Assembly: GCF_001037495.1 (NCBI RefSeq)
Contig: NZ_KQ089822.1
Location: forward strand, 62,001-126,000
Source: Citrobacter sp. MGH106
GTDB lineage: Bacteria; Pseudomonadota; Gammaproteobacteria; Enterobacterales; Enterobacteriaceae
DNA length: 64,000 nt
Reading direction: 5' to 3'
Of the stretch, positions 1 through 64,000 are shown piece after piece; positions within the stretch are counted from its first letter, which is position 1; the number at the start of each line of letters is the position of its first letter. The position numbers were made by a program, and so were the translations under genes. The notes below the pieces were generated by a model. The model saw only the letters and a list, made by a program, of their open reading frames with translations. It searched no databases and was not told the origin of the DNA.

Positions 1-3000
1 GCCAATCAGGTCTACCAGGCGTTTCACGCCCAGTTGCGCCATCAGCTCTCGGGTTTCACGGGCAACAAATTCAAAGTAGTTGGTGACTTTGAACGGCAGA
101 CCATGATAGTGATTCTTACGCAGTTTTTCGTCCTGAGTCGCCACGCCAGTTGCGCAGTTGTTCAGGTGGCAAATACGCAGATATTTACAGCCCAGCGCCA
201 CCATCGGACCGGTACCGAAGCCGAAGCTTTCCGCTCCCAGAATTGCCGCTTTGATGATATCGACGCCAGTTTTCAGTCCGCCATCAACCTGCAAACGAAT
301 CTTATGGCGCAGACCGTTAGCCACCAGTGCCTGTTGGGTTTCAACCAGACCCAGTTCCCACGGACAACCCGCATATTTTACTGACGAGAGTGGGCTGGCT
401 CCGGTGCCGCCGTCATAGCCTGCGATGGTGATGAGATCCGCATACGCTTTTGCCACACCGGTAGCGATGGTGCCGACGCCAGGTTCGGAAACCAGTTTGA
501 CGGAGATCATCGCTTTCGGGTTGACCTGTTTCAGGTCGAAAATCAGCTGCGCTAAGTCCTCGATTGAGTAGATATCGTGGTGCGGCGGCGGGGAGATCAA
601 CGTCACGCCCGGTACCGAATAACGCAGTTTGGCGATGTACGGAGTCACTTTATCACCCGGCAACTGACCACCTTCACCCGGCTTCGCGCCCTGTGCGACT
701 TTAATCTGAATCACATCGGCGTTAACCAGATACGCCGGGGTAACTCCGAAGCGGCCGGAAGCGACCTGCTTAATGCGTGACACCTTGTTGGTGCCGTAAC
801 GCGCCGGATCTTCACCGCCTTCACCGGAGTTAGAGTTGCCGCCGATGCTGTTCATTGCTTCGGCCAACGCTTCGTGCGCTTCCGGACTTAATGCGCCGAT
901 AGACATCGCTGCGGTATCAAAGCGTTTAAACAGTTCTGTTGCTGGTTCTACGTCGTTAATGCTTATGGCTTCATCACCAGGCGTGATTGCCAGCAGGTCG
1001 CGCAGCGTTGCCGCCGGGCGCTCATTTACAAGTTTTGCATATTCCTGATAGTCGCTATATTCCCCGCTTTGTACCGCCTGTTGCAGAGTACGTACCACGT
1101 CTGGGTTGTAAGCGTGGTATTCACCGCCGTGAACGTACTTCAGCAGGCCGCCCTGACTAATCGGTTTACGTGCCAGCCAGGCATGCTTGGAGAGATTCAG
1201 CAGATCCTGCTGGAAATCGGCAAATCCAGCACCGCTGATGCGACTGACTACGCCCTGGAAGCAGAGCGCAACGACGTCATCATGCAGACCAACGGCTTCA
1301 AACAGCTTAGAGCAGCGGTAAGAGGCGATCGTCGAAATGCCCATTTTGGACATGATTTTGTACAGGCCTTTGTTGATGCCGTTACGGTAGTTCTGCATCA
1401 CGGTCCGGTAATCTTTGGCTATCGCCTGCGTATCGATCAGGCGCCCCAGCGTCTCATACGCGAGGTATGGATAGACCGCCGTCGCGCCAAAGCCCAACAG
1501 GACTGCAAAGTGGTGCGGATCGCGTACGCTGGCAGTTTCAACGATGATGTTGGCGTCACAGCGCAGGCTTTGTTCTACCAGACGCGTTTGCACTGCGCCG
1601 ACCGCCATTGGTGCCGGGACTGGCAAGCGGTTTTTGGCAATGTTACGGTCGGAAAGTACCAGCAGCACCGTGCCGTTACGCACCATCTGCTCGGCCTTGT
1701 CGCACAGTGCTTTGACGGTCTCTTCAAGCGTGGTTTCAGTCACGTCAAAGGTTATGTCCAGCGTATCCGCGCGATAGTGTTCCTCTTTCATAGTGGTGAG
1801 CTGTTTGAAATCGGAGTACAGCAGGATCGGCGATTTGAAACTCAGACGGTGAGCCTGGCCTTCCGCTTCGCAGAAGACGTTCATCTCACGACCGATGCTG
1901 GTGGCCAGTGACATCACATGCGCTTCACGCAGCGGATCGATAGGCGGGTTAGTCACCTGCGCAAACTGCTGGCGGAAGTAGTCATAAATAATGCGTGGCT
2001 GACTGGAGAGTACAGCAAACGGGGTATCGTCACCCATTGAGCCAACCGCTTCCTGACCATTTTCACCCAGCACGCGGATGACGGAATCCAGCTCTTCAGC
2101 GTTGTAATTAAACTGCTTCTGGTAGCTGGCAAGGGTGTCATCGTCCAGCTCGCGGCTACCGACCTGATCGTCAGCCAGATCTTCAAACGGTACCAGACGG
2201 CGGACATTTTTCTCCATCCACTCTTTGTACGGGTGGCGGCTTTTTAGATCGTCATCGGTTTCGGCTGAGTGCAGAATGCGCCCACTGCGGGTATCGATAA
2301 CCATTAGTTCGCCCGGACCGACGCGGCCTTTCTCGACAACTTCATCCGGCTGATAGTCCCAAATCCCCACTTCAGAGGCGCAGGTGATGAGCTTGTCTTT
2401 GGTGATCACGTAGCGTGCCGGGCGCAGGCCGTTACGGTCCAGGTTACATGCGGCAAAGCGGCCGTCAGACATAACAATACCTGCCGGACCATCCCATGGC
2501 TCCATGTGCATGGAGTTAAAGTCAAAGAATGCGCGCAGTTCCGGGTCCATGTCAGGGTTGTTCTGCCAGGCTGGTGGCACCAGCAGGCGCATGGCCCGGA
2601 TAATGTCCATGCCGCCTGCCAGAAGCAGCTCCAGCATGTTGTCCATTGAGCTGGAGTCGGAGCCGGTTTCGTTGACGAAAGGAGCGGCATCATGGAGATC
2701 AGGGATCAGCGGCGTCTGAAATTTATAGGTACGTGCGCGGGCCCACTGACGGTTACCGGTGATGGTGTTGATCTCACCGTTGTGCGCCAGGTAGCGGAAC
2801 GGTTGCGCCAGCGGCCAGCGTGGTACGGTGTTGGTGGAGAAGCGCTGATGGAACAGACAGATAGCTGATTCCAGACGCAGGTCCGCCAGGTCCAGGTAAA
2901 AGCGCGGCAGGTCCGCCGGCATACACAGACCTTTGTAGATGTTGACCAGGTTAGACAAGCTGCAGACGTAGAAGTCTTTATCTTCCTGGAGGCGTTTTTC

Positions 3001-3492
3001 GATACGGCGACGCGCGATGAACAGGCGGCGTTCCATATCACGTGGTCGCCAGCCCGCAGGGGCGTTAACAAAAATTTGCTCAATTCGAGGCAGGGAGGAG
3101 AGGGCGATTTCACCGAGGACACCTTCGTTGGTGGGTACTTCGCGCCAACCAACAATCGACAAGGTTTCCTGCTGTAATTCTTCTTCAACAATGCGACGAG
3201 ATGCAGCCGCCAGTTCAGCGTCTTTATTTAAAAAGATCATGCCGACGGCGTAGTTTTTGGCTAAACGCCAGCCGCGCTCCTGAGCAACGATACGAAAAAA
3301 ACGGTCAGGTTTTTGTAACAGCAGGCCGCAACCATCGCCGGTTTTACCATCGGCAAGAATTGCGCCACGGTGCTGCATACGGGCCAGCGCGTGTATGGCG
3401 GTACGCACTACCTTGTGGCTAGGTTCGCCTTCTATGTGGGCGATCAGGCCGAAACCACAGTTATCCTTCTCAAGGGATTTATCGTACAACAT
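1..3492 (-). CDS. gltB: Glutamate synthase (NADPH) large chain, N-terminal 1164 codons (partial)
   Basis: The large subunit of GOGAT makes two glutamates from glutamine and 2-oxoglutarate, together with GltD. The reverse-strand frame is open from ATG 3492 to the window edge, so about 320 of the usual roughly 1486 residues lie outside. The start [15 protein letters not shown] has the known short propeptide followed by Cys12, the nucleophile of the type-2 glutamine amidotransferase domain. The FMN-binding region and the 3Fe-4S cysteine motif ([12 protein letters not shown]) lie near 130-200. GGAGG about nine bases upstream of ATG 3492 supports this start. The longer start sometimes annotated in E. 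coli is not possible here, because the upstream frame is shifted and closed by TGA. gltD should follow outside the window. Confidence 0.97.
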
Positions 3493-3493
3493 A

Positions 3494-3583
3494 TCAGTGA
3501 ACCTCCCCAGGCTCTGCGAGATCCCCATCTGAACCGTTGCGCACGGGCACACCAAGAGCATGGCGACGGGGTTTGCGTGTCAT
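3494..3583 (-). CDS. Putative 29-aa leader ORF upstream of gltB
   Basis: This short reverse-strand ORF begins [10 protein letters not shown], is rich in Arg and Lys, and ends in TGA at 3496-3494. One base separates that stop from the gltB ATG (TGATATG). It has its own GAGG ribosome-binding sequence about seven bases before its ATG. Its first ten residues match, from memory, the N-terminal extension annotated for the long form of E. coli GltB. There the extension reads in frame into MLYDKS; here it is out of frame. It may be a translated, coupled leader peptide or the remains of an N-terminal extension. Function is unknown. Confidence 0.45.
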
Positions 3584-3679
3584 ACGCTTACCTCGCATTC
3601 GCCCTCTTTATCCTTTTCGCACAGGTCAAACAAGTTTGAGGACTTGCTTCAGAGGGAATCTCAATTACTGCATAAATAT

Positions 3680-3698
3680 GATGAGCAGACTGCTCATC
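3680..3698. promoter_or_regulatory. 9-1-9 perfect dyad upstream of gltB
   Basis: GATGAGCAG, one base, then CTGCTCATC form a perfect inverted repeat about 100 bases upstream of the gltB leader ATG. The one-base spacer suits a protein-bound dyad better than an RNA hairpin. The binding protein is not known. Confidence 0.35.
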
Positions 3699-3861
3699 CA
3701 GAAAGCTTCCAGCGGATTTCCAAGTTATCGGGAATCCACACACAGGTCAAATGGCAATCTTATTTATACAAAAATGTGCTATAGGAAGATTAACTTTATG
3801 AATATATTGAAATTAAAGGCGTTTTTACATTGATTTAACGTGTGTGGAATGGATGGTGAAG

Positions 3862-3877
3862 TGTGATCTGTCTCACT
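3862..3877. promoter_or_regulatory. CRP-like binding site
   Basis: TGTGATCTGTCTCACT matches the TGTGA-N6-TCACA consensus at nine of ten positions. It lies in the gltB-yhcC divergent region, about 370 bases before the gltB start. CRP control of gltBDF is known in E. coli; which promoter this site serves is inferred. Confidence 0.45.
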
Positions 3878-4176
3878 GTCAGAAAGGCCTGTTATCCCTC
3901 GTCCTCCCTTTGTTTATCGTGATGACTGGCATTTTATGCTGGATTTTAGAGTTTTGGCGTCTTAAAGATACTTTTTTTATACAAGAGCTAAAAGAACATA
4001 AAAAAAATAGCGGGATATAAGGAAAAATAATTACATTTGGATTGAATGAAATTTCGGTTATTTTGATTTGTTATGCAATAAATAAAGGCACGCCAGGGCG
4101 ATTGATCCAGGTCATCGCCAACGGGGGCTAAAAATGGCAGGCTTTGGCCTCTTTTCAAGGCGCGGTCTATCAGATT

Positions 4177-5106
4177 ATGCAGTTACAGAAATTAGTCAAT
4201 ATGTTTGGTGGGGATCTTTCTCGTCGTTATGGGCAAAAAGTTCATAAACTCACGCTGCACGGTGGGTTTAGCTGCCCAAATCGCGATGGTACCATCGGAC
4301 GCGGTGGATGTACTTTCTGTAATGTGGCCTCTTTTGCCGATGAGGCCCAACAGCATCATTCCATTGCCGAACAGCTTGAACATCAGGCGCACCTGGTGAA
4401 TCGCGCTAATCGCTATCTGGCCTATTTCCAGGCCTATACCAGCACCTTTGCGGAAGTGCAGGTGCTGCGTTCTATGTATCAGCAGGCGGTCAGTCAGGCC
4501 AATATTGTTGGTCTGTGCGTTGGGACGCGCCCCGATTGTGTTCCGGAAGCGGTGCTTGATCTGCTTTGCGAATATAACGATCAGGGATATGAGGTGTGGC
4601 TGGAGCTGGGGTTGCAAACTGCGCATGATAAAACCCTGCACCGCATCAATCGTGGACATGATTTTTCCTGCTATCAGCGAACCACTCAGTTAGCGCGTGA
4701 ACGTGGGTTGAAAGTGTGTTCGCACCTTATTGTCGGTCTGCCGGGAGAAGGGCAAATGGAATGTCTGCAAACGCTGGAACGCGTGGTGGATACCGGAGTC
4801 GATGGAATTAAGCTGCATCCCCTGCATATCGTGAAGGGCAGCATTATGGCGAAAGCCTGGGAGGCCGGGCGCCTGAGCGGTATTGAGCTGGGTGATTACA
4901 CAGTGACGGCGGGAGAGATGATTCGCCACACTCCGCCAGAGGTTATCTATCACCGAATTTCTGCCAGCGCCCGTCGCCCGACGTTATTAGCCCCATTATG
5001 GTGTGAAAATCGCTGGACCGGGATGGTCGAACTGGATAAGTACCTTAACGAATATGGCGTACAGGGGTCAGCTCTGGGACGGCCCTGGAACCCGCCGGCA
5101 GTGTAG
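4177..5106 (+). CDS. yhcC: Radical SAM protein YhcC
   Basis: A 309-residue radical SAM family protein (Elp3/MiaB-like fold, YhcC subfamily). The N-terminal cysteine cluster lies in GGFSCPNRDGTIGRGGCTFC and should hold the SAM-binding 4Fe-4S cluster. LGLQT and VGLPGE motifs follow in the barrel. The reaction is not established to my knowledge. The start MQLQKLVNMFGG was chosen to match the family; an in-frame TTG at 4144 would add eleven residues. It runs divergent from gltB, and arcB follows on the same strand after about 95 bases. Confidence 0.9.
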   Translation: MQLQKLVNMFGGDLSRRYGQKVHKLTLHGGFSCPNRDGTIGRGGCTFCNVASFADEAQQHHSIAEQLEHQAHLVNRANRYLAYFQAYTSTFAEVQVLRSMYQQAVSQANIVGLCVGTRPDCVPEAVLDLLCEYNDQGYEVWLELGLQTAHDKTLHRINRGHDFSCYQRTTQLARERGLKVCSHLIVGLPGEGQMECLQTLERVVDTGVDGIKLHPLHIVKGSIMAKAWEAGRLSGIELGDYTVTAGEMIRHTPPEVIYHRISASARRPTLLAPLWCENRWTGMVELDKYLNEYGVQGSALGRPWNPPAV

Positions 5107-5200
5107 CGCGATGAGGGAAACTACGCATTTTTGGCACAATCTTAAACGTCGCGCTGAGAATTGAGTATTATTGTGCCAAGTTGTCGTGAAGGAACCCTCT

Positions 5201-7537
5201 ATGAAGCAAATTCGTATGCTGGCGCAATATTATGTCGACCTGATGATGAAGTTAGGTCTGGTGCGCTTTTCGCTGCTATTGGCGCTGGCTTTGGTCGTGT
5301 TGGCAATTGTGGTGCAGATGGCTGTCACCATGGTGCTGCATGGTCAGGTAGAAAGTATTGATGTTATCCGTTCAATCTTTTTTGGTCTGTTAATTACCCC
5401 GTGGGCCGTCTATTTCCTGTCAGTGGTAGTGGAACAACTGGAGGAGTCCCGACAGCGCCTGTCACGACTGGTACAGAAGCTGGAAGAGATGCGTGAGCGC
5501 GATCTCAAGCTTAATGTACAACTGAAGGACAATATTGCTCAGCTCAATCAGCAGATCGTAGAACGTGAAAAGGCAGAAGCGGAGCGCCAGGAAACGTTTG
5601 AGCAGCTTAAGGTGGAAATTAAAGAGCGCGAAGAAGCGCAGATCCAGCTTGAACAACAGTCCTCTTTTCTGCGTTCTTTCCTCGATGCGTCGCCGGATCT
5701 GGTTTTTTATCGCAATGAGGATAAAGAATTTTCCGGCTGTAACCGTGCGATGGAATTGCTGACCGGCAAGAGTGAAAAGCAACTGGTAAATTTAAAACCG
5801 GCTGACGTTTATTCCCCTGAGGCGGCAGAGAAGGTTATCGAAACTGATGAGAAAGTGTTCCGCCATAATGTTTCGCTCACTTATGAACAATGGCTGGATT
5901 ATCCGGACGGACGTAAAGCCTGCTTTGAAATTCGTAAAGTGCCTTATTACGACCGAGTTGGTAAGCGACATGGTCTGATGGGCTTTGGGCGCGATATTAC
6001 CGAGCGTAAGCGTTATCAGGACGCACTTGAGCGTGCCAGTCGCGATAAGACCACCTTCATTTCGACTATCAGCCACGAGCTGAGAACACCACTGAACGGC
6101 ATTGTCGGTTTAAGCCGGATCCTGCTGGATACAGATCTGACCGCCGAGCAGGAAAAATACCTCAAAACCATCCACGTTTCTGCCGTCACGTTGGGTAATA
6201 TTTTCAACGATATTATCGACATGGATAAGATGGAACGGCGTAAAGTCCAACTGGATAACCAGCCGATTGATTTCACCAGCTTTATGGCGGATCTGGAAAA
6301 CCTGTCAGGCCTTCAGGCGCAACAAAAAGGGCTACGCTTTGTCCTGGAACCGACGTTGCCTCTGCCGCATAAGGTCATCACAGACGGGACGCGTTTACGT
6401 CAGATCCTGTGGAACCTGATCAGTAATGCCGTGAAGTTCACCCAGCAAGGACAGGTCACCGTTCGGGCGCGTTATGACGAAGGAAGTATTCTGCATTTTG
6501 AAGTTGAAGATTCCGGGATCGGTATTCCGCAGGATGAGCAGGATAAGATCTTCGCCATGTATTATCAGGTGAAAGACAGTAACGGTGGTAAACCGGCAAC
6601 AGGTACCGGGATTGGTCTCGCGGTATCCCGCCGTCTGGCGAAGAATATGGGGGGGGATATCACGGTCTCCAGCCAGCCAGGAAAAGGTTCAGTCTTTACG
6701 CTAACCGTTCATGCGCCTGCCGTAGCGGAAGAGATTGAAGACGCCTTTGAAGAGGATGATATGCCGTTGCCAGCTCTGAATGTGTTGCTGGTAGAGGATA
6801 TTGAACTGAATGTGATTGTTGCGCGTTCAGTGCTGGAAAAACTAGGCAACAGCGTGGATGTCGCGATGACCGGGAAAGCTGCGCTGGAAATGTTCAAGCC
6901 GGGGGAATACGACCTGGTACTGCTGGATATTCAGTTGCCGGATATGACGGGGCTGGATATCTCCAGAGAGCTTACCCAAAAATACGCGCGTGAAGACCTG
7001 CCGCCGCTGGTGGCGCTTACTGCCAACGTACTGAAGGATAAGAAAGAATATCTTGATGCGGGAATGGATGACGTGCTGAGTAAGCCATTATCGGTTCCGG
7101 CGTTAACCGCCATGATCAAAAAATACTGGGATACCCGAAACAAAGAGGAGAGCACTGTGACATCTGAAGAAAGCAGTAAATCGCAAGCGCTGTTAGATAT
7201 TCCCATGTTGGAACAATACCTCGAGCTGGTGGGACCGAAGTTGATTACCGATGGGCTGGCGGTGTTTGAGAAGATGATGCCGGGATATTTGAGCGTCCTG
7301 GAGTCCAATCTGACTGCGCGTGATAAAAAAGGCGTTGTTGAAGAAGGCCACAAAATCAAAGGTGCTGCGGGATCGGTTGGCCTGCGACATCTGCAGCAAC
7401 TGGGACAGCAAATTCAATCACCAGATCTTCCTGCCTGGGAAGATAACGTGGCTGAATGGATTGAAGAGATGAAGCAAGAGTGGCAACACGACGTGGCGGT
7501 ATTAAGAGCCTGGGTAGCGAGCGTGGAAAAAAAATGA
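5201..7537 (+). CDS. arcB: Aerobic respiration control sensor histidine kinase ArcB
   Basis: A 778-residue tripartite hybrid sensor kinase that phosphorylates ArcA when quinones are reduced. Two N-terminal membrane segments (about 23-77) are followed by a coiled coil, a PAS domain (SFLDASPDLVFYRNED), the H1 transmitter with His292 (STISHELRTPLNG), the receiver with Asp576 (LLDIQLPD) and the Hpt domain with His717 (EEGHKIKGAAGS). The redox cysteines Cys180 (SGCNRAM) and Cys241 (KACFEI) are present. The length equals the E. coli protein. The ATG 5201 start has AAGGA upstream; an in-frame upstream start is disfavoured. The final Lys codons also encode the U-tract of arcZ on the other strand. Confidence 0.97.
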   Translation: MKQIRMLAQYYVDLMMKLGLVRFSLLLALALVVLAIVVQMAVTMVLHGQVESIDVIRSIFFGLLITPWAVYFLSVVVEQLEESRQRLSRLVQKLEEMRERDLKLNVQLKDNIAQLNQQIVEREKAEAERQETFEQLKVEIKEREEAQIQLEQQSSFLRSFLDASPDLVFYRNEDKEFSGCNRAMELLTGKSEKQLVNLKPADVYSPEAAEKVIETDEKVFRHNVSLTYEQWLDYPDGRKACFEIRKVPYYDRVGKRHGLMGFGRDITERKRYQDALERASRDKTTFISTISHELRTPLNGIVGLSRILLDTDLTAEQEKYLKTIHVSAVTLGNIFNDIIDMDKMERRKVQLDNQPIDFTSFMADLENLSGLQAQQKGLRFVLEPTLPLPHKVITDGTRLRQILWNLISNAVKFTQQGQVTVRARYDEGSILHFEVEDSGIGIPQDEQDKIFAMYYQVKDSNGGKPATGTGIGLAVSRRLAKNMGGDITVSSQPGKGSVFTLTVHAPAVAEEIEDAFEEDDMPLPALNVLLVEDIELNVIVARSVLEKLGNSVDVAMTGKAALEMFKPGEYDLVLLDIQLPDMTGLDISRELTQKYAREDLPPLVALTANVLKDKKEYLDAGMDDVLSKPLSVPALTAMIKKYWDTRNKEESTVTSEESSKSQALLDIPMLEQYLELVGPKLITDGLAVFEKMMPGYLSVLESNLTARDKKGVVEEGHKIKGAAGSVGLRHLQQLGQQIQSPDLPAWEDNVAEWIEEMKQEWQHDVAVLRAWVASVEKK

Positions 7538-7649
7538 CCCCGGCTTAACCGGGGTGCGCGAATACTGCGCCAACACCAGGGAAATCGTGGCTGCGCCGTA
7601 AATTATTATCATTGTTTACAAGGGCGCAGCCCTAAATTTCAGGCCACAC
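7527..7649 (-). ncRNA. arcZ: Hfq-dependent small RNA ArcZ (RyhA)
   Basis: The reverse strand carries a sequence that aligns closely with my memory of E. coli ArcZ. It starts GTGTGGCCTGAAA and has the conserved 3' functional part beginning GATTTCCCTGGTGTTGG. It ends in a terminator hairpin (ACCCCGG, five-base loop, CCGGGGT) followed by CA and eight T. ArcZ activates rpoS and represses motility and other mRNAs; in E. coli it is repressed by ArcA-P, giving feedback with arcB. The long internal stem GGCTGCGCC/GGCGCAGCC is intact. The 5' end is approximate. The upstream AT-rich stretch (7650-7720) should hold its promoter. Confidence 0.93.
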
Positions 7650-7766
7650 GCAGTTAAGATAGCAAATCTTAAATAATTTGTTACATGAATCAGTTAAATG
7701 TGTGAAGCGTAGCATTTTAATAAGAATTATTAATATGCTTCAGTCAGTTGCGAAAGGAGTATCTCG

Positions 7767-8420
7767 ATGAAAAAAGTTGGCGTTGTGCTCAGTGGATGTG
7801 GTGTATATGACGGTTCAGAGATCCATGAAGCCGTGCTAACCCTTCTGGCGATAGCTCGCAGCGGTGCTCAGGCTATCTGTTTTGCACCGGATAAACAGCA
7901 GGTGGATGTCATTAATCATCTGACGGGTGAGCCGATGCAGGAAGCACGCAACGTCCTGATTGAAGCAGCACGTATTGCGCGGGGTGATATCCGTCCTCTG
8001 GCCCAGGCTGTTTCTGCTGAACTTGATGCGCTGATTGTTCCTGGTGGGTTTGGCGCGGCGAAGAATCTGAGTAATTTTGCCAGCCAGGGCAGCGAATGTC
8101 GGGTTGATAGCGATTTGGCCGCGCTGGCGGTCGCTATGCATCAGTCAGGAAAACCGCTGGGATTTATGTGTATTGCTCCGGCGATGCTGCCAAAAATCTT
8201 TGATTTCCCACTGCGTCTGACAATTGGCACCGATATTGACACCGCGGAAGTGCTGGAAGATATGGGGGGCGAACATGTGCCTTGTCCGGTTGATGATATC
8301 GTGGTCGATGAAGACAACAAAATCGTCACTACACCGGCTTATATGCTGGCGCAGGATATAGCCCAGGCCGCAAGCGGTATCGATAAGCTGGTGGCGCGTG
8401 TGCTGGTGCTGGCTGAATGA
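7767..8420 (+). CDS. elbB: DJ-1/PfpI-family isoprenoid-biosynthesis-associated protein ElbB
   Basis: A 217-residue class I glutamine-amidotransferase-like protein, also reported as a glyoxalase III-type enzyme. It shows the nucleophile-elbow cysteine in GFMCIAPAM and the conserved start [25 protein letters not shown] lies at a good distance before ATG 7767. Its last four bases overlap mtgA (ATGA), so the two genes are probably co-translated. The link to isoprenoid synthesis comes from old overexpression data in E. coli and is not shown by sequence. Confidence 0.93.
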
Positions 8421-9136
8421 GAAAAGGGGTCGCCGCCTTTTTGCGGCGTATTTTTCTGCGGGTGGTTGTTGTCCTCGCCGTTTTTTGGGGCGGCGGCATC
8501 GCGCTATTTAGCGTGGTGCCAGTGCCTTTCTCGGCAGTGATGGTCGAGCGGCAGCTTGGAGCATGGTTACAGGGACATTTCAGCTATGTGGCGCATTCAG
8601 ACTGGGTCAGCATGGACGATATATCGCCACTGATGGGGCTGGCGGTGATTGCAGCCGAGGACCAAAAATTTCCCGAACACTGGGGATTTGATGTCTCCGC
8701 CATAGAGAAAGCGCTGGAGCACAACGAACGTAACGAAAAGCGTATTCGCGGCGCGTCGACGTTGTCGCAGCAGACGGCAAAAAATCTTTTTCTGTGGGAT
8801 GGGCGTAGCTGGGTGCGTAAAGGTCTGGAGGCTGGTCTGACGCTGGGTATGGAAACAGTCTGGAGCAAGAAACGTATTCTGACCGTCTATCTGAATATTG
8901 CTGAGTTTGGCGATGGTGTATTTGGCGTGGAAGCGGCGGCGCAGCGGTATTTCCATAAGCCCGCCAGCCGGTTGAGTCTGTCAGAAGCGGCATTACTGGC
9001 GGCGGTATTGCCAAATCCTCTGCGTTTTAAGGCGAATGCACCGTCAGGCTATGTTCGTAGCCGTCAGGCGTGGATCATGCGTCAAATGCGCCAGCTTGGC
9101 GGTGAGTCGTTTATGCGGGAAAATAAGCTGTATTAA
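8417..9136 (+). CDS. mtgA: Monofunctional biosynthetic peptidoglycan transglycosylase
   Basis: A family GT51 enzyme that polymerises lipid II into glycan strands at the periplasmic face. One N-terminal membrane anchor (about 10-32) precedes the GT51 domain with [14 protein letters not shown] (catalytic Glu region), [16 protein letters not shown] and [15 protein letters not shown]. It has 239 residues against 242 in E. coli; the first dozen residues differ most. It overlaps elbB by four bases. In E. coli yrbL lies between mtgA and ptsO; here the gap is 47 bases with only a REP unit, so yrbL is absent. Confidence 0.95.
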
Positions 9137-9143
9137 TCGGTGG

Positions 9144-9174
9144 TGTCGGATGGTGGTGTAAACGCCTTATCCGA
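9144..9174. repeat. REP unit
   Basis: A single repetitive extragenic palindrome with arms GTCGGAT and ATCCGAC lies between the convergent mtgA and ptsO genes. It likely stabilises or ends the convergent transcripts. Confidence 0.75.
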
Positions 9175-9183
9175 CCTTCCGGA

Positions 9184-9456
9184 CTACTCTTCGTCAAACC
9201 CTGAATTAAACAACGCAATAACCGCTGCAAGGGCTTCAACTTCCTGTGGGCCAGAGGCTTCAATCTCTATCTGACGGCCTTTGGCGGAATCCAGCATTAG
9301 CAATGCGATAACGCTGTTTGCTTCGGCTTCCGTTCCTTCATCATTACGTAGCAGTACTTCTGCTTCAAAACCCTGCATTAATTCAAACAGTTTCATTGCG
9401 GGCCGGGCATGCATGCCCAGCTTATTCGTGATTTCAACAGTTTGCTTCACGGTCAT
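9184..9456 (-). CDS. ptsO: Phosphocarrier protein NPr of the nitrogen PTS
   Basis: A 90-residue HPr-like carrier that passes phosphate from EI-Ntr (PtsP) to EIIA-Ntr (PtsN). The phosphoacceptor is His16 in [11 protein letters not shown], and the regulatory-loop region follows. Its start overlaps the rapZ stop by four bases (ATGA), indicating translational coupling. It is the last gene of the rpoN cluster. Confidence 0.96.
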
Positions 9457-10307
9457 GATTTACGTTTTTCCAGCGTACGATGGCGTGACTGTACGTTTTT
9501 ACCGCGTGAGCGGAAGTAGTCTGCCAGTTGCTCTGCAATATACACCGAACGGTGCTTCCCGCCGGTACAGCCGATGGCTACGGTGAGGTAGCTGCGGTTG
9601 TTCGTCTCCAGCATGGGTAACCATAGCTCAAGATAGCTGCGAGTCTGGTAGATAAAATTGTGTACTTCTGTGTGTCGATCGAGGAAGGCGGCGACAGGCC
9701 TGTCAAGACCGGTCATCGGACGTAGTTTTGGATCCCAGTGTGGGTTAGGCAGGAATCGCACATCAAAGACGTAATCCGCATCTATTGGGATACCGTGTTT
9801 GAAACCAAAGGACTCGAATACCATCGTCAGTTCACGTTCACGTTTACCCAACAGTCGGGTACGTAACATTTCCGCCAGTTCGTGCACGGACATTTCCGAG
9901 GTATCAACGATCAAGTCTGCGCGGGAACGCAGTGGTTCCAGTAAATCACTTTCTTTATCAATCGCGCTTTCCAGAGATAAGTTTTTGCTGGAGAGCGGGT
10001 GCAGACGTCGCGTATCGCTGTAGCGGCGAATCAGCGTGTTACGGTCAGCATCAAGGAACAACAGCTGCGGTGAGAAGCCCTCTGGCAGGTTATTCATCGC
10101 CTGTTCGAAAATCTCTGGTGACTCAGGCATGTTACGCACATCAATGCTGACAGCCGCAGAAATTTGGCGATCGGCAAGCGTTCTAGCCAGATCGGGCAAC
10201 AACACGACGGGGAGGTTATCCACGCAGTAAAAACCCATATCTTCCAGCGCTCGCAGGGCGACAGATTTTCCCGACCCTGAGCGACCGCTGACGATCATCA
10301 GTACCAT
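9453..10307 (-). CDS. rapZ: RNase adapter protein RapZ
   Basis: A 284-residue nucleotide- and RNA-binding protein that senses glucosamine-6-phosphate. It delivers the sRNA GlmZ to RNase E, so controlling GlmS. The P-loop GRSGSGKS lies at residues 8-15. The C-terminal domain includes [11 protein letters not shown] and a basic tail ([16 protein letters not shown]) that binds RNA. The length matches the family. It sits between ptsN and ptsO, as in E. coli; glmM elsewhere in this window acts in the same amino-sugar pathway. Confidence 0.96.
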
Positions 10308-10352
10308 GTACTGTTTCTCCTCACAACGACAGAAAAAGATGCCATTGGGTTA

Positions 10353-10844
10353 TTATGCTTCATCCTGTTCACCTTCGGTGTCCGTGATGATTTGATACAA
10401 CTCCTGGTCGCTTTGTGCGGCGCGCAGGCGACGACAGATGGTTTTATCTGCCAGGCGTTTTGCAACCAGTGACAGCGTATGCAAATGCGTTTTGGTTTGA
10501 TCGGCAGGGACCAGCAGAGCGAAAAGCAGATCAACAGGCTGATTATCAATGGCGTCGAAAGCGATGGGGGTTTCGAGTTGAACAAACACGCCGACCGCAC
10601 GTAACGTATCTTCTTCCAGCTTACCGTGCGGAATTGCAATACCATTGCCGATGCCGGTACTGCCCATTTTCTCACGCGTCAGAATGGCTTCAAACACCAC
10701 CTGAGGAGGCAAGCTGAGCTGCTTTGCCGCCAGTTCGCTAATGATTTCCAGTGCGCGTTTCTTACTTTGGCAGTGAACGGCCGCGCGTGTACATTCCTGG
10801 TTAAGAACATTGCTCAGTTGTAGAGTCGTATCGTTATTTGTCAT
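10353..10844 (-). CDS. ptsN: Nitrogen PTS EIIA component PtsN
   Basis: A 163-residue EIIA-Ntr regulatory protein, phosphorylated by NPr on His73 (GNGIAIPHGK). In its unphosphorylated form it affects TrkA and KdpD potassium control and other targets. It lies between hpf and rapZ on the same strand. The 83-base gap from hpf contains a strong hairpin at 10874-10898. Confidence 0.96.
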   Translation of the reverse strand: MTNNDTTLQLSNVLNQECTRAAVHCQSKKRALEIISELAAKQLSLPPQVVFEAILTREKMGSTGIGNGIAIPHGKLEEDTLRAVGVFVQLETPIAFDAIDNQPVDLLFALLVPADQTKTHLHTLSLVAKRLADKTICRRLRAAQSDQELYQIITDTEGEQDEA

Positions 10845-10873
10845 AATTTCACCTAAGCGCTAACTGTACAAAT

Positions 10874-10898
10874 GGCCTGTTGTGCTTCACAACAGGCC
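10874..10898 (-). other. Strong intercistronic hairpin between hpf and ptsN
   Basis: GGCCTGTTGTG, CTT, CACAACAGGCC form a perfect 11-bp stem with a three-base loop. No T-run follows on the transcribed strand, so it is more likely an mRNA-stabilising, processing or attenuating element than a full terminator. Confidence 0.6.
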
Positions 10899-10927
10899 GT
10901 CCTGCACCCGCTAACTGCCCGGACAAG

Positions 10928-11215
10928 TTAGTGCTGTTTCAGTTTATCTTTATGTTTTGTTAGCTGCCGAGCCAGTTTATCAATTAAACCGTCAATGGCG
11001 GCGTACATATCCTGACCTTCCGCGCTGGCATGAATTTCGCCACCGTTCACATGCAGTGTTGCATCCGAGATGTGTGTAACCTTCTCCACTTTCAACACAA
11101 TATAAACCTGATTAATCCTGTCGAAATATTGCTCAAGTTTGGCGAACTTTGTGGTAACAAAGTCGCGCAGGGCTTCAGTAATTTCGACGTTATTTCCAGT
11201 GATGTTGAGCTGCAT
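10928..11215 (-). CDS. hpf: Ribosome hibernation promoting factor (short HPF)
   Basis: A 95-residue short HPF that binds the 30S decoding region and promotes 100S dimers in stationary phase. It begins MQLNITGNNVEITEALRDF, with the conserved basic patch and the C-terminal KHKDKLKQH. The ATG at 11215 matches the family; upstream in-frame codons give an unrelated extension. It lies 22 bases after rpoN. Confidence 0.96.
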   Translation of the reverse strand: MQLNITGNNVEITEALRDFVTTKFAKLEQYFDRINQVYIVLKVEKVTHISDATLHVNGGEIHASAEGQDMYAAIDGLIDKLARQLTKHKDKLKQH

Positions 11216-11237
11216 AGTGTCTTCCTTATCGGTTGGG

Positions 11238-12671
11238 TCAGACCAGTTGTTTGCGCTGGTTAGACGGCGGAATGGATAAAGACTCTCGGTACTTCGCAAC
11301 GGTGCGGCGCGCCACCATGATACCCTGTTCTGACAGCATAGAGGTTAACTTGCTGTCACTCAGCGGTTTCGCAGGGTTCTCCGCAGCAATTAATTTCTTC
11401 ACCAGCGCGCGTATCGCTGTAGAAGAGGCTTCGCCTCCACCTTCAGTATTTACGTGACTGGAGAAGAAATACTTCAATTCAAAAATGCCGCGCGGACTGT
11501 GCAGGTATTTTTGCGTGGTCACTCGGGAAATGGTCGATTCGTGCATCTCGACGGCCTGGGCGATATCCGCCAGCACCATCGGTTTCATAAACTCTTCGCC
11601 TTGTTCAAAGAAGGCTTGCTGTTGCTCAACAATACAGCGACTGACGCGCAACAGTGTGTCATTACGGCTTTCCAGGCTTTTTATCAGCCACTTCGCATCC
11701 TGCAGATTACTACGGATAAACTGGCTGTCTGCATCGTTACGCGCACCGTTACACATGGCGGCGTAGTGCTGGTTGATTTGTAAGCGCGGAATGCTGTCGC
11801 TGTTCAGTTCGACGACCCAGCGATCGTTATGCTTACGTACCAGCACATCCGGGATCACGTATTCCGGTTCACCCGTCTGGATCGACTGTCCGGGTCTTGG
11901 GTCGAGCGACTGGATAAGATTTACAGCCTCTTTCAGTACATCTTCTTTCAGTCGGGTCACGCGCATCAGCGTGCGGAAGTCGTGATTGGCGAGCAGATCA
12001 AGATGATCGCTGATGATCAGGCGAGTTTCTTCCAGCCATGGTGTGGCTTTGTCAAACTGCGAAAGTTGGATCAGTAAGCAGTCACGGAGATCTTTTGCCG
12101 CAACACCAACAGGATCAAAACGTTGAACGCGTTTAAGCACGGCCTCGATTTCATCCATACCGATGTCATCATCGCCCATGCTTTCGAGAATTTCGTCCAG
12201 AGAAACCGTGAGATACCCTGTATCATCCACCGCGTCTACAATTGACGTCGCAATGGCGCGATCGGTATCCGAAAATGGAGTCAGCTCCACTTGCCACATT
12301 AGATAATCTTGTAGCGATTGCGTGGTTTCACCCTGATACACCGGCAGTTCGTCGTCAATGTAATCCCCGCTGGCCCCAGACGGCGTACCCGCGGTGTAAA
12401 TTTCATCCCAACTGGTGTCTAGCGGTAGCTCTTCCGGCATCTCTTTTTGTTCGAGTGCATCTGCAGTATCGAGAGATTCGCTGTCCTGTTTTTCCTGGGT
12501 GTCAATTTCGTCGTGAAGATCGGTTTGCTCGAGCAGTGGGTTACTTTCCAGCGCTTGCTGAAGTTCTTGCTGAAGTTCCAGCGTGGACAGCTGCAACAGA
12601 CGGATAGCCTGTTGAAGCTGAGGCGTCATCGCCAGTTGTTGGCTAAGCCTGAGTTGCAAACCTTGCTTCAT
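11238..12671 (-). CDS. rpoN: RNA polymerase sigma-54 factor
   Basis: A 477-residue sigma-54. The Gln/Leu-rich activator-interacting region I begins [21 protein letters not shown], an acidic region II follows, and the core-binding and helix-turn-helix regions lead to the RpoN box [10 protein letters not shown], which reads the -24 element. The ATG at 12671 matches the known N-terminus; the upstream in-frame ORF extension was rejected. The gene lies 46 bases after lptB and before hpf, ptsN, rapZ and ptsO. Confidence 0.97.
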
Positions 12672-12717
12672 GTTCAGAGTTGTTTTCTCCCGCGGTAACG
12701 TGAAGTCTTCTACCCTA

Positions 12718-13443
12718 TCAGAGTCTGAAGTCTTCCCCAAGGTATACGCGCTTAACGTGTTCGTCTTGCAGTATTTCGGTAGGCGTACCGTGTGCGATCA
12801 GATGCCCCTGGCTCACAATGTAGGCTCGCTCACAGACCGCCAGCGTTTCGCGAACGTTATGGTCGGTAATCAGCACGCCCAGTCCGCTATCTCGCAGGTG
12901 TTCAATGATGCGTTTGATATCAATAACGGAAATCGGGTCAACGCCGGCAAAGGGTTCATCCAGCAGGATAAATTTCGGATTTGCAGCCAGCGCACGGGCG
13001 ATTTCCACACGGCGCCGTTCACCGCCGGACAGCGATTGCCCCAGGCTGTCGCGCAGATGTTCGATATGGAATTCTTCCATCAGTTCGTTGGCGCGATCTT
13101 CACGTTGTTCACTGGAAAGATCGTCACGAATTTGCAGCACTGCCATCAGGTTATCAAATACGCTCAGGCGACGAAAAATAGAGGCTTCCTGCGGTAAGTA
13201 GCCGATGCCGCGACGTGCGCGCGCATGCAGCGGCAGCAGGCTGATGTCTTCATCATCAATGATGATGTTGCCAGCATCGCGCGGCACAATGCCGACAACC
13301 ATGTAAAAGGTCGTTGTTTTACCCGCACCGTTAGGGCCGAGCAGACCAACGATCTCCCCGGAGTTGACGGTCAAACTGACATCTTCCACTACGCGGCGGC
13401 CTTTGTAGGCTTTTGCAAGATTCTTTGCAGTTAATGTTGCCAT
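12718..13443 (-). CDS. lptB: LPS export ABC transporter ATP-binding protein LptB
   Basis: A 241-residue cytoplasmic ATPase of the LptB2FGC complex, which extracts LPS from the inner membrane. Walker A is GPNGAGKT (36-43), followed by the signature LSGGERRR, Walker [13 protein letters not shown] and the switch His in ITDHNVRET. It lies six bases after lptA. LptF and LptG are encoded elsewhere. Confidence 0.97.
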
Positions 13444-13449
13444 AACGAA

Positions 13450-14004
13450 TCAGTTACCTTTTTTCTCTGCCGGAGCCTTGGTTTTGCCTTTATCCTGCAG
13501 TTGTGACGGCACCAGTACAGTGGTGACGCGTTTGCCTTTATCACTGAAGGCCTGCATTTTCTGCTCTTTAACCAGATAGGTTATTTTGTCGCCGGAGATA
13601 TTGCTGTCTACCTGCTCCAGATAAGCTTTGCCAGTCAGCACGACGAAATCTTTTGCCAGTTCATAGTGCATTTGTGACGCGTGGCCGTTAACGGGTTTAC
13701 CGTTATCCTGCATCTGGTAAAACGTTGCCGGGTTACCATAACCATCGATCACTTCTTTACCGTCTTCACCGCCGGGGCGGGTCACGACGACTTTATCGGC
13801 ATTAATTTTGATGGTGCCCTGGGTCACGACCACATTACCGGTAAACGTTACCACGTTGCCCTGCATATCCAGGGATTGTTGATCCGATTCAATGTGGATC
13901 GGTTGCTCGGTATCGCCGGTTACGGCAAATGCCGGAATGCTGGCGGCCAGAAGTGAGCTGGCAAGCACAAGGTTAAGGCTGAGTTTGTTTGTTTTGAATT
14001 TCAT
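13450..14004 (-). CDS. lptA: LPS transport periplasmic bridge protein LptA
   Basis: A 184-residue OstA/LptA-fold protein that forms the periplasmic bridge from LptC to LptDE. The signal peptide MKFKTNKLSLNLVLASS... ends AFA-VT near residue 27. The beta-jellyroll follows and the C-terminus is Lys-rich. Its first 32 bases overlap lptC, implying translational coupling. The ATG at 14004 matches the family; a start seven codons earlier is unlikely. Confidence 0.96.
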   Translation of the reverse strand: MKFKTNKLSLNLVLASSLLAASIPAFAVTGDTEQPIHIESDQQSLDMQGNVVTFTGNVVVTQGTIKINADKVVVTRPGGEDGKEVIDGYGNPATFYQMQDNGKPVNGHASQMHYELAKDFVVLTGKAYLEQVDSNISGDKITYLVKEQKMQAFSDKGKRVTTVLVPSQLQDKGKTKAPAEKKGN

Positions 14005-14548
14005 ATGAGGTTCTAACCTTTTCAATCAGCTCGGCGTTCTTGCTGCGTAAGTTGCCGCGCATCTTCAGTCCGCTGGAGTTAAATGTTGTTCCGTACAACG
14101 TAACCAGATCATCCGAAGTAACATCTTGCGTCACCAGGTTAATCTGCGCGTTATCGGTAGTAATTCTGCGTAGTTGAGAGTCAGGAACCAGCGCGTTGAC
14201 TTCAACGTGGCCATACAGATAGAGCATACGATCATTGGTTAATTTGGCTTTATCGGCCTTGATTGACCAGGTCGGTACTTTATCCTTATCAAATGTGGTT
14301 AATACTGGTTGAGTAAACCACGAAACAGCCTGATCTGAATAATATTCAACGTGTTGAGCGATCAAGCGATAGCTTAGTGCGCCTTCCGGGCTATATACAA
14401 CGGTATCGGTATGTTCGCTCTTATAGGTTGGCTCATTGCTATTCACCACTACTTCAGTGGTGTCGTCTTTGTCTGCCAGGTTAATACCAATCAGCACAAG
14501 GATAGCCAGCGACAGTAGAATGATAACCCAACGTCTGGTTTTGCTCAT
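13973..14548 (-). CDS. lptC: LPS export system protein LptC
   Basis: A 191-residue bitopic inner-membrane protein with one transmembrane helix near residues 7-25 (RRWVIILLSLAILVLIGI) and a periplasmic LptA-like jellyroll that passes LPS from LptB2FG to LptA. It overlaps kdsC by four bases and lptA by 32 bases, so the three are tightly coupled. Confidence 0.96.
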   Translation of the reverse strand: MSKTRRWVIILLSLAILVLIGINLADKDDTTEVVVNSNEPTYKSEHTDTVVYSPEGALSYRLIAQHVEYYSDQAVSWFTQPVLTTFDKDKVPTWSIKADKAKLTNDRMLYLYGHVEVNALVPDSQLRRITTDNAQINLVTQDVTSDDLVTLYGTTFNSSGLKMRGNLRSKNAELIEKVRTSYEIQNKQTQP

Positions 14549-15111
14549 ATCGATTGCCCTTTGGCCTCATCCAGTTTGCCCTGCGCCAGGAGTAATAAAT
14601 CGCAGACTTCACGTACAGCGCCACGCCCCCCGTCGATGTGGGTGACATAGTCGGCACGCGGGATCAGCAAAGGATGTGCATCCGCTACCGCTACGCTTAA
14701 TCCCACTTTTTCCATCACCGGCCAGTCGATCAGATCGTCGCCAACGTACGCTACATTTTCAGGTGCAATCGCCAGTTTCTTGAGTAGGTCGTCAAAGGCG
14801 ACCAGTTTGTCAGATTGCCCCTGGTAGAGATGAGCGATCCCCAGAGTGGCACAACGATCTTCTACAAGTTTAGCCTTTCGTCCGGTAATAATGGCAACCT
14901 CAATACCTGAAGTGAGCGCACAACGAATTCCGTAGCCATCACGAACGTTAAATGCTTTCAGCTCTTCGCCATTGTTGCCCATATAAATCAGACCGTCAGA
15001 CAGAACGCCATCCACGTCAAGGATGAGCAGACGAATATTTTCTGCCCTGGTGATGACTTCAGTGCTGACGGGTCCATAACAGGTCGCAAGCGACGCACCT
15101 GCTTTACTCAT
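14545..15111 (-). CDS. kdsC: 3-deoxy-D-manno-octulosonate 8-phosphate phosphatase KdsC
   Basis: A 188-residue HAD-superfamily C0 phosphatase that releases Kdo from Kdo-8-phosphate. The nucleophile motif LLILDVDGVLSDG holds Asp32 and Asp34. ITGRKAKLV and VAYVGDDLIDWPVM supply the other HAD motifs. It lies between kdsD and lptC, next to the transport genes for the LPS that its product helps build. Confidence 0.96.
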   Translation of the reverse strand: MSKAGASLATCYGPVSTEVITRAENIRLLILDVDGVLSDGLIYMGNNGEELKAFNVRDGYGIRCALTSGIEVAIITGRKAKLVEDRCATLGIAHLYQGQSDKLVAFDDLLKKLAIAPENVAYVGDDLIDWPVMEKVGLSVAVADAHPLLIPRADYVTHIDGGRGAVREVCDLLLLAQGKLDEAKGQSI

Positions 15112-15130
15112 TTCTTTTATCCTTGAATTT

Positions 15131-16117
15131 CTACACTACGCCTGCACGCAGCAGATCATGCATATGTAACACACCGAGTAACTGGTCGCCATCAGCAACC
15201 ATTACCGAAGTGATATGGCGGGACTGCATTAAGTTCAGGGCATCAACGGCAAGAATGCCTGGACGCACACGAATGCCTCCAGGTGTCATGACATCAGCAA
15301 TGCCTAACTGACGTACATCGACACCCATATCAAAAACACGGCGTAAGTCGCCATCCGTGAAGATGCCGTCAATCTTCATTTTGTCATCGCAGATGACGGT
15401 CATACCGAGATTCTTACGAGTGATCTCAAGTAAGGCATCACGCAGGCTGGCGCGCTTGTTCACATGCGGGATCTCGTCGCCCGTATGCATAATATCGTTA
15501 ACGCGTAATAAAAGCTTACGACCCAATGCGCCACCCGGGTGAGATAACGCAAAATCTTCTGCGGTAAAGCCGCGAGCTTTTAATAATGCAACAGCAAGTG
15601 CATCACCCATCACCAGCGTCGCGGTTGTACTACTGGTCGGTGCCAGACCTAACGGGCAGGCCTCCTTAGGCACTTTAACACATAGATGCACATCTGCCGC
15701 ACGTGCCATGCTGCTTTCCGGACGACCGGTCATGCAGATAAGCGGCACGTGAAGGCGTTTTAGAACCGGGATTAACGCTGCAATCTCATTTGATTCGCCT
15801 GAGTTAGAAATGGCGATCACGACGTCTTGCGGCGATACCATACCCAGATCGCCATGCGCGGCTTCGCCAGGATGTACGAAAAATGACGGGGTGCCAGTGC
15901 TGGCAAAAGTGGCGGCCATTTTCCGCCCGATATGCCCAGATTTTCCCATCCCCATGACCACAACTTTGCCCGGGCAACCGAATATTTTTTCACATGCGAG
16001 GGTAAAATTCTGGTTGATATACTGATCAAGCTCCGCCAGGCCTTCACGTTCAATTGCCAGGACTTCCTTACCTGCTTGCTGAAAGTCAAAACCCGGTTGC
16101 AACTCTAAGTGCGACAT
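15131..16117 (-). CDS. kdsD: D-arabinose 5-phosphate isomerase KdsD
   Basis: A 328-residue enzyme that converts ribulose-5-phosphate to arabinose-5-phosphate for Kdo synthesis. An N-terminal SIS domain (VVVMGMGKSGHIGRKMA, SNSGESNE) is followed by two CBS domains, the last ending HITSVMVADGDQLLGVLHM. ATG 16117 (MSHLELQPGFDF) was chosen over a start seven codons upstream. It lies 13 bases after yrbG. Confidence 0.96.
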   Translation of the reverse strand: MSHLELQPGFDFQQAGKEVLAIEREGLAELDQYINQNFTLACEKIFGCPGKVVVMGMGKSGHIGRKMAATFASTGTPSFFVHPGEAAHGDLGMVSPQDVVIAISNSGESNEIAALIPVLKRLHVPLICMTGRPESSMARAADVHLCVKVPKEACPLGLAPTSSTTATLVMGDALAVALLKARGFTAEDFALSHPGGALGRKLLLRVNDIMHTGDEIPHVNKRASLRDALLEITRKNLGMTVICDDKMKIDGIFTDGDLRRVFDMGVDVRQLGIADVMTPGGIRVRPGILAVDALNLMQSRHITSVMVADGDQLLGVLHMHDLLRAGVV

Positions 16118-16130
16118 AATGCGTTTCCAG

Positions 16131-17108
16131 TTATCCAACGAGAAGTGGCGATAACCAATACAGCATCGCCAGCCATATGATAAAACCGCCAGTCAATAGC
16201 GCACCAGCGCCTCGACTTATCTGGCGCGGACGTCGCCAGCAGAGTAATGCAAAAATAACGCTCACCAGCAACATGACGCTATAATCACGGCTGAAGGCCA
16301 TCGGATTGACCTCGCCCGGTGTGATCAGTGCGGGCAGTCCGAGGACGATTACAATATTAAAAATGTTCGCGCCGATGATATTGCCAACGGCGATATCGTT
16401 TTCACCCTTGCGCAGACCTGCGATTGCCGTTGCCAGTTCAGGCAGGCTGGTGCCAATGGCCACCACCGTCAAACCGATAGTGAGTTCGCTCATGGCAAAG
16501 TAATTCGCCAGCACAGTGGCGTTATCCACCACCATACGTGTTGCCATCGGCATAATAATCAGCGCAATACCCAACCATAAAAATGCGACGGGCAGTCCGC
16601 CTTCGCGAGGCAGCTCCGCCACTTGCTCCCGGGTAAGGCTGTCATTTCCTTGCCGCTCTGCCAGACGCGCGATTTTAACAATGAATAGCAGCCATAGCAC
16701 GGCAAGAAGCAGCAGAAAAAAACCATCGCTGCGACTTAGTTGCCCGTCATACAGTACGGATGCAGCGAGTATGCTCACCAGCAACATTAGCGGTAATTCC
16801 CGACGCAGAACATCAGAATGCACGGTAAAAGGGTGAATCAGTGCTGACAGGCCTAAAATGAGAAGAATGTTGGTGATGTTGGAGCCGATAGCTGTACCGA
16901 CGGCTAAGTCGAGCTGCCCATTCATCGATGCGGCAACGGAGACAATAATCTCAGGTAATGATGTACCAATGCTGACGACTGTCATCCCAATGATGATCGG
17001 GGGAATGCCAAACGTTCGGCATAAAATGGATGCGGCAAACACCATACGGTCGGCACCGTAGACCACCAGAAGTAAACCAATTATTAACAGCGCCGTCGCT
17101 AAAAGCAT
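16131..17108 (-). CDS. yrbG: Inner-membrane Na+/Ca2+ exchanger-family protein YrbG
   Basis: A 325-residue member of the Ca2+:cation antiporter family. It has about ten membrane segments in two inverted halves, each with the signature repeat: GTSLPEIIVSVAASMNG in the first and GTSLPELATAIAGLRKG in the second, with Asn/Gly-rich GSNITNILL and GANIFNIVIV helices. The transported ion is inferred from the family. It is the first gene of the reverse cluster, divergent from mlaF over a 214-base gap. Confidence 0.93.
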   Translation of the reverse strand: MLLATALLIIGLLLVVYGADRMVFAASILCRTFGIPPIIIGMTVVSIGTSLPEIIVSVAASMNGQLDLAVGTAIGSNITNILLILGLSALIHPFTVHSDVLRRELPLMLLVSILAASVLYDGQLSRSDGFFLLLLAVLWLLFIVKIARLAERQGNDSLTREQVAELPREGGLPVAFLWLGIALIIMPMATRMVVDNATVLANYFAMSELTIGLTVVAIGTSLPELATAIAGLRKGENDIAVGNIIGANIFNIVIVLGLPALITPGEVNPMAFSRDYSVMLLVSVIFALLCWRRPRQISRGAGALLTGGFIIWLAMLYWLSPLLVG

Positions 17109-17322
17109 CTAAAGTCCTTTCTTCAGGTATACTCGCCGGTCCACTGAAGGATCTTCTGGAAGCCGTGACGAATTCTTAATTTTGACTTTATGCGGCTAAA
17201 AAGTAAAACAAATGCCAGCTTTCGCTAACCAGGGTGGGTAATAATCTGTAAATATGTTGGGTTCAGGGCTAAATTGAGCGCCAAACTCTTCGAACAACGA
17301 GGCAATAGTAAAGGATGAATCA

Positions 17323-18925
<1,603 letters not shown>

Positions 18926-18929
18926 GTTC

Positions 18930-19487
18930 ATGCAAACGAAAAAAAATGAGATTTGGGTCGGGTTATTCCTGCTGGTTGCGCTGCTGGCGGCGTTGTTTGT
19001 TTGTCTGAAAGCAGCCAATGTCACTTCCATGCGTACCGAGCCGACCTACACGATTTATGCGACCTTTGATAATATCGGCGGCTTGAGAGAGCGTTCTCCG
19101 GTACGGATTGGCGGGGTAGTGGTTGGACGCGTTGCAGACATTTCGTTAGATCCGAAAACGTACCTGCCACGTGTAACGCTGGAAATTGAAGAGCGCTTTA
19201 ACCATATTCCCGATACCAGTTCACTGAGTATCCGTACCTCCGGCCTGTTGGGTGAGCAGTATCTGGCCCTGAACGTTGGTTTTGAAGATCCTGAGCTGGG
19301 AACGTCTATCCTGAAAGATGGCGGTACGATTCAGGACACCAAATCCGCGATGGTGCTGGAAGATATGATTGGTCAGTTCCTTTACAACAGCAACAGTAAA
19401 GGTGATGACAATAAGAATTCTGGCGATGCGTCATCTGCGGCAGAAGGCAATAATGAAGCCACTACGCCTGCGGGCGCAACGAAGTAA
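18930..19487 (+). CDS. mlaD: MCE-domain lipid transport protein MlaD
   Basis: A 185-residue protein with one N-terminal membrane helix (about 9-27) and one MCE domain (TIYATFDNIGGLRERSPVRIGGVVVG). The domain forms a hexameric ring with a central lipid pore above MlaE. The low-complexity C-tail rich in Asn, Ser, Ala and Thr is a little longer than in E. coli (183). ATG 18930 matches the family N-terminus MQTKKNE. Confidence 0.96.
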   Translation: MQTKKNEIWVGLFLLVALLAALFVCLKAANVTSMRTEPTYTIYATFDNIGGLRERSPVRIGGVVVGRVADISLDPKTYLPRVTLEIEERFNHIPDTSSLSIRTSGLLGEQYLALNVGFEDPELGTSILKDGGTIQDTKSAMVLEDMIGQFLYNSNSKGDDNKNSGDASSAAEGNNEATTPAGATK

Positions 19488-20140
<653 letters not shown>

Positions 20141-20141
<1 letters not shown>

Positions 20142-20437
20142 TGACGCAGTCACTCACCTGGGCGCGTGAAGGTGACAAGCTGGTACTCAAGGGAGAACTG
20201 GATCAGGACGTGCTAAATCCGCTCTGGGATGCGCGTGTTGAAGCGATGAAAGGGGTAACCTGCATTGACCTGAGCCAGGTTTCCCGGGTTGATACCGGTG
20301 GACTGGCATTATTGCTACACCTGATTGACCAGGGCAAGCAGCAGGGAAATAGCGTTTCGCTCAGCGGTGTTAACGAAAAGGTTTACACACTGGCGCAGCT
20401 TTACAATCTGCCCGACGATGTCCTTCCCCGCCTGTAA
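20141..20437 (+). CDS. mlaB: STAS-domain Mla complex subunit MlaB
   Basis: A 98-residue cytoplasmic STAS protein that binds MlaF and is needed for complex assembly and ATPase activity. The key segment CIDLSQVSRVDTGGLALLLHLID includes the Thr known to matter in E. coli MlaB. It is the most divergent Mla protein here, especially in the first 30 residues. It is the last gene of the operon, followed by a BIME. Confidence 0.95.
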
Positions 20438-20442
20438 TCAAT

Positions 20443-20531
20443 GCCGGATGGTGGCGTAAGCGCCTATCCGGCCTACATATTCACGTTGATCCTGTAGGCC
20501 TGATAAGACCCGTTAGCGTCGCCATCCGGTA
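20443..20531. repeat. BIME: REP pair with boxC-like segment
   Basis: The first REP unit runs GCCGGATGGTGGCG to ATCCGGC at 20443-20472. A second unit (about 20491-20531) contains GTAGGCCTGATAAGAC, resembling the E. coli boxC element, and a degenerate REP arm. Together they form a bacterial interspersed mosaic element after mlaB. Confidence 0.7.
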
Positions 20532-20636
20532 ATTTTGCGGTCATGATCCACCAGCCAGGCCTTTTGCTTATTTATGACAGCGCAACTTTGCTCTAAGATG
20601 TTGGGCTGTTTTCACTATCTGACGAATGAAGATCCC

Positions 20637-22204
<1,568 letters not shown>

Positions 22205-22220
22205 TCGTTAACGCTTCTTG

Positions 22221-22248
22221 TCCCCCCATATCTTTGATATGGAGGGGA
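22221..22248. terminator. Hairpin between convergent murA and sfsB
   Basis: TCCCCCCATATC and GATATGGAGGGGA form a stem with a three-base loop. It lies just after murA and just before the sfsB stop from the other side. No clear T-run is present, so it is a probable but weak bidirectional terminator. Confidence 0.5.
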
Positions 22249-22257
22249 CTGCCCGAC

Positions 22258-22542
22258 TCACTCGAGACTCTTTTTCTCTTTGCGGGTTCTCATCATGCGC
22301 GTTCTGTCGATGAATTCATGTGTCTTTGCATCGTGATAACGCGATGGCCAAATAACCCAGGGATCCGTTCCTAGCGCGTTCGCAATAATCACTTCTCCTT
22401 TTGGCCATGGTCGTGTTAACGCATTCGCCAGTGTCGATGAGCTTAATCCGTTTTTTCGCGACTCTGCTGCCATTGACGTTCCTTTTTTGCGTAGCCCTGC
22501 GATGATGTCTGCCGGATGCCAGTCAATGAGTTTGCTTTCCAT
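22258..22542 (-). CDS. sfsB: Ner-like DNA-binding transcriptional regulator SfsB
   Basis: A 94-residue protein of the Ner/Nlp family, related to the Mu-like phage Ner repressor. The helix-turn-helix lies in DIIAGLRKKGTSMAAESRKNGLSSSTLANAL. In E. coli it stimulates maltose genes when overexpressed; its normal role is unclear. The last 15 residues differ from E. coli. ATG 22542 was chosen by family start (MESKLIDWHPAD). Confidence 0.92.
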   Translation of the reverse strand: MESKLIDWHPADIIAGLRKKGTSMAAESRKNGLSSSTLANALTRPWPKGEVIIANALGTDPWVIWPSRYHDAKTHEFIDRTRMMRTRKEKKSLE

Positions 22543-22728
22543 AAATCCATCACTCCTTTGGTTAACCACTTACGCTGTCACAATAATCCTGTCTAAACAC
22601 TATACGCTCAGAGAATGAATGCTCTAAAATGTTCGTGTAATGTTTGAGAATATTCAGAATATGCCAGGAGGGCTAGCGTTGGTTCTGTCAGAGGGATAGT
22701 GCAAAAGGTGTTTATTGGAACTTATAGG

Positions 22729-22755
22729 ATTATCCCGTGCGTGGCACGGGATAAT
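22729..22755 (-). terminator. Perfect 12-bp hairpin downstream of ispB
   Basis: ATTATCCCGTGC, GTG, GCACGGGATAAT form a perfect stem with a three-base loop, 17 bases past the ispB stop. No T-run follows on the reverse strand (CCTATAAG), so it may be a weak terminator or a 3'-end stabiliser. The rest of the 22543-22772 gap shows no other clear signal. Confidence 0.55.
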
Positions 22756-22772
22756 GTATGATTCAGGGGGGA

Positions 22773-23744
22773 TTAACGGTCGCGCTGAACCGCGATATGT
22801 GCCAGGCCGATCAGGGCTTCTCTCCACGGCGTATCAGGAAGAACCTGAAGTGCGGCAATGGCCTTATCGGCTTCTTCTTCTGCACGCTGGCGAGTCCACT
22901 CCAGTGAACCGCAGGCATTCATAGCTTCAAGAACGGGCTCCAGAAGGTGACGACCATTCCCTTGCTCAATAGCCTGGCGAATCATCAGCGCCTGTTCTGG
23001 AGTACCATGACGCATGGCATGTAGCAGCGGAAGTGTAGGTTTACCCTCATTGAGGTCATCGCCGACGTTTTTACCCAACTGTTCGCCATCTGCGCTGTAA
23101 TCCAGTAAATCGTCAATTAGCTGGAAAGCGGTGCCGAGATAGCGGCCATAATCCTGCAACCCTTTTTCCTGCTCAGCGTTACAACCGGCCAGAATGCCAG
23201 AACATTGGGCCGCTGCTTCAAACAGACGCGCAGTCTTGCTGTAGATAACGCGCATATAGTTTTCTTCGGTAATGTCCGGGTCGTTTACGTTCATCAACTG
23301 CAGAACTTCACCTTCGGCAATGACGTTTACCGCTTTCGACATAACCTCCAACACCTTCAGTGAACCGAGGCTGGTCATCATTTGAAAGGCGCGAGTATAG
23401 ATAAAATCGCCGACCAGCACGCTGGCCGCATTACCAAATGCGGCATTCGCCGTTGCTTTGCCTCGGCGCATATCGGATTCATCCACAACATCGTCATGAA
23501 GCAGAGTCGCGGTGTGGATAAACTCGATTAGGGCCGCGATCGTAACGTGTGCATTATCCTGATAGCCAACGGCGCGAGCAGCGAGTACGGCGATCATCGG
23601 GCGAATACGTTTTCCGCCACCGCTAACGATGTAGTACCCCAACTGATTGATCAACTGAACGTCGGAATTGAGCTGTTCAAGGATTGTTGCATTGACACCC
23701 GCCATATCTTGCGCGGTTAACTCATTGATTTTTTCTAAATTCAT
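22773..23744 (-). CDS. ispB: Octaprenyl diphosphate synthase IspB
   Basis: A 323-residue trans-prenyltransferase that makes the C40 side chain of ubiquinone and menaquinone. Both aspartate-rich motifs are visible, DDVVDESD and DDLLDYSAD, along with GGGKRIRPM. ATG 23744 (MNLEKINELT) matches the family. The open frame continues far upstream on this strand with no plausible protein, so the longer ORF was rejected. It runs divergent from rplU. Confidence 0.97.
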   Translation of the reverse strand: MNLEKINELTAQDMAGVNATILEQLNSDVQLINQLGYYIVSGGGKRIRPMIAVLAARAVGYQDNAHVTIAALIEFIHTATLLHDDVVDESDMRRGKATANAAFGNAASVLVGDFIYTRAFQMMTSLGSLKVLEVMSKAVNVIAEGEVLQLMNVNDPDITEENYMRVIYSKTARLFEAAAQCSGILAGCNAEQEKGLQDYGRYLGTAFQLIDDLLDYSADGEQLGKNVGDDLNEGKPTLPLLHAMRHGTPEQALMIRQAIEQGNGRHLLEPVLEAMNACGSLEWTRQRAEEEADKAIAALQVLPDTPWREALIGLAHIAVQRDR

Positions 23745-23901
23745 CGCAAAAGCCGGGCTTCTCGCCCCGATTACCTCACAGTATGACAAGGTAACGTCGG
23801 GTTTAGGGTTAGAAATATATGCTGATTGTACTGAAAAAACGCCACAGATAAACGTTGCCGTACGTGTTGTGTTTTTTTTCTTCATGTATTGACGGTAGCA
23901 C

Positions 23902-23930
23902 TTGTCAAAGGCTCGCGTTTTGCGTAATAT
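23902..23930 (+). promoter_or_regulatory. Sigma-70 promoter of rplU-rpmA
   Basis: TTGTCA, a 17-base spacer, then TAATAT, followed by a GC-rich discriminator (TCGCGCCC). This layout is typical of a stringently controlled ribosomal-protein promoter. The start would be near 23937, giving a leader of about 65 bases. Confidence 0.7.
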
Positions 23931-23966
23931 TCGCGCCCTATTGTGAATATTTATAGCGCACTCTGA

Positions 23967-24314
<348 letters not shown>

Positions 24315-24333
24315 GTTAAGGGGAGCAGGTTAA

Positions 24334-24591
<258 letters not shown>

Positions 24592-24615
24592 GTTTTTCGC
24601 GTCCCGGTAACGGAT

Positions 24616-24647
24616 AAAAGCCCCGCAACACGTTGCGGGGCTTTTTA
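24616..24647 (+). terminator. Intrinsic terminator after rpmA
   Basis: AAAAGCCCCGCAA and TTGCGGGGCTTTTT form a GC-rich stem ending in a T-run, 25 bases past the rpmA stop. Some read-through into yhbE and obgE is likely. Confidence 0.85.
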
Positions 24648-24717
24648 CATTCGACGACCGGTAAATATGCTCGTTGTACCGTCGCAATCCGGAACGAGCC
24701 CTTGCAGGGAATACGGC

Positions 24718-25683
24718 ATGAAGCAGCAGGCAGGTATTGGTATTCTTTTGGCACTCACGACCGCAGTCTGTTGGGGTGCTTTACCAATAGCGATGAAGCA
24801 AGTGCTGGAGGTGATGGAGCCTCCTACCGTGGTGTTCTACCGTTTTTTAATGGCAAGCATTGGCCTTGGAGCTATTCTTGCGGTTAAAAAAAAGCTCCCA
24901 CCTTTGCGTATTTTTCGTAAAGCGCGTTGGCTGGTACTACTGGCTATCGCCACGGGTGGGCTGTTCGGTAACTTCATTCTGTTTAGTTCTTCTTTGCAAT
25001 ATTTGAGCCCAACGGCTTCGCAGGTTATCGGTCAACTGTCACCGGTTGGCATGATGATCGCCAGCGTCTTTATTCTGAAAGAAAAGATGCGTGGTACGCA
25101 GGTTATTGGCGCCATTATGCTTCTGAGCGGGCTGGTGTTGTTTTTTAATACCAGTCTGATCGAAATTTTCACCAAGCTGACCGATTACACCTGGGGTGTG
25201 ATTTTTGGTGTCGGCGCGGCGATGGTTTGGGTGAGCTATGGGGTTGCGCAAAAGGTGTTATTGCGTCGCCTGGCTTCACCGCAGATCCTGTTTTTACTGT
25301 ACACTTTATGTACGATGGCGCTATTGCCCTTGGCTAAACCCGGTGTAATAGCGCAGCTTAGCGACTGGCAGCTTGCCTGTCTGGTGTTCTGCGGCCTGAA
25401 TACGCTGGTAGGATACGGCGCCCTCGCGGAAGCGATGGCACGCTGGCAGGCGGCGCAGGTGAGCGCCATTATTACGCTCACGCCGCTGTTTACGCTGTTA
25501 TTTTCAGATTTATTATCACTGGCCTGGCCCGATTTCTTCGCCAGACCGATGCTAAACCTTTTAGGTTATCTCGGTGCGTTTATCGTGGTTGCGGGCGCGA
25601 TGTATTCCGCCATTGGTCATCGTATTTGGGGCGGTTTACGTAAGCATGAAACGGTGGTTTCGCAACCCCGCTCAGGCGAATGA
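24718..25683 (+). CDS. yhbE: EamA/DMT-family inner-membrane transporter YhbE
   Basis: A 321-residue drug/metabolite transporter superfamily protein with ten predicted membrane helices in two EamA repeats. Visible motifs include TTAVCWGALPIAMKQ at the start and ALAEAMARWQAAQVSAI in the second repeat. The substrate is unknown. ATG 24718 has GCAGGGA upstream; the longer in-frame reading from 24667 falls right after the terminator and was rejected. obgE begins 15 bases later. Confidence 0.92.
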   Translation: MKQQAGIGILLALTTAVCWGALPIAMKQVLEVMEPPTVVFYRFLMASIGLGAILAVKKKLPPLRIFRKARWLVLLAIATGGLFGNFILFSSSLQYLSPTASQVIGQLSPVGMMIASVFILKEKMRGTQVIGAIMLLSGLVLFFNTSLIEIFTKLTDYTWGVIFGVGAAMVWVSYGVAQKVLLRRLASPQILFLLYTLCTMALLPLAKPGVIAQLSDWQLACLVFCGLNTLVGYGALAEAMARWQAAQVSAIITLTPLFTLLFSDLLSLAWPDFFARPMLNLLGYLGAFIVVAGAMYSAIGHRIWGGLRKHETVVSQPRSGE

Positions 25684-26871
<1,188 letters not shown>

Positions 26872-26894
26872 TTTTGTCATCCGATGAATAGCTA

Positions 26895-26923
26895 ACGGGC
26901 CGCTTATGCGGCCCGTTTTTTTT
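26895..26923 (+). terminator. Intrinsic terminator after obgE
   Basis: ACGGGCCGC and GCGGCCCGT with a short TTAT loop are followed by a run of T. It ends the rplU-rpmA-yhbE-obgE transcription unit and faces the end of dacB. Confidence 0.9.
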
Positions 26924-26925
26924 CC

Positions 26926-26958
26926 GTAGGCTGGATAGGGCGTGAGCCGCTATCCGGC
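26926..26958. repeat. REP-like unit between obgE and dacB
   Basis: GGCTGGATAGGGCGTGAGCC and CTATCCGGC form a REP-type imperfect palindrome between the obgE terminator and the dacB stop. Confidence 0.6.
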
Positions 26959-26969
26959 AAGAAATGTTC

Positions 26970-28406
26970 TTAGTTGTTCTGATAAATGTCTTTATACAGC
27001 CGACTCTCGAAGCGTACCAAAGGAATACGGCGGTTGCGCTGGTCTGCCGGCTCAACCGCATAGCCAGACAGGTATTGCACAAACGCCATCCGTTGCCCAC
27101 TTGCCGTGGTAATGAACCCGGCGAGGTTATAAACCCCTTGTAAAGAGCCTGTCTTCGCAGAGACTTTGCCATCGACGCCTGCCTGATGCAGACCAGCACG
27201 GTATTGCAGAGAGCCATCATGGCCTGCCAGCGGCAGCATCGTGATAAAGTTCAGCTCATTATCATGCTGCGCAATATATTGCAGCACCTGCATCATGGTG
27301 GCGGGCGCAATCAGGTTATGACGCGACAGTCCTGAACCATCAGCAATGATGGTGTTGCCAATATCAACACCTGCTTGCTGGCGCAGGATCTGGCGTACGG
27401 CATCGGAGCCTGCACGCCAGGTTCCCGGCACATTAAATCGTGCGTGGCCAATCATACGAAAAACGGTGTCGGCAATCATGTTGTCCGATTTTTTCAGCAT
27501 AATCTTAAGCAGATCGTGCAAAGGTGCTGACTGTTTGCTGGCAACAACAGTGCCTGGCTCGTTGACCAGCGTCTGGCGCAGCAGTGTACCGCTGTAGGTT
27601 ATACCTGCTTGTTTCAGCTCATCTTTGATAATGGCTCCGGCATAGCTGGCACCATCCTGAATGGCAAACGCGAGAGGCAGAGGTTCGGCGCGCTGAGGCA
27701 GACAACCAGTCAGCGTGAAGCGGTTCAGATCGCCAGGAACCACATCCAGTTCACAATATTGGGCTTCCGCAGAACCACGTGCCAGCGTGCGTACCTGACT
27801 GAACATGGTGACCGGGTAGTAAGATGCTACGCGAATAAAGGCGAGGTCGTTTGGTTTTTGTGCGCTGTAAAGCGAAACAGAGAAACAGTTACGATCGACA
27901 ATTGCTGCTGCAGGCGGGGCGCTGAAACACTGCGTCATGTCGTTCCAGGGCCAGCCTGGCGCTTTATCATGGCTGGCAAAAATGGACGTATCAATAAGGA
28001 CATTTCCGTCAATTTGCGTTACGCCTGCTTTTTTCAGGGTCGCCACCATATTGCGAATATCCTGGCGTTTTAGCGTCGGATCGGCACCAAATCGCGCTAC
28101 TAAGTCACCCTTCAATATCCCGCCTTCCACATTGCCTTTTGTCTCAAGCGTCGTGGTAAAACGAAAGTCAGGCCCAAGCTGAATCAATGCCGCGAGGGCG
28201 GTGATAACTTTTTGGGTACTGGCGGGTAGCGCCATCTGCTGGCTATGGTAATCAATCGCGGGTGCAGGGGCCCCGACCTTCTGTACCATAAGGGCGAGGT
28301 TGGCCCCAGCAGGAAGCTGGTTGATGTACTCGTCAACATTCGCAGCCTGAACGCTGAACGCCGCTATAGTGGCAGTCAATCCAATGGTAAATCTGGAAAA
28401 TCGCAT
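26970..28406 (-). CDS. dacB: D-alanyl-D-alanine carboxypeptidase/endopeptidase PBP4
   Basis: A 478-residue class C penicillin-binding protein acting as DD-carboxypeptidase and DD-endopeptidase in the periplasm. The signal peptide ends near AFSVQA-A (residue 21). The serine motif is PASTQK (Ser63), then SDN in LKKSDNMIAD and KTG in VSAKTGSLQG. Length is one residue more than E. coli. It is divergent from greA. Confidence 0.96.
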   Translation of the reverse strand: MRFSRFTIGLTATIAAFSVQAANVDEYINQLPAGANLALMVQKVGAPAPAIDYHSQQMALPASTQKVITALAALIQLGPDFRFTTTLETKGNVEGGILKGDLVARFGADPTLKRQDIRNMVATLKKAGVTQIDGNVLIDTSIFASHDKAPGWPWNDMTQCFSAPPAAAIVDRNCFSVSLYSAQKPNDLAFIRVASYYPVTMFSQVRTLARGSAEAQYCELDVVPGDLNRFTLTGCLPQRAEPLPLAFAIQDGASYAGAIIKDELKQAGITYSGTLLRQTLVNEPGTVVASKQSAPLHDLLKIMLKKSDNMIADTVFRMIGHARFNVPGTWRAGSDAVRQILRQQAGVDIGNTIIADGSGLSRHNLIAPATMMQVLQYIAQHDNELNFITMLPLAGHDGSLQYRAGLHQAGVDGKVSAKTGSLQGVYNLAGFITTASGQRMAFVQYLSGYAVEPADQRNRRIPLVRFESRLYKDIYQNN

Positions 28407-28523
28407 AATCTCGCGCTAACAACCTGGAAACAGGCCGTCATACTACGGCGCAACGCCCCAAAAAGTAAACGATGACCCATAGGGAACTCCAGGGTAAAAT
28501 GATCATCAAATAGAAAATCGTAG

Positions 28524-28561
28524 CTGACCTGGAGCTTTGTGCCCCGGGTCGGTATTTTTTT
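28524..28561 (+). promoter_or_regulatory. greA leader terminator (GraL-type attenuator)
   Basis: CTGACCTGG pairs with CCGGGTCGG around a loop and is followed by a run of seven or more T, about 95 bases before greA. In E. coli the greA leader ends early at such a hairpin, giving the short GraL RNAs. A second perfect hairpin, CTGGCAT/ATGCCAG at 28572-28590, follows. The 28407-28654 gap holds these elements and the greA promoters, which I could not place exactly. Confidence 0.6.
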
Positions 28562-28654
28562 GCTTCTGACTCTGGCATGGCGTATGCCAGGGTGGGCTTA
28601 GCAGCCGGGGTGAAGACAAGCGCCCCCTACAGGAATGTTCAAGAGGTATAACAA

Positions 28655-29131
28655 ATGCAAGCTATCCCTATGACCTTACGTGGTGCTGAAAAACTGCGCG
28701 AAGAGCTGGATTTTCTGAAATCTGTGCGCCGCCCTGAAATTATCGCCGCTATCGCCGATGCTCGTGAGCACGGTGATCTTAAAGAGAACGCGGAGTATCA
28801 CGCGGCCCGTGAACAGCAGGGATTCTGCGAAGGGCGCATTAAAGATATCGAAGCTAAGCTGTCCAACGCGCAGGTTATCGATGTCACTAAAATGCCAAAC
28901 AATGGCCGCGTCGTTTTCGGTGCAACGGTAACAGTGCTGAATCTCGATAACGACGAAGAGCAGACCTGGCGCATCGTGGGCGATGATGAAGCTGATTTTA
29001 AACAGAACCTGATTTCTGTGAATTCCCCTATCGCGCGTGGCCTGGTCGGTAAAGAGCAGGATGATGTGGTGGTTATCAAAACGCCGGGCGGTGAAGTGGA
29101 ATATGAAGTGATTAAGGTAGAATACCTGTAA
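28655..29131 (+). CDS. greA: Transcription elongation factor GreA
   Basis: A 158-residue factor that rescues backtracked RNA polymerase by stimulating transcript cleavage. The N-terminal coiled coil carries the acidic tip ([23 protein letters not shown]). The C-terminal FKBP-like domain includes [20 protein letters not shown] precedes the ATG. It is monocistronic, between a leader attenuator and a terminator. Confidence 0.97.
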
Positions 29132-29174
29132 GAATTACCCAATACTCAAGATGTTGATGTATTGTAAAGAAAGG

Positions 29175-29198
29175 AAAAAGGCCGCATAGCGGCCTTTT
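29175..29198. terminator. Bidirectional terminator between greA and yhbY
   Basis: AAAAGGCCGC, ATA, GCGGCCTTTT is symmetrical, with A and T runs on both sides, so it can end both greA and the opposite-strand yhbY transcript. Confidence 0.85.
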
Positions 29199-29286
29199 AT
29201 CAACGAAGAGAGCGTGGCATTTTGCTCTCCTGCTAGCAGAAACTCCCGCGTTTTACACAAACTTCGTGTTCAATTTTGGGATATTC

Positions 29287-29580
29287 TTAGCGTGGCAGCG
29301 AGATTTTACGTTCTTTAGTCGGGCGATACAGTACCAGCGTTTTGCCGATGACCTGTACATTACAGGCGCCGGTTTCGCGTACGATAGCTTCCACGATCAA
29401 GGTTTTAGTATCGCGATCTTCCGAGGCGATTTTCACCTTGATAAGTTCATGGTGCTCTAACGCTTGTTCAATCTCGGCCAGTACCCCTTCGGTCAAACCA
29501 TTATTGCCAAGCATAACTACAGGCTTGAGCGGATGTGCCAGACCTTTCAGGTGCTGTTTTTGTTTAGTACTCAGATTCAT
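29287..29580 (-). CDS. yhbY: CRM-domain RNA-binding ribosome assembly factor YhbY
   Basis: A 97-residue KH-like CRM domain protein that associates with the 50S precursor. It begins MNLSTKQKQHLKGLAHPLKP and has the GxxG-type loop in MLGNNGLTEGV. ATG 29580 matches the family; the upstream in-frame ORF that overlaps rlmE is not part of it. It is divergent from rlmE. Confidence 0.95.
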   Translation of the reverse strand: MNLSTKQKQHLKGLAHPLKPVVMLGNNGLTEGVLAEIEQALEHHELIKVKIASEDRDTKTLIVEAIVRETGACNVQVIGKTLVLYRPTKERKISLPR

Positions 29581-29705
29581 CGTATATTTTTGCTTACGTT
29601 GGGATTGAAAACGGGTCATTCTACCGCCATCTCCCTTATATCGCCAAATAGCTGTGTAGAAATTTACACCATTGGTTACGATGAACTGCCCGATGGGAAA
29701 GTGAA

Positions 29706-30335
29706 ATGACAGGTAAAAAGCGTTCTGCCAGCTCAAGCCGCTGGCTTCAGGAACACTTTAGCGATAAATATGTTCAACAGGCACAGAAAAAGGGGTTACG
29801 TTCCCGTGCCTGGTTTAAACTTGATGAAATACAGCAGAGTGACAAGATTTTTAAGCCGGGGATGACGATTGTTGACCTCGGCGCTGCACCCGGTGGCTGG
29901 TCGCAATATGCGGTTACGCAGATCGGGAACAGCGGCCGCATTATCGCTTGTGATCTTTTACCTATGGATCCAATCGTTGGTGTGGACTTCCTTCAGGGCG
30001 ACTTTCGTGATGAATTAGTCCTGAAAGCGTTACTTGAGCGCGTAGGTGACAGTAAAGTACAAGTTGTCATGTCTGATATGGCGCCAAATATGTGTGGAAC
30101 ACCGGCGGTGGATATTCCCCGGGCCATGTATCTGGTAGAGCTGGCGCTTGGAATGGCTCGTGATGTATTAGCGCCAGGTGGTAGTTTTGTAGTGAAGGTG
30201 TTCCAGGGCGAAGGTTTCGATGAGTATCTAAGAGAGATTCGCTCCCTGTTTACGAAGGTCAAAGTTCGTAAGCCGGACTCTTCTCGCGCCCGTTCGCGTG
30301 AAGTGTACATTGTAGCGACCGGGCGTAAACCATAA
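29706..30335 (+). CDS. rlmE: 23S rRNA U2552 2'-O-methyltransferase RlmE
   Basis: A 209-residue SAM-dependent methyltransferase (FtsJ) that modifies U2552 in the A loop late in 50S assembly. The SAM-binding motif is [12 protein letters not shown] (56-67), with the K-D-K-E catalytic set in the Rossmann fold ([17 protein letters not shown]). It lies 99 bases before ftsH, with which it forms an operon. Confidence 0.97.
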
Positions 30336-30434
30336 CCGGTAGATTTCAAACGGAAGTTTGAAAGACGCTGGATATAGAGTATCCTGACGCTGTTTTTAAC
30401 ACAGTTGTAATATGAGGTTAATCCCTTGAGTGAC

Positions 30435-32366
30435 ATGGCGAAAAACCTAATACTCTGGCTGGTCATTGCCGTTGTGCTGATGTCAGTATTCCAGAGCTTT
30501 GGGCCCAGCGAGTCTAATGGCCGTAAGGTTGATTACTCTACCTTCCTGCAAGAGGTCAATCAGGACCAGGTTCGTGAAGCGCGTATCAACGGACGTGAGA
30601 TTAACGTTACCAAGAAAGATAGTAACCGTTACACGACCTACATCCCGGTTAACGATCCGAAGCTGCTTGATAACCTGCTGACCAAAAACGTCAAGGTTGT
30701 TGGCGAGCCGCCTGAAGAGCCGAGCCTGCTGGCTTCTATCTTCATTTCCTGGTTCCCAATGCTGCTGCTGATTGGTGTCTGGATCTTCTTTATGCGTCAG
30801 ATGCAGGGCGGTGGTGGCAAAGGCGCCATGTCGTTCGGTAAGAGTAAAGCGCGCATGCTGACGGAAGATCAGATCAAAACCACTTTTGCTGACGTTGCAG
30901 GTTGTGACGAAGCGAAAGAAGAGGTGGCTGAACTGGTTGAATACCTGCGCGAACCTAGCCGTTTCCAGAAGTTGGGCGGTAAAATCCCGAAAGGCGTCCT
31001 GATGGTCGGTCCTCCGGGTACGGGTAAAACCCTGTTGGCGAAAGCCATCGCGGGTGAAGCAAAGGTTCCATTCTTCACTATTTCCGGTTCTGATTTCGTG
31101 GAAATGTTCGTGGGTGTCGGTGCATCTCGTGTGCGTGACATGTTCGAACAGGCCAAGAAAGCTGCACCGTGCATCATCTTCATCGATGAAATCGACGCCG
31201 TAGGTCGCCAGCGTGGCGCAGGTCTGGGTGGTGGTCATGATGAACGTGAGCAAACGCTGAACCAGATGCTGGTTGAGATGGATGGTTTCGAAGGTAACGA
31301 AGGTATCATCGTTATCGCGGCAACTAACCGTCCGGACGTTCTTGACCCTGCGCTGTTGCGTCCAGGCCGTTTTGACCGTCAGGTTGTTGTTGGTCTGCCG
31401 GATGTTCGTGGTCGTGAACAGATCCTGAAAGTGCATATGCGTCGCGTACCGCTGTCTCCGGACATCGATGCGGCAATCATTGCCCGTGGTACCCCTGGCT
31501 TCTCCGGTGCAGACCTGGCGAACCTGGTGAACGAAGCGGCACTGTTTGCTGCCCGTGGCAACAAGCGCGTTGTGTCGATGGTTGAATTCGAGAAAGCGAA
31601 AGACAAAATCATGATGGGTGCGGAACGTCGCTCCATGGTGATGACGGAAGCGCAGAAAGAATCCACCGCGTATCACGAAGCGGGCCACGCGATTATCGGT
31701 CGCCTGGTACCGGAACACGATCCGGTGCATAAAGTGACGATTATTCCGCGCGGTCGTGCGCTGGGTGTTACCTTCTTCCTGCCTGAAGGCGACGCAATCA
31801 GCGCCAGCCGTCAGAAACTGGAAAGCCAGATCTCTACGCTGTACGGCGGTCGTCTGGCTGAAGAGATCATCTACGGTGCAGAACATGTTTCTACCGGTGC
31901 GTCGAACGACATTAAAGTCGCGACTAACCTGGCGCGTAACATGGTGACGCAGTGGGGCTTCTCTGAAAAACTGGGTCCGTTGCTGTATGCGGAAGAAGAA
32001 GGCGAAGTGTTCCTGGGACGTTCTGTTGCGAAAGCAAAACATATGTCCGATGAAACTGCGCGCATCATCGATCAGGAAGTTAAATTGCTGATTGAACGTA
32101 ACTATGACCGCGCTCGTCGTCTTCTGAACGATAACCTGGATATTCTGCACTCGATGAAAGATGCGCTCATGAAATATGAGACTATCGATGCACCACAGAT
32201 TGATGACCTGATGGCTCGTCGTGATGTGCGCCCGCCAGCTGGCTGGGAAGAGTCTGGTACTTCTAACAACTCTGGCAACAATGGCACCCCGAGTGCGCCG
32301 CGTCCGACTGAAGAGCCGCGTACGCCGAATGCGGGCAACATGTCAGAGCAGTTAGGCGACAAATAA
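30435..32366 (+). CDS. ftsH: ATP-dependent zinc metalloprotease FtsH
   Basis: An AAA+ membrane protease that degrades LpxC, sigma-32, SecY and other targets. Two membrane segments (about 5-22 and 99-119) flank a periplasmic domain. Walker A GPPGTGKT (192-199) and Walker [12 protein letters not shown] are followed by the zinc motif HEAGH near 414-418. The start is ambiguous. ATG 30435 gives the usual MAKNLILW N-terminus (643 aa), but TTG 30426 is better spaced from GAGG and would add three residues. Confidence 0.96.
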
Positions 32367-32397
32367 GTTATCGCTGTTGATGACCATGTTTTAATTG

Positions 32398-32426
32398 AAA
32401 ACCCTGGGGCTTGCTCCGGGGTTTTT
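32398..32426 (+). terminator. Intrinsic terminator after ftsH
   Basis: AACCCTGGGGC and GCTCCGGGGTTTTT form an imperfect stem with a T-run, 32 bases past the ftsH stop. It separates ftsH from folP, which starts 39 bases after it. Confidence 0.75.
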
Positions 32427-32464
32427 CTTATCTGCTTACTCAAGATTTTACCAGGGATAAAACT

Positions 32465-33313
32465 ATGAAACTCTTTGCTCAGGGTTCTTCACTGGATCTC
32501 AGTCATCCCCACGTAATGGGAATTTTAAACGTTACGCCAGACTCCTTTTCCGATGGCGGGGCACACAATACGCTGGTTGAAGCAGTGAAACACGCAAATC
32601 TGATGATTAACGCAGGGGCGACTATCATTGATGTGGGGGGCGAGTCCACTCGTCCAGGTGCCGCAGACGTGAGCGTGGAAGAAGAGCTGGAGCGTGTGAT
32701 CCCGGTCGTTGAGGCCATTGCTCAACGTTTTGAAGTGTGGATTTCAGTAGATACTTCGAAACCGGAAGTCATTCGCGAATGTACCAGAGTTGGCGCACAT
32801 ATCATTAATGACATTCGCTCGCTTTCTGAACCGGGGGCGCTGGAAGCGGCGGCGGAAACCGGATTGCCGGTTTGCCTGATGCATATGCAGGGACAGCCGA
32901 AAACTATGCAGGAAGCGCCAAAGTATGAAGATGTCTTTGTTGAGGTAAATCGTTACTTTATTGAGCAAATAGCGCGTTGTGAAAGGGCCGGAATCACAAA
33001 AGATAAATTGCTGCTCGACCCTGGATTCGGATTCGGTAAAAATCTTGCTCACAACTACACATTACTGGCACGCCTGGCAGAGTTTCATCATTTTAATCTG
33101 CCGCTGCTGGTAGGAATGTCACGAAAATCAATGGTTGGCCAGTTGCTCAATGTGGGTCCATCTGAGCGTCTGAGTGGTAGCCTCGCATGCGCGGTGATTG
33201 CCGCAATGCAGGGGGCGCAGATTATTCGTGTCCATGACGTCAAAGAAACCGTAGAAGCGATGCGTGTGGTGGAAGCCACATTGTCTGCAAAGGAAAACAA
33301 ACGCTATGAGTAA
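32465..33313 (+). CDS. folP: Dihydropteroate synthase FolP
   Basis: A 282-residue TIM-barrel enzyme that condenses p-aminobenzoate with 6-hydroxymethyl-dihydropterin diphosphate; it is the sulfonamide target. Motifs [15 protein letters not shown] and [11 protein letters not shown], plus the C-terminal IRVHDVKET, are intact. Phe28 and Pro64-region residues look like the susceptible form. CAGGGAT precedes ATG 32465. The last eight bases overlap glmM. Confidence 0.97.
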
Positions 33314-34643
33314 TCGTAAATATTTTGGCACTGATGGGATCCGCGGCCGCGTAGGTGATGCTCCAATCACCCCTGACTTCGTGCTCAAACTGGGTTGGGC
33401 GGCAGGAAAAGTGCTGGCACGTCATGGTTCTCGCAAAATCATTATCGGTAAAGATACGCGTATTTCCGGCTATATGCTGGAGTCTGCGCTGGAAGCGGGC
33501 CTGGCTGCTGCTGGTCTGTCTGCCTCTTTCACCGGCCCCATGCCTACGCCTGCCGTCGCTTATCTGACTCGCGCTTTCCGCGCTGAAGCCGGAATTGTTA
33601 TTTCTGCCTCGCACAACCCATTTTATGATAACGGGATTAAATTCTTCTCCACCGATGGGACCAAACTGCCAGATGCGGTTGAAGAGGCTATTGAAGCCGA
33701 GATGGAAAAAGCGATTACCTGTGTGGACTCGGCTGAACTGGGTAAAGCGACCCGTATTGTCGATGCTGCCGGTCGTTATATTGAGTTCTGCAAAGGCACA
33801 TTCCCGAATGAACTGAGTCTGAATGAGTTAAAAATCGTGGTGGATTGCGCTAACGGTGCAACGTATCACATTGCTCCAAATGTACTGCGTGAACTCGGTG
33901 CTAACGTGATTGCGATTGGCTGTGAGCCGAATGGCGTTAACATCAATGAAGAAGTTGGTGCTACCGATGTCCGTGCGCTGCAGGCTCGCGTGATAGCTGA
34001 AAAAGCCGATTTGGGTATTGCGCTGGACGGTGATGGTGATCGCGTGATCATGGTTGACCATGAAGGTAACAAGGTCGATGGCGATCAAATCATGTATATC
34101 ATTGCCCGTGAGGCTTTGCGTCAGGGGCAATTGCGTGGCGGTGCTGTCGGTACGCTGATGAGTAACATGGGGCTGGAACTGGCACTGAAACAGCTGGGGA
34201 TCCCGTTTGCCCGTGCAAAAGTGGGTGACCGCTATGTGCTGGAAAAAATGCAGGAAAAAGGCTGGCGCATCGGGGCTGAAAACTCGGGTCACGTGATCCT
34301 GCTGGATAAAACTACCACTGGTGACGGTATTGTGGCGGGTCTGCAGGTGCTGGCAGCGATGGTTCGTAACCATATGAGTCTGCACGACCTGTGCAGTGGA
34401 ATGAAAATGTTCCCGCAGTTGCTGGTTAATGTTCGCTTTACTGCTGGCAGCGGCGATCCGCTGGAAAATGAAAACGTGAAAGCGGTGATGGCAGATGTTG
34501 AAGCAGCATTGGGCAGCCGTGGGCGTGTGCTGCTGCGTAAATCAGGCACTGAGCCATTAATACGAGTGATGGTGGAAGGTGAAGATGAAGCGCAGGTAAC
34601 AGAGTTCGCTCACCGTATTGCGGATGCTGTGAAAGCGGTTTAA
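33306..34643 (+). CDS. glmM: Phosphoglucosamine mutase GlmM
   Basis: A 445-residue alpha-D-phosphohexomutase converting glucosamine-6-phosphate to glucosamine-1-phosphate for UDP-GlcNAc. The phosphoserine is Ser102 in ISASHNPF. The metal loop is DGDGDR and the phosphate-binding loop is [11 protein letters not shown]. Its ATG overlaps the folP stop by eight bases, implying coupled translation. A terminator follows directly. Confidence 0.97.
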
Positions 34644-34661
34644 CGCTTGTAAAGAATCAGC

Positions 34662-34696
34662 GCCGGAGTCCAGGACAGGACTCCGGCTTTTTTTTT
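34662..34696 (+). terminator. Intrinsic terminator after glmM
   Basis: GCCGGAGTCC, loop AGGACA, GGACTCCGGC then nine T. The T-run runs into the stop codon of the convergent transporter gene. Confidence 0.92.
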
Positions 34697-36161
34697 ACTG
34701 TGCTGAAAGTGCCTGTTTGCGTCGATGTTGCCAGAAGTAGCCCCCGGCCATTATTAGCACAAGACCCGCCAACCACGGCAGAACCGCCAGCAAATGCCCT
34801 GAACGTGCAAATGTCAGCACAATCATTAACAACCATCCTCCCAGCATCGGAATTGCGGTACGTTTAACAATATCCACCGGTGATACGCCAGCGATCCCCG
34901 CAATGGCAATGATAACGCCGGCAATCGGCGATAACGTTCGACCAATGCCCGCTGATATCTGAATAGGCAGCATCATCACCGCAATGTCGCTCCCAATATG
35001 GCGACTGATATCCGGCACCATCGGTGCGAAAGAGAAAAACGCCGCGTTTCCGGAACCCATTAGTGCCGAAATTGCGAAGGTGATCAGTGTCATCAGCAAG
35101 ATAATCGAAGCGGCACTGAGACCAAATTCACCGGAGAGTGACAGGAGCGCATCGACTGCGCCAATTGCTTTCAGCCCGGCAGAAAAAACTTCACCAGCGA
35201 TAATCAGCGTGACGACGGTGGCAAAAACGCTGCCCATGTTGTCGAAAACTTTTTGCACACCTGCCATTACATCACGCGCTTTTCGGTGGCGGCAATACTC
35301 GCAAATCAACGTAATGGCCAGGCTTATCAGTACGGCTGTATCCAGGGTGATTTTTAGTGAACTGAACAGCAGGTCGCTACATAACAACATCAATACCAGC
35401 GGTAGCATTGGCAGGAACAGCCATGCTATCGGTGCGTTGGTTTCTTCGGTTGATGTTAATGTTTGCATCTGCTGAGTCACATGGTCCCCACTTTCCCGGC
35501 GATCGAAAAAACGCTGAACAACGATATGGAGCAGGGCGATGAAGAGAATAACGGGTACGACGATGGGAAGCTGGTCCTGGACAAAATAGTTCACGACCTC
35601 GATACCCGCAGTTTTAGCCGCCAGCACAGAGTTGCCTGAACCGGGCCCAAACTCAACCGCGCAAGTACTGGCGATCACGGCTGCTACCGCAGCACGACTA
35701 CAACCCAGACGAGTCAGTAATGGGTAAAGCGTTGCCATCAGTAGTAATCCCAGGCCCGTGGCGCTGCTGATAAACAGCGACAGGAATTGCCCCAGCAATA
35801 ATGCAAGCCCAAGCAGCAGATAAGGGGAGTTCAGACGCTGTAAAGGCCGGGAAGTGACACGAACCAGTACCTGGCTTGCACCAATTGCCGACATATAGGT
35901 GGCAAAGCCGCCAATCAGCATAATTTGCAGTCCGAGACCGCCGAGGCGAACGCTCAGGGTATCGCGTATAAACTCAAAGGCATCAAAGGGGCCAAACCCG
36001 GTGCTTTTTTTCACCAGACTACTGAGCGTGGTCAGCCCGCTAAAATGTGCGATGAGCAGCAGCACAATCCCGGTCAACAGTAGCACCGATTGTGGGTGAT
36101 ACTTTTTCAGGATCAGGCGTCCGGCAAAAATAATGGCGACTAGCGCCAGCAATAATGACAT
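34695..36161 (-). CDS. DcuC-family C4-dicarboxylate/anion transporter
   Basis: A 488-residue membrane protein with about twelve hydrophobic helices. Motifs such as AVEFGPGSGNSVLAAKTAG and FAISALMGSGNAAFFSFAPMVPDIS match the DcuC (C4-dicarboxylate anaerobic carrier) family. GAGTGAGGATG lies eight bases before ATG 36161, which decides the start over a longer in-frame reading. It lies ten bases after the dipeptidase gene and is surely co-transcribed. It may move aspartate, a C4-acid or a beta-aspartyl peptide, but the substrate is not readable from sequence. E. coli pairs iadA with the unrelated yjiGH instead. Confidence 0.85.
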   Translation of the reverse strand: MSLLLALVAIIFAGRLILKKYHPQSVLLLTGIVLLLIAHFSGLTTLSSLVKKSTGFGPFDAFEFIRDTLSVRLGGLGLQIMLIGGFATYMSAIGASQVLVRVTSRPLQRLNSPYLLLGLALLLGQFLSLFISSATGLGLLLMATLYPLLTRLGCSRAAVAAVIASTCAVEFGPGSGNSVLAAKTAGIEVVNYFVQDQLPIVVPVILFIALLHIVVQRFFDRRESGDHVTQQMQTLTSTEETNAPIAWLFLPMLPLVLMLLCSDLLFSSLKITLDTAVLISLAITLICEYCRHRKARDVMAGVQKVFDNMGSVFATVVTLIIAGEVFSAGLKAIGAVDALLSLSGEFGLSAASIILLMTLITFAISALMGSGNAAFFSFAPMVPDISRHIGSDIAVMMLPIQISAGIGRTLSPIAGVIIAIAGIAGVSPVDIVKRTAIPMLGGWLLMIVLTFARSGHLLAVLPWLAGLVLIMAGGYFWQHRRKQALSAQ

Positions 36162-36171
36162 TTTTACATCC

Positions 36172-37305
36172 TCACTCAAAATTGCCGTTAACCAGGCATT
36201 CACCATCACGCAGTAACGGCTTGCCAGCGGCAAACAGATGCGCCAGTGAGAGATCGTTATTGAGTACGCAAATATCGGCCCGTTCTCCAGCGCAAAGCAT
36301 GCCGCCGGAAATCCCCAACGATCGTGCGACGTTCGCCGTCATCATCGCGACCGCCTGAGATACTGGAATACCGACATCGATCAGGCGAGGAAGCAAATTG
36401 AGGTTACCGGCTACCGGGGCTGCACTTAATCCTTCAACAATTCCTTGAGCGTTAAAGCGTGGCACACTGCCGTTGCCGTCAGAGCTAATGGTAATGCGAT
36501 CGGCTGGAACCTGAGCTTCCAGTGCGTGGAGAATAGCTTCTTCCTGAGGCATAAATCGACTACCGCCAGACGTCACGTCAATATGGCCACCGCGACGCGC
36601 GAAATTGGTAGCCTGTTCGAACAACGCCTCTGTTCTTGCAACATGGGTTGGCGAAATATGGTGGATCGGGATCCCTGCATCACAAAGCTCCACAAGTTGC
36701 GACATTCCTTCCGGCAGGTTGCCGAGGTGGACATGCAGTAACCCTTTTTTACCTGCCAGCAGTGAGGCGACCCGGATATCGCTGACTATTCTCAACAACT
36801 CCTGGAAAGAGGGATATGAGCCACGGTGATCGGCAAGAGCGATTTTCACACCGAGAATCGCCGGGATAAATGCCATATCATCGCGAATGGATTGCGTAAT
36901 CGTCGGGCTGGGTACCGCATAGGCTCCGGTATGCATAAACGCACGTAGTCCCTCCAGGTTAAGAGACTGCATTTTTGCGTAGAGATCTTTGGGGGAACGA
37001 GAGATAGCATCGGTGCCAAGCACACCGACGACCGTTGTAATACCGGCCAGAATCAGATCGCGCAATTTGACGGCAGGTGTTCGGCTGGCAAACCCTGCTT
37101 CACCACCACCGCCGGTAAGATGGACGTGCTGATCGATAATACCAGGGATAACCCACTTACCCCGGCAATCGATGACGTCTTTGACGCCATCAAAGAGTGA
37201 AATATCTTTTTCTACTGCCACAATACGATCGGCATGTATGAGCAGGGAGCAGAGGCCTAAATCTTCAGGGGAAAATACACGGGCATTGGTCAGTAAAGTA
37301 AACAT
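36172..37305 (-). CDS. iadA: Isoaspartyl dipeptidase (beta-aspartyl-peptidase)
   Basis: A 377-residue amidohydrolase of the IadA family, which splits beta-aspartyl dipeptides arising from isomerised Asp and Asn. Binuclear metal ligands are visible: His60 and His62 (DQHVHLTGGGGEAG), a probable carboxylated Lys154 (GVKIALADHRG), His193 and His221 (SPTHVART), and Asp276 (SSDGNGS). It is clearly diverged from E. coli IadA, so it may be an IadA paralogue. CAGGA lies well before ATG 37305. It is divergent from a LysR-type regulator. Confidence 0.85.
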   Translation of the reverse strand: MFTLLTNARVFSPEDLGLCSLLIHADRIVAVEKDISLFDGVKDVIDCRGKWVIPGIIDQHVHLTGGGGEAGFASRTPAVKLRDLILAGITTVVGVLGTDAISRSPKDLYAKMQSLNLEGLRAFMHTGAYAVPSPTITQSIRDDMAFIPAILGVKIALADHRGSYPSFQELLRIVSDIRVASLLAGKKGLLHVHLGNLPEGMSQLVELCDAGIPIHHISPTHVARTEALFEQATNFARRGGHIDVTSGGSRFMPQEEAILHALEAQVPADRITISSDGNGSVPRFNAQGIVEGLSAAPVAGNLNLLPRLIDVGIPVSQAVAMMTANVARSLGISGGMLCAGERADICVLNNDLSLAHLFAAGKPLLRDGECLVNGNFE

Positions 37306-37408
37306 ATCAGTCCTGTCAAACGTCAAGGGGAAGGAGACTCGGCAGGTGAAACAGAATATTGTTGTTATGATGTCCACATTAAAGCCATTACTATAACTGT
37401 GACTATTT

Positions 37409-37423
37409 CCGATTTGTTATCGG
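37409..37423. promoter_or_regulatory. Candidate LysR-type operator in the iadA-regulator gap
   Basis: CCGAT, five bases, ATCGG is a dyad about 35 bases before the regulator start, inside a divergent promoter region. The spacing is compatible with the T-N11-A boxes of LysR-type regulators. No other strong dyad was seen in 37306-37456. Confidence 0.4.
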
Positions 37424-37456
37424 TGGATACTGTTATGGCATGACGGAGAGTTTGAA

Positions 37457-38350
37457 GTGGATTGTAAGTGGTTAGAAGATTTTCTGGCTTTAAGTCAGCA
37501 TGGGAATTACTCCCAGGCCGCTACACAGCGGCATATCACTCAACCAGCACTAAGCCGGCGTATTAAGGCGCTGGAGGAGGTGCTGGGTGTCCCGCTGTTC
37601 GATCGCACCACGACTCCCGTTACGTTGACCTCCTATGGCGAGCGTTTTGAACCTTATGCCCGGCATGTTCTGAGTACATTGACGGAAGCGCGCCATGAGC
37701 TGTCCGCAATGATGCCAGCAACAGATAACACGCTGGTAATGGTCAGTTTGCATACGTTGTCGGTGAATATCCTGCCTGACATGATCAACTATCTGCGACA
37801 AAGCGAACCACAATTAAATTTTACGGTAAATGCCTGCATTCAGGGGATTGATAACCACTTTAATGCTTTGATAAACCGCCAAATTGATCTACTGGTAACC
37901 TATGATTTGCCCTCGTCGCAGCCGGGGCTGGAGATTGCCGGAGGGTTAAAACGAGCCTTGTGGCGGTATGAGCGTTTTATCCCGGTAATTTCTGCACAGC
38001 TGGCGGACAGTCTTGATGATCCAGGCGTACACATCCCTTGGCTATGCTACAGCGACTACACCTTTGTCAGGCGTATTATTGACCCGTTAGAACAGTGTGT
38101 GCGACCACGGTTGAAAAAGGTGTTTGAGAGTGGTTTAAGCGAAACGATACGAGAAATGGTGCTGCGCCATATGGGGATGGCATGGTTACCGGAATCGATG
38201 GTGGCTGAGGAGTTGGTGAATCAGGATATTATCCACTGTTGGCCAGAGAATTCAGAGCTGATAAGTGAAATCCCGGTTGTTGTCTGGGCTAATCTTGAGG
38301 ATCAGCGGTCAGTTATGCAGAGATGCTGGGATAAGTTGCTGCGTTTTTGA
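37457..38350 (+). CDS. LysR-family transcriptional regulator (YjiE/HypT-like)
   Basis: A 297-residue LysR-type regulator. The winged helix-turn-helix lies at about 2-62 (FLALSQHGNYSQAATQRHITQPALSRRIKALE) and the effector-binding domain follows. It resembles E. coli YjiE/HypT, which is also divergent from iadA, but the identity looks low, so a role in hypochlorite stress should not be assumed. GTG 37457 is taken as start, with GGAG nine bases upstream. It probably controls the adjacent dipeptidase-transporter pair and itself. Confidence 0.85.
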   Translation: MDCKWLEDFLALSQHGNYSQAATQRHITQPALSRRIKALEEVLGVPLFDRTTTPVTLTSYGERFEPYARHVLSTLTEARHELSAMMPATDNTLVMVSLHTLSVNILPDMINYLRQSEPQLNFTVNACIQGIDNHFNALINRQIDLLVTYDLPSSQPGLEIAGGLKRALWRYERFIPVISAQLADSLDDPGVHIPWLCYSDYTFVRRIIDPLEQCVRPRLKKVFESGLSETIREMVLRHMGMAWLPESMVAEELVNQDIIHCWPENSELISEIPVVVWANLEDQRSVMQRCWDKLLRF

Positions 38351-38519
38351 TTGATATGGCGATTTTTTCCGCAGTTGATACAATGCAAACAAATTGCCCT
38401 TGCGAAGGTTATTCGCTTTGGTTAGTATTCACACCCGCTTCAGTGGGAAACAGTATAACGGTCCCGCTTTATTGGTCGAAGCATTGGTACGCGGCAACTC
38501 CGCAAGGAACAGGTTGATT

Positions 38520-38852
38520 ATGCACGAAGCTCTTTTAGTAGTTTTCCTTATTGTGGCAATTGGCCTGGTTGGCTTGATCATGCTGCAGCAAGGTAAAGGC
38601 GCTGATATGGGAGCCTCTTTTGGCGCAGGCGCTTCTGGTACACTGTTTGGTTCAAGTGGTTCTGGTAACTTCATGACCCGAATGACAGCTGTATTGGGAA
38701 CCTTGTTCTTCATCATCAGTCTGGTGCTGGGTAACATGAACAGCAATAAGACCAATAAAGGAAGTGAGTGGGAAAATCTGAGTGCACCGGCGAAAACCGA
38801 GCAAACTCAGCCAGCTGCTCCGGCTCAGCCGACCAGCGATATCCCACGCTAA
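38520..38852 (+). CDS. secG: Protein translocase subunit SecG
   Basis: A 110-residue SecYEG subunit with two membrane helices (about 3-22 and 54-72) around the conserved cytoplasmic GASFGAGASGTLFGSSGSGNF loop. The tail EWENLSAPAKTEQTQPAAPAQ is typical of enterics. The ATG at 38520 matches the family start apart from MHEALL instead of MYEALL. tRNA-Leu follows ten bases after the stop. Confidence 0.96.
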   Translation: MHEALLVVFLIVAIGLVGLIMLQQGKGADMGASFGAGASGTLFGSSGSGNFMTRMTAVLGTLFFIISLVLGNMNSNKTNKGSEWENLSAPAKTEQTQPAAPAQPTSDIPR

Positions 38853-38861
38853 GATTTCAGT

Positions 38862-38948
38862 GCCGAGGTGGTGGAATTGGTAGACACGCTACCTTGAGGT
38901 GGTAGTGCCCAATAGGGCTTACGGGTTCAAGTCCCGTCCTCGGTACCA
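38862..38948 (+). tRNA. leuU: tRNA-Leu(GAG)
   Basis: An 87-base class II tRNA starting GCCGAGG and ending CCTCGGTACCA with encoded CCA. The anticodon arm reads CTACC-TTGAGGT-GGTAG, giving anticodon GAG, with a long variable arm and GTTCAAG in the T loop. It is co-transcribed with secG and followed by a terminator. Confidence 0.97.
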
Positions 38949-38958
38949 AATTCCAAAG

Positions 38959-38987
38959 AAAATGGACGCTAATTAGCGTCCATTTTT
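38959..38987 (+). terminator. Intrinsic terminator after leuU
   Basis: AAAATGGACGCT, AATT, AGCGTCCATTTTT form a perfect stem with a T-run ending the secG-leuU transcript. Confidence 0.9.
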
Positions 38988-39083
38988 GCATTTGAAGTTT
39001 GTGTAAACACAGGTTTCCTCTCTAAAGAAGGGCGGTGAAGTCTTTATCCAGCCTGCATGATACTCACTTTAAATTCAGCGCAT

Positions 39084-39107
39084 AAAAAAGCCGCTTGCGC
39101 GGCTTTT
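39084..39107 (-). terminator. Intrinsic terminator of argG
   Basis: AAAAAAGCCGC and GCGGCTTTT flank a TTGC loop. On the reverse strand the stem is followed by TTTTTTATG, 19 bases past the argG stop. Confidence 0.85.
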
Positions 39108-39125
39108 GTCATTTTTGTAACGCGA

Positions 39126-40558
<1,433 letters not shown>

Positions 40559-40693
40559 TCATCTTTTAAGGATGACAGGAAGAGTTTAGTGATAATTTCG
40601 TTAAATAACGGCGTAGACGGCGATTTTATTGCTATTGCGTTCTGTTTATTATGCATCCGTCAGCATTCATCCATTTGCATAGTAGTATCAAGG

Positions 40694-40723
40694 TTGACAT
40701 AACGTATAAAGAATCAATATACT
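40694..40723 (+). promoter_or_regulatory. metY-nusA operon upstream promoter
   Basis: TTGACA, an 18-base spacer, then TATACT, followed by GTGCGC. It looks like a stable-RNA promoter, with a start near 40730. Confidence 0.75.
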
Positions 40724-40738
40724 GTGCGCAGATTTTAC

Positions 40739-40759
40739 GTCCCGTCCTCGGTACCAAAT
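40739..40759 (+). repeat. 21-base copy of the leuU 3' end
   Basis: These 21 bases are identical to 38931-38951, the last 18 bases of tRNA-Leu(GAG) including CCA plus three flanking bases. The two copies are direct repeats 1,808 bases apart and flank argG. The copy sits about ten bases after the likely metY transcription start. It could be an old att-type repeat or the remnant of a deleted tRNA-Leu gene. Confidence 0.9.
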
Positions 40760-40770
40760 CCCAGCAGTAT

Positions 40771-40799
40771 TTGCATTTTTTACCCAAAACGAGTAAAAT
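40771..40799 (+). promoter_or_regulatory. Second metY promoter
   Basis: TTGCAT, a 17-base spacer, then TAAAAT places a start near 40806, just before the tRNA. With the promoter at 40694 this gives tandem promoters. Confidence 0.6.
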
Positions 40800-40814
40800 T
40801 TGCCACGTTTCAGG

Positions 40815-40891
<77 letters not shown>

Positions 40892-41013
40892 CTTTCCCTT
40901 AGAGTTCTTTTTCAAATATACTGTGAAGACTTAAGCCTTCGTAGCTGGATTTGAAAAAAATTCTTTCGGAAGGTTCTCCGAACCGCAGGTGCGGTTATAG
41001 GGTTCAGTTATCT

Positions 41014-41040
41014 AAAGCCCCGATTTATCGGGGTTTTTTG
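41014..41040 (+). terminator. Intrinsic terminator between metY and rimP
   Basis: AAAGCCCCGAT and ATCGGGGTTTTTT form a terminator 123 bases past metY. It must be read through to reach rimP and nusA, consistent with attenuation and NusA feedback known for this operon. A second small hairpin, AACCGCA/TGCGGTT, lies at 40981-40996. Confidence 0.85.
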
Positions 41041-41098
41041 TTATCTGACTACAGAATAACTGGGCTTTAGGCCCTTTTTTTATGTCTTGGGGGTGGGC

Positions 41099-41551
41099 TT
41101 GTCCACATTAGAGCAAAAATTAACAGAGATGATTAAAGCGCCAGTTGAAGCCTTGGGGTACGAGCTGGTCGGCATCGAATTTATTCGCGGTCGCACATCC
41201 ACACTGCGCATCTATATTGATAGTGAAGATGGCATCAATGTTGATGATTGTGCTGATGTGAGCCACCAGGTAAGTGCTGTGATGGATGTCGAAGATCCGA
41301 TCACGGTAGCTTATAACCTGGAAGTCTCCTCACCGGGTCTCGACCGTCCTATGTTCACGGCTGAACACTACGTGCGTTTCCTGGGTGAAGAAGTCACGCT
41401 GGTTCTTCGTATGGCGGTGCAAAACCGTCGTAAATGGCAGGGCGTTATCAAAGCGGTGGATGGTGAAATGATCACTGTCACAGTCGAAGGTAAAGATGAA
41501 GTGTTCGCGCTGAGTAATATCCAGAAGGCGAACCTGGTTCCCCACTTTTAA
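41099..41551 (+). CDS. rimP: Ribosome maturation factor RimP
   Basis: A 150-residue 30S assembly factor acting early on the head domain. It has an N-terminal alpha/beta domain ([23 protein letters not shown]) and a C-terminal SH3-like barrel. The start is a TTG at 41099 (M-STLEQKL), with GGGGGTGGG just upstream. An earlier in-frame TTG at 41087 would add four residues. nusA starts 28 bases after the stop. Confidence 0.95.
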
Positions 41552-41579
41552 CAGTCTGGATTGAGGTGAAAAGCCCGCG

Positions 41580-43067
41580 ATGAACAAAGAAATTTTGGCT
41601 GTTGTTGAAGCCGTATCCAACGAAAAAGCGCTGCCACGCGAGAAAATTTTTGAAGCGCTGGAAAGTGCGCTGGCTACAGCAACAAAGAAAAAATATGAAC
41701 AAGAGATCGACGTTCGCGTAGAGATCGATCGTAAAAGCGGTGACTTCGATACCTTCCGCCGTTGGGTAATTGTGGAAGAAGTCACTCAGCCAACCAAAGA
41801 AATTACGCTGGAAGCTGCACGTTACGAAGACGAAAGTCTGAACGTGGGTGAATATGTTGAAGATCAGATTGAATCTGTAACCTTTGACCGTATCACTACC
41901 CAGACCGCGAAACAGGTTATCGTGCAGAAAGTACGTGAAGCTGAACGTGCGATGGTTGTTGATCAATTCCGTGAACACGAAGGCGAAATCGTCACTGGTG
42001 TGGTGAAGAAAGTAAACCGCGACAACATCTCTCTGGACCTCGGCAGTAACGCTGAAGCTGTGATCCTGCGTGAAGACATGCTGCCGCGTGAAAACTTCCG
42101 CCCGGGAGACCGTATTCGTGGCGTTCTGTATTCTGTTCGCCCGGAAGCGCGTGGTGCGCAACTGTTTGTTACGCGTTCCAAGCCGGAAATGCTGATTGAA
42201 CTGTTCCGCATTGAAGTGCCAGAAATTGGCGAAGAAGTGATCGAAATTAAAGCGGCAGCTCGCGATCCGGGTTCTCGTGCGAAAATCGCGGTGAAAACCA
42301 ACGATAAGCGCATTGATCCGGTTGGTGCTTGTGTGGGTATGCGCGGTGCGCGTGTTCAGGCGGTTTCTACCGAACTGGGTGGCGAGCGTATCGATATCGT
42401 CCTGTGGGATGATAACCCGGCACAGTTCGTGATCAACGCAATGGCGCCAGCAGACGTCGCTTCTATCGTGGTGGATGAAGATAAACACACCATGGATATC
42501 GCGGTTGAAGCCGGTAACCTGGCTCAGGCGATTGGACGTAATGGTCAGAACGTCCGCCTGGCTTCACAACTGAGCGGTTGGGAACTCAACGTCATGACCG
42601 TTGATGACCTGCAGGCTAAGCATCAGGCTGAAGCGCATGCAGCCATTGATACCTTCACCAAGTATCTCGATATCGATGAAGATTTCGCGACGGTTCTGGT
42701 GGAAGAAGGTTTTGCTACGCTGGAAGAGTTGGCCTATGTGCCAATGAAAGAACTGCTGGAAATTGACGGCCTTGATGAGCAGACCGTTGAAGCGCTGCGC
42801 GAGCGTGCTAAAAACGCACTGACCACTCTGGCACTGGCCCAGGAAGAAAGCCTCGGTGATAACAAACCGGCTGACGATCTGCTGAATCTGGAAGGATTAG
42901 ATCGCGAAATGGCATTCAAACTGGCTGCCCGTGGTGTTTGTACGCTGGAAGATCTCGCTGAACAGGGCATTGATGATCTGGCTGATATCGAAGGGTTGAC
43001 CGACGAAAAAGCCGGTGAGCTGATTATGGCTGCCCGTAATATTTGCTGGTTCGGCGACGAAGCGTAA
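41580..43067 (+). CDS. nusA: Transcription termination/antitermination factor NusA
   Basis: A 495-residue RNA polymerase-binding protein for pausing, termination and rRNA antitermination. The order is N-terminal polymerase-binding domain (1-130), S1 (about 135-200), KH1 and KH2 (200-345, with [12 protein letters not shown]), then two acidic repeats. The last repeat ends the protein ([19 protein letters not shown]) and contacts alpha-CTD. Length equals E. coli. Confidence 0.98.
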
Positions 43068-43091
43068 TAAACTGTAGCAGGAAGGAACAGT

Positions 43092-45782
43092 ATGACAGAT
43101 GTAACCGTAAAAACGCTGGCTGCAGAGATTCAGACCTCCGTGGATCGCCTGGTTCAGCAATTTGCTGATGCTGGTATCCCGAAGTCTGCTGATGATTCTG
43201 TGTCCGCACAAGAGAAACAAACCTTACTGGCGCACCTGAACCGTGAAAATGGATCGGCGCCGGATAAGTTAACATTGCAGCGTAAAACGCGCAGTACTCT
43301 CAATATTCCTGGTACCGGTGGAAAAAGTAAATCGGTACAAATCGAAGTCCGCAAGACACGCACCTTTGTGAAACGCGATCCGCAAGAGGCTGAACGCCTT
43401 GCCGCGGAAGAGCAGGCGCAGCGTGAAGCGGAAGAGCAAGCCCGTCGTGAGGCAGAAGAAGCTGCCAAACGCGAGGCGCAACAAAAAGCCGAACGTGAGG
43501 CCGCAGAACAAGCTAAACGTGAAGCCGCTGATAAAGCGAAACGTGAAGCTGCGGAAAAAGACAAAGTGAGCAATCAACAGACCGACGATATGACTAAAAC
43601 CGCCCAGGCCGAAAAAGCCCGCCGTGAAAATGAAGCCGCTGAACTGAAGCGTAAAGCGGAAGAAGAAGCGCGCCGTAAGCTTGAAGAAGAAGCGCGTCGT
43701 GTGGCTGAAGAGGCCCGTCGTATGGCGGAAGAGAATGCCGGTGTTTGGGCAGAGCAAGAGAAAGTGGAAGAAGATAAGAGTGATTATCACGTCACCACTT
43801 CTCAGCATGCTCGCCAGGCAGAAGACGAGAACGATCGTGAAGTAGAAGGCGGCCGTGGCCGTACTCGCAGCACGAAAGCAGCGCGTCCGGCGAAAAAAGG
43901 CAACAAACACGCTGAATCTAAAGCTGACCGTGAAGAAGCTCGTGCAGCAGTTCGCGGCGGTAAAGGTGGTAAACAGCGTAAAGGTTCTTCTCTGCAGCAG
44001 GGCTTCCAGAAGCCGGCTCAGGCTGTTAACCGTGACGTTGTGATTGGCGAAACCATCACTGTTGGCGATCTGGCGAACAAGATGGCGGTTAAAGGCTCTC
44101 AGGTTATCAAAGCGATGATGAAGCTGGGCGCAATGGCCACTATTAACCAGGTTATTGACCAGGAAACCGCGCAGCTGGTTGCCGAAGAGATGGGCCACAA
44201 AGTTATCCTGCGTCGTGAAAACGAGCTGGAAGAAGCGGTAATGAGCGACCGTGATACAGGTGCTGCAGCTGAAGCTCGCGCACCGGTAGTGACCATCATG
44301 GGCCACGTTGACCACGGTAAAACCTCTCTGCTGGACTACATTCGTTCAACGAAAGTGGCCTCAGGCGAAGCGGGCGGCATTACTCAGCATATCGGTGCGT
44401 ACCACGTTGAAACTGACAACGGTATGATCACCTTCCTGGATACCCCGGGTCACGCCGCGTTTACTTCTATGCGTGCTCGTGGTGCTCAGGCAACGGATAT
44501 CGTTGTACTGGTTGTCGCTGCAGACGACGGCGTGATGCCGCAGACCATCGAAGCTATCCAGCACGCGAAAGCGGCGCAGGTGCCGGTTGTGGTAGCGGTC
44601 AACAAAATCGATAAGCCAGAAGCGGATCCAGATCGCGTTAAAAATGAACTGTCCCAGTACGGTATCATGCCGGAAGAGTGGGGCGGCGAAAGCCAGTTCG
44701 TACACGTATCTGCGAAAGCGGGTACCGGTATCGACGAGCTGCTGGATGCAATCCTGCTGCAGGCCGAAGTTCTGGAACTGAAAGCTGTTCGTAAAGGTAT
44801 GGCGAGCGGTGCGGTTATCGAATCCTTCCTGGATAAAGGTCGTGGTCCGGTAGCAACGGTTCTGGTTCGTGAAGGTACGCTGAACAAAGGCGATATCGTT
44901 CTGTGTGGTTTCGAGTATGGCCGCGTTCGTGCAATGCGTAACGAACTGGGTCAGGAAGTACTGGAAGCAGGTCCATCCATTCCGGTGGAAATTCTGGGTC
45001 TGTCCGGTGTTCCGGCTGCCGGTGACGAAGTTACCGTCGTACGTGACGAGAAGAAAGCGCGTGAAGTTGCACTGTATCGTCAGGGCAAATTCCGTGAAGT
45101 TAAACTGGCTCGTCAGCAGAAATCTAAACTCGAGAACATGTTCGCTAACATGACCGAAGGCGAAGTTCACGAAGTGAACATCGTACTGAAAGCAGACGTT
45201 CAGGGTTCTGTAGAAGCGATCTCCGACTCTTTACTGAAACTGTCTACCGACGAAGTAAAAGTGAAGATCATCGGTTCTGGGGTTGGTGGTATCACCGAAA
45301 CCGACGCAACTCTGGCTGCTGCATCCAACGCGATTCTGGTTGGCTTCAACGTACGTGCTGATGCCTCTGCACGTAAAGTGATTGAATCTGAAAGTCTGGA
45401 TCTGCGTTACTACTCCGTCATCTATCACCTGATCGACGAAGTGAAAGCAGCGATGAGCGGTATGCTGTCTCCGGAACTGAAACAGCAGATCATCGGTCTG
45501 GCTGAAGTCCGTGATGTGTTCAAATCACCGAAATTCGGCGCTATCGCAGGCTGTATGGTTACCGAAGGTGTGGTTAAACGTCACAACCCAATCCGCGTCC
45601 TGCGCGACAACGTGGTTATCTATGAAGGCGAGCTGGAATCCCTGCGTCGCTTCAAAGATGATGTCAACGAAGTCCGTAACGGTATGGAATGTGGTATCGG
45701 CGTTAAGAACTACAACGACGTACGTACCGGCGATATGATCGAAGTATTCGAAATCATCGAAATCAAACGTACCATCGCATAA
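43092..45782 (+). CDS. infB: Translation initiation factor IF-2
   Basis: An 896-residue GTPase that places fMet-tRNA on the 30S and joins subunits. A long charged region (about 105-215) of Glu/Ala/Arg repeats precedes the G domain, with G1 GHVDHGKT (404-411), DTPGH and NKID. In-frame internal starts for the shorter isoforms are kept: GTG at 43566 (IF2-2, codon 159) and ATG at 43590 (IF2-3). The six extra residues against E. coli fall in the linker. Confidence 0.98.
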
Positions 45783-45845
45783 TCTTCGTCGTCTTTTGGG
45801 CTGTTGATGTGTTGTGACAGCCCAATCCATAGAAGCTTATTTGAG

Positions 45846-45876
45846 GTAGGCCGGGTAAGCGAAGCGCCACCCGGCA
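45846..45876. repeat. REP unit after infB
   Basis: GCCGGGTAAGCG and CGCCACCCGGC form a REP palindrome between infB and rbfA, just before a terminator-like hairpin. Confidence 0.7.
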
Positions 45877-45885
45877 ATGAAATTT

Positions 45886-45911
45886 AAAAAGGGGCTAATG
45901 GCCCCTTTTTT
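45886..45911 (+). terminator. Hairpin with T-run before rbfA
   Basis: AAAAAGGGGC, TAAT, GCCCCTTTTTT lies 24 bases before rbfA. It would reduce read-through from infB into rbfA-truB. Confidence 0.75.
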
Positions 45912-45934
45912 GTCTTTATTCTGGAGAATTTATT

Positions 45935-46339
45935 ATGGCGAAAGAATTTGGTCGCCCGCAACGCGTGGCCCAGGAGATGCAAAAAGAGATCGCAATCATC
46001 CTGCAGCGCGAAATTAAAGATCCGCGTCTGGGTATGATGACAACTGTTTCAGGTGTCGAAATGTCCCGTGACCTGGCGTATGCCAAAGTATTTGTCACCT
46101 TCCTGAACGACAAAGATGAAGCGGCTGTTAAAGCCGGAATCAAAGCATTGCAAGAAGCCTCCGGTTTTATCCGCTCGCTGCTGGGTAAAGCCATGCGCCT
46201 GCGTATCGTGCCTGAGCTGACTTTCTTTTACGACAACTCACTGGTCGAAGGGATGCGCATGTCTAACCTGGTGACCAGCGTGGTGAAACATGACGATGAA
46301 CGTCGTGTGAATCCTGCGGACGACAGCAAGGAGGACTGA
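45935..46339 (+). CDS. rbfA: 30S ribosome-binding factor RbfA
   Basis: A 134-residue KH-fold factor for 16S rRNA maturation and cold adaptation. It begins [18 protein letters not shown], with the conserved interhelical kink region ([18 protein letters not shown]) and [11 protein letters not shown]. Its stop shares one base with truB (TGATG), so the genes are coupled. Confidence 0.97.
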
Positions 46340-47283
46340 TGAGTCGTCCTCGTCGTCGTGGTCGCGACATTCATGGTGTTCTATTGCTGGATAAGCCACA
46401 GGGCATGTCCAGCAATGACGTACTGCAAAAAGTAAAACGCATCTACAATGCCAACCGTGCCGGTCACACTGGTGCGCTGGATCCGCTGGCTACAGGCATG
46501 TTGCCTATCTGCCTCGGGGAAGCGACAAAGTTTTCGCAGTACCTGCTGGATTCTGACAAACGCTATCGTGTGGTTGCCCGTTTGGGACAGCGCACAGACA
46601 CTTCCGATGCTGATGGGCAAATCGTGCAGGAGCGTCCGGTGACGTTTACCCCGGAACAGCTTGCGAATGCGCTGGACACTTTTCGCGGCGATATCGAACA
46701 AATACCTTCGATGTATTCGGCGCTGAAGTATCAGGGTAAAAAACTGTACGAATATGCACGTCAAGGCATTGAAGTACCGCGTGAAGCACGTCCGATTACT
46801 GTTTATGAGCTGCTATTTATTCGTCATGAAGGTAACGATCTGGAGCTGGAAGTGCATTGCTCCAAAGGAACTTACATTCGAACTATTATTGACGATCTGG
46901 GCGAAAAACTGGGATGCGGCGCGCATGTTACGTATCTGCGCCGTCTGACGGTCAGCAAATATCCGGTAGATCGTATGGTCACGCTGGAGCATTTACGCAG
47001 TCTGGTTGAACAAGCCGAACAGCAGAACATTCCGCCTGCGCAGTTGCTTGATCCGCTGCTGATGCCAATGGACAGCCCGGCGTCTGACTATCCTGTTGTT
47101 AATCTTCCTTTAACGTCATCGGTTTACTTTAAAAATGGTAATCCTGTGCGTACGACGGGCGTGCCTCTGGAAGGACTGGTTCGCGTGACGGAAGGTGACG
47201 AAGGCAAATTTATCGGCATGGGGGAGATAGACGATGAAGGTCGTGTCGCCCCCCGTCGACTGGTGGTTGAGTATCCTGCGTAG
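46339..47283 (+). CDS. truB: tRNA pseudouridine-55 synthase TruB
   Basis: A 314-residue enzyme that makes pseudouridine 55 in the T loop of tRNAs and acts as a tRNA chaperone. The catalytic Asp48 is in [14 protein letters not shown]. The C-terminal PUA domain includes [22 protein letters not shown]. The length equals E. coli. The rpsO promoter lies directly downstream. Confidence 0.97.
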
Positions 47284-47294
47284 CGCTCTCTGTC

Positions 47295-47323
47295 TTGCGA
47301 TAAAAGGGCGCTGCGAGTAGAAT
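47295..47323 (+). promoter_or_regulatory. rpsO promoter P1
   Basis: TTGCGA, a 17-base spacer, then TAGAAT, with a start near 47330. A perfect 11-bp hairpin, CGTCGCGCAAA/TTTGCGCGACG, sits at 47336-47368 at the 5' end of the transcript. The sequence matches, from memory, the E. coli rpsO P1 region. Confidence 0.75.
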
Positions 47324-47372
47324 ACTGCCGCTTAACGTCGCGCAAATTATTTAACAGTTTGCGCGACGTGTA

Positions 47373-47826
<454 letters not shown>

Positions 47827-47842
47827 TTCTTTCGAGTTTCAG

Positions 47843-47871
47843 AAAGAGGGGGCCTTCATGGCCCCTTTTTT
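47843..47871 (+). terminator. rpsO terminator t1
   Basis: GAGGGGGCC, TTCAT, GGCCCCTTTTTT lies 20 bases after rpsO. On the reverse strand the same stem is followed by CTCTTTCT and may end SraG. Confidence 0.88.
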
Positions 47872-47942
47872 CCAGCAGATGGCAGCAATTCGCTGGAAAC
47901 TAATGTATTGTTGCTAAGTATGATCTTCCGTTGCAGAGGTTC

Positions 47943-48000
47943 GCGCGGCTAATGAGAGGCTTTACCCAATAAGCGTGGGTTAGGGTTGTCATTAGTCGCG
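47943..48000 (+). promoter_or_regulatory. pnp leader RNase III hairpin
   Basis: CGCGGCTAATGA pairs with TCATTAGTCGCG at the ends of a 58-base stem-loop, about 75 bases before pnp. In E. coli RNase III cuts this hairpin, and PNPase then degrades the message, giving autoregulation. Confidence 0.8.
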
Positions 48001-48073
48001 AGGATGCGCAGAAGATCGGGTATTAACGATGGCGCATTTGTGTCGTCAAAAAAAATAGAGAAAGGATATTATT

Positions 48074-50209
48074 TTGCTTAATCCGATCGTTCGTAAATTC
48101 CAGTACGGTCAACACACCGTAACGCTGGAAACCGGCATGATGGCGCGTCAGGCGACTGCCGCCGTTATGGTTAGCATGGATGACACTGCGGTATTCGTTA
48201 CCGTTGTTGGTCAGAAAAAAGCGAAACCAGGCCAGGATTTCTTCCCGCTGACTGTTAACTATCAGGAGCGTACTTACGCTGCTGGTCGTATCCCAGGTAG
48301 CTTCTTCCGTCGTGAAGGTCGTCCGAGCGAAGGTGAAACCCTGATCGCGCGTCTGATTGACCGCCCGGTTCGCCCGCTGTTCCCGGAAGGCTTCGTAAAC
48401 GAAGTACAGGTTATCGCGACTGTTGTTTCCGTTAACCCGCAGGTTAACCCGGATATCGTGGCAATGATCGGTGCATCCGCTGCGCTGTCTCTGTCCGGCA
48501 TTCCGTTCAACGGCCCGATTGGCGCAGCACGCGTTGGTTACATCAATGACCAGTACGTACTGAACCCGACCCAGGACGAACTGAAAGAAAGTAAACTGGA
48601 CCTGGTTGTAGCGGGTACTGAAGCTGCCGTACTGATGGTTGAATCCGAAGCTGAACTGCTGAGCGAAGACCAGATGCTGGGCGCTGTAGTGTTCGGTCAC
48701 GAGCAGCAGCAGGTTGTTATTCAGGCGATCAATGAGCTGGTAAAAGAAGCTGGAAAACCGCGTTGGGACTGGCAGCCAGAAGCCGTCAACGAAGCGCTGA
48801 ATGCGCGCGTTGCAGCGCTGGCAGAATCTCGTCTGAGCGATGCTTACCGCATCACCGACAAACAAGAGCGTTATGCTCAGGTTGACGTGATCAAATCTGA
48901 AACCATCGCTACGCTGGTTGCAGAAGACGAAACCCTGGACGCTAACGAACTGGGTGAAATCCTGCACGCTATCGAGAAAAACGTTGTTCGTAGCCGCGTA
49001 CTGGCAGGTGAGCCGCGTATCGACGGTCGTGAAAAAGATATGATCCGTGGTCTGGACGTGCGTACTGGCGTTCTGCCGCGTACTCACGGTTCCGCACTGT
49101 TCACCCGTGGTGAAACTCAGGCGTTGGTTACTGCGACCCTCGGAACCACGCGTGATGCGCAGAACCTTGATGAACTGATGGGCGAGCGTACTGACAACTT
49201 CCTGTTCCATTACAACTTCCCTCCGTACTGCGTAGGCGAAACTGGCATGGTCGGTTCTCCGAAACGTCGTGAAATTGGTCACGGTCGTCTGGCGAAACGC
49301 GGCGTGCTGGCAGTAATGCCGGACCTGGACAAATTCCCGTACACCGTACGTGTTGTGTCTGAAATCACTGAATCTAACGGTTCTTCTTCCATGGCTTCCG
49401 TGTGTGGTGCTTCCCTGGCGCTGATGGATGCAGGTGTGCCAATCAAAGCCGCTGTTGCGGGTATCGCGATGGGTCTGGTGAAAGAAGGCGACAACTTTGT
49501 TGTTCTGTCTGACATCCTGGGTGACGAAGACCATTTGGGCGATATGGACTTCAAAGTGGCGGGTTCCCGCGACGGTATCTCTGCACTGCAGATGGATATC
49601 AAAATTGAAGGTATCACCAAAGAGATCATGCAGGTTGCTCTGAACCAGGCTAAAGGTGCGCGTCTGCACATCCTGGGAGTGATGGAACAGGCGATCAACG
49701 CGCCGCGCGGCGACATTTCTCAGTTCGCTCCGCGTATCCATACTATCAAGATCAGCCCGGACAAGATCAAAGACGTTATCGGTAAAGGCGGTTCTGTTAT
49801 CCGTGCTCTGACCGAAGAGACCGGCACCACCATCGAAATTGAAGATGATGGTACTGTGAAGATCGCGGCGACCGACGGTGAAAAAGCAAAATATGCTATC
49901 CGTCGTATCGAAGAGATCACCGCAGAAATCGAAGTAGGCCGTATCTACAACGGTAAAGTGACCCGTATCGTTGACTTTGGCGCATTCGTTGCCATCGGTG
50001 GCGGTAAAGAAGGTCTGGTACACATCTCTCAGATCGCCGACAAGCGCGTAGAGAAAGTGACCGATTACCTGCAGATGGGCCAGGAAGTACCGGTTAAAGT
50101 TCTGGAAGTTGATCGCCAGGGCCGCGTACGTCTGAGCATTAAAGAAGCAACTGAGCAATCTCAACCCGCAGCTGCACCGGAAGCACCGGTGAGCCAGCAG
50201 GGCGAGTAA
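48074..50209 (+). CDS. pnp: Polyribonucleotide nucleotidyltransferase (PNPase)
   Basis: A 711-residue phosphorolytic 3'-5' exoribonuclease of the degradosome. Two RNase PH domains (1-220 and about 315-545) flank a helical domain, followed by KH ([16 protein letters not shown]) and S1 ([15 protein letters not shown]). The start is TTG 48074 (M-LNPIVRKF), with AAAGGA nine bases upstream, as in E. coli. An Ala/Pro/Gln-rich tail ends the protein. Confidence 0.98.
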
Positions 50210-50220
50210 GGTTGCCATTG

Positions 50221-50240
50221 CCCTCCGTGTGAGCGGAGGG
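50221..50240 (+). terminator. Hairpin after pnp
   Basis: CCCTCCG, TGTGA, GCGGAGGG followed by CCTTTAA is a weak terminator-like stem 11 bases past the pnp stop. The rest of the gap to nlpI shows no other strong signal. Confidence 0.5.
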
Positions 50241-50317
50241 CCTTTAACCCGGCAGGACGCCTTGTTAGCAACCGGGGAACTGGACGTTCATTCAATCGTT
50301 GTCTTCGGGAGTGGGAA

Positions 50318-51202
50318 ATGAAGCCTTTTTTGCGCTGGTGTTTCGTTGCGACAGCACTCACGCTGGCTGGATGCAGTAATTCCACCTGGCGTAAGAGTGA
50401 AGTCCTCGCAGTACCACTGCAACCGACTTTACAGCAGGAAGTGATTCTGGCACGTATGGAACAAATTCTTGCCAGTCGGGCTTTAACCGATGACGAACGC
50501 GCACAGCTTTTATATGAGCGCGGAGTGTTGTATGATAGTCTCGGTCTGAGGGCACTGGCGCGAAATGATTTTTCACAAGCGCTGGCAATCCGACCAGATA
50601 TGCCTGAAGTATTCAATTACTTAGGTATATATTTAACGCAGGCAGGCAATTTTGATGCTGCCTATGAAGCGTTTGATTCTGTACTTGAGCTTGATCCAAC
50701 TTACAACTACGCGCACTTAAATCGCGGTATCGCATTGTATTACGGCGGTCGTGATAAGTTAGCGCAAGATGATCTGCTGGCGTTTTATCAAGACGATCCC
50801 AATGATCCTTTCCGCAGTCTGTGGCTTTATCTCGCTGAGCAGAAGCTCGATGAGAAGCAGGCTAAAGAAGCGTTAAAGCAGCGCTTCGAGAAATCGGATA
50901 AAGAACAATGGGGATGGAACATTGTCGAGTTCTACCTGGGCAACATTAGCGAAGCAACGCTGATGGAACGCCTGAAGGCGGACGCAACGGATAACACCTC
51001 GCTCGCTGAGCATCTCAGTGAAACCAACTTCTATTTAGGTAAGTACTACCTAAGTCTGGGGGATTTGGACAACGCTACGGCATTGTTCAAACTGGCGGTG
51101 GCTAACAACGTTCATAACTTTGTTGAGCACCGATACGCATTGTTGGAATTATCGCTCCTGGGCCAGGACCAAGATGACCTGGCAGAATCGGACCAGCAAT
51201 AG
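50318..51202 (+). CDS. nlpI: Outer-membrane lipoprotein NlpI
   Basis: A 294-residue lipoprotein with TPR repeats that acts as adaptor for the protease Prc in turning over the peptidoglycan hydrolase MepS. The signal peptide ends in the lipobox LTLAGC, giving Cys19. TPR-like repeats are visible at about 60-165 ([25 protein letters not shown] and following). The start has GGGAGTGGGAA upstream. It lies between pnp and yrbN-deaD. Confidence 0.97.
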
Positions 51203-51307
51203 CTGACGTACACATCAGCCCGTAATCTTTTTGATTGCCATCACCTTCGCGGGTGAGGGCGTTGTTGTTCGTTAATACACCTACTTTGAGCCGGTTCACA
51301 CTTTTCA

Positions 51308-51388
51308 ATGAAAATTGCAGATCAATTTCATGATGAGTTATGTAGACTGGCCGCCATTAATTTTGAGGCACACGTACTACATGGCTGA
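51308..51388 (+). CDS. yrbN: Small protein YrbN
   Basis: A 26-residue ORF beginning [14 protein letters not shown] and ending FEAHVLHG, matching the E. coli small protein YrbN as I recall it. Its stop overlaps the deaD start by eight bases (ATGGCTGA), so its translation probably feeds deaD initiation. Function is unknown. It has a weak ribosome-binding site. Confidence 0.85.
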
Positions 51389-53312
51389 ATTCGAAACCAC
51401 TTTTGCAGATCTGGGCCTGAAGGCTCCTATCCTTGAAGCCCTTACCGATCTGGGTTACGAAAAACCATCTCCAATCCAGGCAGAGTGCATTCCGCATCTG
51501 CTGGGCGGTCGCGATGTTCTGGGTATGGCCCAGACCGGTAGCGGCAAAACTGCAGCGTTCTCTTTACCGCTGCTCAACAATCTTGATCCTGAGCTGAAGG
51601 CACCTCAGATTCTGGTGCTGGCACCGACCCGCGAACTGGCGGTTCAGGTTGCAGAAGCCATGACGGATTTCTCTAAACATATGCGCGGCGTGAATGTGGT
51701 TGCCCTGTACGGCGGCCAGCGTTATGACGTGCAATTACGTGCCCTGCGCCAGGGCCCGCAGATCGTTGTCGGTACGCCGGGACGTCTGCTGGATCACCTG
51801 AAGCGCGGTACTCTGGATCTCTCCAAACTGAGCGGTCTGGTGCTGGACGAAGCTGATGAAATGCTGCGTATGGGCTTCATCGAAGACGTTGAAACGATTA
51901 TGGCGCAGATCCCGGAAGGTCATCAGACCGCTCTGTTCTCTGCAACTATGCCGGAAGCGATTCGTCGTATTACCCGCCGCTTTATGAAAGAGCCGCAGGA
52001 AGTTCGTATTCAGTCCAGCGTAACCACGCGTCCTGACATCAGCCAGAGCTACTGGACTGTGTGGGGCATGCGTAAAAATGAAGCTCTGGTACGTTTCCTG
52101 GAAGCAGAAGACTTTGATGCGGCGATTATCTTCGTACGTACCAAAAATGCGACCCTGGAAGTCGCTGAAGCACTGGAGCGTAGCGGTTATAGCAGCGCTG
52201 CACTGAATGGCGACATGAACCAGTCTCTGCGTGAGCAGACTCTGGAGCGTCTGAAAGATGGCCGTCTGGATATTCTGATTGCGACCGACGTTGCTGCTCG
52301 TGGCCTGGACGTTGAGCGTATCAGCCTGGTTGTTAACTACGACATCCCGATGGACTCTGAGTCTTACGTTCACCGTATTGGTCGTACTGGTCGTGCGGGT
52401 CGTGCGGGTCGTGCGCTGCTGTTCGTTGAGAACCGCGAGCGTCGTCTGCTGCGTAACATCGAACGCACCATGAAGCTGACCATTCCGGAAGTAGAACTGC
52501 CGAACGCAGACCTGCTGGGCAAACGCCGTCTGGAAAAATTCGCCGCGAAAGTACAGCAACAGCTGGAAAGCAGCGATCTGGATCAGTACCGTGCTCTGCT
52601 GGCAAAAATGCAGCCGGAAGAAGAACTGGATATCGAAACTCTGGCCGCAGCACTGCTGAAAATGGCTCAGGGCGAACGTCCGCTGATCCTGCCGCCAGAT
52701 GCTCCGATGCGTCCGAAACGCGAATTCCGCGACCGCGATGATCGTGGTCCGCGTGACCGCAACGATCGTGGCCCGCGTGGCGACCGTCCAGAACGTGGTG
52801 GTGAAGATCGTCCACGTCGTGAACGTCGTGACGTTGGTGATATGCAGCTGTACCGCATTGAAGTGGGCCGTGACGACGGTGTTGAAGTTCGTCATATCGT
52901 TGGCGCGATTGCTAACGAAGGCGATATCAGCAGCCGTTACATTGGTAACATCAAGCTGTTTGCTTCCCACTCCACCATCGAACTGCCGAAAGGCATGCCG
53001 GGCGACGTGCTGCAGCACTTTACCCGTACCCGTATCCTGAACAAACCGATGAACATGCAACTGGTTGGCGATGCAGTACCGCACACCGGTGGTGAGCGTC
53101 GTGGCGGTGGTCGCTTCAGCGGCGAACGTCGTGAAGGCGGTCGTGGTGAAGGTCGTAGTTTCAGCGGTGAGCGTCGTGAAGGCGGCCGTGGCGATGGTCG
53201 TCGTTTCAGCGGTGAGCGTCGTGAAGGTAACCGTGGTCCGCGCCGCGATGATTCTTCTGCGCCGCGCCGTGATGACTCTGCTGGCCGTCGTCGTTTCGGT
53301 GGTGACGCATAA
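51381..53312 (+). CDS. deaD: Cold-shock DEAD-box RNA helicase DeaD (CsdA)
   Basis: A 643-residue ATP-dependent RNA helicase for 50S assembly and mRNA decay in the cold. Motifs in order are Q motif ([11 protein letters not shown]), AQTGSGKT (50-57), PTRELA, LDEADEM, SAT and [10 protein letters not shown]. An RNA-binding domain and an RGG-rich tail follow. The tail has tandem [11 protein letters not shown] units (53117-53230) and is longer than in E. coli (629). ATG 51381 (MAEFETTF) is taken as start. Confidence 0.97.
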
Positions 53313-53346
53313 GCCTTACGGTTTAAAAGCGTAAAGTAAAATATAC

Positions 53347-53377
53347 AGCCCCGATCTAAACAATCGGGGCTTTTTTT
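53347..53377 (+). terminator. Intrinsic terminator after deaD
   Basis: AGCCCCGAT, CTAAACA, ATCGGGGCT then seven T. Confidence 0.92.
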
Positions 53378-53386
53378 ATTTCATTT

Positions 53387-53404
53387 GTACTCGTGTACTG
53401 GTAC
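53387..53404 (+). promoter_or_regulatory. TrpR operator-like site of mtr
   Basis: GTACTCGTGTACTGGTAC is an imperfect palindrome matching the trp operator pattern (GTACTAGTT-AACTAGTAC). It lies about 55 bases before mtr. TrpR repression and TyrR activation of mtr are known in E. coli. A TATAAT at 53433-53438 is close to the ATG, so the promoter itself remains unplaced. Confidence 0.6.
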
Positions 53405-53457
53405 AGTGCGACACATTAAAATGTAGTCACAATATAATTGACTGGAGAGATGGCTGA

Positions 53458-54702
53458 ATGGCAACACTAACCACCACCCAAACGTCACCTTCGCTGCTCG
53501 GCGGCGTAGTGATTATCGGCGGCACCATTATTGGCGCAGGAATGTTTTCTCTGCCAGTGGTCATGTCCGGGGCGTGGTTCTTCTGGTCTATGGCGGCGCT
53601 CATCTTTACCTGGTTTTGTATGCTGCATTCCGGGCTGATGATCCTGGAGGCCAATCTGAATTATCGTATTGGATCCAGTTTTGACACCATTACTAAAGAC
53701 CTGTTGGGCAAGGGCTGGAACGTTGTTAATGGTATCTCGATTGCTTTTGTACTCTATATTCTGACCTATGCATACATTTCTGCGAGCGGTTCGATCCTGC
53801 ATCACACCTTCTCGGAGATGTCGCTGAATGTTCCGGCACGTGCGGCAGGATTTGGTTTTGCTCTGCTGGTAGCGTTTGTGGTGTGGTTGAGTACTAAAGC
53901 GGTCAGTCGCATGACCGCCATTGTACTGGGTGCGAAGGTAATAACGTTCTTCCTGACCTTCGGCAGTTTGTTAGGGCATGTGACACCGACTACGCTGTTT
54001 AACGTGGCGGAAAGCAATGCTTCATATACGCCGTATTTGCTGATGACGCTGCCGTTTTGCCTCGCCTCATTTGGCTACCACGGCAACGTACCGAGTCTGA
54101 TGAAGTACTACGGCAAAGACCCGCGCACCATTGTTAAATGCCTCGTTTACGGCACGCTGCTGGCGCTGGTGCTGTACACCGTATGGTTGCTGGGGACGAT
54201 GGGCAATATTCCGCGTCCTGAATTTGTTGGTATTGCACAGCAGGGCGGTAACATTGATGTGCTGGTGCAGGCGCTGAGTGGTGTGTTGAACAGCCGTAGT
54301 CTGGATCTGCTGCTGGTGGTGTTCTCTAACTTTGCGGTAGCGAGTTCGTTTCTTGGAGTGACGCTGGGGCTGTTTGACTATCTGGCGGATCTGTTTGGTT
54401 TTGACGATTCTGCAATGGGCCGCTTTAAAACGGCATTACTGACTTTTGTTCCGCCGATTGTGGGTGGCCTGCTGTGGCCGAACGGTTTCCTGTATGCAAT
54501 TGGTTATGCAGGATTAGCAGCAACGATTTGGGCGGCAATTGTCCCGGCATTACTGGCGCGTAAATCCCGTCAACGCTTCGGTAGCCCGAAATTCCGTGTA
54601 TGGGGGGGCAAGCCGATGATTGCTCTGATCCTGGTCTTCGGCGTCGGCAACGCGGTTATCCACATCCTGTCGAGCGTGAATCTATTGCCTGTGTACCAGT
54701 AA
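53458..54702 (+). CDS. mtr: Tryptophan-specific permease Mtr
   Basis: A 414-residue high-affinity tryptophan/proton symporter of the aromatic amino acid permease family, with eleven predicted helices. [19 protein letters not shown] near the start and [19 protein letters not shown] in the middle are family marks. The length equals E. coli Mtr. GGAGAG precedes the ATG. It is monocistronic and followed by a BIME. Confidence 0.97.
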
Positions 54703-54711
54703 CCTTTTAGT

Positions 54712-54780
54712 GCCGGATGGCGCTACGCTTATCCGTCCTACACGCTCTCGTAGGTCCGGTAAGCGAAGCACCACCGGGCA
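54712..54780. repeat. BIME (REP pair) between mtr and yhbW
   Basis: Two REP units in opposite orientation, GCCGGATGGCGCTACGC to TATCCG and GGTCCGGTAAGCG to CACCGGGC, lie between the convergent mtr and yhbW genes. Confidence 0.8.
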
Positions 54781-54790
54781 AAACAACGCC

Positions 54791-55798
54791 CTACCCAACC
54801 AACTCTTCTTTCACCTGCATCGCTAAATCAAACGAATGTAAACGTGCCTGGTGGTCGAAAATCTGCCCATTGACCATAATTTCATCCGCTTGTGTTTCAC
54901 GCAGAATCGACTCCAGTCCATGACGTATTTTCACTTTATCTCCCACCAGCGACATACTCAGTGCCTGCTGAACGCCATACTGCTCAGAAGCGGACCACAG
55001 CTGATGCATATTTTCTACCGGAGGTGGTAACTGTCCGGTTTCACCCCGACGCAATTTTACGAATGCCTGCTGCATCGAGGTAAAGAGAAATTCGGCATCA
55101 CGATTGCTGTCAGCGGCAATGATATTGATGCACACCATGGCATACGGTGTTGCCAGCCGTGCTGAAGGTTTGAACTGAGTGCGATACAGATGCAATGCCT
55201 GGTGCAGCATATCTGGTGCGAAGTGTGAGGCGAAGGCAAACGGCAAACCAAGCTGTGCTGCCAGTTGTGCGCTGTACAGGCTGGATCCCAGTAACCAGAC
55301 CGGAATTTGCTCACCATAGCCGGGAACCGGGCGTACTTGTGGATTAGGATCGCATGCGTCAAACCAGTCCACCAGTTCCGCCACATCGCGCGGGAAGTTA
55401 TCGATATCACCGCTCATATGACGGCGCAGTGCGCGCATGGTGGGTTGATCGCTGCCTGGCGCACGTCCAAGGCCCAGGTCGATACGGCCAGGATACAGCG
55501 TATTCAGCGTCCCGAACTGCTCAGCGATCACCAACGGTGAATGGTTAGGTAGCATGACCCCACCGGACCCCAGACGCAGGGTGGTGGTATTGGCTGCCAG
55601 ATAACCTATCAGTACAGAGGTTGCTGCACTGGCGATACCGGTCATATTGTGATGTTCAGCCAGCCAGTAGCGATGGTAGCCGCGCTTTTCAGCCAGTTGA
55701 GCGAGATCCAGAGAGTGCGTAAAAGCCTCTTTTGCACTGGAACCTTCGGGGATCGGTGCCAGATCCAGCACCGAGAACGGAATAATTTTGTCAGTCAT
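54791..55798 (-). CDS. yhbW: Luciferase-like monooxygenase YhbW
   Basis: A 335-residue flavin-dependent, bacterial-luciferase-fold protein with the start [21 protein letters not shown] and the FMN-binding [14 protein letters not shown]. The substrate is unknown. It lies downstream of ubiUV on the same strand after a 78-base gap. That gap is almost filled by a long inverted repeat ending four bases before its ATG. Confidence 0.93.
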
Positions 55799-55802
55799 AA
55801 CG

Positions 55803-55872
55803 GCTCACTTTGTTACCGGTTAATCTTTTAATACTGCATTAAAATTTGATTACCGTTGTTAACAAAGTGAGC
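55803..55872 (-). promoter_or_regulatory. 70-base nested inverted repeat over the yhbW ribosome-binding region
   Basis: GCTCACTTTGTTA (55803-55815) pairs perfectly with TAACAAAGTGAGC (55860-55872). Inside, GGTTAATC/GATTACC pair with one bulge, and TTTTAAT/ATTAAAA form the inner stem with a five-base loop, about 27 pairs in all. In the ubiV-yhbW message the 3' arm holds the AAGTGAG ribosome-binding sequence of yhbW. On the forward strand a T-run follows. Confidence 0.85.
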
Positions 55873-55876
55873 TTTT

Positions 55877-56755
55877 TTACGCCTGAAGCTCCAGACCTGC
55901 CAGACGTTTCCAGTAGCCGTTACAGTCGCTGTGGGCAGTAAGTGGTAATGGGGCACAGCCATTCTCATTGGCACGGAAGGCATCAAGCATCGCGAATGTC
56001 TCGGTTCCTAATGGGGACAGACGGACGATATCAACCAGGCCCTGCATGGACGTCAGTTCATTACCGAGGTTGTAGACATAACCGCTCATGGTCTGAATCC
56101 CATTCAGGACAAAGACCTGCTGGTTCTCTTGCGACAGGACATCGCGGCCATTTGGATATTTGATGCAGCAGGTTTCGCATTCGTCTTTTGGTCGGTCCTC
56201 AGAGCGTGCGGTAAAGCAGCGGGCAGAGTACGCTAAAGGTAGATGCCCGTAGCTCAGAACTTCGACTTCAAACTGGTTGCGAATACCCAAGTCATCACAC
56301 TGGTTGAGCAGATTCACCAGCCAGTCGCGGGATAGTTCTACTGGCATACACCAGCGCACCATGCCTTGTTTAAGCAACAGACGAAGGGTCACGGCGTTGT
56401 AGCAGTTGAGCGCATGCCCGGCGACAAATGGCAGTTTACGTTCGGCGCACATGTTCACAACGCCCAGATCGCTGGCTTCCAGTAGGAAGTCGCCATTTTC
56501 TACATAGCGCTTCAGCTCACCCAGCTCCGATGATGCCTGAACCAGCGCCAGCGTGGACAGCACCACCTGTTTCCCGCTACTGGCGAGTGATTTTGCCATA
56601 TCAATCCAGTCACCCGTTTTGGTGGCGCGGCGTTTGCTACACACAGCTTCCCCAAGATAGATAACGTCGGCATTACTGGTAGCGGCCTGCTGATAAAAAT
56701 CTTCCAGCGTTTCTTTCGACCAGTAGTAGAGCACTGGTCCTAAGGAATATTTCAT
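55877..56755 (-). CDS. ubiV: O2-independent ubiquinone hydroxylation protein UbiV
   Basis: A 292-residue U32-family protein that works with UbiU and UbiT in anaerobic ubiquinone synthesis and carries a 4Fe-4S cluster. Candidate ligands are Cys39-region (GEAVCSKRR) and the cluster SARCFTARSEDRPKDECETCCIKYP. ATG 56755 (MKYSLGPVL) was chosen over a start six codons upstream. It lies eight bases after ubiU. Confidence 0.95.
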   Translation of the reverse strand: MKYSLGPVLYYWSKETLEDFYQQAATSNADVIYLGEAVCSKRRATKTGDWIDMAKSLASSGKQVVLSTLALVQASSELGELKRYVENGDFLLEASDLGVVNMCAERKLPFVAGHALNCYNAVTLRLLLKQGMVRWCMPVELSRDWLVNLLNQCDDLGIRNQFEVEVLSYGHLPLAYSARCFTARSEDRPKDECETCCIKYPNGRDVLSQENQQVFVLNGIQTMSGYVYNLGNELTSMQGLVDIVRLSPLGTETFAMLDAFRANENGCAPLPLTAHSDCNGYWKRLAGLELQA

Positions 56756-56763
56756 TGCTTTTC

Positions 56764-57759
56764 TCACTGCCATTTACGGTGATACGCACCAAGCGTAGTC
56801 TGCGTGCCTTCGGACATTGAACCGAGTGTTTCCATCCAGGCGCTTTGCGGAACAAAGTTCTGCGGATCGGCTTTGCAACGGTCAATCGCCTGGCGCCACA
56901 CTTTCGCCACCTGGCTGACGTAAGCCGGGCTACGCTGACGTCCCTCAATTTTCACCGAGGCGATGTTGGCTGCCATCAGATCGGGTAGCAGTTCTAACGT
57001 ATTAAGGCTGGTCGGCTCCTCCAGCGCATGATAACGCTCACCGTCCACAAGATAGCGTCCCTTACAAAGCGTTGGATAACCTGCGTTTTCACCGTCCTGA
57101 TAGCGGTCAATCAGCACTTCATTCAGGCGAGATTCAAGGCCTGCTGGGGTTTGCTGCCAGCGAACAAATCGGGCAGGGGAGCACGCACCAACGGTGTTGG
57201 GGGATTCACCCGTCAGATAAGACGAAAGATAGCAGCGACCTTCCGCCATAATGCACAGACTGCCAAAGGCAAACACTTCTAAAGGAACTGGTGTTACGCG
57301 AGCGAGCTGTTTTACCTGATGGATTGATAGCACACGTGGTAGAACAACGCGTGCGACGTCAAAGTTGCGATGGTAGAAATTAATCGCTTCCTCGTTGGTT
57401 GCGGATGCCTGAACGGAGACATGGCGCTCAATATGCGGGTAGCGCTCTGCGGCATACTCAAGCATAGCGAGATCGGCGAGGATCAGCGCATCAGCACCCA
57501 GTTGCGCCGCCATATCAACGGCTCGTTGCCAACGTGCGTAACCATCCGGGTGCGCAAAGGTGTTAATTGCGATGTGCAGCTTACGGCGGTGTTGATGGAC
57601 AAAATTCACCGCTTCCTGCAATTTTTTCTCGGTAAAATTAAGGCCGGCGAAATGACGGGCGTTGGTGTCATCTTTCAGCCCGATGTATACAGCATCAGCG
57701 CCGTTCTCGATGGCCGCCTTAAGCGCCGGGAGATTTCCGGCAGGGCAGAGCAGCTCCAT
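56764..57759 (-). CDS. ubiU: O2-independent ubiquinone hydroxylation protein UbiU
   Basis: A 331-residue peptidase-U32-family protein that forms an Fe-S heterodimer with UbiV. The start MELLCPAGNLPALKAAIENGADAVYIG and the cysteine set in EGRCYLSSYLTGESPNTVGACSPARF are typical, with further Cys at TLCKGRYL. It is divergent from ubiT; in E. coli this promoter region responds to FNR. Confidence 0.96.
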   Translation of the reverse strand: MELLCPAGNLPALKAAIENGADAVYIGLKDDTNARHFAGLNFTEKKLQEAVNFVHQHRRKLHIAINTFAHPDGYARWQRAVDMAAQLGADALILADLAMLEYAAERYPHIERHVSVQASATNEEAINFYHRNFDVARVVLPRVLSIHQVKQLARVTPVPLEVFAFGSLCIMAEGRCYLSSYLTGESPNTVGACSPARFVRWQQTPAGLESRLNEVLIDRYQDGENAGYPTLCKGRYLVDGERYHALEEPTSLNTLELLPDLMAANIASVKIEGRQRSPAYVSQVAKVWRQAIDRCKADPQNFVPQSAWMETLGSMSEGTQTTLGAYHRKWQ

Positions 57760-57862
57760 AATTTATCCTGAAAGTTGCGCCACCAGGGCGCAAAAATGTT
57801 AACGAAGAGGGATTTTAGTTAACCTTGCTGAGACAATTTTTGATTTGAGGCAGTTAAAGTCG

Positions 57863-57879
57863 TATTGGTGACACCAATA
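57863..57879. promoter_or_regulatory. 8-1-8 perfect dyad in the ubiU-ubiT gap
   Basis: TATTGGTG, one base, CACCAATA lies 100 bases before each divergent start. The sequence does not match FNR (TTGAT-N4-ATCAA); only FNR half-sites such as TTGATATGG (57934 region) are present nearby. The binding protein is unknown. Confidence 0.4.
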
Positions 57880-57978
57880 AAGAGGTAACAATTTCGCATC
57901 GAATTGTTGATTTATGCCGCTATGTCGTTTATTTGATATGGCAAAATAGCAGGACTATTGAAACAGGGAGTAAAGCTC

Positions 57979-58503
57979 GTGTTGGATAAACTGCGTTCAC
58001 GCTTAGTACATTTTGGTCCTTCTCTGATGAGTGTACCGGTTAAACTGACGCCCTTTACGCTGAAGCGCCAGGTTCTGGAACAAGTCTTGAGCTGGCAATT
58101 TCGCCAGGCGCTGGCCGATGGAGAACTTGAGTTTCTCGACGGTCGCTGGTTGAGCATAAATGTTCGCGATATTGGCCTCAGATGGTATACCTCTGTTGAG
58201 AACGACAAACTTATCGTCAGTCAGGACGCAGACGCTGATGTGAGTTTTAGCGCAGATGCCAGCGATTTATTGATGATTGCAGCGCGCAAGCAGGACCCGG
58301 ATACGCTTTTCTTCCAGCGTCGCCTGGTGATTGAAGGCGATACAGAATTAGGGCTACATGTGAAAAATCTGATGGACGCCATTGAACTGGAGCAGATGCC
58401 GAAACCGTTGCGTGTCATGCTGCTGCAACTGGCGGACTTTGTTGAGGCGGGTATGAAACATTCGCCAGAAACCAAACAGACCTCGGTAGGTGAACCATGC
58501 TGA
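57979..58503 (+). CDS. ubiT: SCP2-domain ubiquinone biosynthesis accessory factor UbiT
   Basis: A 174-residue SCP2 lipid-binding-domain protein for anaerobic ubiquinone synthesis. The SCP2 part includes DADVSFSADASDLLMIAARKQDPDTLFFQRRLVIEGDTELG. The start is GTG 57979 (M-LDKLRSR), with GGGAG ten bases upstream; an in-frame TTG at 57958 is less likely. Its last seven bases overlap yhbS. Confidence 0.95.
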   Translation: MLDKLRSRLVHFGPSLMSVPVKLTPFTLKRQVLEQVLSWQFRQALADGELEFLDGRWLSINVRDIGLRWYTSVENDKLIVSQDADADVSFSADASDLLMIAARKQDPDTLFFQRRLVIEGDTELGLHVKNLMDAIELEQMPKPLRVMLLQLADFVEAGMKHSPETKQTSVGEPC

Positions 58504-59000
58504 TTCGAGTTGAAATTCCCATTGATGCCCCTGGTATTGATGCGTTGCTGCGCCGCTCATTTGATAGCGATGCAGAAGCGAAGTTAGTACATGACCTGCG
58601 CGAAGATGGCTTTCTGACGCTGGGTCTGGTTGCGACCGATGACGAAGGCCAGGTTGTGGGCTATGTCGCGTTCAGTCCTGTTGATGTACAGGGTGAAGAC
58701 CTGCAATGGGTCGGAATGGCTCCACTGGCGGTTGATGAAAACTACCGCGGACAGGGGCTGGCGCGTCAACTGGTTTATGAAGGGCTGGATTCGCTGAACG
58801 AGTTTGGTTACGCCGCGGTGGTCACACTGGGCGATCCAGCATTGTACAGTCGCTTAGGCTTTGAACTGGCCGCTCACCACGATCTTCATTGCCGCTGGCC
58901 TGGTACCGAAAGCGCATTTCAGGTGCATCGCCTGGCGGAAGATGCGCTGAATGGTGTGACGGGTTTGGTGGAATACCACGATCACTTCAATCGTTTTTAA
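58497..59000 (+). CDS. yhbS: GNAT-family N-acetyltransferase YhbS
   Basis: A 167-residue GCN5-related acetyltransferase with the acetyl-CoA loop [16 protein letters not shown] and [12 protein letters not shown]. The substrate is not established from sequence. The ATG overlaps the ubiT stop (ATGCTGA), so the two are coupled. The 3' end overlaps the convergent yhbQ by 14 bases. Confidence 0.93.
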
Positions 59001-59286
59001 GCGCCGGGGTTTGCAGGCTGCTCAGTAGCGCCTCAAACCCTTCGCCTTCTACAAGGCGTTCTTTCTGACGCTTTGTAAGCTGTTTAATTCGATATTCTAT
59101 GCGCAGGGCCAGCGAACGGTCGCCGACTTGCGCCGCAAATGCCAGAGTTAATTCCCCCTTCCCGCGCAGTGCTTTTGCGCCTTTTCCACTCTGATGCTGC
59201 TTATAGCGGCGTTGCACATCGGTTGTTATTCCGGTGTACAGGGCGTTGTCTGCGGTACGGATCAGGTACAGATACCAGGGTGTCAT
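58987..59286 (-). CDS. yhbQ: GIY-YIG nuclease-superfamily protein YhbQ
   Basis: A 99-residue GIY-YIG domain protein with [26 protein letters not shown] (GIY-YIG elements, catalytic Arg) and the Glu in [15 protein letters not shown]. The family includes DNA-damage-related nucleases. ATG 59286 (MTPWYLYLI) was chosen; the upstream frame overlapping yhbP was rejected. It is divergent from yhbP over 52 bases. Confidence 0.93.
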
Positions 59287-59338
59287 TGTCACCATCGACG
59301 TGATAATTTTCAAACTTACAGTATAAAAGAGAACAGAA

Positions 59339-59767
59339 ATGGAAACACTGACTGCGGTGACTCGTTGGCTGGCAAAACAGCACGTCGTGACCTGGTGTGT
59401 GCACCATGAGGGTGAATTGTGGTGTGCCAATGCATTTTATCTGTTTGATGCACAAAAGGTGGCGTTCTATGTGCTCACCGAAGAGAAGACGCGCCATGCA
59501 CAGATGTCCGGCCCGCGCGCACCCGTTGCTGGAACGGTAAACGGCCAGCCCAAAACGGTGGCGCTGATCCGCGGTGTGCAGTTTAAAGGGGAAATCAGGC
59601 GTCTGGAGGGAGAAGAGAGTGACTTAGCGCGTAAAGCTTATAATCGCCGCTTCCCTGTCGCCAAAATGATGCCTGCGCCCGTCTGGGAGATTCGGCTGGA
59701 TGAAATCAAATTCACTGACAACACATTGGGTTTTGGTAAAAAAATGCTTTGGCTACGTGATCTATAG
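59339..59767 (+). CDS. yhbP: UPF0306 flavin-fold protein YhbP
   Basis: A 142-residue member of the UPF0306 family with a pyridoxamine-phosphate-oxidase-like split barrel ([40 protein letters not shown]). Function is unknown. It is five residues shorter at the C-terminus than in E. coli. The deglycase gene yhbO, next to it in E. coli, is absent; yraR follows after 38 bases. Confidence 0.92.
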
Positions 59768-59805
59768 TTAGATGAATGATAGTGGGCGCAAAGGAAGGAG
59801 AAGCG

Positions 59806-60441
59806 ATGAGTCAGGTGTTAATTACAGGTGCAACGGGGCTGGTGGGGGGGCATTTATTGCGTATGCTGCTGAATGAACCGCAGATCCACGCCATTACTGC
59901 TCCAACACGCCGCCCACTGGCCGATACGGTTGGGGTCTATAACCCGCACGATCCGCAACTGACAGATGCGCTGGCACAGGTGAACGATCCGATAGATATC
60001 GTTTTTTGCTGCCTGGGAACCACCCGACGAGAAGCGGGCAGCAAAGAGGCATTTATTCACGCAGACTATACCCTAGTGGTGGATACCGCCCTGACGGGTC
60101 TTCGCCTGGGGGCCCAGCATATGCTGGTAGTCAGCGCTATGGGAGCCAATGCCAACTCCCCATTTTTTTATAACCGGGTTAAAGGAGAAATGGAACAGGC
60201 GCTGATTGCTCAGAACTGGCCACGGTTAACGATTGCACGGCCTTCAATGTTGTTGGGGGAACGGGATAAGCAGCGGGCAAATGAAATGTTCTTTGCACCG
60301 TTATTCCGGCTGTTGCCCGGAAACTGGAAATCGATTGAGGCGCGTGATGTTGCGCGGGCAATGCTGGTGGAAGCTATCTCACCTGCTCATGAAGGGGTGT
60401 CAGTTCTTACTTCATCCCAGCTTCGGGAAAGAGCGAAATAA
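59806..60441 (+). CDS. yraR: Atypical short-chain dehydrogenase-like protein YraR
   Basis: A 211-residue NAD(P)-binding Rossmann protein with [15 protein letters not shown] at the N-terminus and [14 protein letters not shown] in place of a classical YxxxK. The catalytic role is unknown. ATG 59806 ([11 protein letters not shown]) has GGAGAAGCG upstream. E. coli yraQ, normally next, is absent, and the convergent dolP ends only 35 bases away. Confidence 0.93.
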
Positions 60442-60465
60442 CCCGGCGAGTATGGCCTCACCGGG
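60442..60465. terminator. Bidirectional hairpin between yraR and dolP
   Basis: CCCGGCGAG, TATGGC, CTCACCGGG lies directly after the yraR stop. It has weak flanking T content on both sides. Confidence 0.55.
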
Positions 60466-60476
60466 CTATTTACGCG

Positions 60477-61052
60477 TTATTTGATGAACGTAAAGGCTGT
60501 GGTGACGCGCTTCACGCCACTTACCCGGCTGGCGATATCTGCTGCAGCCTTCGCTTCACGCTCGGTGACCAGACCCAGCAGGAATACTTCTCCATTCTCG
60601 GTTGTCACTTTAACGTTAGAGGATTTCACCTGATCGCTGGTCAGCAACTGGGAACGAACTTTGGTGGTGATCCAGGTATCGTTGGACGCTTCGCCAAGAC
60701 CGATTGGCTGGCCCTGACGGATCTCGTTAAATACTTCCGTCGTTCCTTCTACGCCCATAGCAATTTGTTTTGCTCGTGCAGAAAGCTCGCTATTAGGAGA
60801 CTGACCGACCAGCAGCACCTTACCCTGATAGGCGCTGACGTTGATGCGCGCTTCTTTCTTAATTTGGGCATCTTTTGACAACGCCGTATTGACGCGTAAT
60901 TCCAGGGTACCATCATCTACCTGGGTGCCGACACTGCGAGGGTCTGTTGCGGCTTTAGTCCCGACAGCTGCAGTTCCGACAACGGCGGCAGCTACACAGC
61001 CTTGCAACAGCAACGCAGAAATAACGACTGCGAGCGGCGAAAATGCCTTCAT
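60477..61052 (-). CDS. dolP: Dual-BON-domain outer-membrane lipoprotein DolP
   Basis: A 191-residue lipoprotein that helps keep outer-membrane integrity and supports the BAM complex and septal amidase activation. The lipobox is LLLQGC, giving Cys19. Two BON domains lie at about 46-115 and 124-191 (DTWITTKVRSQLLTSDQ). It lies nine bases after diaA. Confidence 0.97.
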   Translation of the reverse strand: MKAFSPLAVVISALLLQGCVAAAVVGTAAVGTKAATDPRSVGTQVDDGTLELRVNTALSKDAQIKKEARINVSAYQGKVLLVGQSPNSELSARAKQIAMGVEGTTEVFNEIRQGQPIGLGEASNDTWITTKVRSQLLTSDQVKSSNVKVTTENGEVFLLGLVTEREAKAAADIASRVSGVKRVTTAFTFIK

Positions 61053-61061
61053 GTGTACTCC

Positions 61062-61652
61062 TTAATCATCCTGGTGAGGGAAAAGCGTGTTATCGATGAG
61101 ATCGCAAAGGCAGTTTACCGTCAGCATATGCATTTCCTGAACGCGGGCGCTGTGGTGTGAGGGAATGCGGATTTCGACATCCTGTGGCCCCAATAATCCG
61201 GCCAGTTCACCCCCGTCATAACCGGTCAGCGCTACGATCGTCATGTCACGCGTGACGGCAGCTTCAACGGCTTTAACGATATCGCGGCTATTACCACGCG
61301 TAGAGATAGCCAACAGAACATCACCTGCATGTCCCAGCGCACGGACTTGTTTTGCATAAACTTCGTCGTGCAGGCGATCGTTGGCAATCGCAGTTAAGAC
61401 CACATTATCAGTATTTAGTGCAATAGCAGGTAAACTGGGGCGTTCTGTTTCAAAACGGTTGATCATGCTGGCAGCAAAATGCTGTGCGTTGGCAGCGGAC
61501 GTCCCATTACCACAACAGAGAATTTTGTTGCCATTGAGCAGGGATTGAACCAGCGTCATGGCTGCACGGGAAATCGCATCCGGAAGCGCTTCAGCCGCAG
61601 CAATCTGAGTTTGAATGCTTTCTGTAAAGCAGACTTTAATTCTATCTAACAC
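61062..61652 (-). CDS. diaA: DnaA initiator-associating protein DiaA
   Basis: A 196-residue SIS-domain tetramer, related to GmhA, that helps DnaA assemble at oriC. Visible SIS motifs are [15 protein letters not shown] and [14 protein letters not shown]. It lies between yraN and dolP on the same strand, as in E. coli. Confidence 0.97.
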
Positions 61653-61686
61653 GCTAATCCTTAAGAACCAGGCTCTGTATCTTCAA

Positions 61687-62082
61687 TTATGAGTGGTCAT
61701 TAAACGCATCCTTAAACCACTCAACATCATTTCCGGTGAAGGCTAACACATCGAACCGGCAATCCACAGTATCAAAACTCCCATTATGACGGGCGAGCCA
61801 CAAACGGGCGGTCTGTAATAATTTGTGTTGTTTGCTATGGGTCACACTTGCTGCCGCGCCGCCAAAAAGGGCTGAACGGCGGAAACGGACTTCAACAAAG
61901 ACGGTCGTTTTGCCTTCACGCATTATCAGGTCAATTTCGCCGCCACGTTCACGTACGTTGGCGGCAATAAAACGCAGTCCTTTGCGTTCCAGCCAGTCAC
62001 GCGCGGTAGCTTCCCACGCGTCACCGGTCTCTTTACTCGTTAACTGGCGGGGACGACTTGCCCTTGCTGGTATTTGAGCCAT
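61687..62082 (-). CDS. yraN: UPF0102 nuclease-like protein YraN
   Basis: A 131-residue UPF0102 protein with a restriction-endonuclease-like core: [25 protein letters not shown] gives the E-D-ExK pattern. The role is unknown, though DNA recombination or repair is often suggested. Its first 43 bases overlap the end of lpoA, so they are translated from the same message. Confidence 0.95.
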
Positions 62083-64000
62083 GATAACTTCCTGTTAATC
62101 ACGCAATCCTGAGTCGCGGTTAATGCACCGGTGTTGCCATTAATTTCGAAGCCCTGCACCTGACGCATTTGCGAAAAGTGGTTAGCCAGCGACCAGGCAT
62201 CGACACCCATTGCGTACATGCGCGCAAGCGAGTAGTCGTTATGCACCGCGCTTAGCGCTTGTTGCATGAGAGGCTCGTTACCGCCGGCCAACATCGGGAT
62301 TTCGCTGTACTGCAAGCCTTCCATTTCCAGTCGGAAGTCAGGGCCGGCTGTGCCTTGTGCGCTACGAGAGCTGGCGTAAAGGGTTGCACCGCTCTGGCTG
62401 CCGTTACGCATAGCAATCATCGGTTTAATAAACGCGATTTCTTCTGGCGTTGCCAGAATATACACGGCATCAACGCGACCACCGCCACCGGTGATTTGCG
62501 CATCGCTTGGTGGAGCTGGAATTGTCAGGCCACCAATCGTCACGCCAGGCTGCGAAGGTATAGAGGATACAATAGGGCTACCCGTCAGGGAGATCCCTGA
62601 ACCGCCGTTGACGCCCATTTTCAGTTCCGCGGTGGAGCCGAATTTCTGCTGTAACACCACGCCGCCACCAAGCGCCTGCCACTCCTGAGCAAAGGCGTTG
62701 GACACGCGATCGCCAAGCGCGCTACGAGGGATAAGCAGCAGCGGGGCCTGCTTACCCTGCGAGTGAATATGGCGTGCGGCATCGCGAGCTTCGTCTTCTG
62801 GTGACAGAGCGAAATAGCAAATATTTGCCAGGTTCTGCACCGCCTCAGGTTGGTTAAGCGCCAGCACATTCAGCGGTGTGTTGCTTTTCATCAGTACTTC
62901 AACATTGTTTTTCAGCAGTGGGCCGACAACAATGCTGGCGCCATCCTGCTGAACCTGGGCCAGGATTTGATTTAGCGGTTGTGATGAGGTGTCGTAGATT
63001 TTCAGCTCAGCGGATGGATTCGCTGGCGCGCTTGCCGTCGTCGCCGGGGCTGGTGCAGTTTGCGGTGTGTTGACAGCAGCTTCTGGCTGTACTGGCGCAT
63101 CCTGTGTCAGATCGCTCACCGAGGCCTGAGAAGGGCTGGCAACACCGTCGGCAGACTGCGGTTGAGTATTCGCTTCAGTGTTGCTCGTAGCCAATGCGGT
63201 GGGGGCTGCAACAGGAGTAGCTACGGGTTGCGTGCCCATATTTTTAGCCGCTTCAAAGCCCTGTTGAATAGTACGACCAAAAACAGCAGCCTGGCCATTC
63301 AGAGGTAGCAACAGCGCAATTTTACTGGTGGATGCTGGCTTAAAGCTCTGGACGTTTATCAACTGAGTGGGTAGTAATTTCGCACCAGGGTTTTGCGGAT
63401 AACGTTTTTGCCAGTCGGCAATACCCGCTTTCATCATATCCGGGTCGCTACGGTTATCGAACCACACGCGTTGCAGATCCAGCCAGCCTTGCAGAACGTT
63501 TTCATCCGCATTGATGACCAGTGTCTGTGCCTGCTCTTTCGTCATTGACGAGAGAGCCTGCCAGGTGGCATCGATGTTTTTCTGCTTGTCCTGTGCTGAC
63601 AGTAGCGGTTCCTGAGCAATCAGAGCGCGCAGCAGTGTTAACGATGGGCGCCCCTGGCTGGCATCGATCTGCGCTTGCCAGTAGCGAGCCTGCTGGTTGT
63701 GATCGAAATCGGCCGGAGTGAGTTTATCCAGCAGCGCCTGCGCGCCAGCAATGTCTTTTTGTGCCAGCTTGATTTCAACAGCCAATAAAGACTGTTCGCG
63801 ACGTTGTGTATCGTTCAGACTCTGTGGGAGTTGCTTGAACAATTCGACAGCCTGCTGGGTCTTGCCTTCTTTCAGCAGCGCACGAATGGCGAGTAATTGC
63901 CAGTTGGTCTTGCTATCATCTGAGCTTTGCTGCATTTGCTGCAGATAAAAGCCGGAATCAGCCTGTGCGGTGCCCTGCATGTGGGCTGCACTTTGGTCTG
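62040..64000 (-). CDS. lpoA: Penicillin-binding protein activator LpoA (N-terminus outside window)
   Basis: An outer-membrane lipoprotein that stimulates PBP1A. About 653 codons are present; the lipoprotein signal and first three dozen residues lie past the right edge, since the frame is open to 64000. The N-terminal TPR-like part is followed by an Ala/Pro/Thr/Gln-rich linker (about 63060-63240) and a LivJ-like bilobed domain ([15 protein letters not shown] onward). A segment around 62500-62600 ([14 protein letters not shown]) differs from E. coli. yraN overlaps its end. Confidence 0.96.

Follow-up and report, generated by a model that had tools for sequence, protein, structure and literature searches.

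We favor, at slightly better than even confidence, the view that the inverted repeat between ubiV and yhbW in Citrobacter sp. MGH106 is a read-through insulator of the phage T4 gene e type, in which a putative activator site doubles as an anti-Shine-Dalgarno (anti-SD) arm. Transcripts running on from the Fnr-activated ubiUV genes would carry both arms of the repeat, and on such read-through RNA the 5′ arm would pair with the AAGTGAG ribosome-binding region, so that yhbW would not be translated. The promoter of yhbW itself would have its -10 element in the loop, and its own mRNA would begin after the 5′ arm, leaving the ribosome-binding site (RBS) exposed. In the DNA itself, this arm would serve as an upstream promoter element, probably a RamA/MarA/SoxS/Rob site. 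We infer the yhbW start site, the occurrence of read-through, its silencing by the hairpin and the role of the 5′ arm as an activator site from the sequence together with published work, as we do the mechanism as a whole. The interpretation offered in a preliminary description of this DNA probably needs to be turned round, with the 5′ arm placed outside the message of yhbW itself and acting on read-through RNA.

Both genes lie on the reverse strand of the window, the whole 64,000-nt stretch of DNA that was analyzed, and both are annotated in accordance with an ortholog in Escherichia coli: ubiV (55877..56773), the second gene of the upstream ubiUV unit, and yhbW (54791..55798), which encodes a luciferase-like flavin monooxygenase. 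They are separated by 78 nt. Within this gap, the 5′ arm GCTCACTTTGTTA (55872-55860) pairs with the 3′ arm TAACAAAGTGAGC (55815-55803) to form a perfect 13-bp outer stem on the reverse strand, the 5′ arm starting 4 nt past the ubiV stop and the 3′ arm ending 4 nt before the yhbW ATG (55798). The sequence of the 5′ arm complements the yhbW RBS region, and its position suggests an upstream promoter element; extended to 55858 on the same strand, the arm forms a 15-nt conserved block, GCTCACTTTGTTAAC. The SD-like sequence GTGAG (55808-55804) lies inside the 3′ arm, 5 nt upstream of the ATG. The gap RNA folds at -33.6 kcal/mol, compared with -14.9 ± 2.7 for shuffled sequences (z -6.9), and none of 200 shuffles was as stable. 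Dinucleotide shuffling of the same 111 nt, repeated 2000 times, gave a single perfect inverted repeat of 12 bp and none of 13 bp or more. The outer stem, its position four bases beyond the ubiV stop and the SD-like sequence in its 3′ arm are as first described. The description had also included middle and inner stems of 7 bp; the inner one is present in the window, the middle one pairs with a bulge, and both are weakly kept among relatives. The outer stem is the feature that matters.

Some general explanations of such a hairpin were rejected. An intrinsic terminator of ubiUV does not fit, as no U-run follows the stem in the sense direction. A T-run at 55873-55878 of the window (TTTTTTA, forward strand) follows the stem in a manner that is terminator-like for antisense RNA only; this forward-strand run is seen in some relatives only and is absent at that place in the aligned E. 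coli sequences. A dispersed repeat of the REP, ERIC or MITE kind was likewise rejected because the repeat is single copy in its genome: it is complete at one place only, where it also matches its own mirror image, and the other hits are of at most 23 nt with E >1. Elsewhere in the window, a 449-aa open frame (51735-53084) runs antisense to a DEAD-box helicase gene (51315-53312) and is probably a by-product of codon use.

YhbW was found in 141 of 246 family genomes, and the region upstream of yhbW was examined in 117 genomes, genus set included. The 5′ arm pattern is present in 83 of the 117, and both arms occur in all 17 genomes of the genus set. Absence in the remaining 34 was judged by one pattern within 260 nt; most of these are distant, with 47-76% identity over the compared yhbW fragment. 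Two are close by this fragment, G043 (L077, 91%) and G101 (L101, 82%), the former a broken case with one stop each in ubiV and yhbW and a changed 5′ arm. As AAGTGAG stands just before the yhbW start in 9 of the 34 arm-less genomes, the 3′ arm would appear to be older than the 5′ arm. A 98-nt query containing the repeat matches 5374 of 5426 E. coli genomes, 5368 of them over at least 80% of the query; the letters themselves were inspected in nine E. coli loci, and the whole hairpin is present in E. coli K-12 (fold z -4.0). Named carriers include Salmonella enterica arizonae, Enterobacter asburiae, Cedecea neteri, Kosakonia arachidis and a Buttiauxella. The arms were tabulated in 85 rows under 39 genus labels, leaving aside L077 (no match to the 5′ arm pattern), L095 (an indel) and the named loci L177-L194. 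Across these rows, both arms are kept at an arm-to-arm span of 67 to 186 nt, which varies because many genera carry extra sequence between the loop motif and the 3′ arm. REP- or ERIC-like inserts between the ubiV stop and the 5′ arm, with the hairpin undisturbed, occur in L262, L010, L024, L027, L028, L040 and L054; in other genomes the extra DNA at this place is of another kind. In L141, L142 and L145 (G033, G178 and G042), the 5′ arm is 764 to 772 nt away from ubiV and stays with yhbW.

Counting G-U as paired, the outer stem forms 12 of 12 pairs in 36 of the 37 distinct sequences with a span of 69 or 70 nt, and the inner stem forms all 7 pairs in only 7 of these 37. Over positions 1-12 of the 37 distinct arm pairs, 93.7% of the 444 cells are paired, compared with 36.5-50.8% when the arms are slid by 1-3 columns. 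The cells departing from the commonest pair comprise 34 G-U, four double changes and 28 unpaired, the last mostly at arm positions 7 and 9-11; the base composition of the arms accounts for part of the G-U excess. In shuffles of these 37 pairs, the covariation score was reached by 4 of 500 and the paired-cell share by 1 of 500, although kinship among sequences can by itself outdo such shuffles. Base pairs changed on both sides were not above the shuffles (2 vs 1.4, reached by 202 of 500), nor were further pair types (198 of 500). Individual co-changes were seen at position 5, where A-U becomes G-C in two genera (L055; L098 and L144), and at position 7, where U-A becomes A-U in L145; in L095, CCCTGT pairs with ACAGGG around a bulge when read by eye. 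Exceptions are g75, g106 and g109, three genera with A-A at position 7, and L069, with A-C at position 5. The 5′ bases 13-15 (AAC) are constant in most rows and their partners vary. The few arm co-changes favor pairing in RNA, as judged from aligned sequences. Conservation of the pairing in close relatives, on which the preliminary description had made its proposal depend, is what was found, with a few compensatory changes in the outer stem.

The distance from the 5′ arm to a -10-like motif, GCANTAY, is 35 in 76 of the 85 rows and 34 in 8, the motif not being found in one. As this distance is fixed while the arm-to-arm span varies, the 5′ arm behaves as a promoter element. In the window, the motif corresponds to the conserved, extended -10-like element TGCAGTATT (55838-55830, reverse strand) within the loop, and is probably the -10 element of a predicted yhbW promoter, from which the mRNA of yhbW itself would start at 55821..55826, downstream of the 5′ arm. 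A strict sigma-70 promoter scan of the window returned no promoter and did not report TGCAGTATT, and AATACT-like or GCANTAYT sequences occur within 260 nt in 23 of 45 upstream regions without the 5′ arm, a raw count with no chance control. Relative to the proposed promoter and its predicted start, the 5′ arm would fall at about -49 to -35. Class II marboxes sit at about -49 to -35. The marbox consensus AYnGCACnnWnnRYYAAAY has 14 specified positions (PMC3709825), and a weak marbox-like site overlapping the 5′ arm (55857..55875, reverse strand) departs from it at 4 of the 14 in the window and at 2-4 across the 85 rows. No better marbox lies within 275 nt in 66 of the 85 rows, and a better site is found elsewhere in the other 19. 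By the base frequencies of the window, chance alone would supply about two sites this good (4 mismatches or fewer) over as many positions, which makes the marbox label only a lead.

Published work on yhbW is consistent with such a promoter. Purified RamA is reported to bind a Klebsiella yhbW promoter fragment and to activate yhbW 6.9-fold in vitro, the mobility-shift templates lying 150-250 bp upstream of the start (PMC4310594), and deletion of ramA is reported to lower Salmonella yhbW 3-fold (PMC3139621). A count of the rob regulon includes yhbW (PMC7653855), as does the reported SoxRS regulon (PMC6561319). Our literature search found no paper listing marboxes. The preliminary description had allowed for a promoter inside the loop that leaves the 5′ arm out of the message; this is probably the actual arrangement, given the motif spacing in 84 of 85 rows and the action of RamA on Klebsiella yhbW. 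In E. coli TUM1226 (L263, 1516-1542), a natural deletion has removed the loop with its -10-like motif and left the arms back to back, which makes this strain a natural test of the promoter idea.

SD accessibility was predicted in folding models for 56 of the 85 rows, one for each distinct combination of genus, arms and span, with own-promoter RNA computable in 53. The mean was 0.03 in read-through RNA; scrambling the 5′ arm raised it to 0.33, and own-promoter RNA gave 0.35. The corresponding values for the window were 0.00, 0.39 and 0.34. In read-through RNA, the SD fell below 0.2 in 52 of 56 sequences and was less well buried in L091, L098, L145 and L146 (0.20-0.44). Own-promoter RNA is moderately open by this measure, exceeding 0.5 in only 7 of 53 sequences, and is also closed in L090, L138, L097 and L143 (0.02-0.03); scrambling the 5′ arm alters little in L097, L143, L091 and L146. 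The RNA from the inferred start in the window is short before the ATG and has no unusual structure (z 0.55). The masking of the yhbW RBS, as originally proposed, is supported by the fold and by predicted accessibility, and probably applies only to messages entering from ubiUV.

Between the -10-like motif and the RBS, many genera carry an extra conserved segment, in most of them of the form CAGC ... GAAGACCTTCAATCTGATGA ... GCTG, at about 1406-1496 in L182 and also in L071, L063, L070, L073, L087, L096 and others. The sequence ACCTTYAATMTGA is shared by 23 distinct long leaders, nearly all with the CAGC...GCTG flanks when read by eye, and long and short leader forms coexist in at least three genera (g2, g41, g142). 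When one long leader was searched against 16 genomes, 15 matched, each at yhbW, with one more weak hit elsewhere in G157 (E 0.06). Of 246 family genomes, 28 gave a hit to the 19-nt core GAAGACCTTCAATCTGATG: in 20 the hit has no more than one mismatch and, by its coordinates, lies directly upstream of yhbW, and in 8 it has two mismatches and never lies at yhbW. The segment has no Rfam match, and RNAalifold applied to the long-form alignment returned only a 4-bp helix with no covariation support; further hairpins are visible by eye, without statistical support. A small ORF in the long leader was rejected because, read by eye, several genera show interrupted frames in nearly identical nucleotide sequence.

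The preliminary description had suggested that yhbW translation is coupled to ubiV, with a ribosome ending ubiV opening the hairpin so that yhbW is translated from a ubiUV-yhbW message. At 4-8 nt from a stop codon, a terminating ribosome could overlap or partly open the 5′ arm, and in 60 of 82 genomes the arm does start at this distance from the ubiV stop (in one, at 14 nt). These 82 are all but one of the 83 arm-bearing genomes, the other being G003, in which the ubiV part and the arm/yhbW part are about 7.4 kb apart. However, the distance is 24 to 772 nt in 21 of the 82, so coupling is not the general function, and 20 of these 21 wide-gap genomes are in the pairing table, where they keep 9-12 of the 12 pairs, the remaining one being L095. 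Two named E. coli strains likewise have 132 nt between the stop and the arm. One of them, H69 (L262), has an insert just outside the arm, and among the matches listed, 15 of 60 E. coli rows share its break point, aligning only from a position a little short of the 5′ arm. Coupling may occur where the ubiV stop is close to the 5′ arm, and as an account of the repeat it seems to us rather improbable. It is also unlikely, to a slightly lesser degree, that the repeat has no RNA role at all, the 5′ arm being only an activator site (marbox), the 3′ arm only an RBS, and their complementarity a historical accident between two constrained elements. The fixed spacing from the 5′ arm to the -10-like motif, the AAGTGAG retained in 9 of 34 arm-less genomes, the constant AAC bases with varying partners and the modest covariation would all suit this explanation. 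Against it, a 13-bp match is not expected by chance (0 of 2000 shuffles), the arms change together in L055, L098/L144, L145 and L095, and the pairing survives very different spans.

Two other proposals of the preliminary description appear very improbable. A dyad DNA operator, at which one regulator would bind both arms and loop the DNA or block RNA polymerase, would explain the same 13 bp occurring in opposite orientations, but is disfavored by an arm-to-arm span of 67 to 186 nt with no fixed phase and by the inner end of the 5′ arm, GTTAAC, which is not consistently mirrored on the 3′ arm. An RNA switch, in which the yhbW leader senses a ligand or stress, is scarcely more credible: vanillin is reported to raise YhbW protein about 77-fold and its mRNA about 13-fold, a rise also seen when soxS is deficient (PMC6561319), and some genera have the extra conserved leader segment, but no Rfam family reached threshold in the window or in 8 related loci with long or third-form leaders, and the RNA from the inferred start in the window is short before the ATG and unstructured. 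The Rfam matches that were returned fell far below threshold and were to miRNA families and one snoRNA family rather than to a riboswitch or leader family. Part of the vanillin-induced rise in YhbW may be translational.

The read-through insulator reading has a plausible purpose, as ubiUV is reported to be an Fnr-activated operon (PMC10470549) and YhbW to be homologous to oxygen-using monooxygenases (PMC6561319). More tentatively, and as a possibility rather than an expectation, the observations may be joined into a single scheme: on DNA, one conserved sequence would be where the activator of a stress promoter binds, and on read-through RNA it would be an anti-SD arm, only messages from the stress promoter would be translatable, the oxygen-using enzyme would stay off in anaerobic ubiUV messages, and the extra conserved RNA segment of several genera may add control. 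If this is true, a stress gene is insulated from its upstream operon without a terminator by an activator site doubling as an RNA silencer, and the level of read-through mRNA would be a poor guide to YhbW protein. We found no description of the ubiV-yhbW hairpin in the yhbW literature, subscription papers being mostly outside the search. As the hairpin is present in E. coli K-12, the insulator idea is testable at once.

A comparison with known systems shows likenesses and disparities. IS10 and IS50 are shielded from outside transcription by a hairpin that forms in incoming read-through RNA and conceals the RBS of a gene with a promoter of its own; the yhbW hairpin differs in being single copy in its genome and not part of a mobile element. 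The literature searched on read-through silencing of transposases offered no usable precedent. Like promoters of the mar/sox/rob/ram regulons, yhbW is reported to be a direct RamA target in Klebsiella (PMC4310594) and has been placed in the rob and SoxRS regulons, and its 5′ arm weakly resembles a marbox (4 of 14 mismatches in the window); unlike those promoters as described in the cited papers, the yhbW box would double as an anti-SD arm. In phage T4, the leaders of gene e (lysozyme), soc, 49 and I-TevI are reported to hold the RBS or start codon in an RNA helix; for gene e, long upstream transcripts are silenced, and late promoters just upstream of the RBS give mRNA from which the 5′ part of the helix is missing (PMC3014915). 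Unlike gene e, yhbW is a bacterial chromosomal gene whose 5′ arm also stands at the position of an activator site, and its silencing is a prediction. Like gene e, yhbW is predicted to have its RBS in a stable helix within a long transcript (accessibility below 0.2 in 52 of 56 sequences). The yhbW loop holds a conserved -10-like motif, a candidate promoter element that the strict scan did not report. According to the folding models, yhbW messages arriving from upstream would stay silent, as in gene e, and those begun at the inner promoter would be more accessible.
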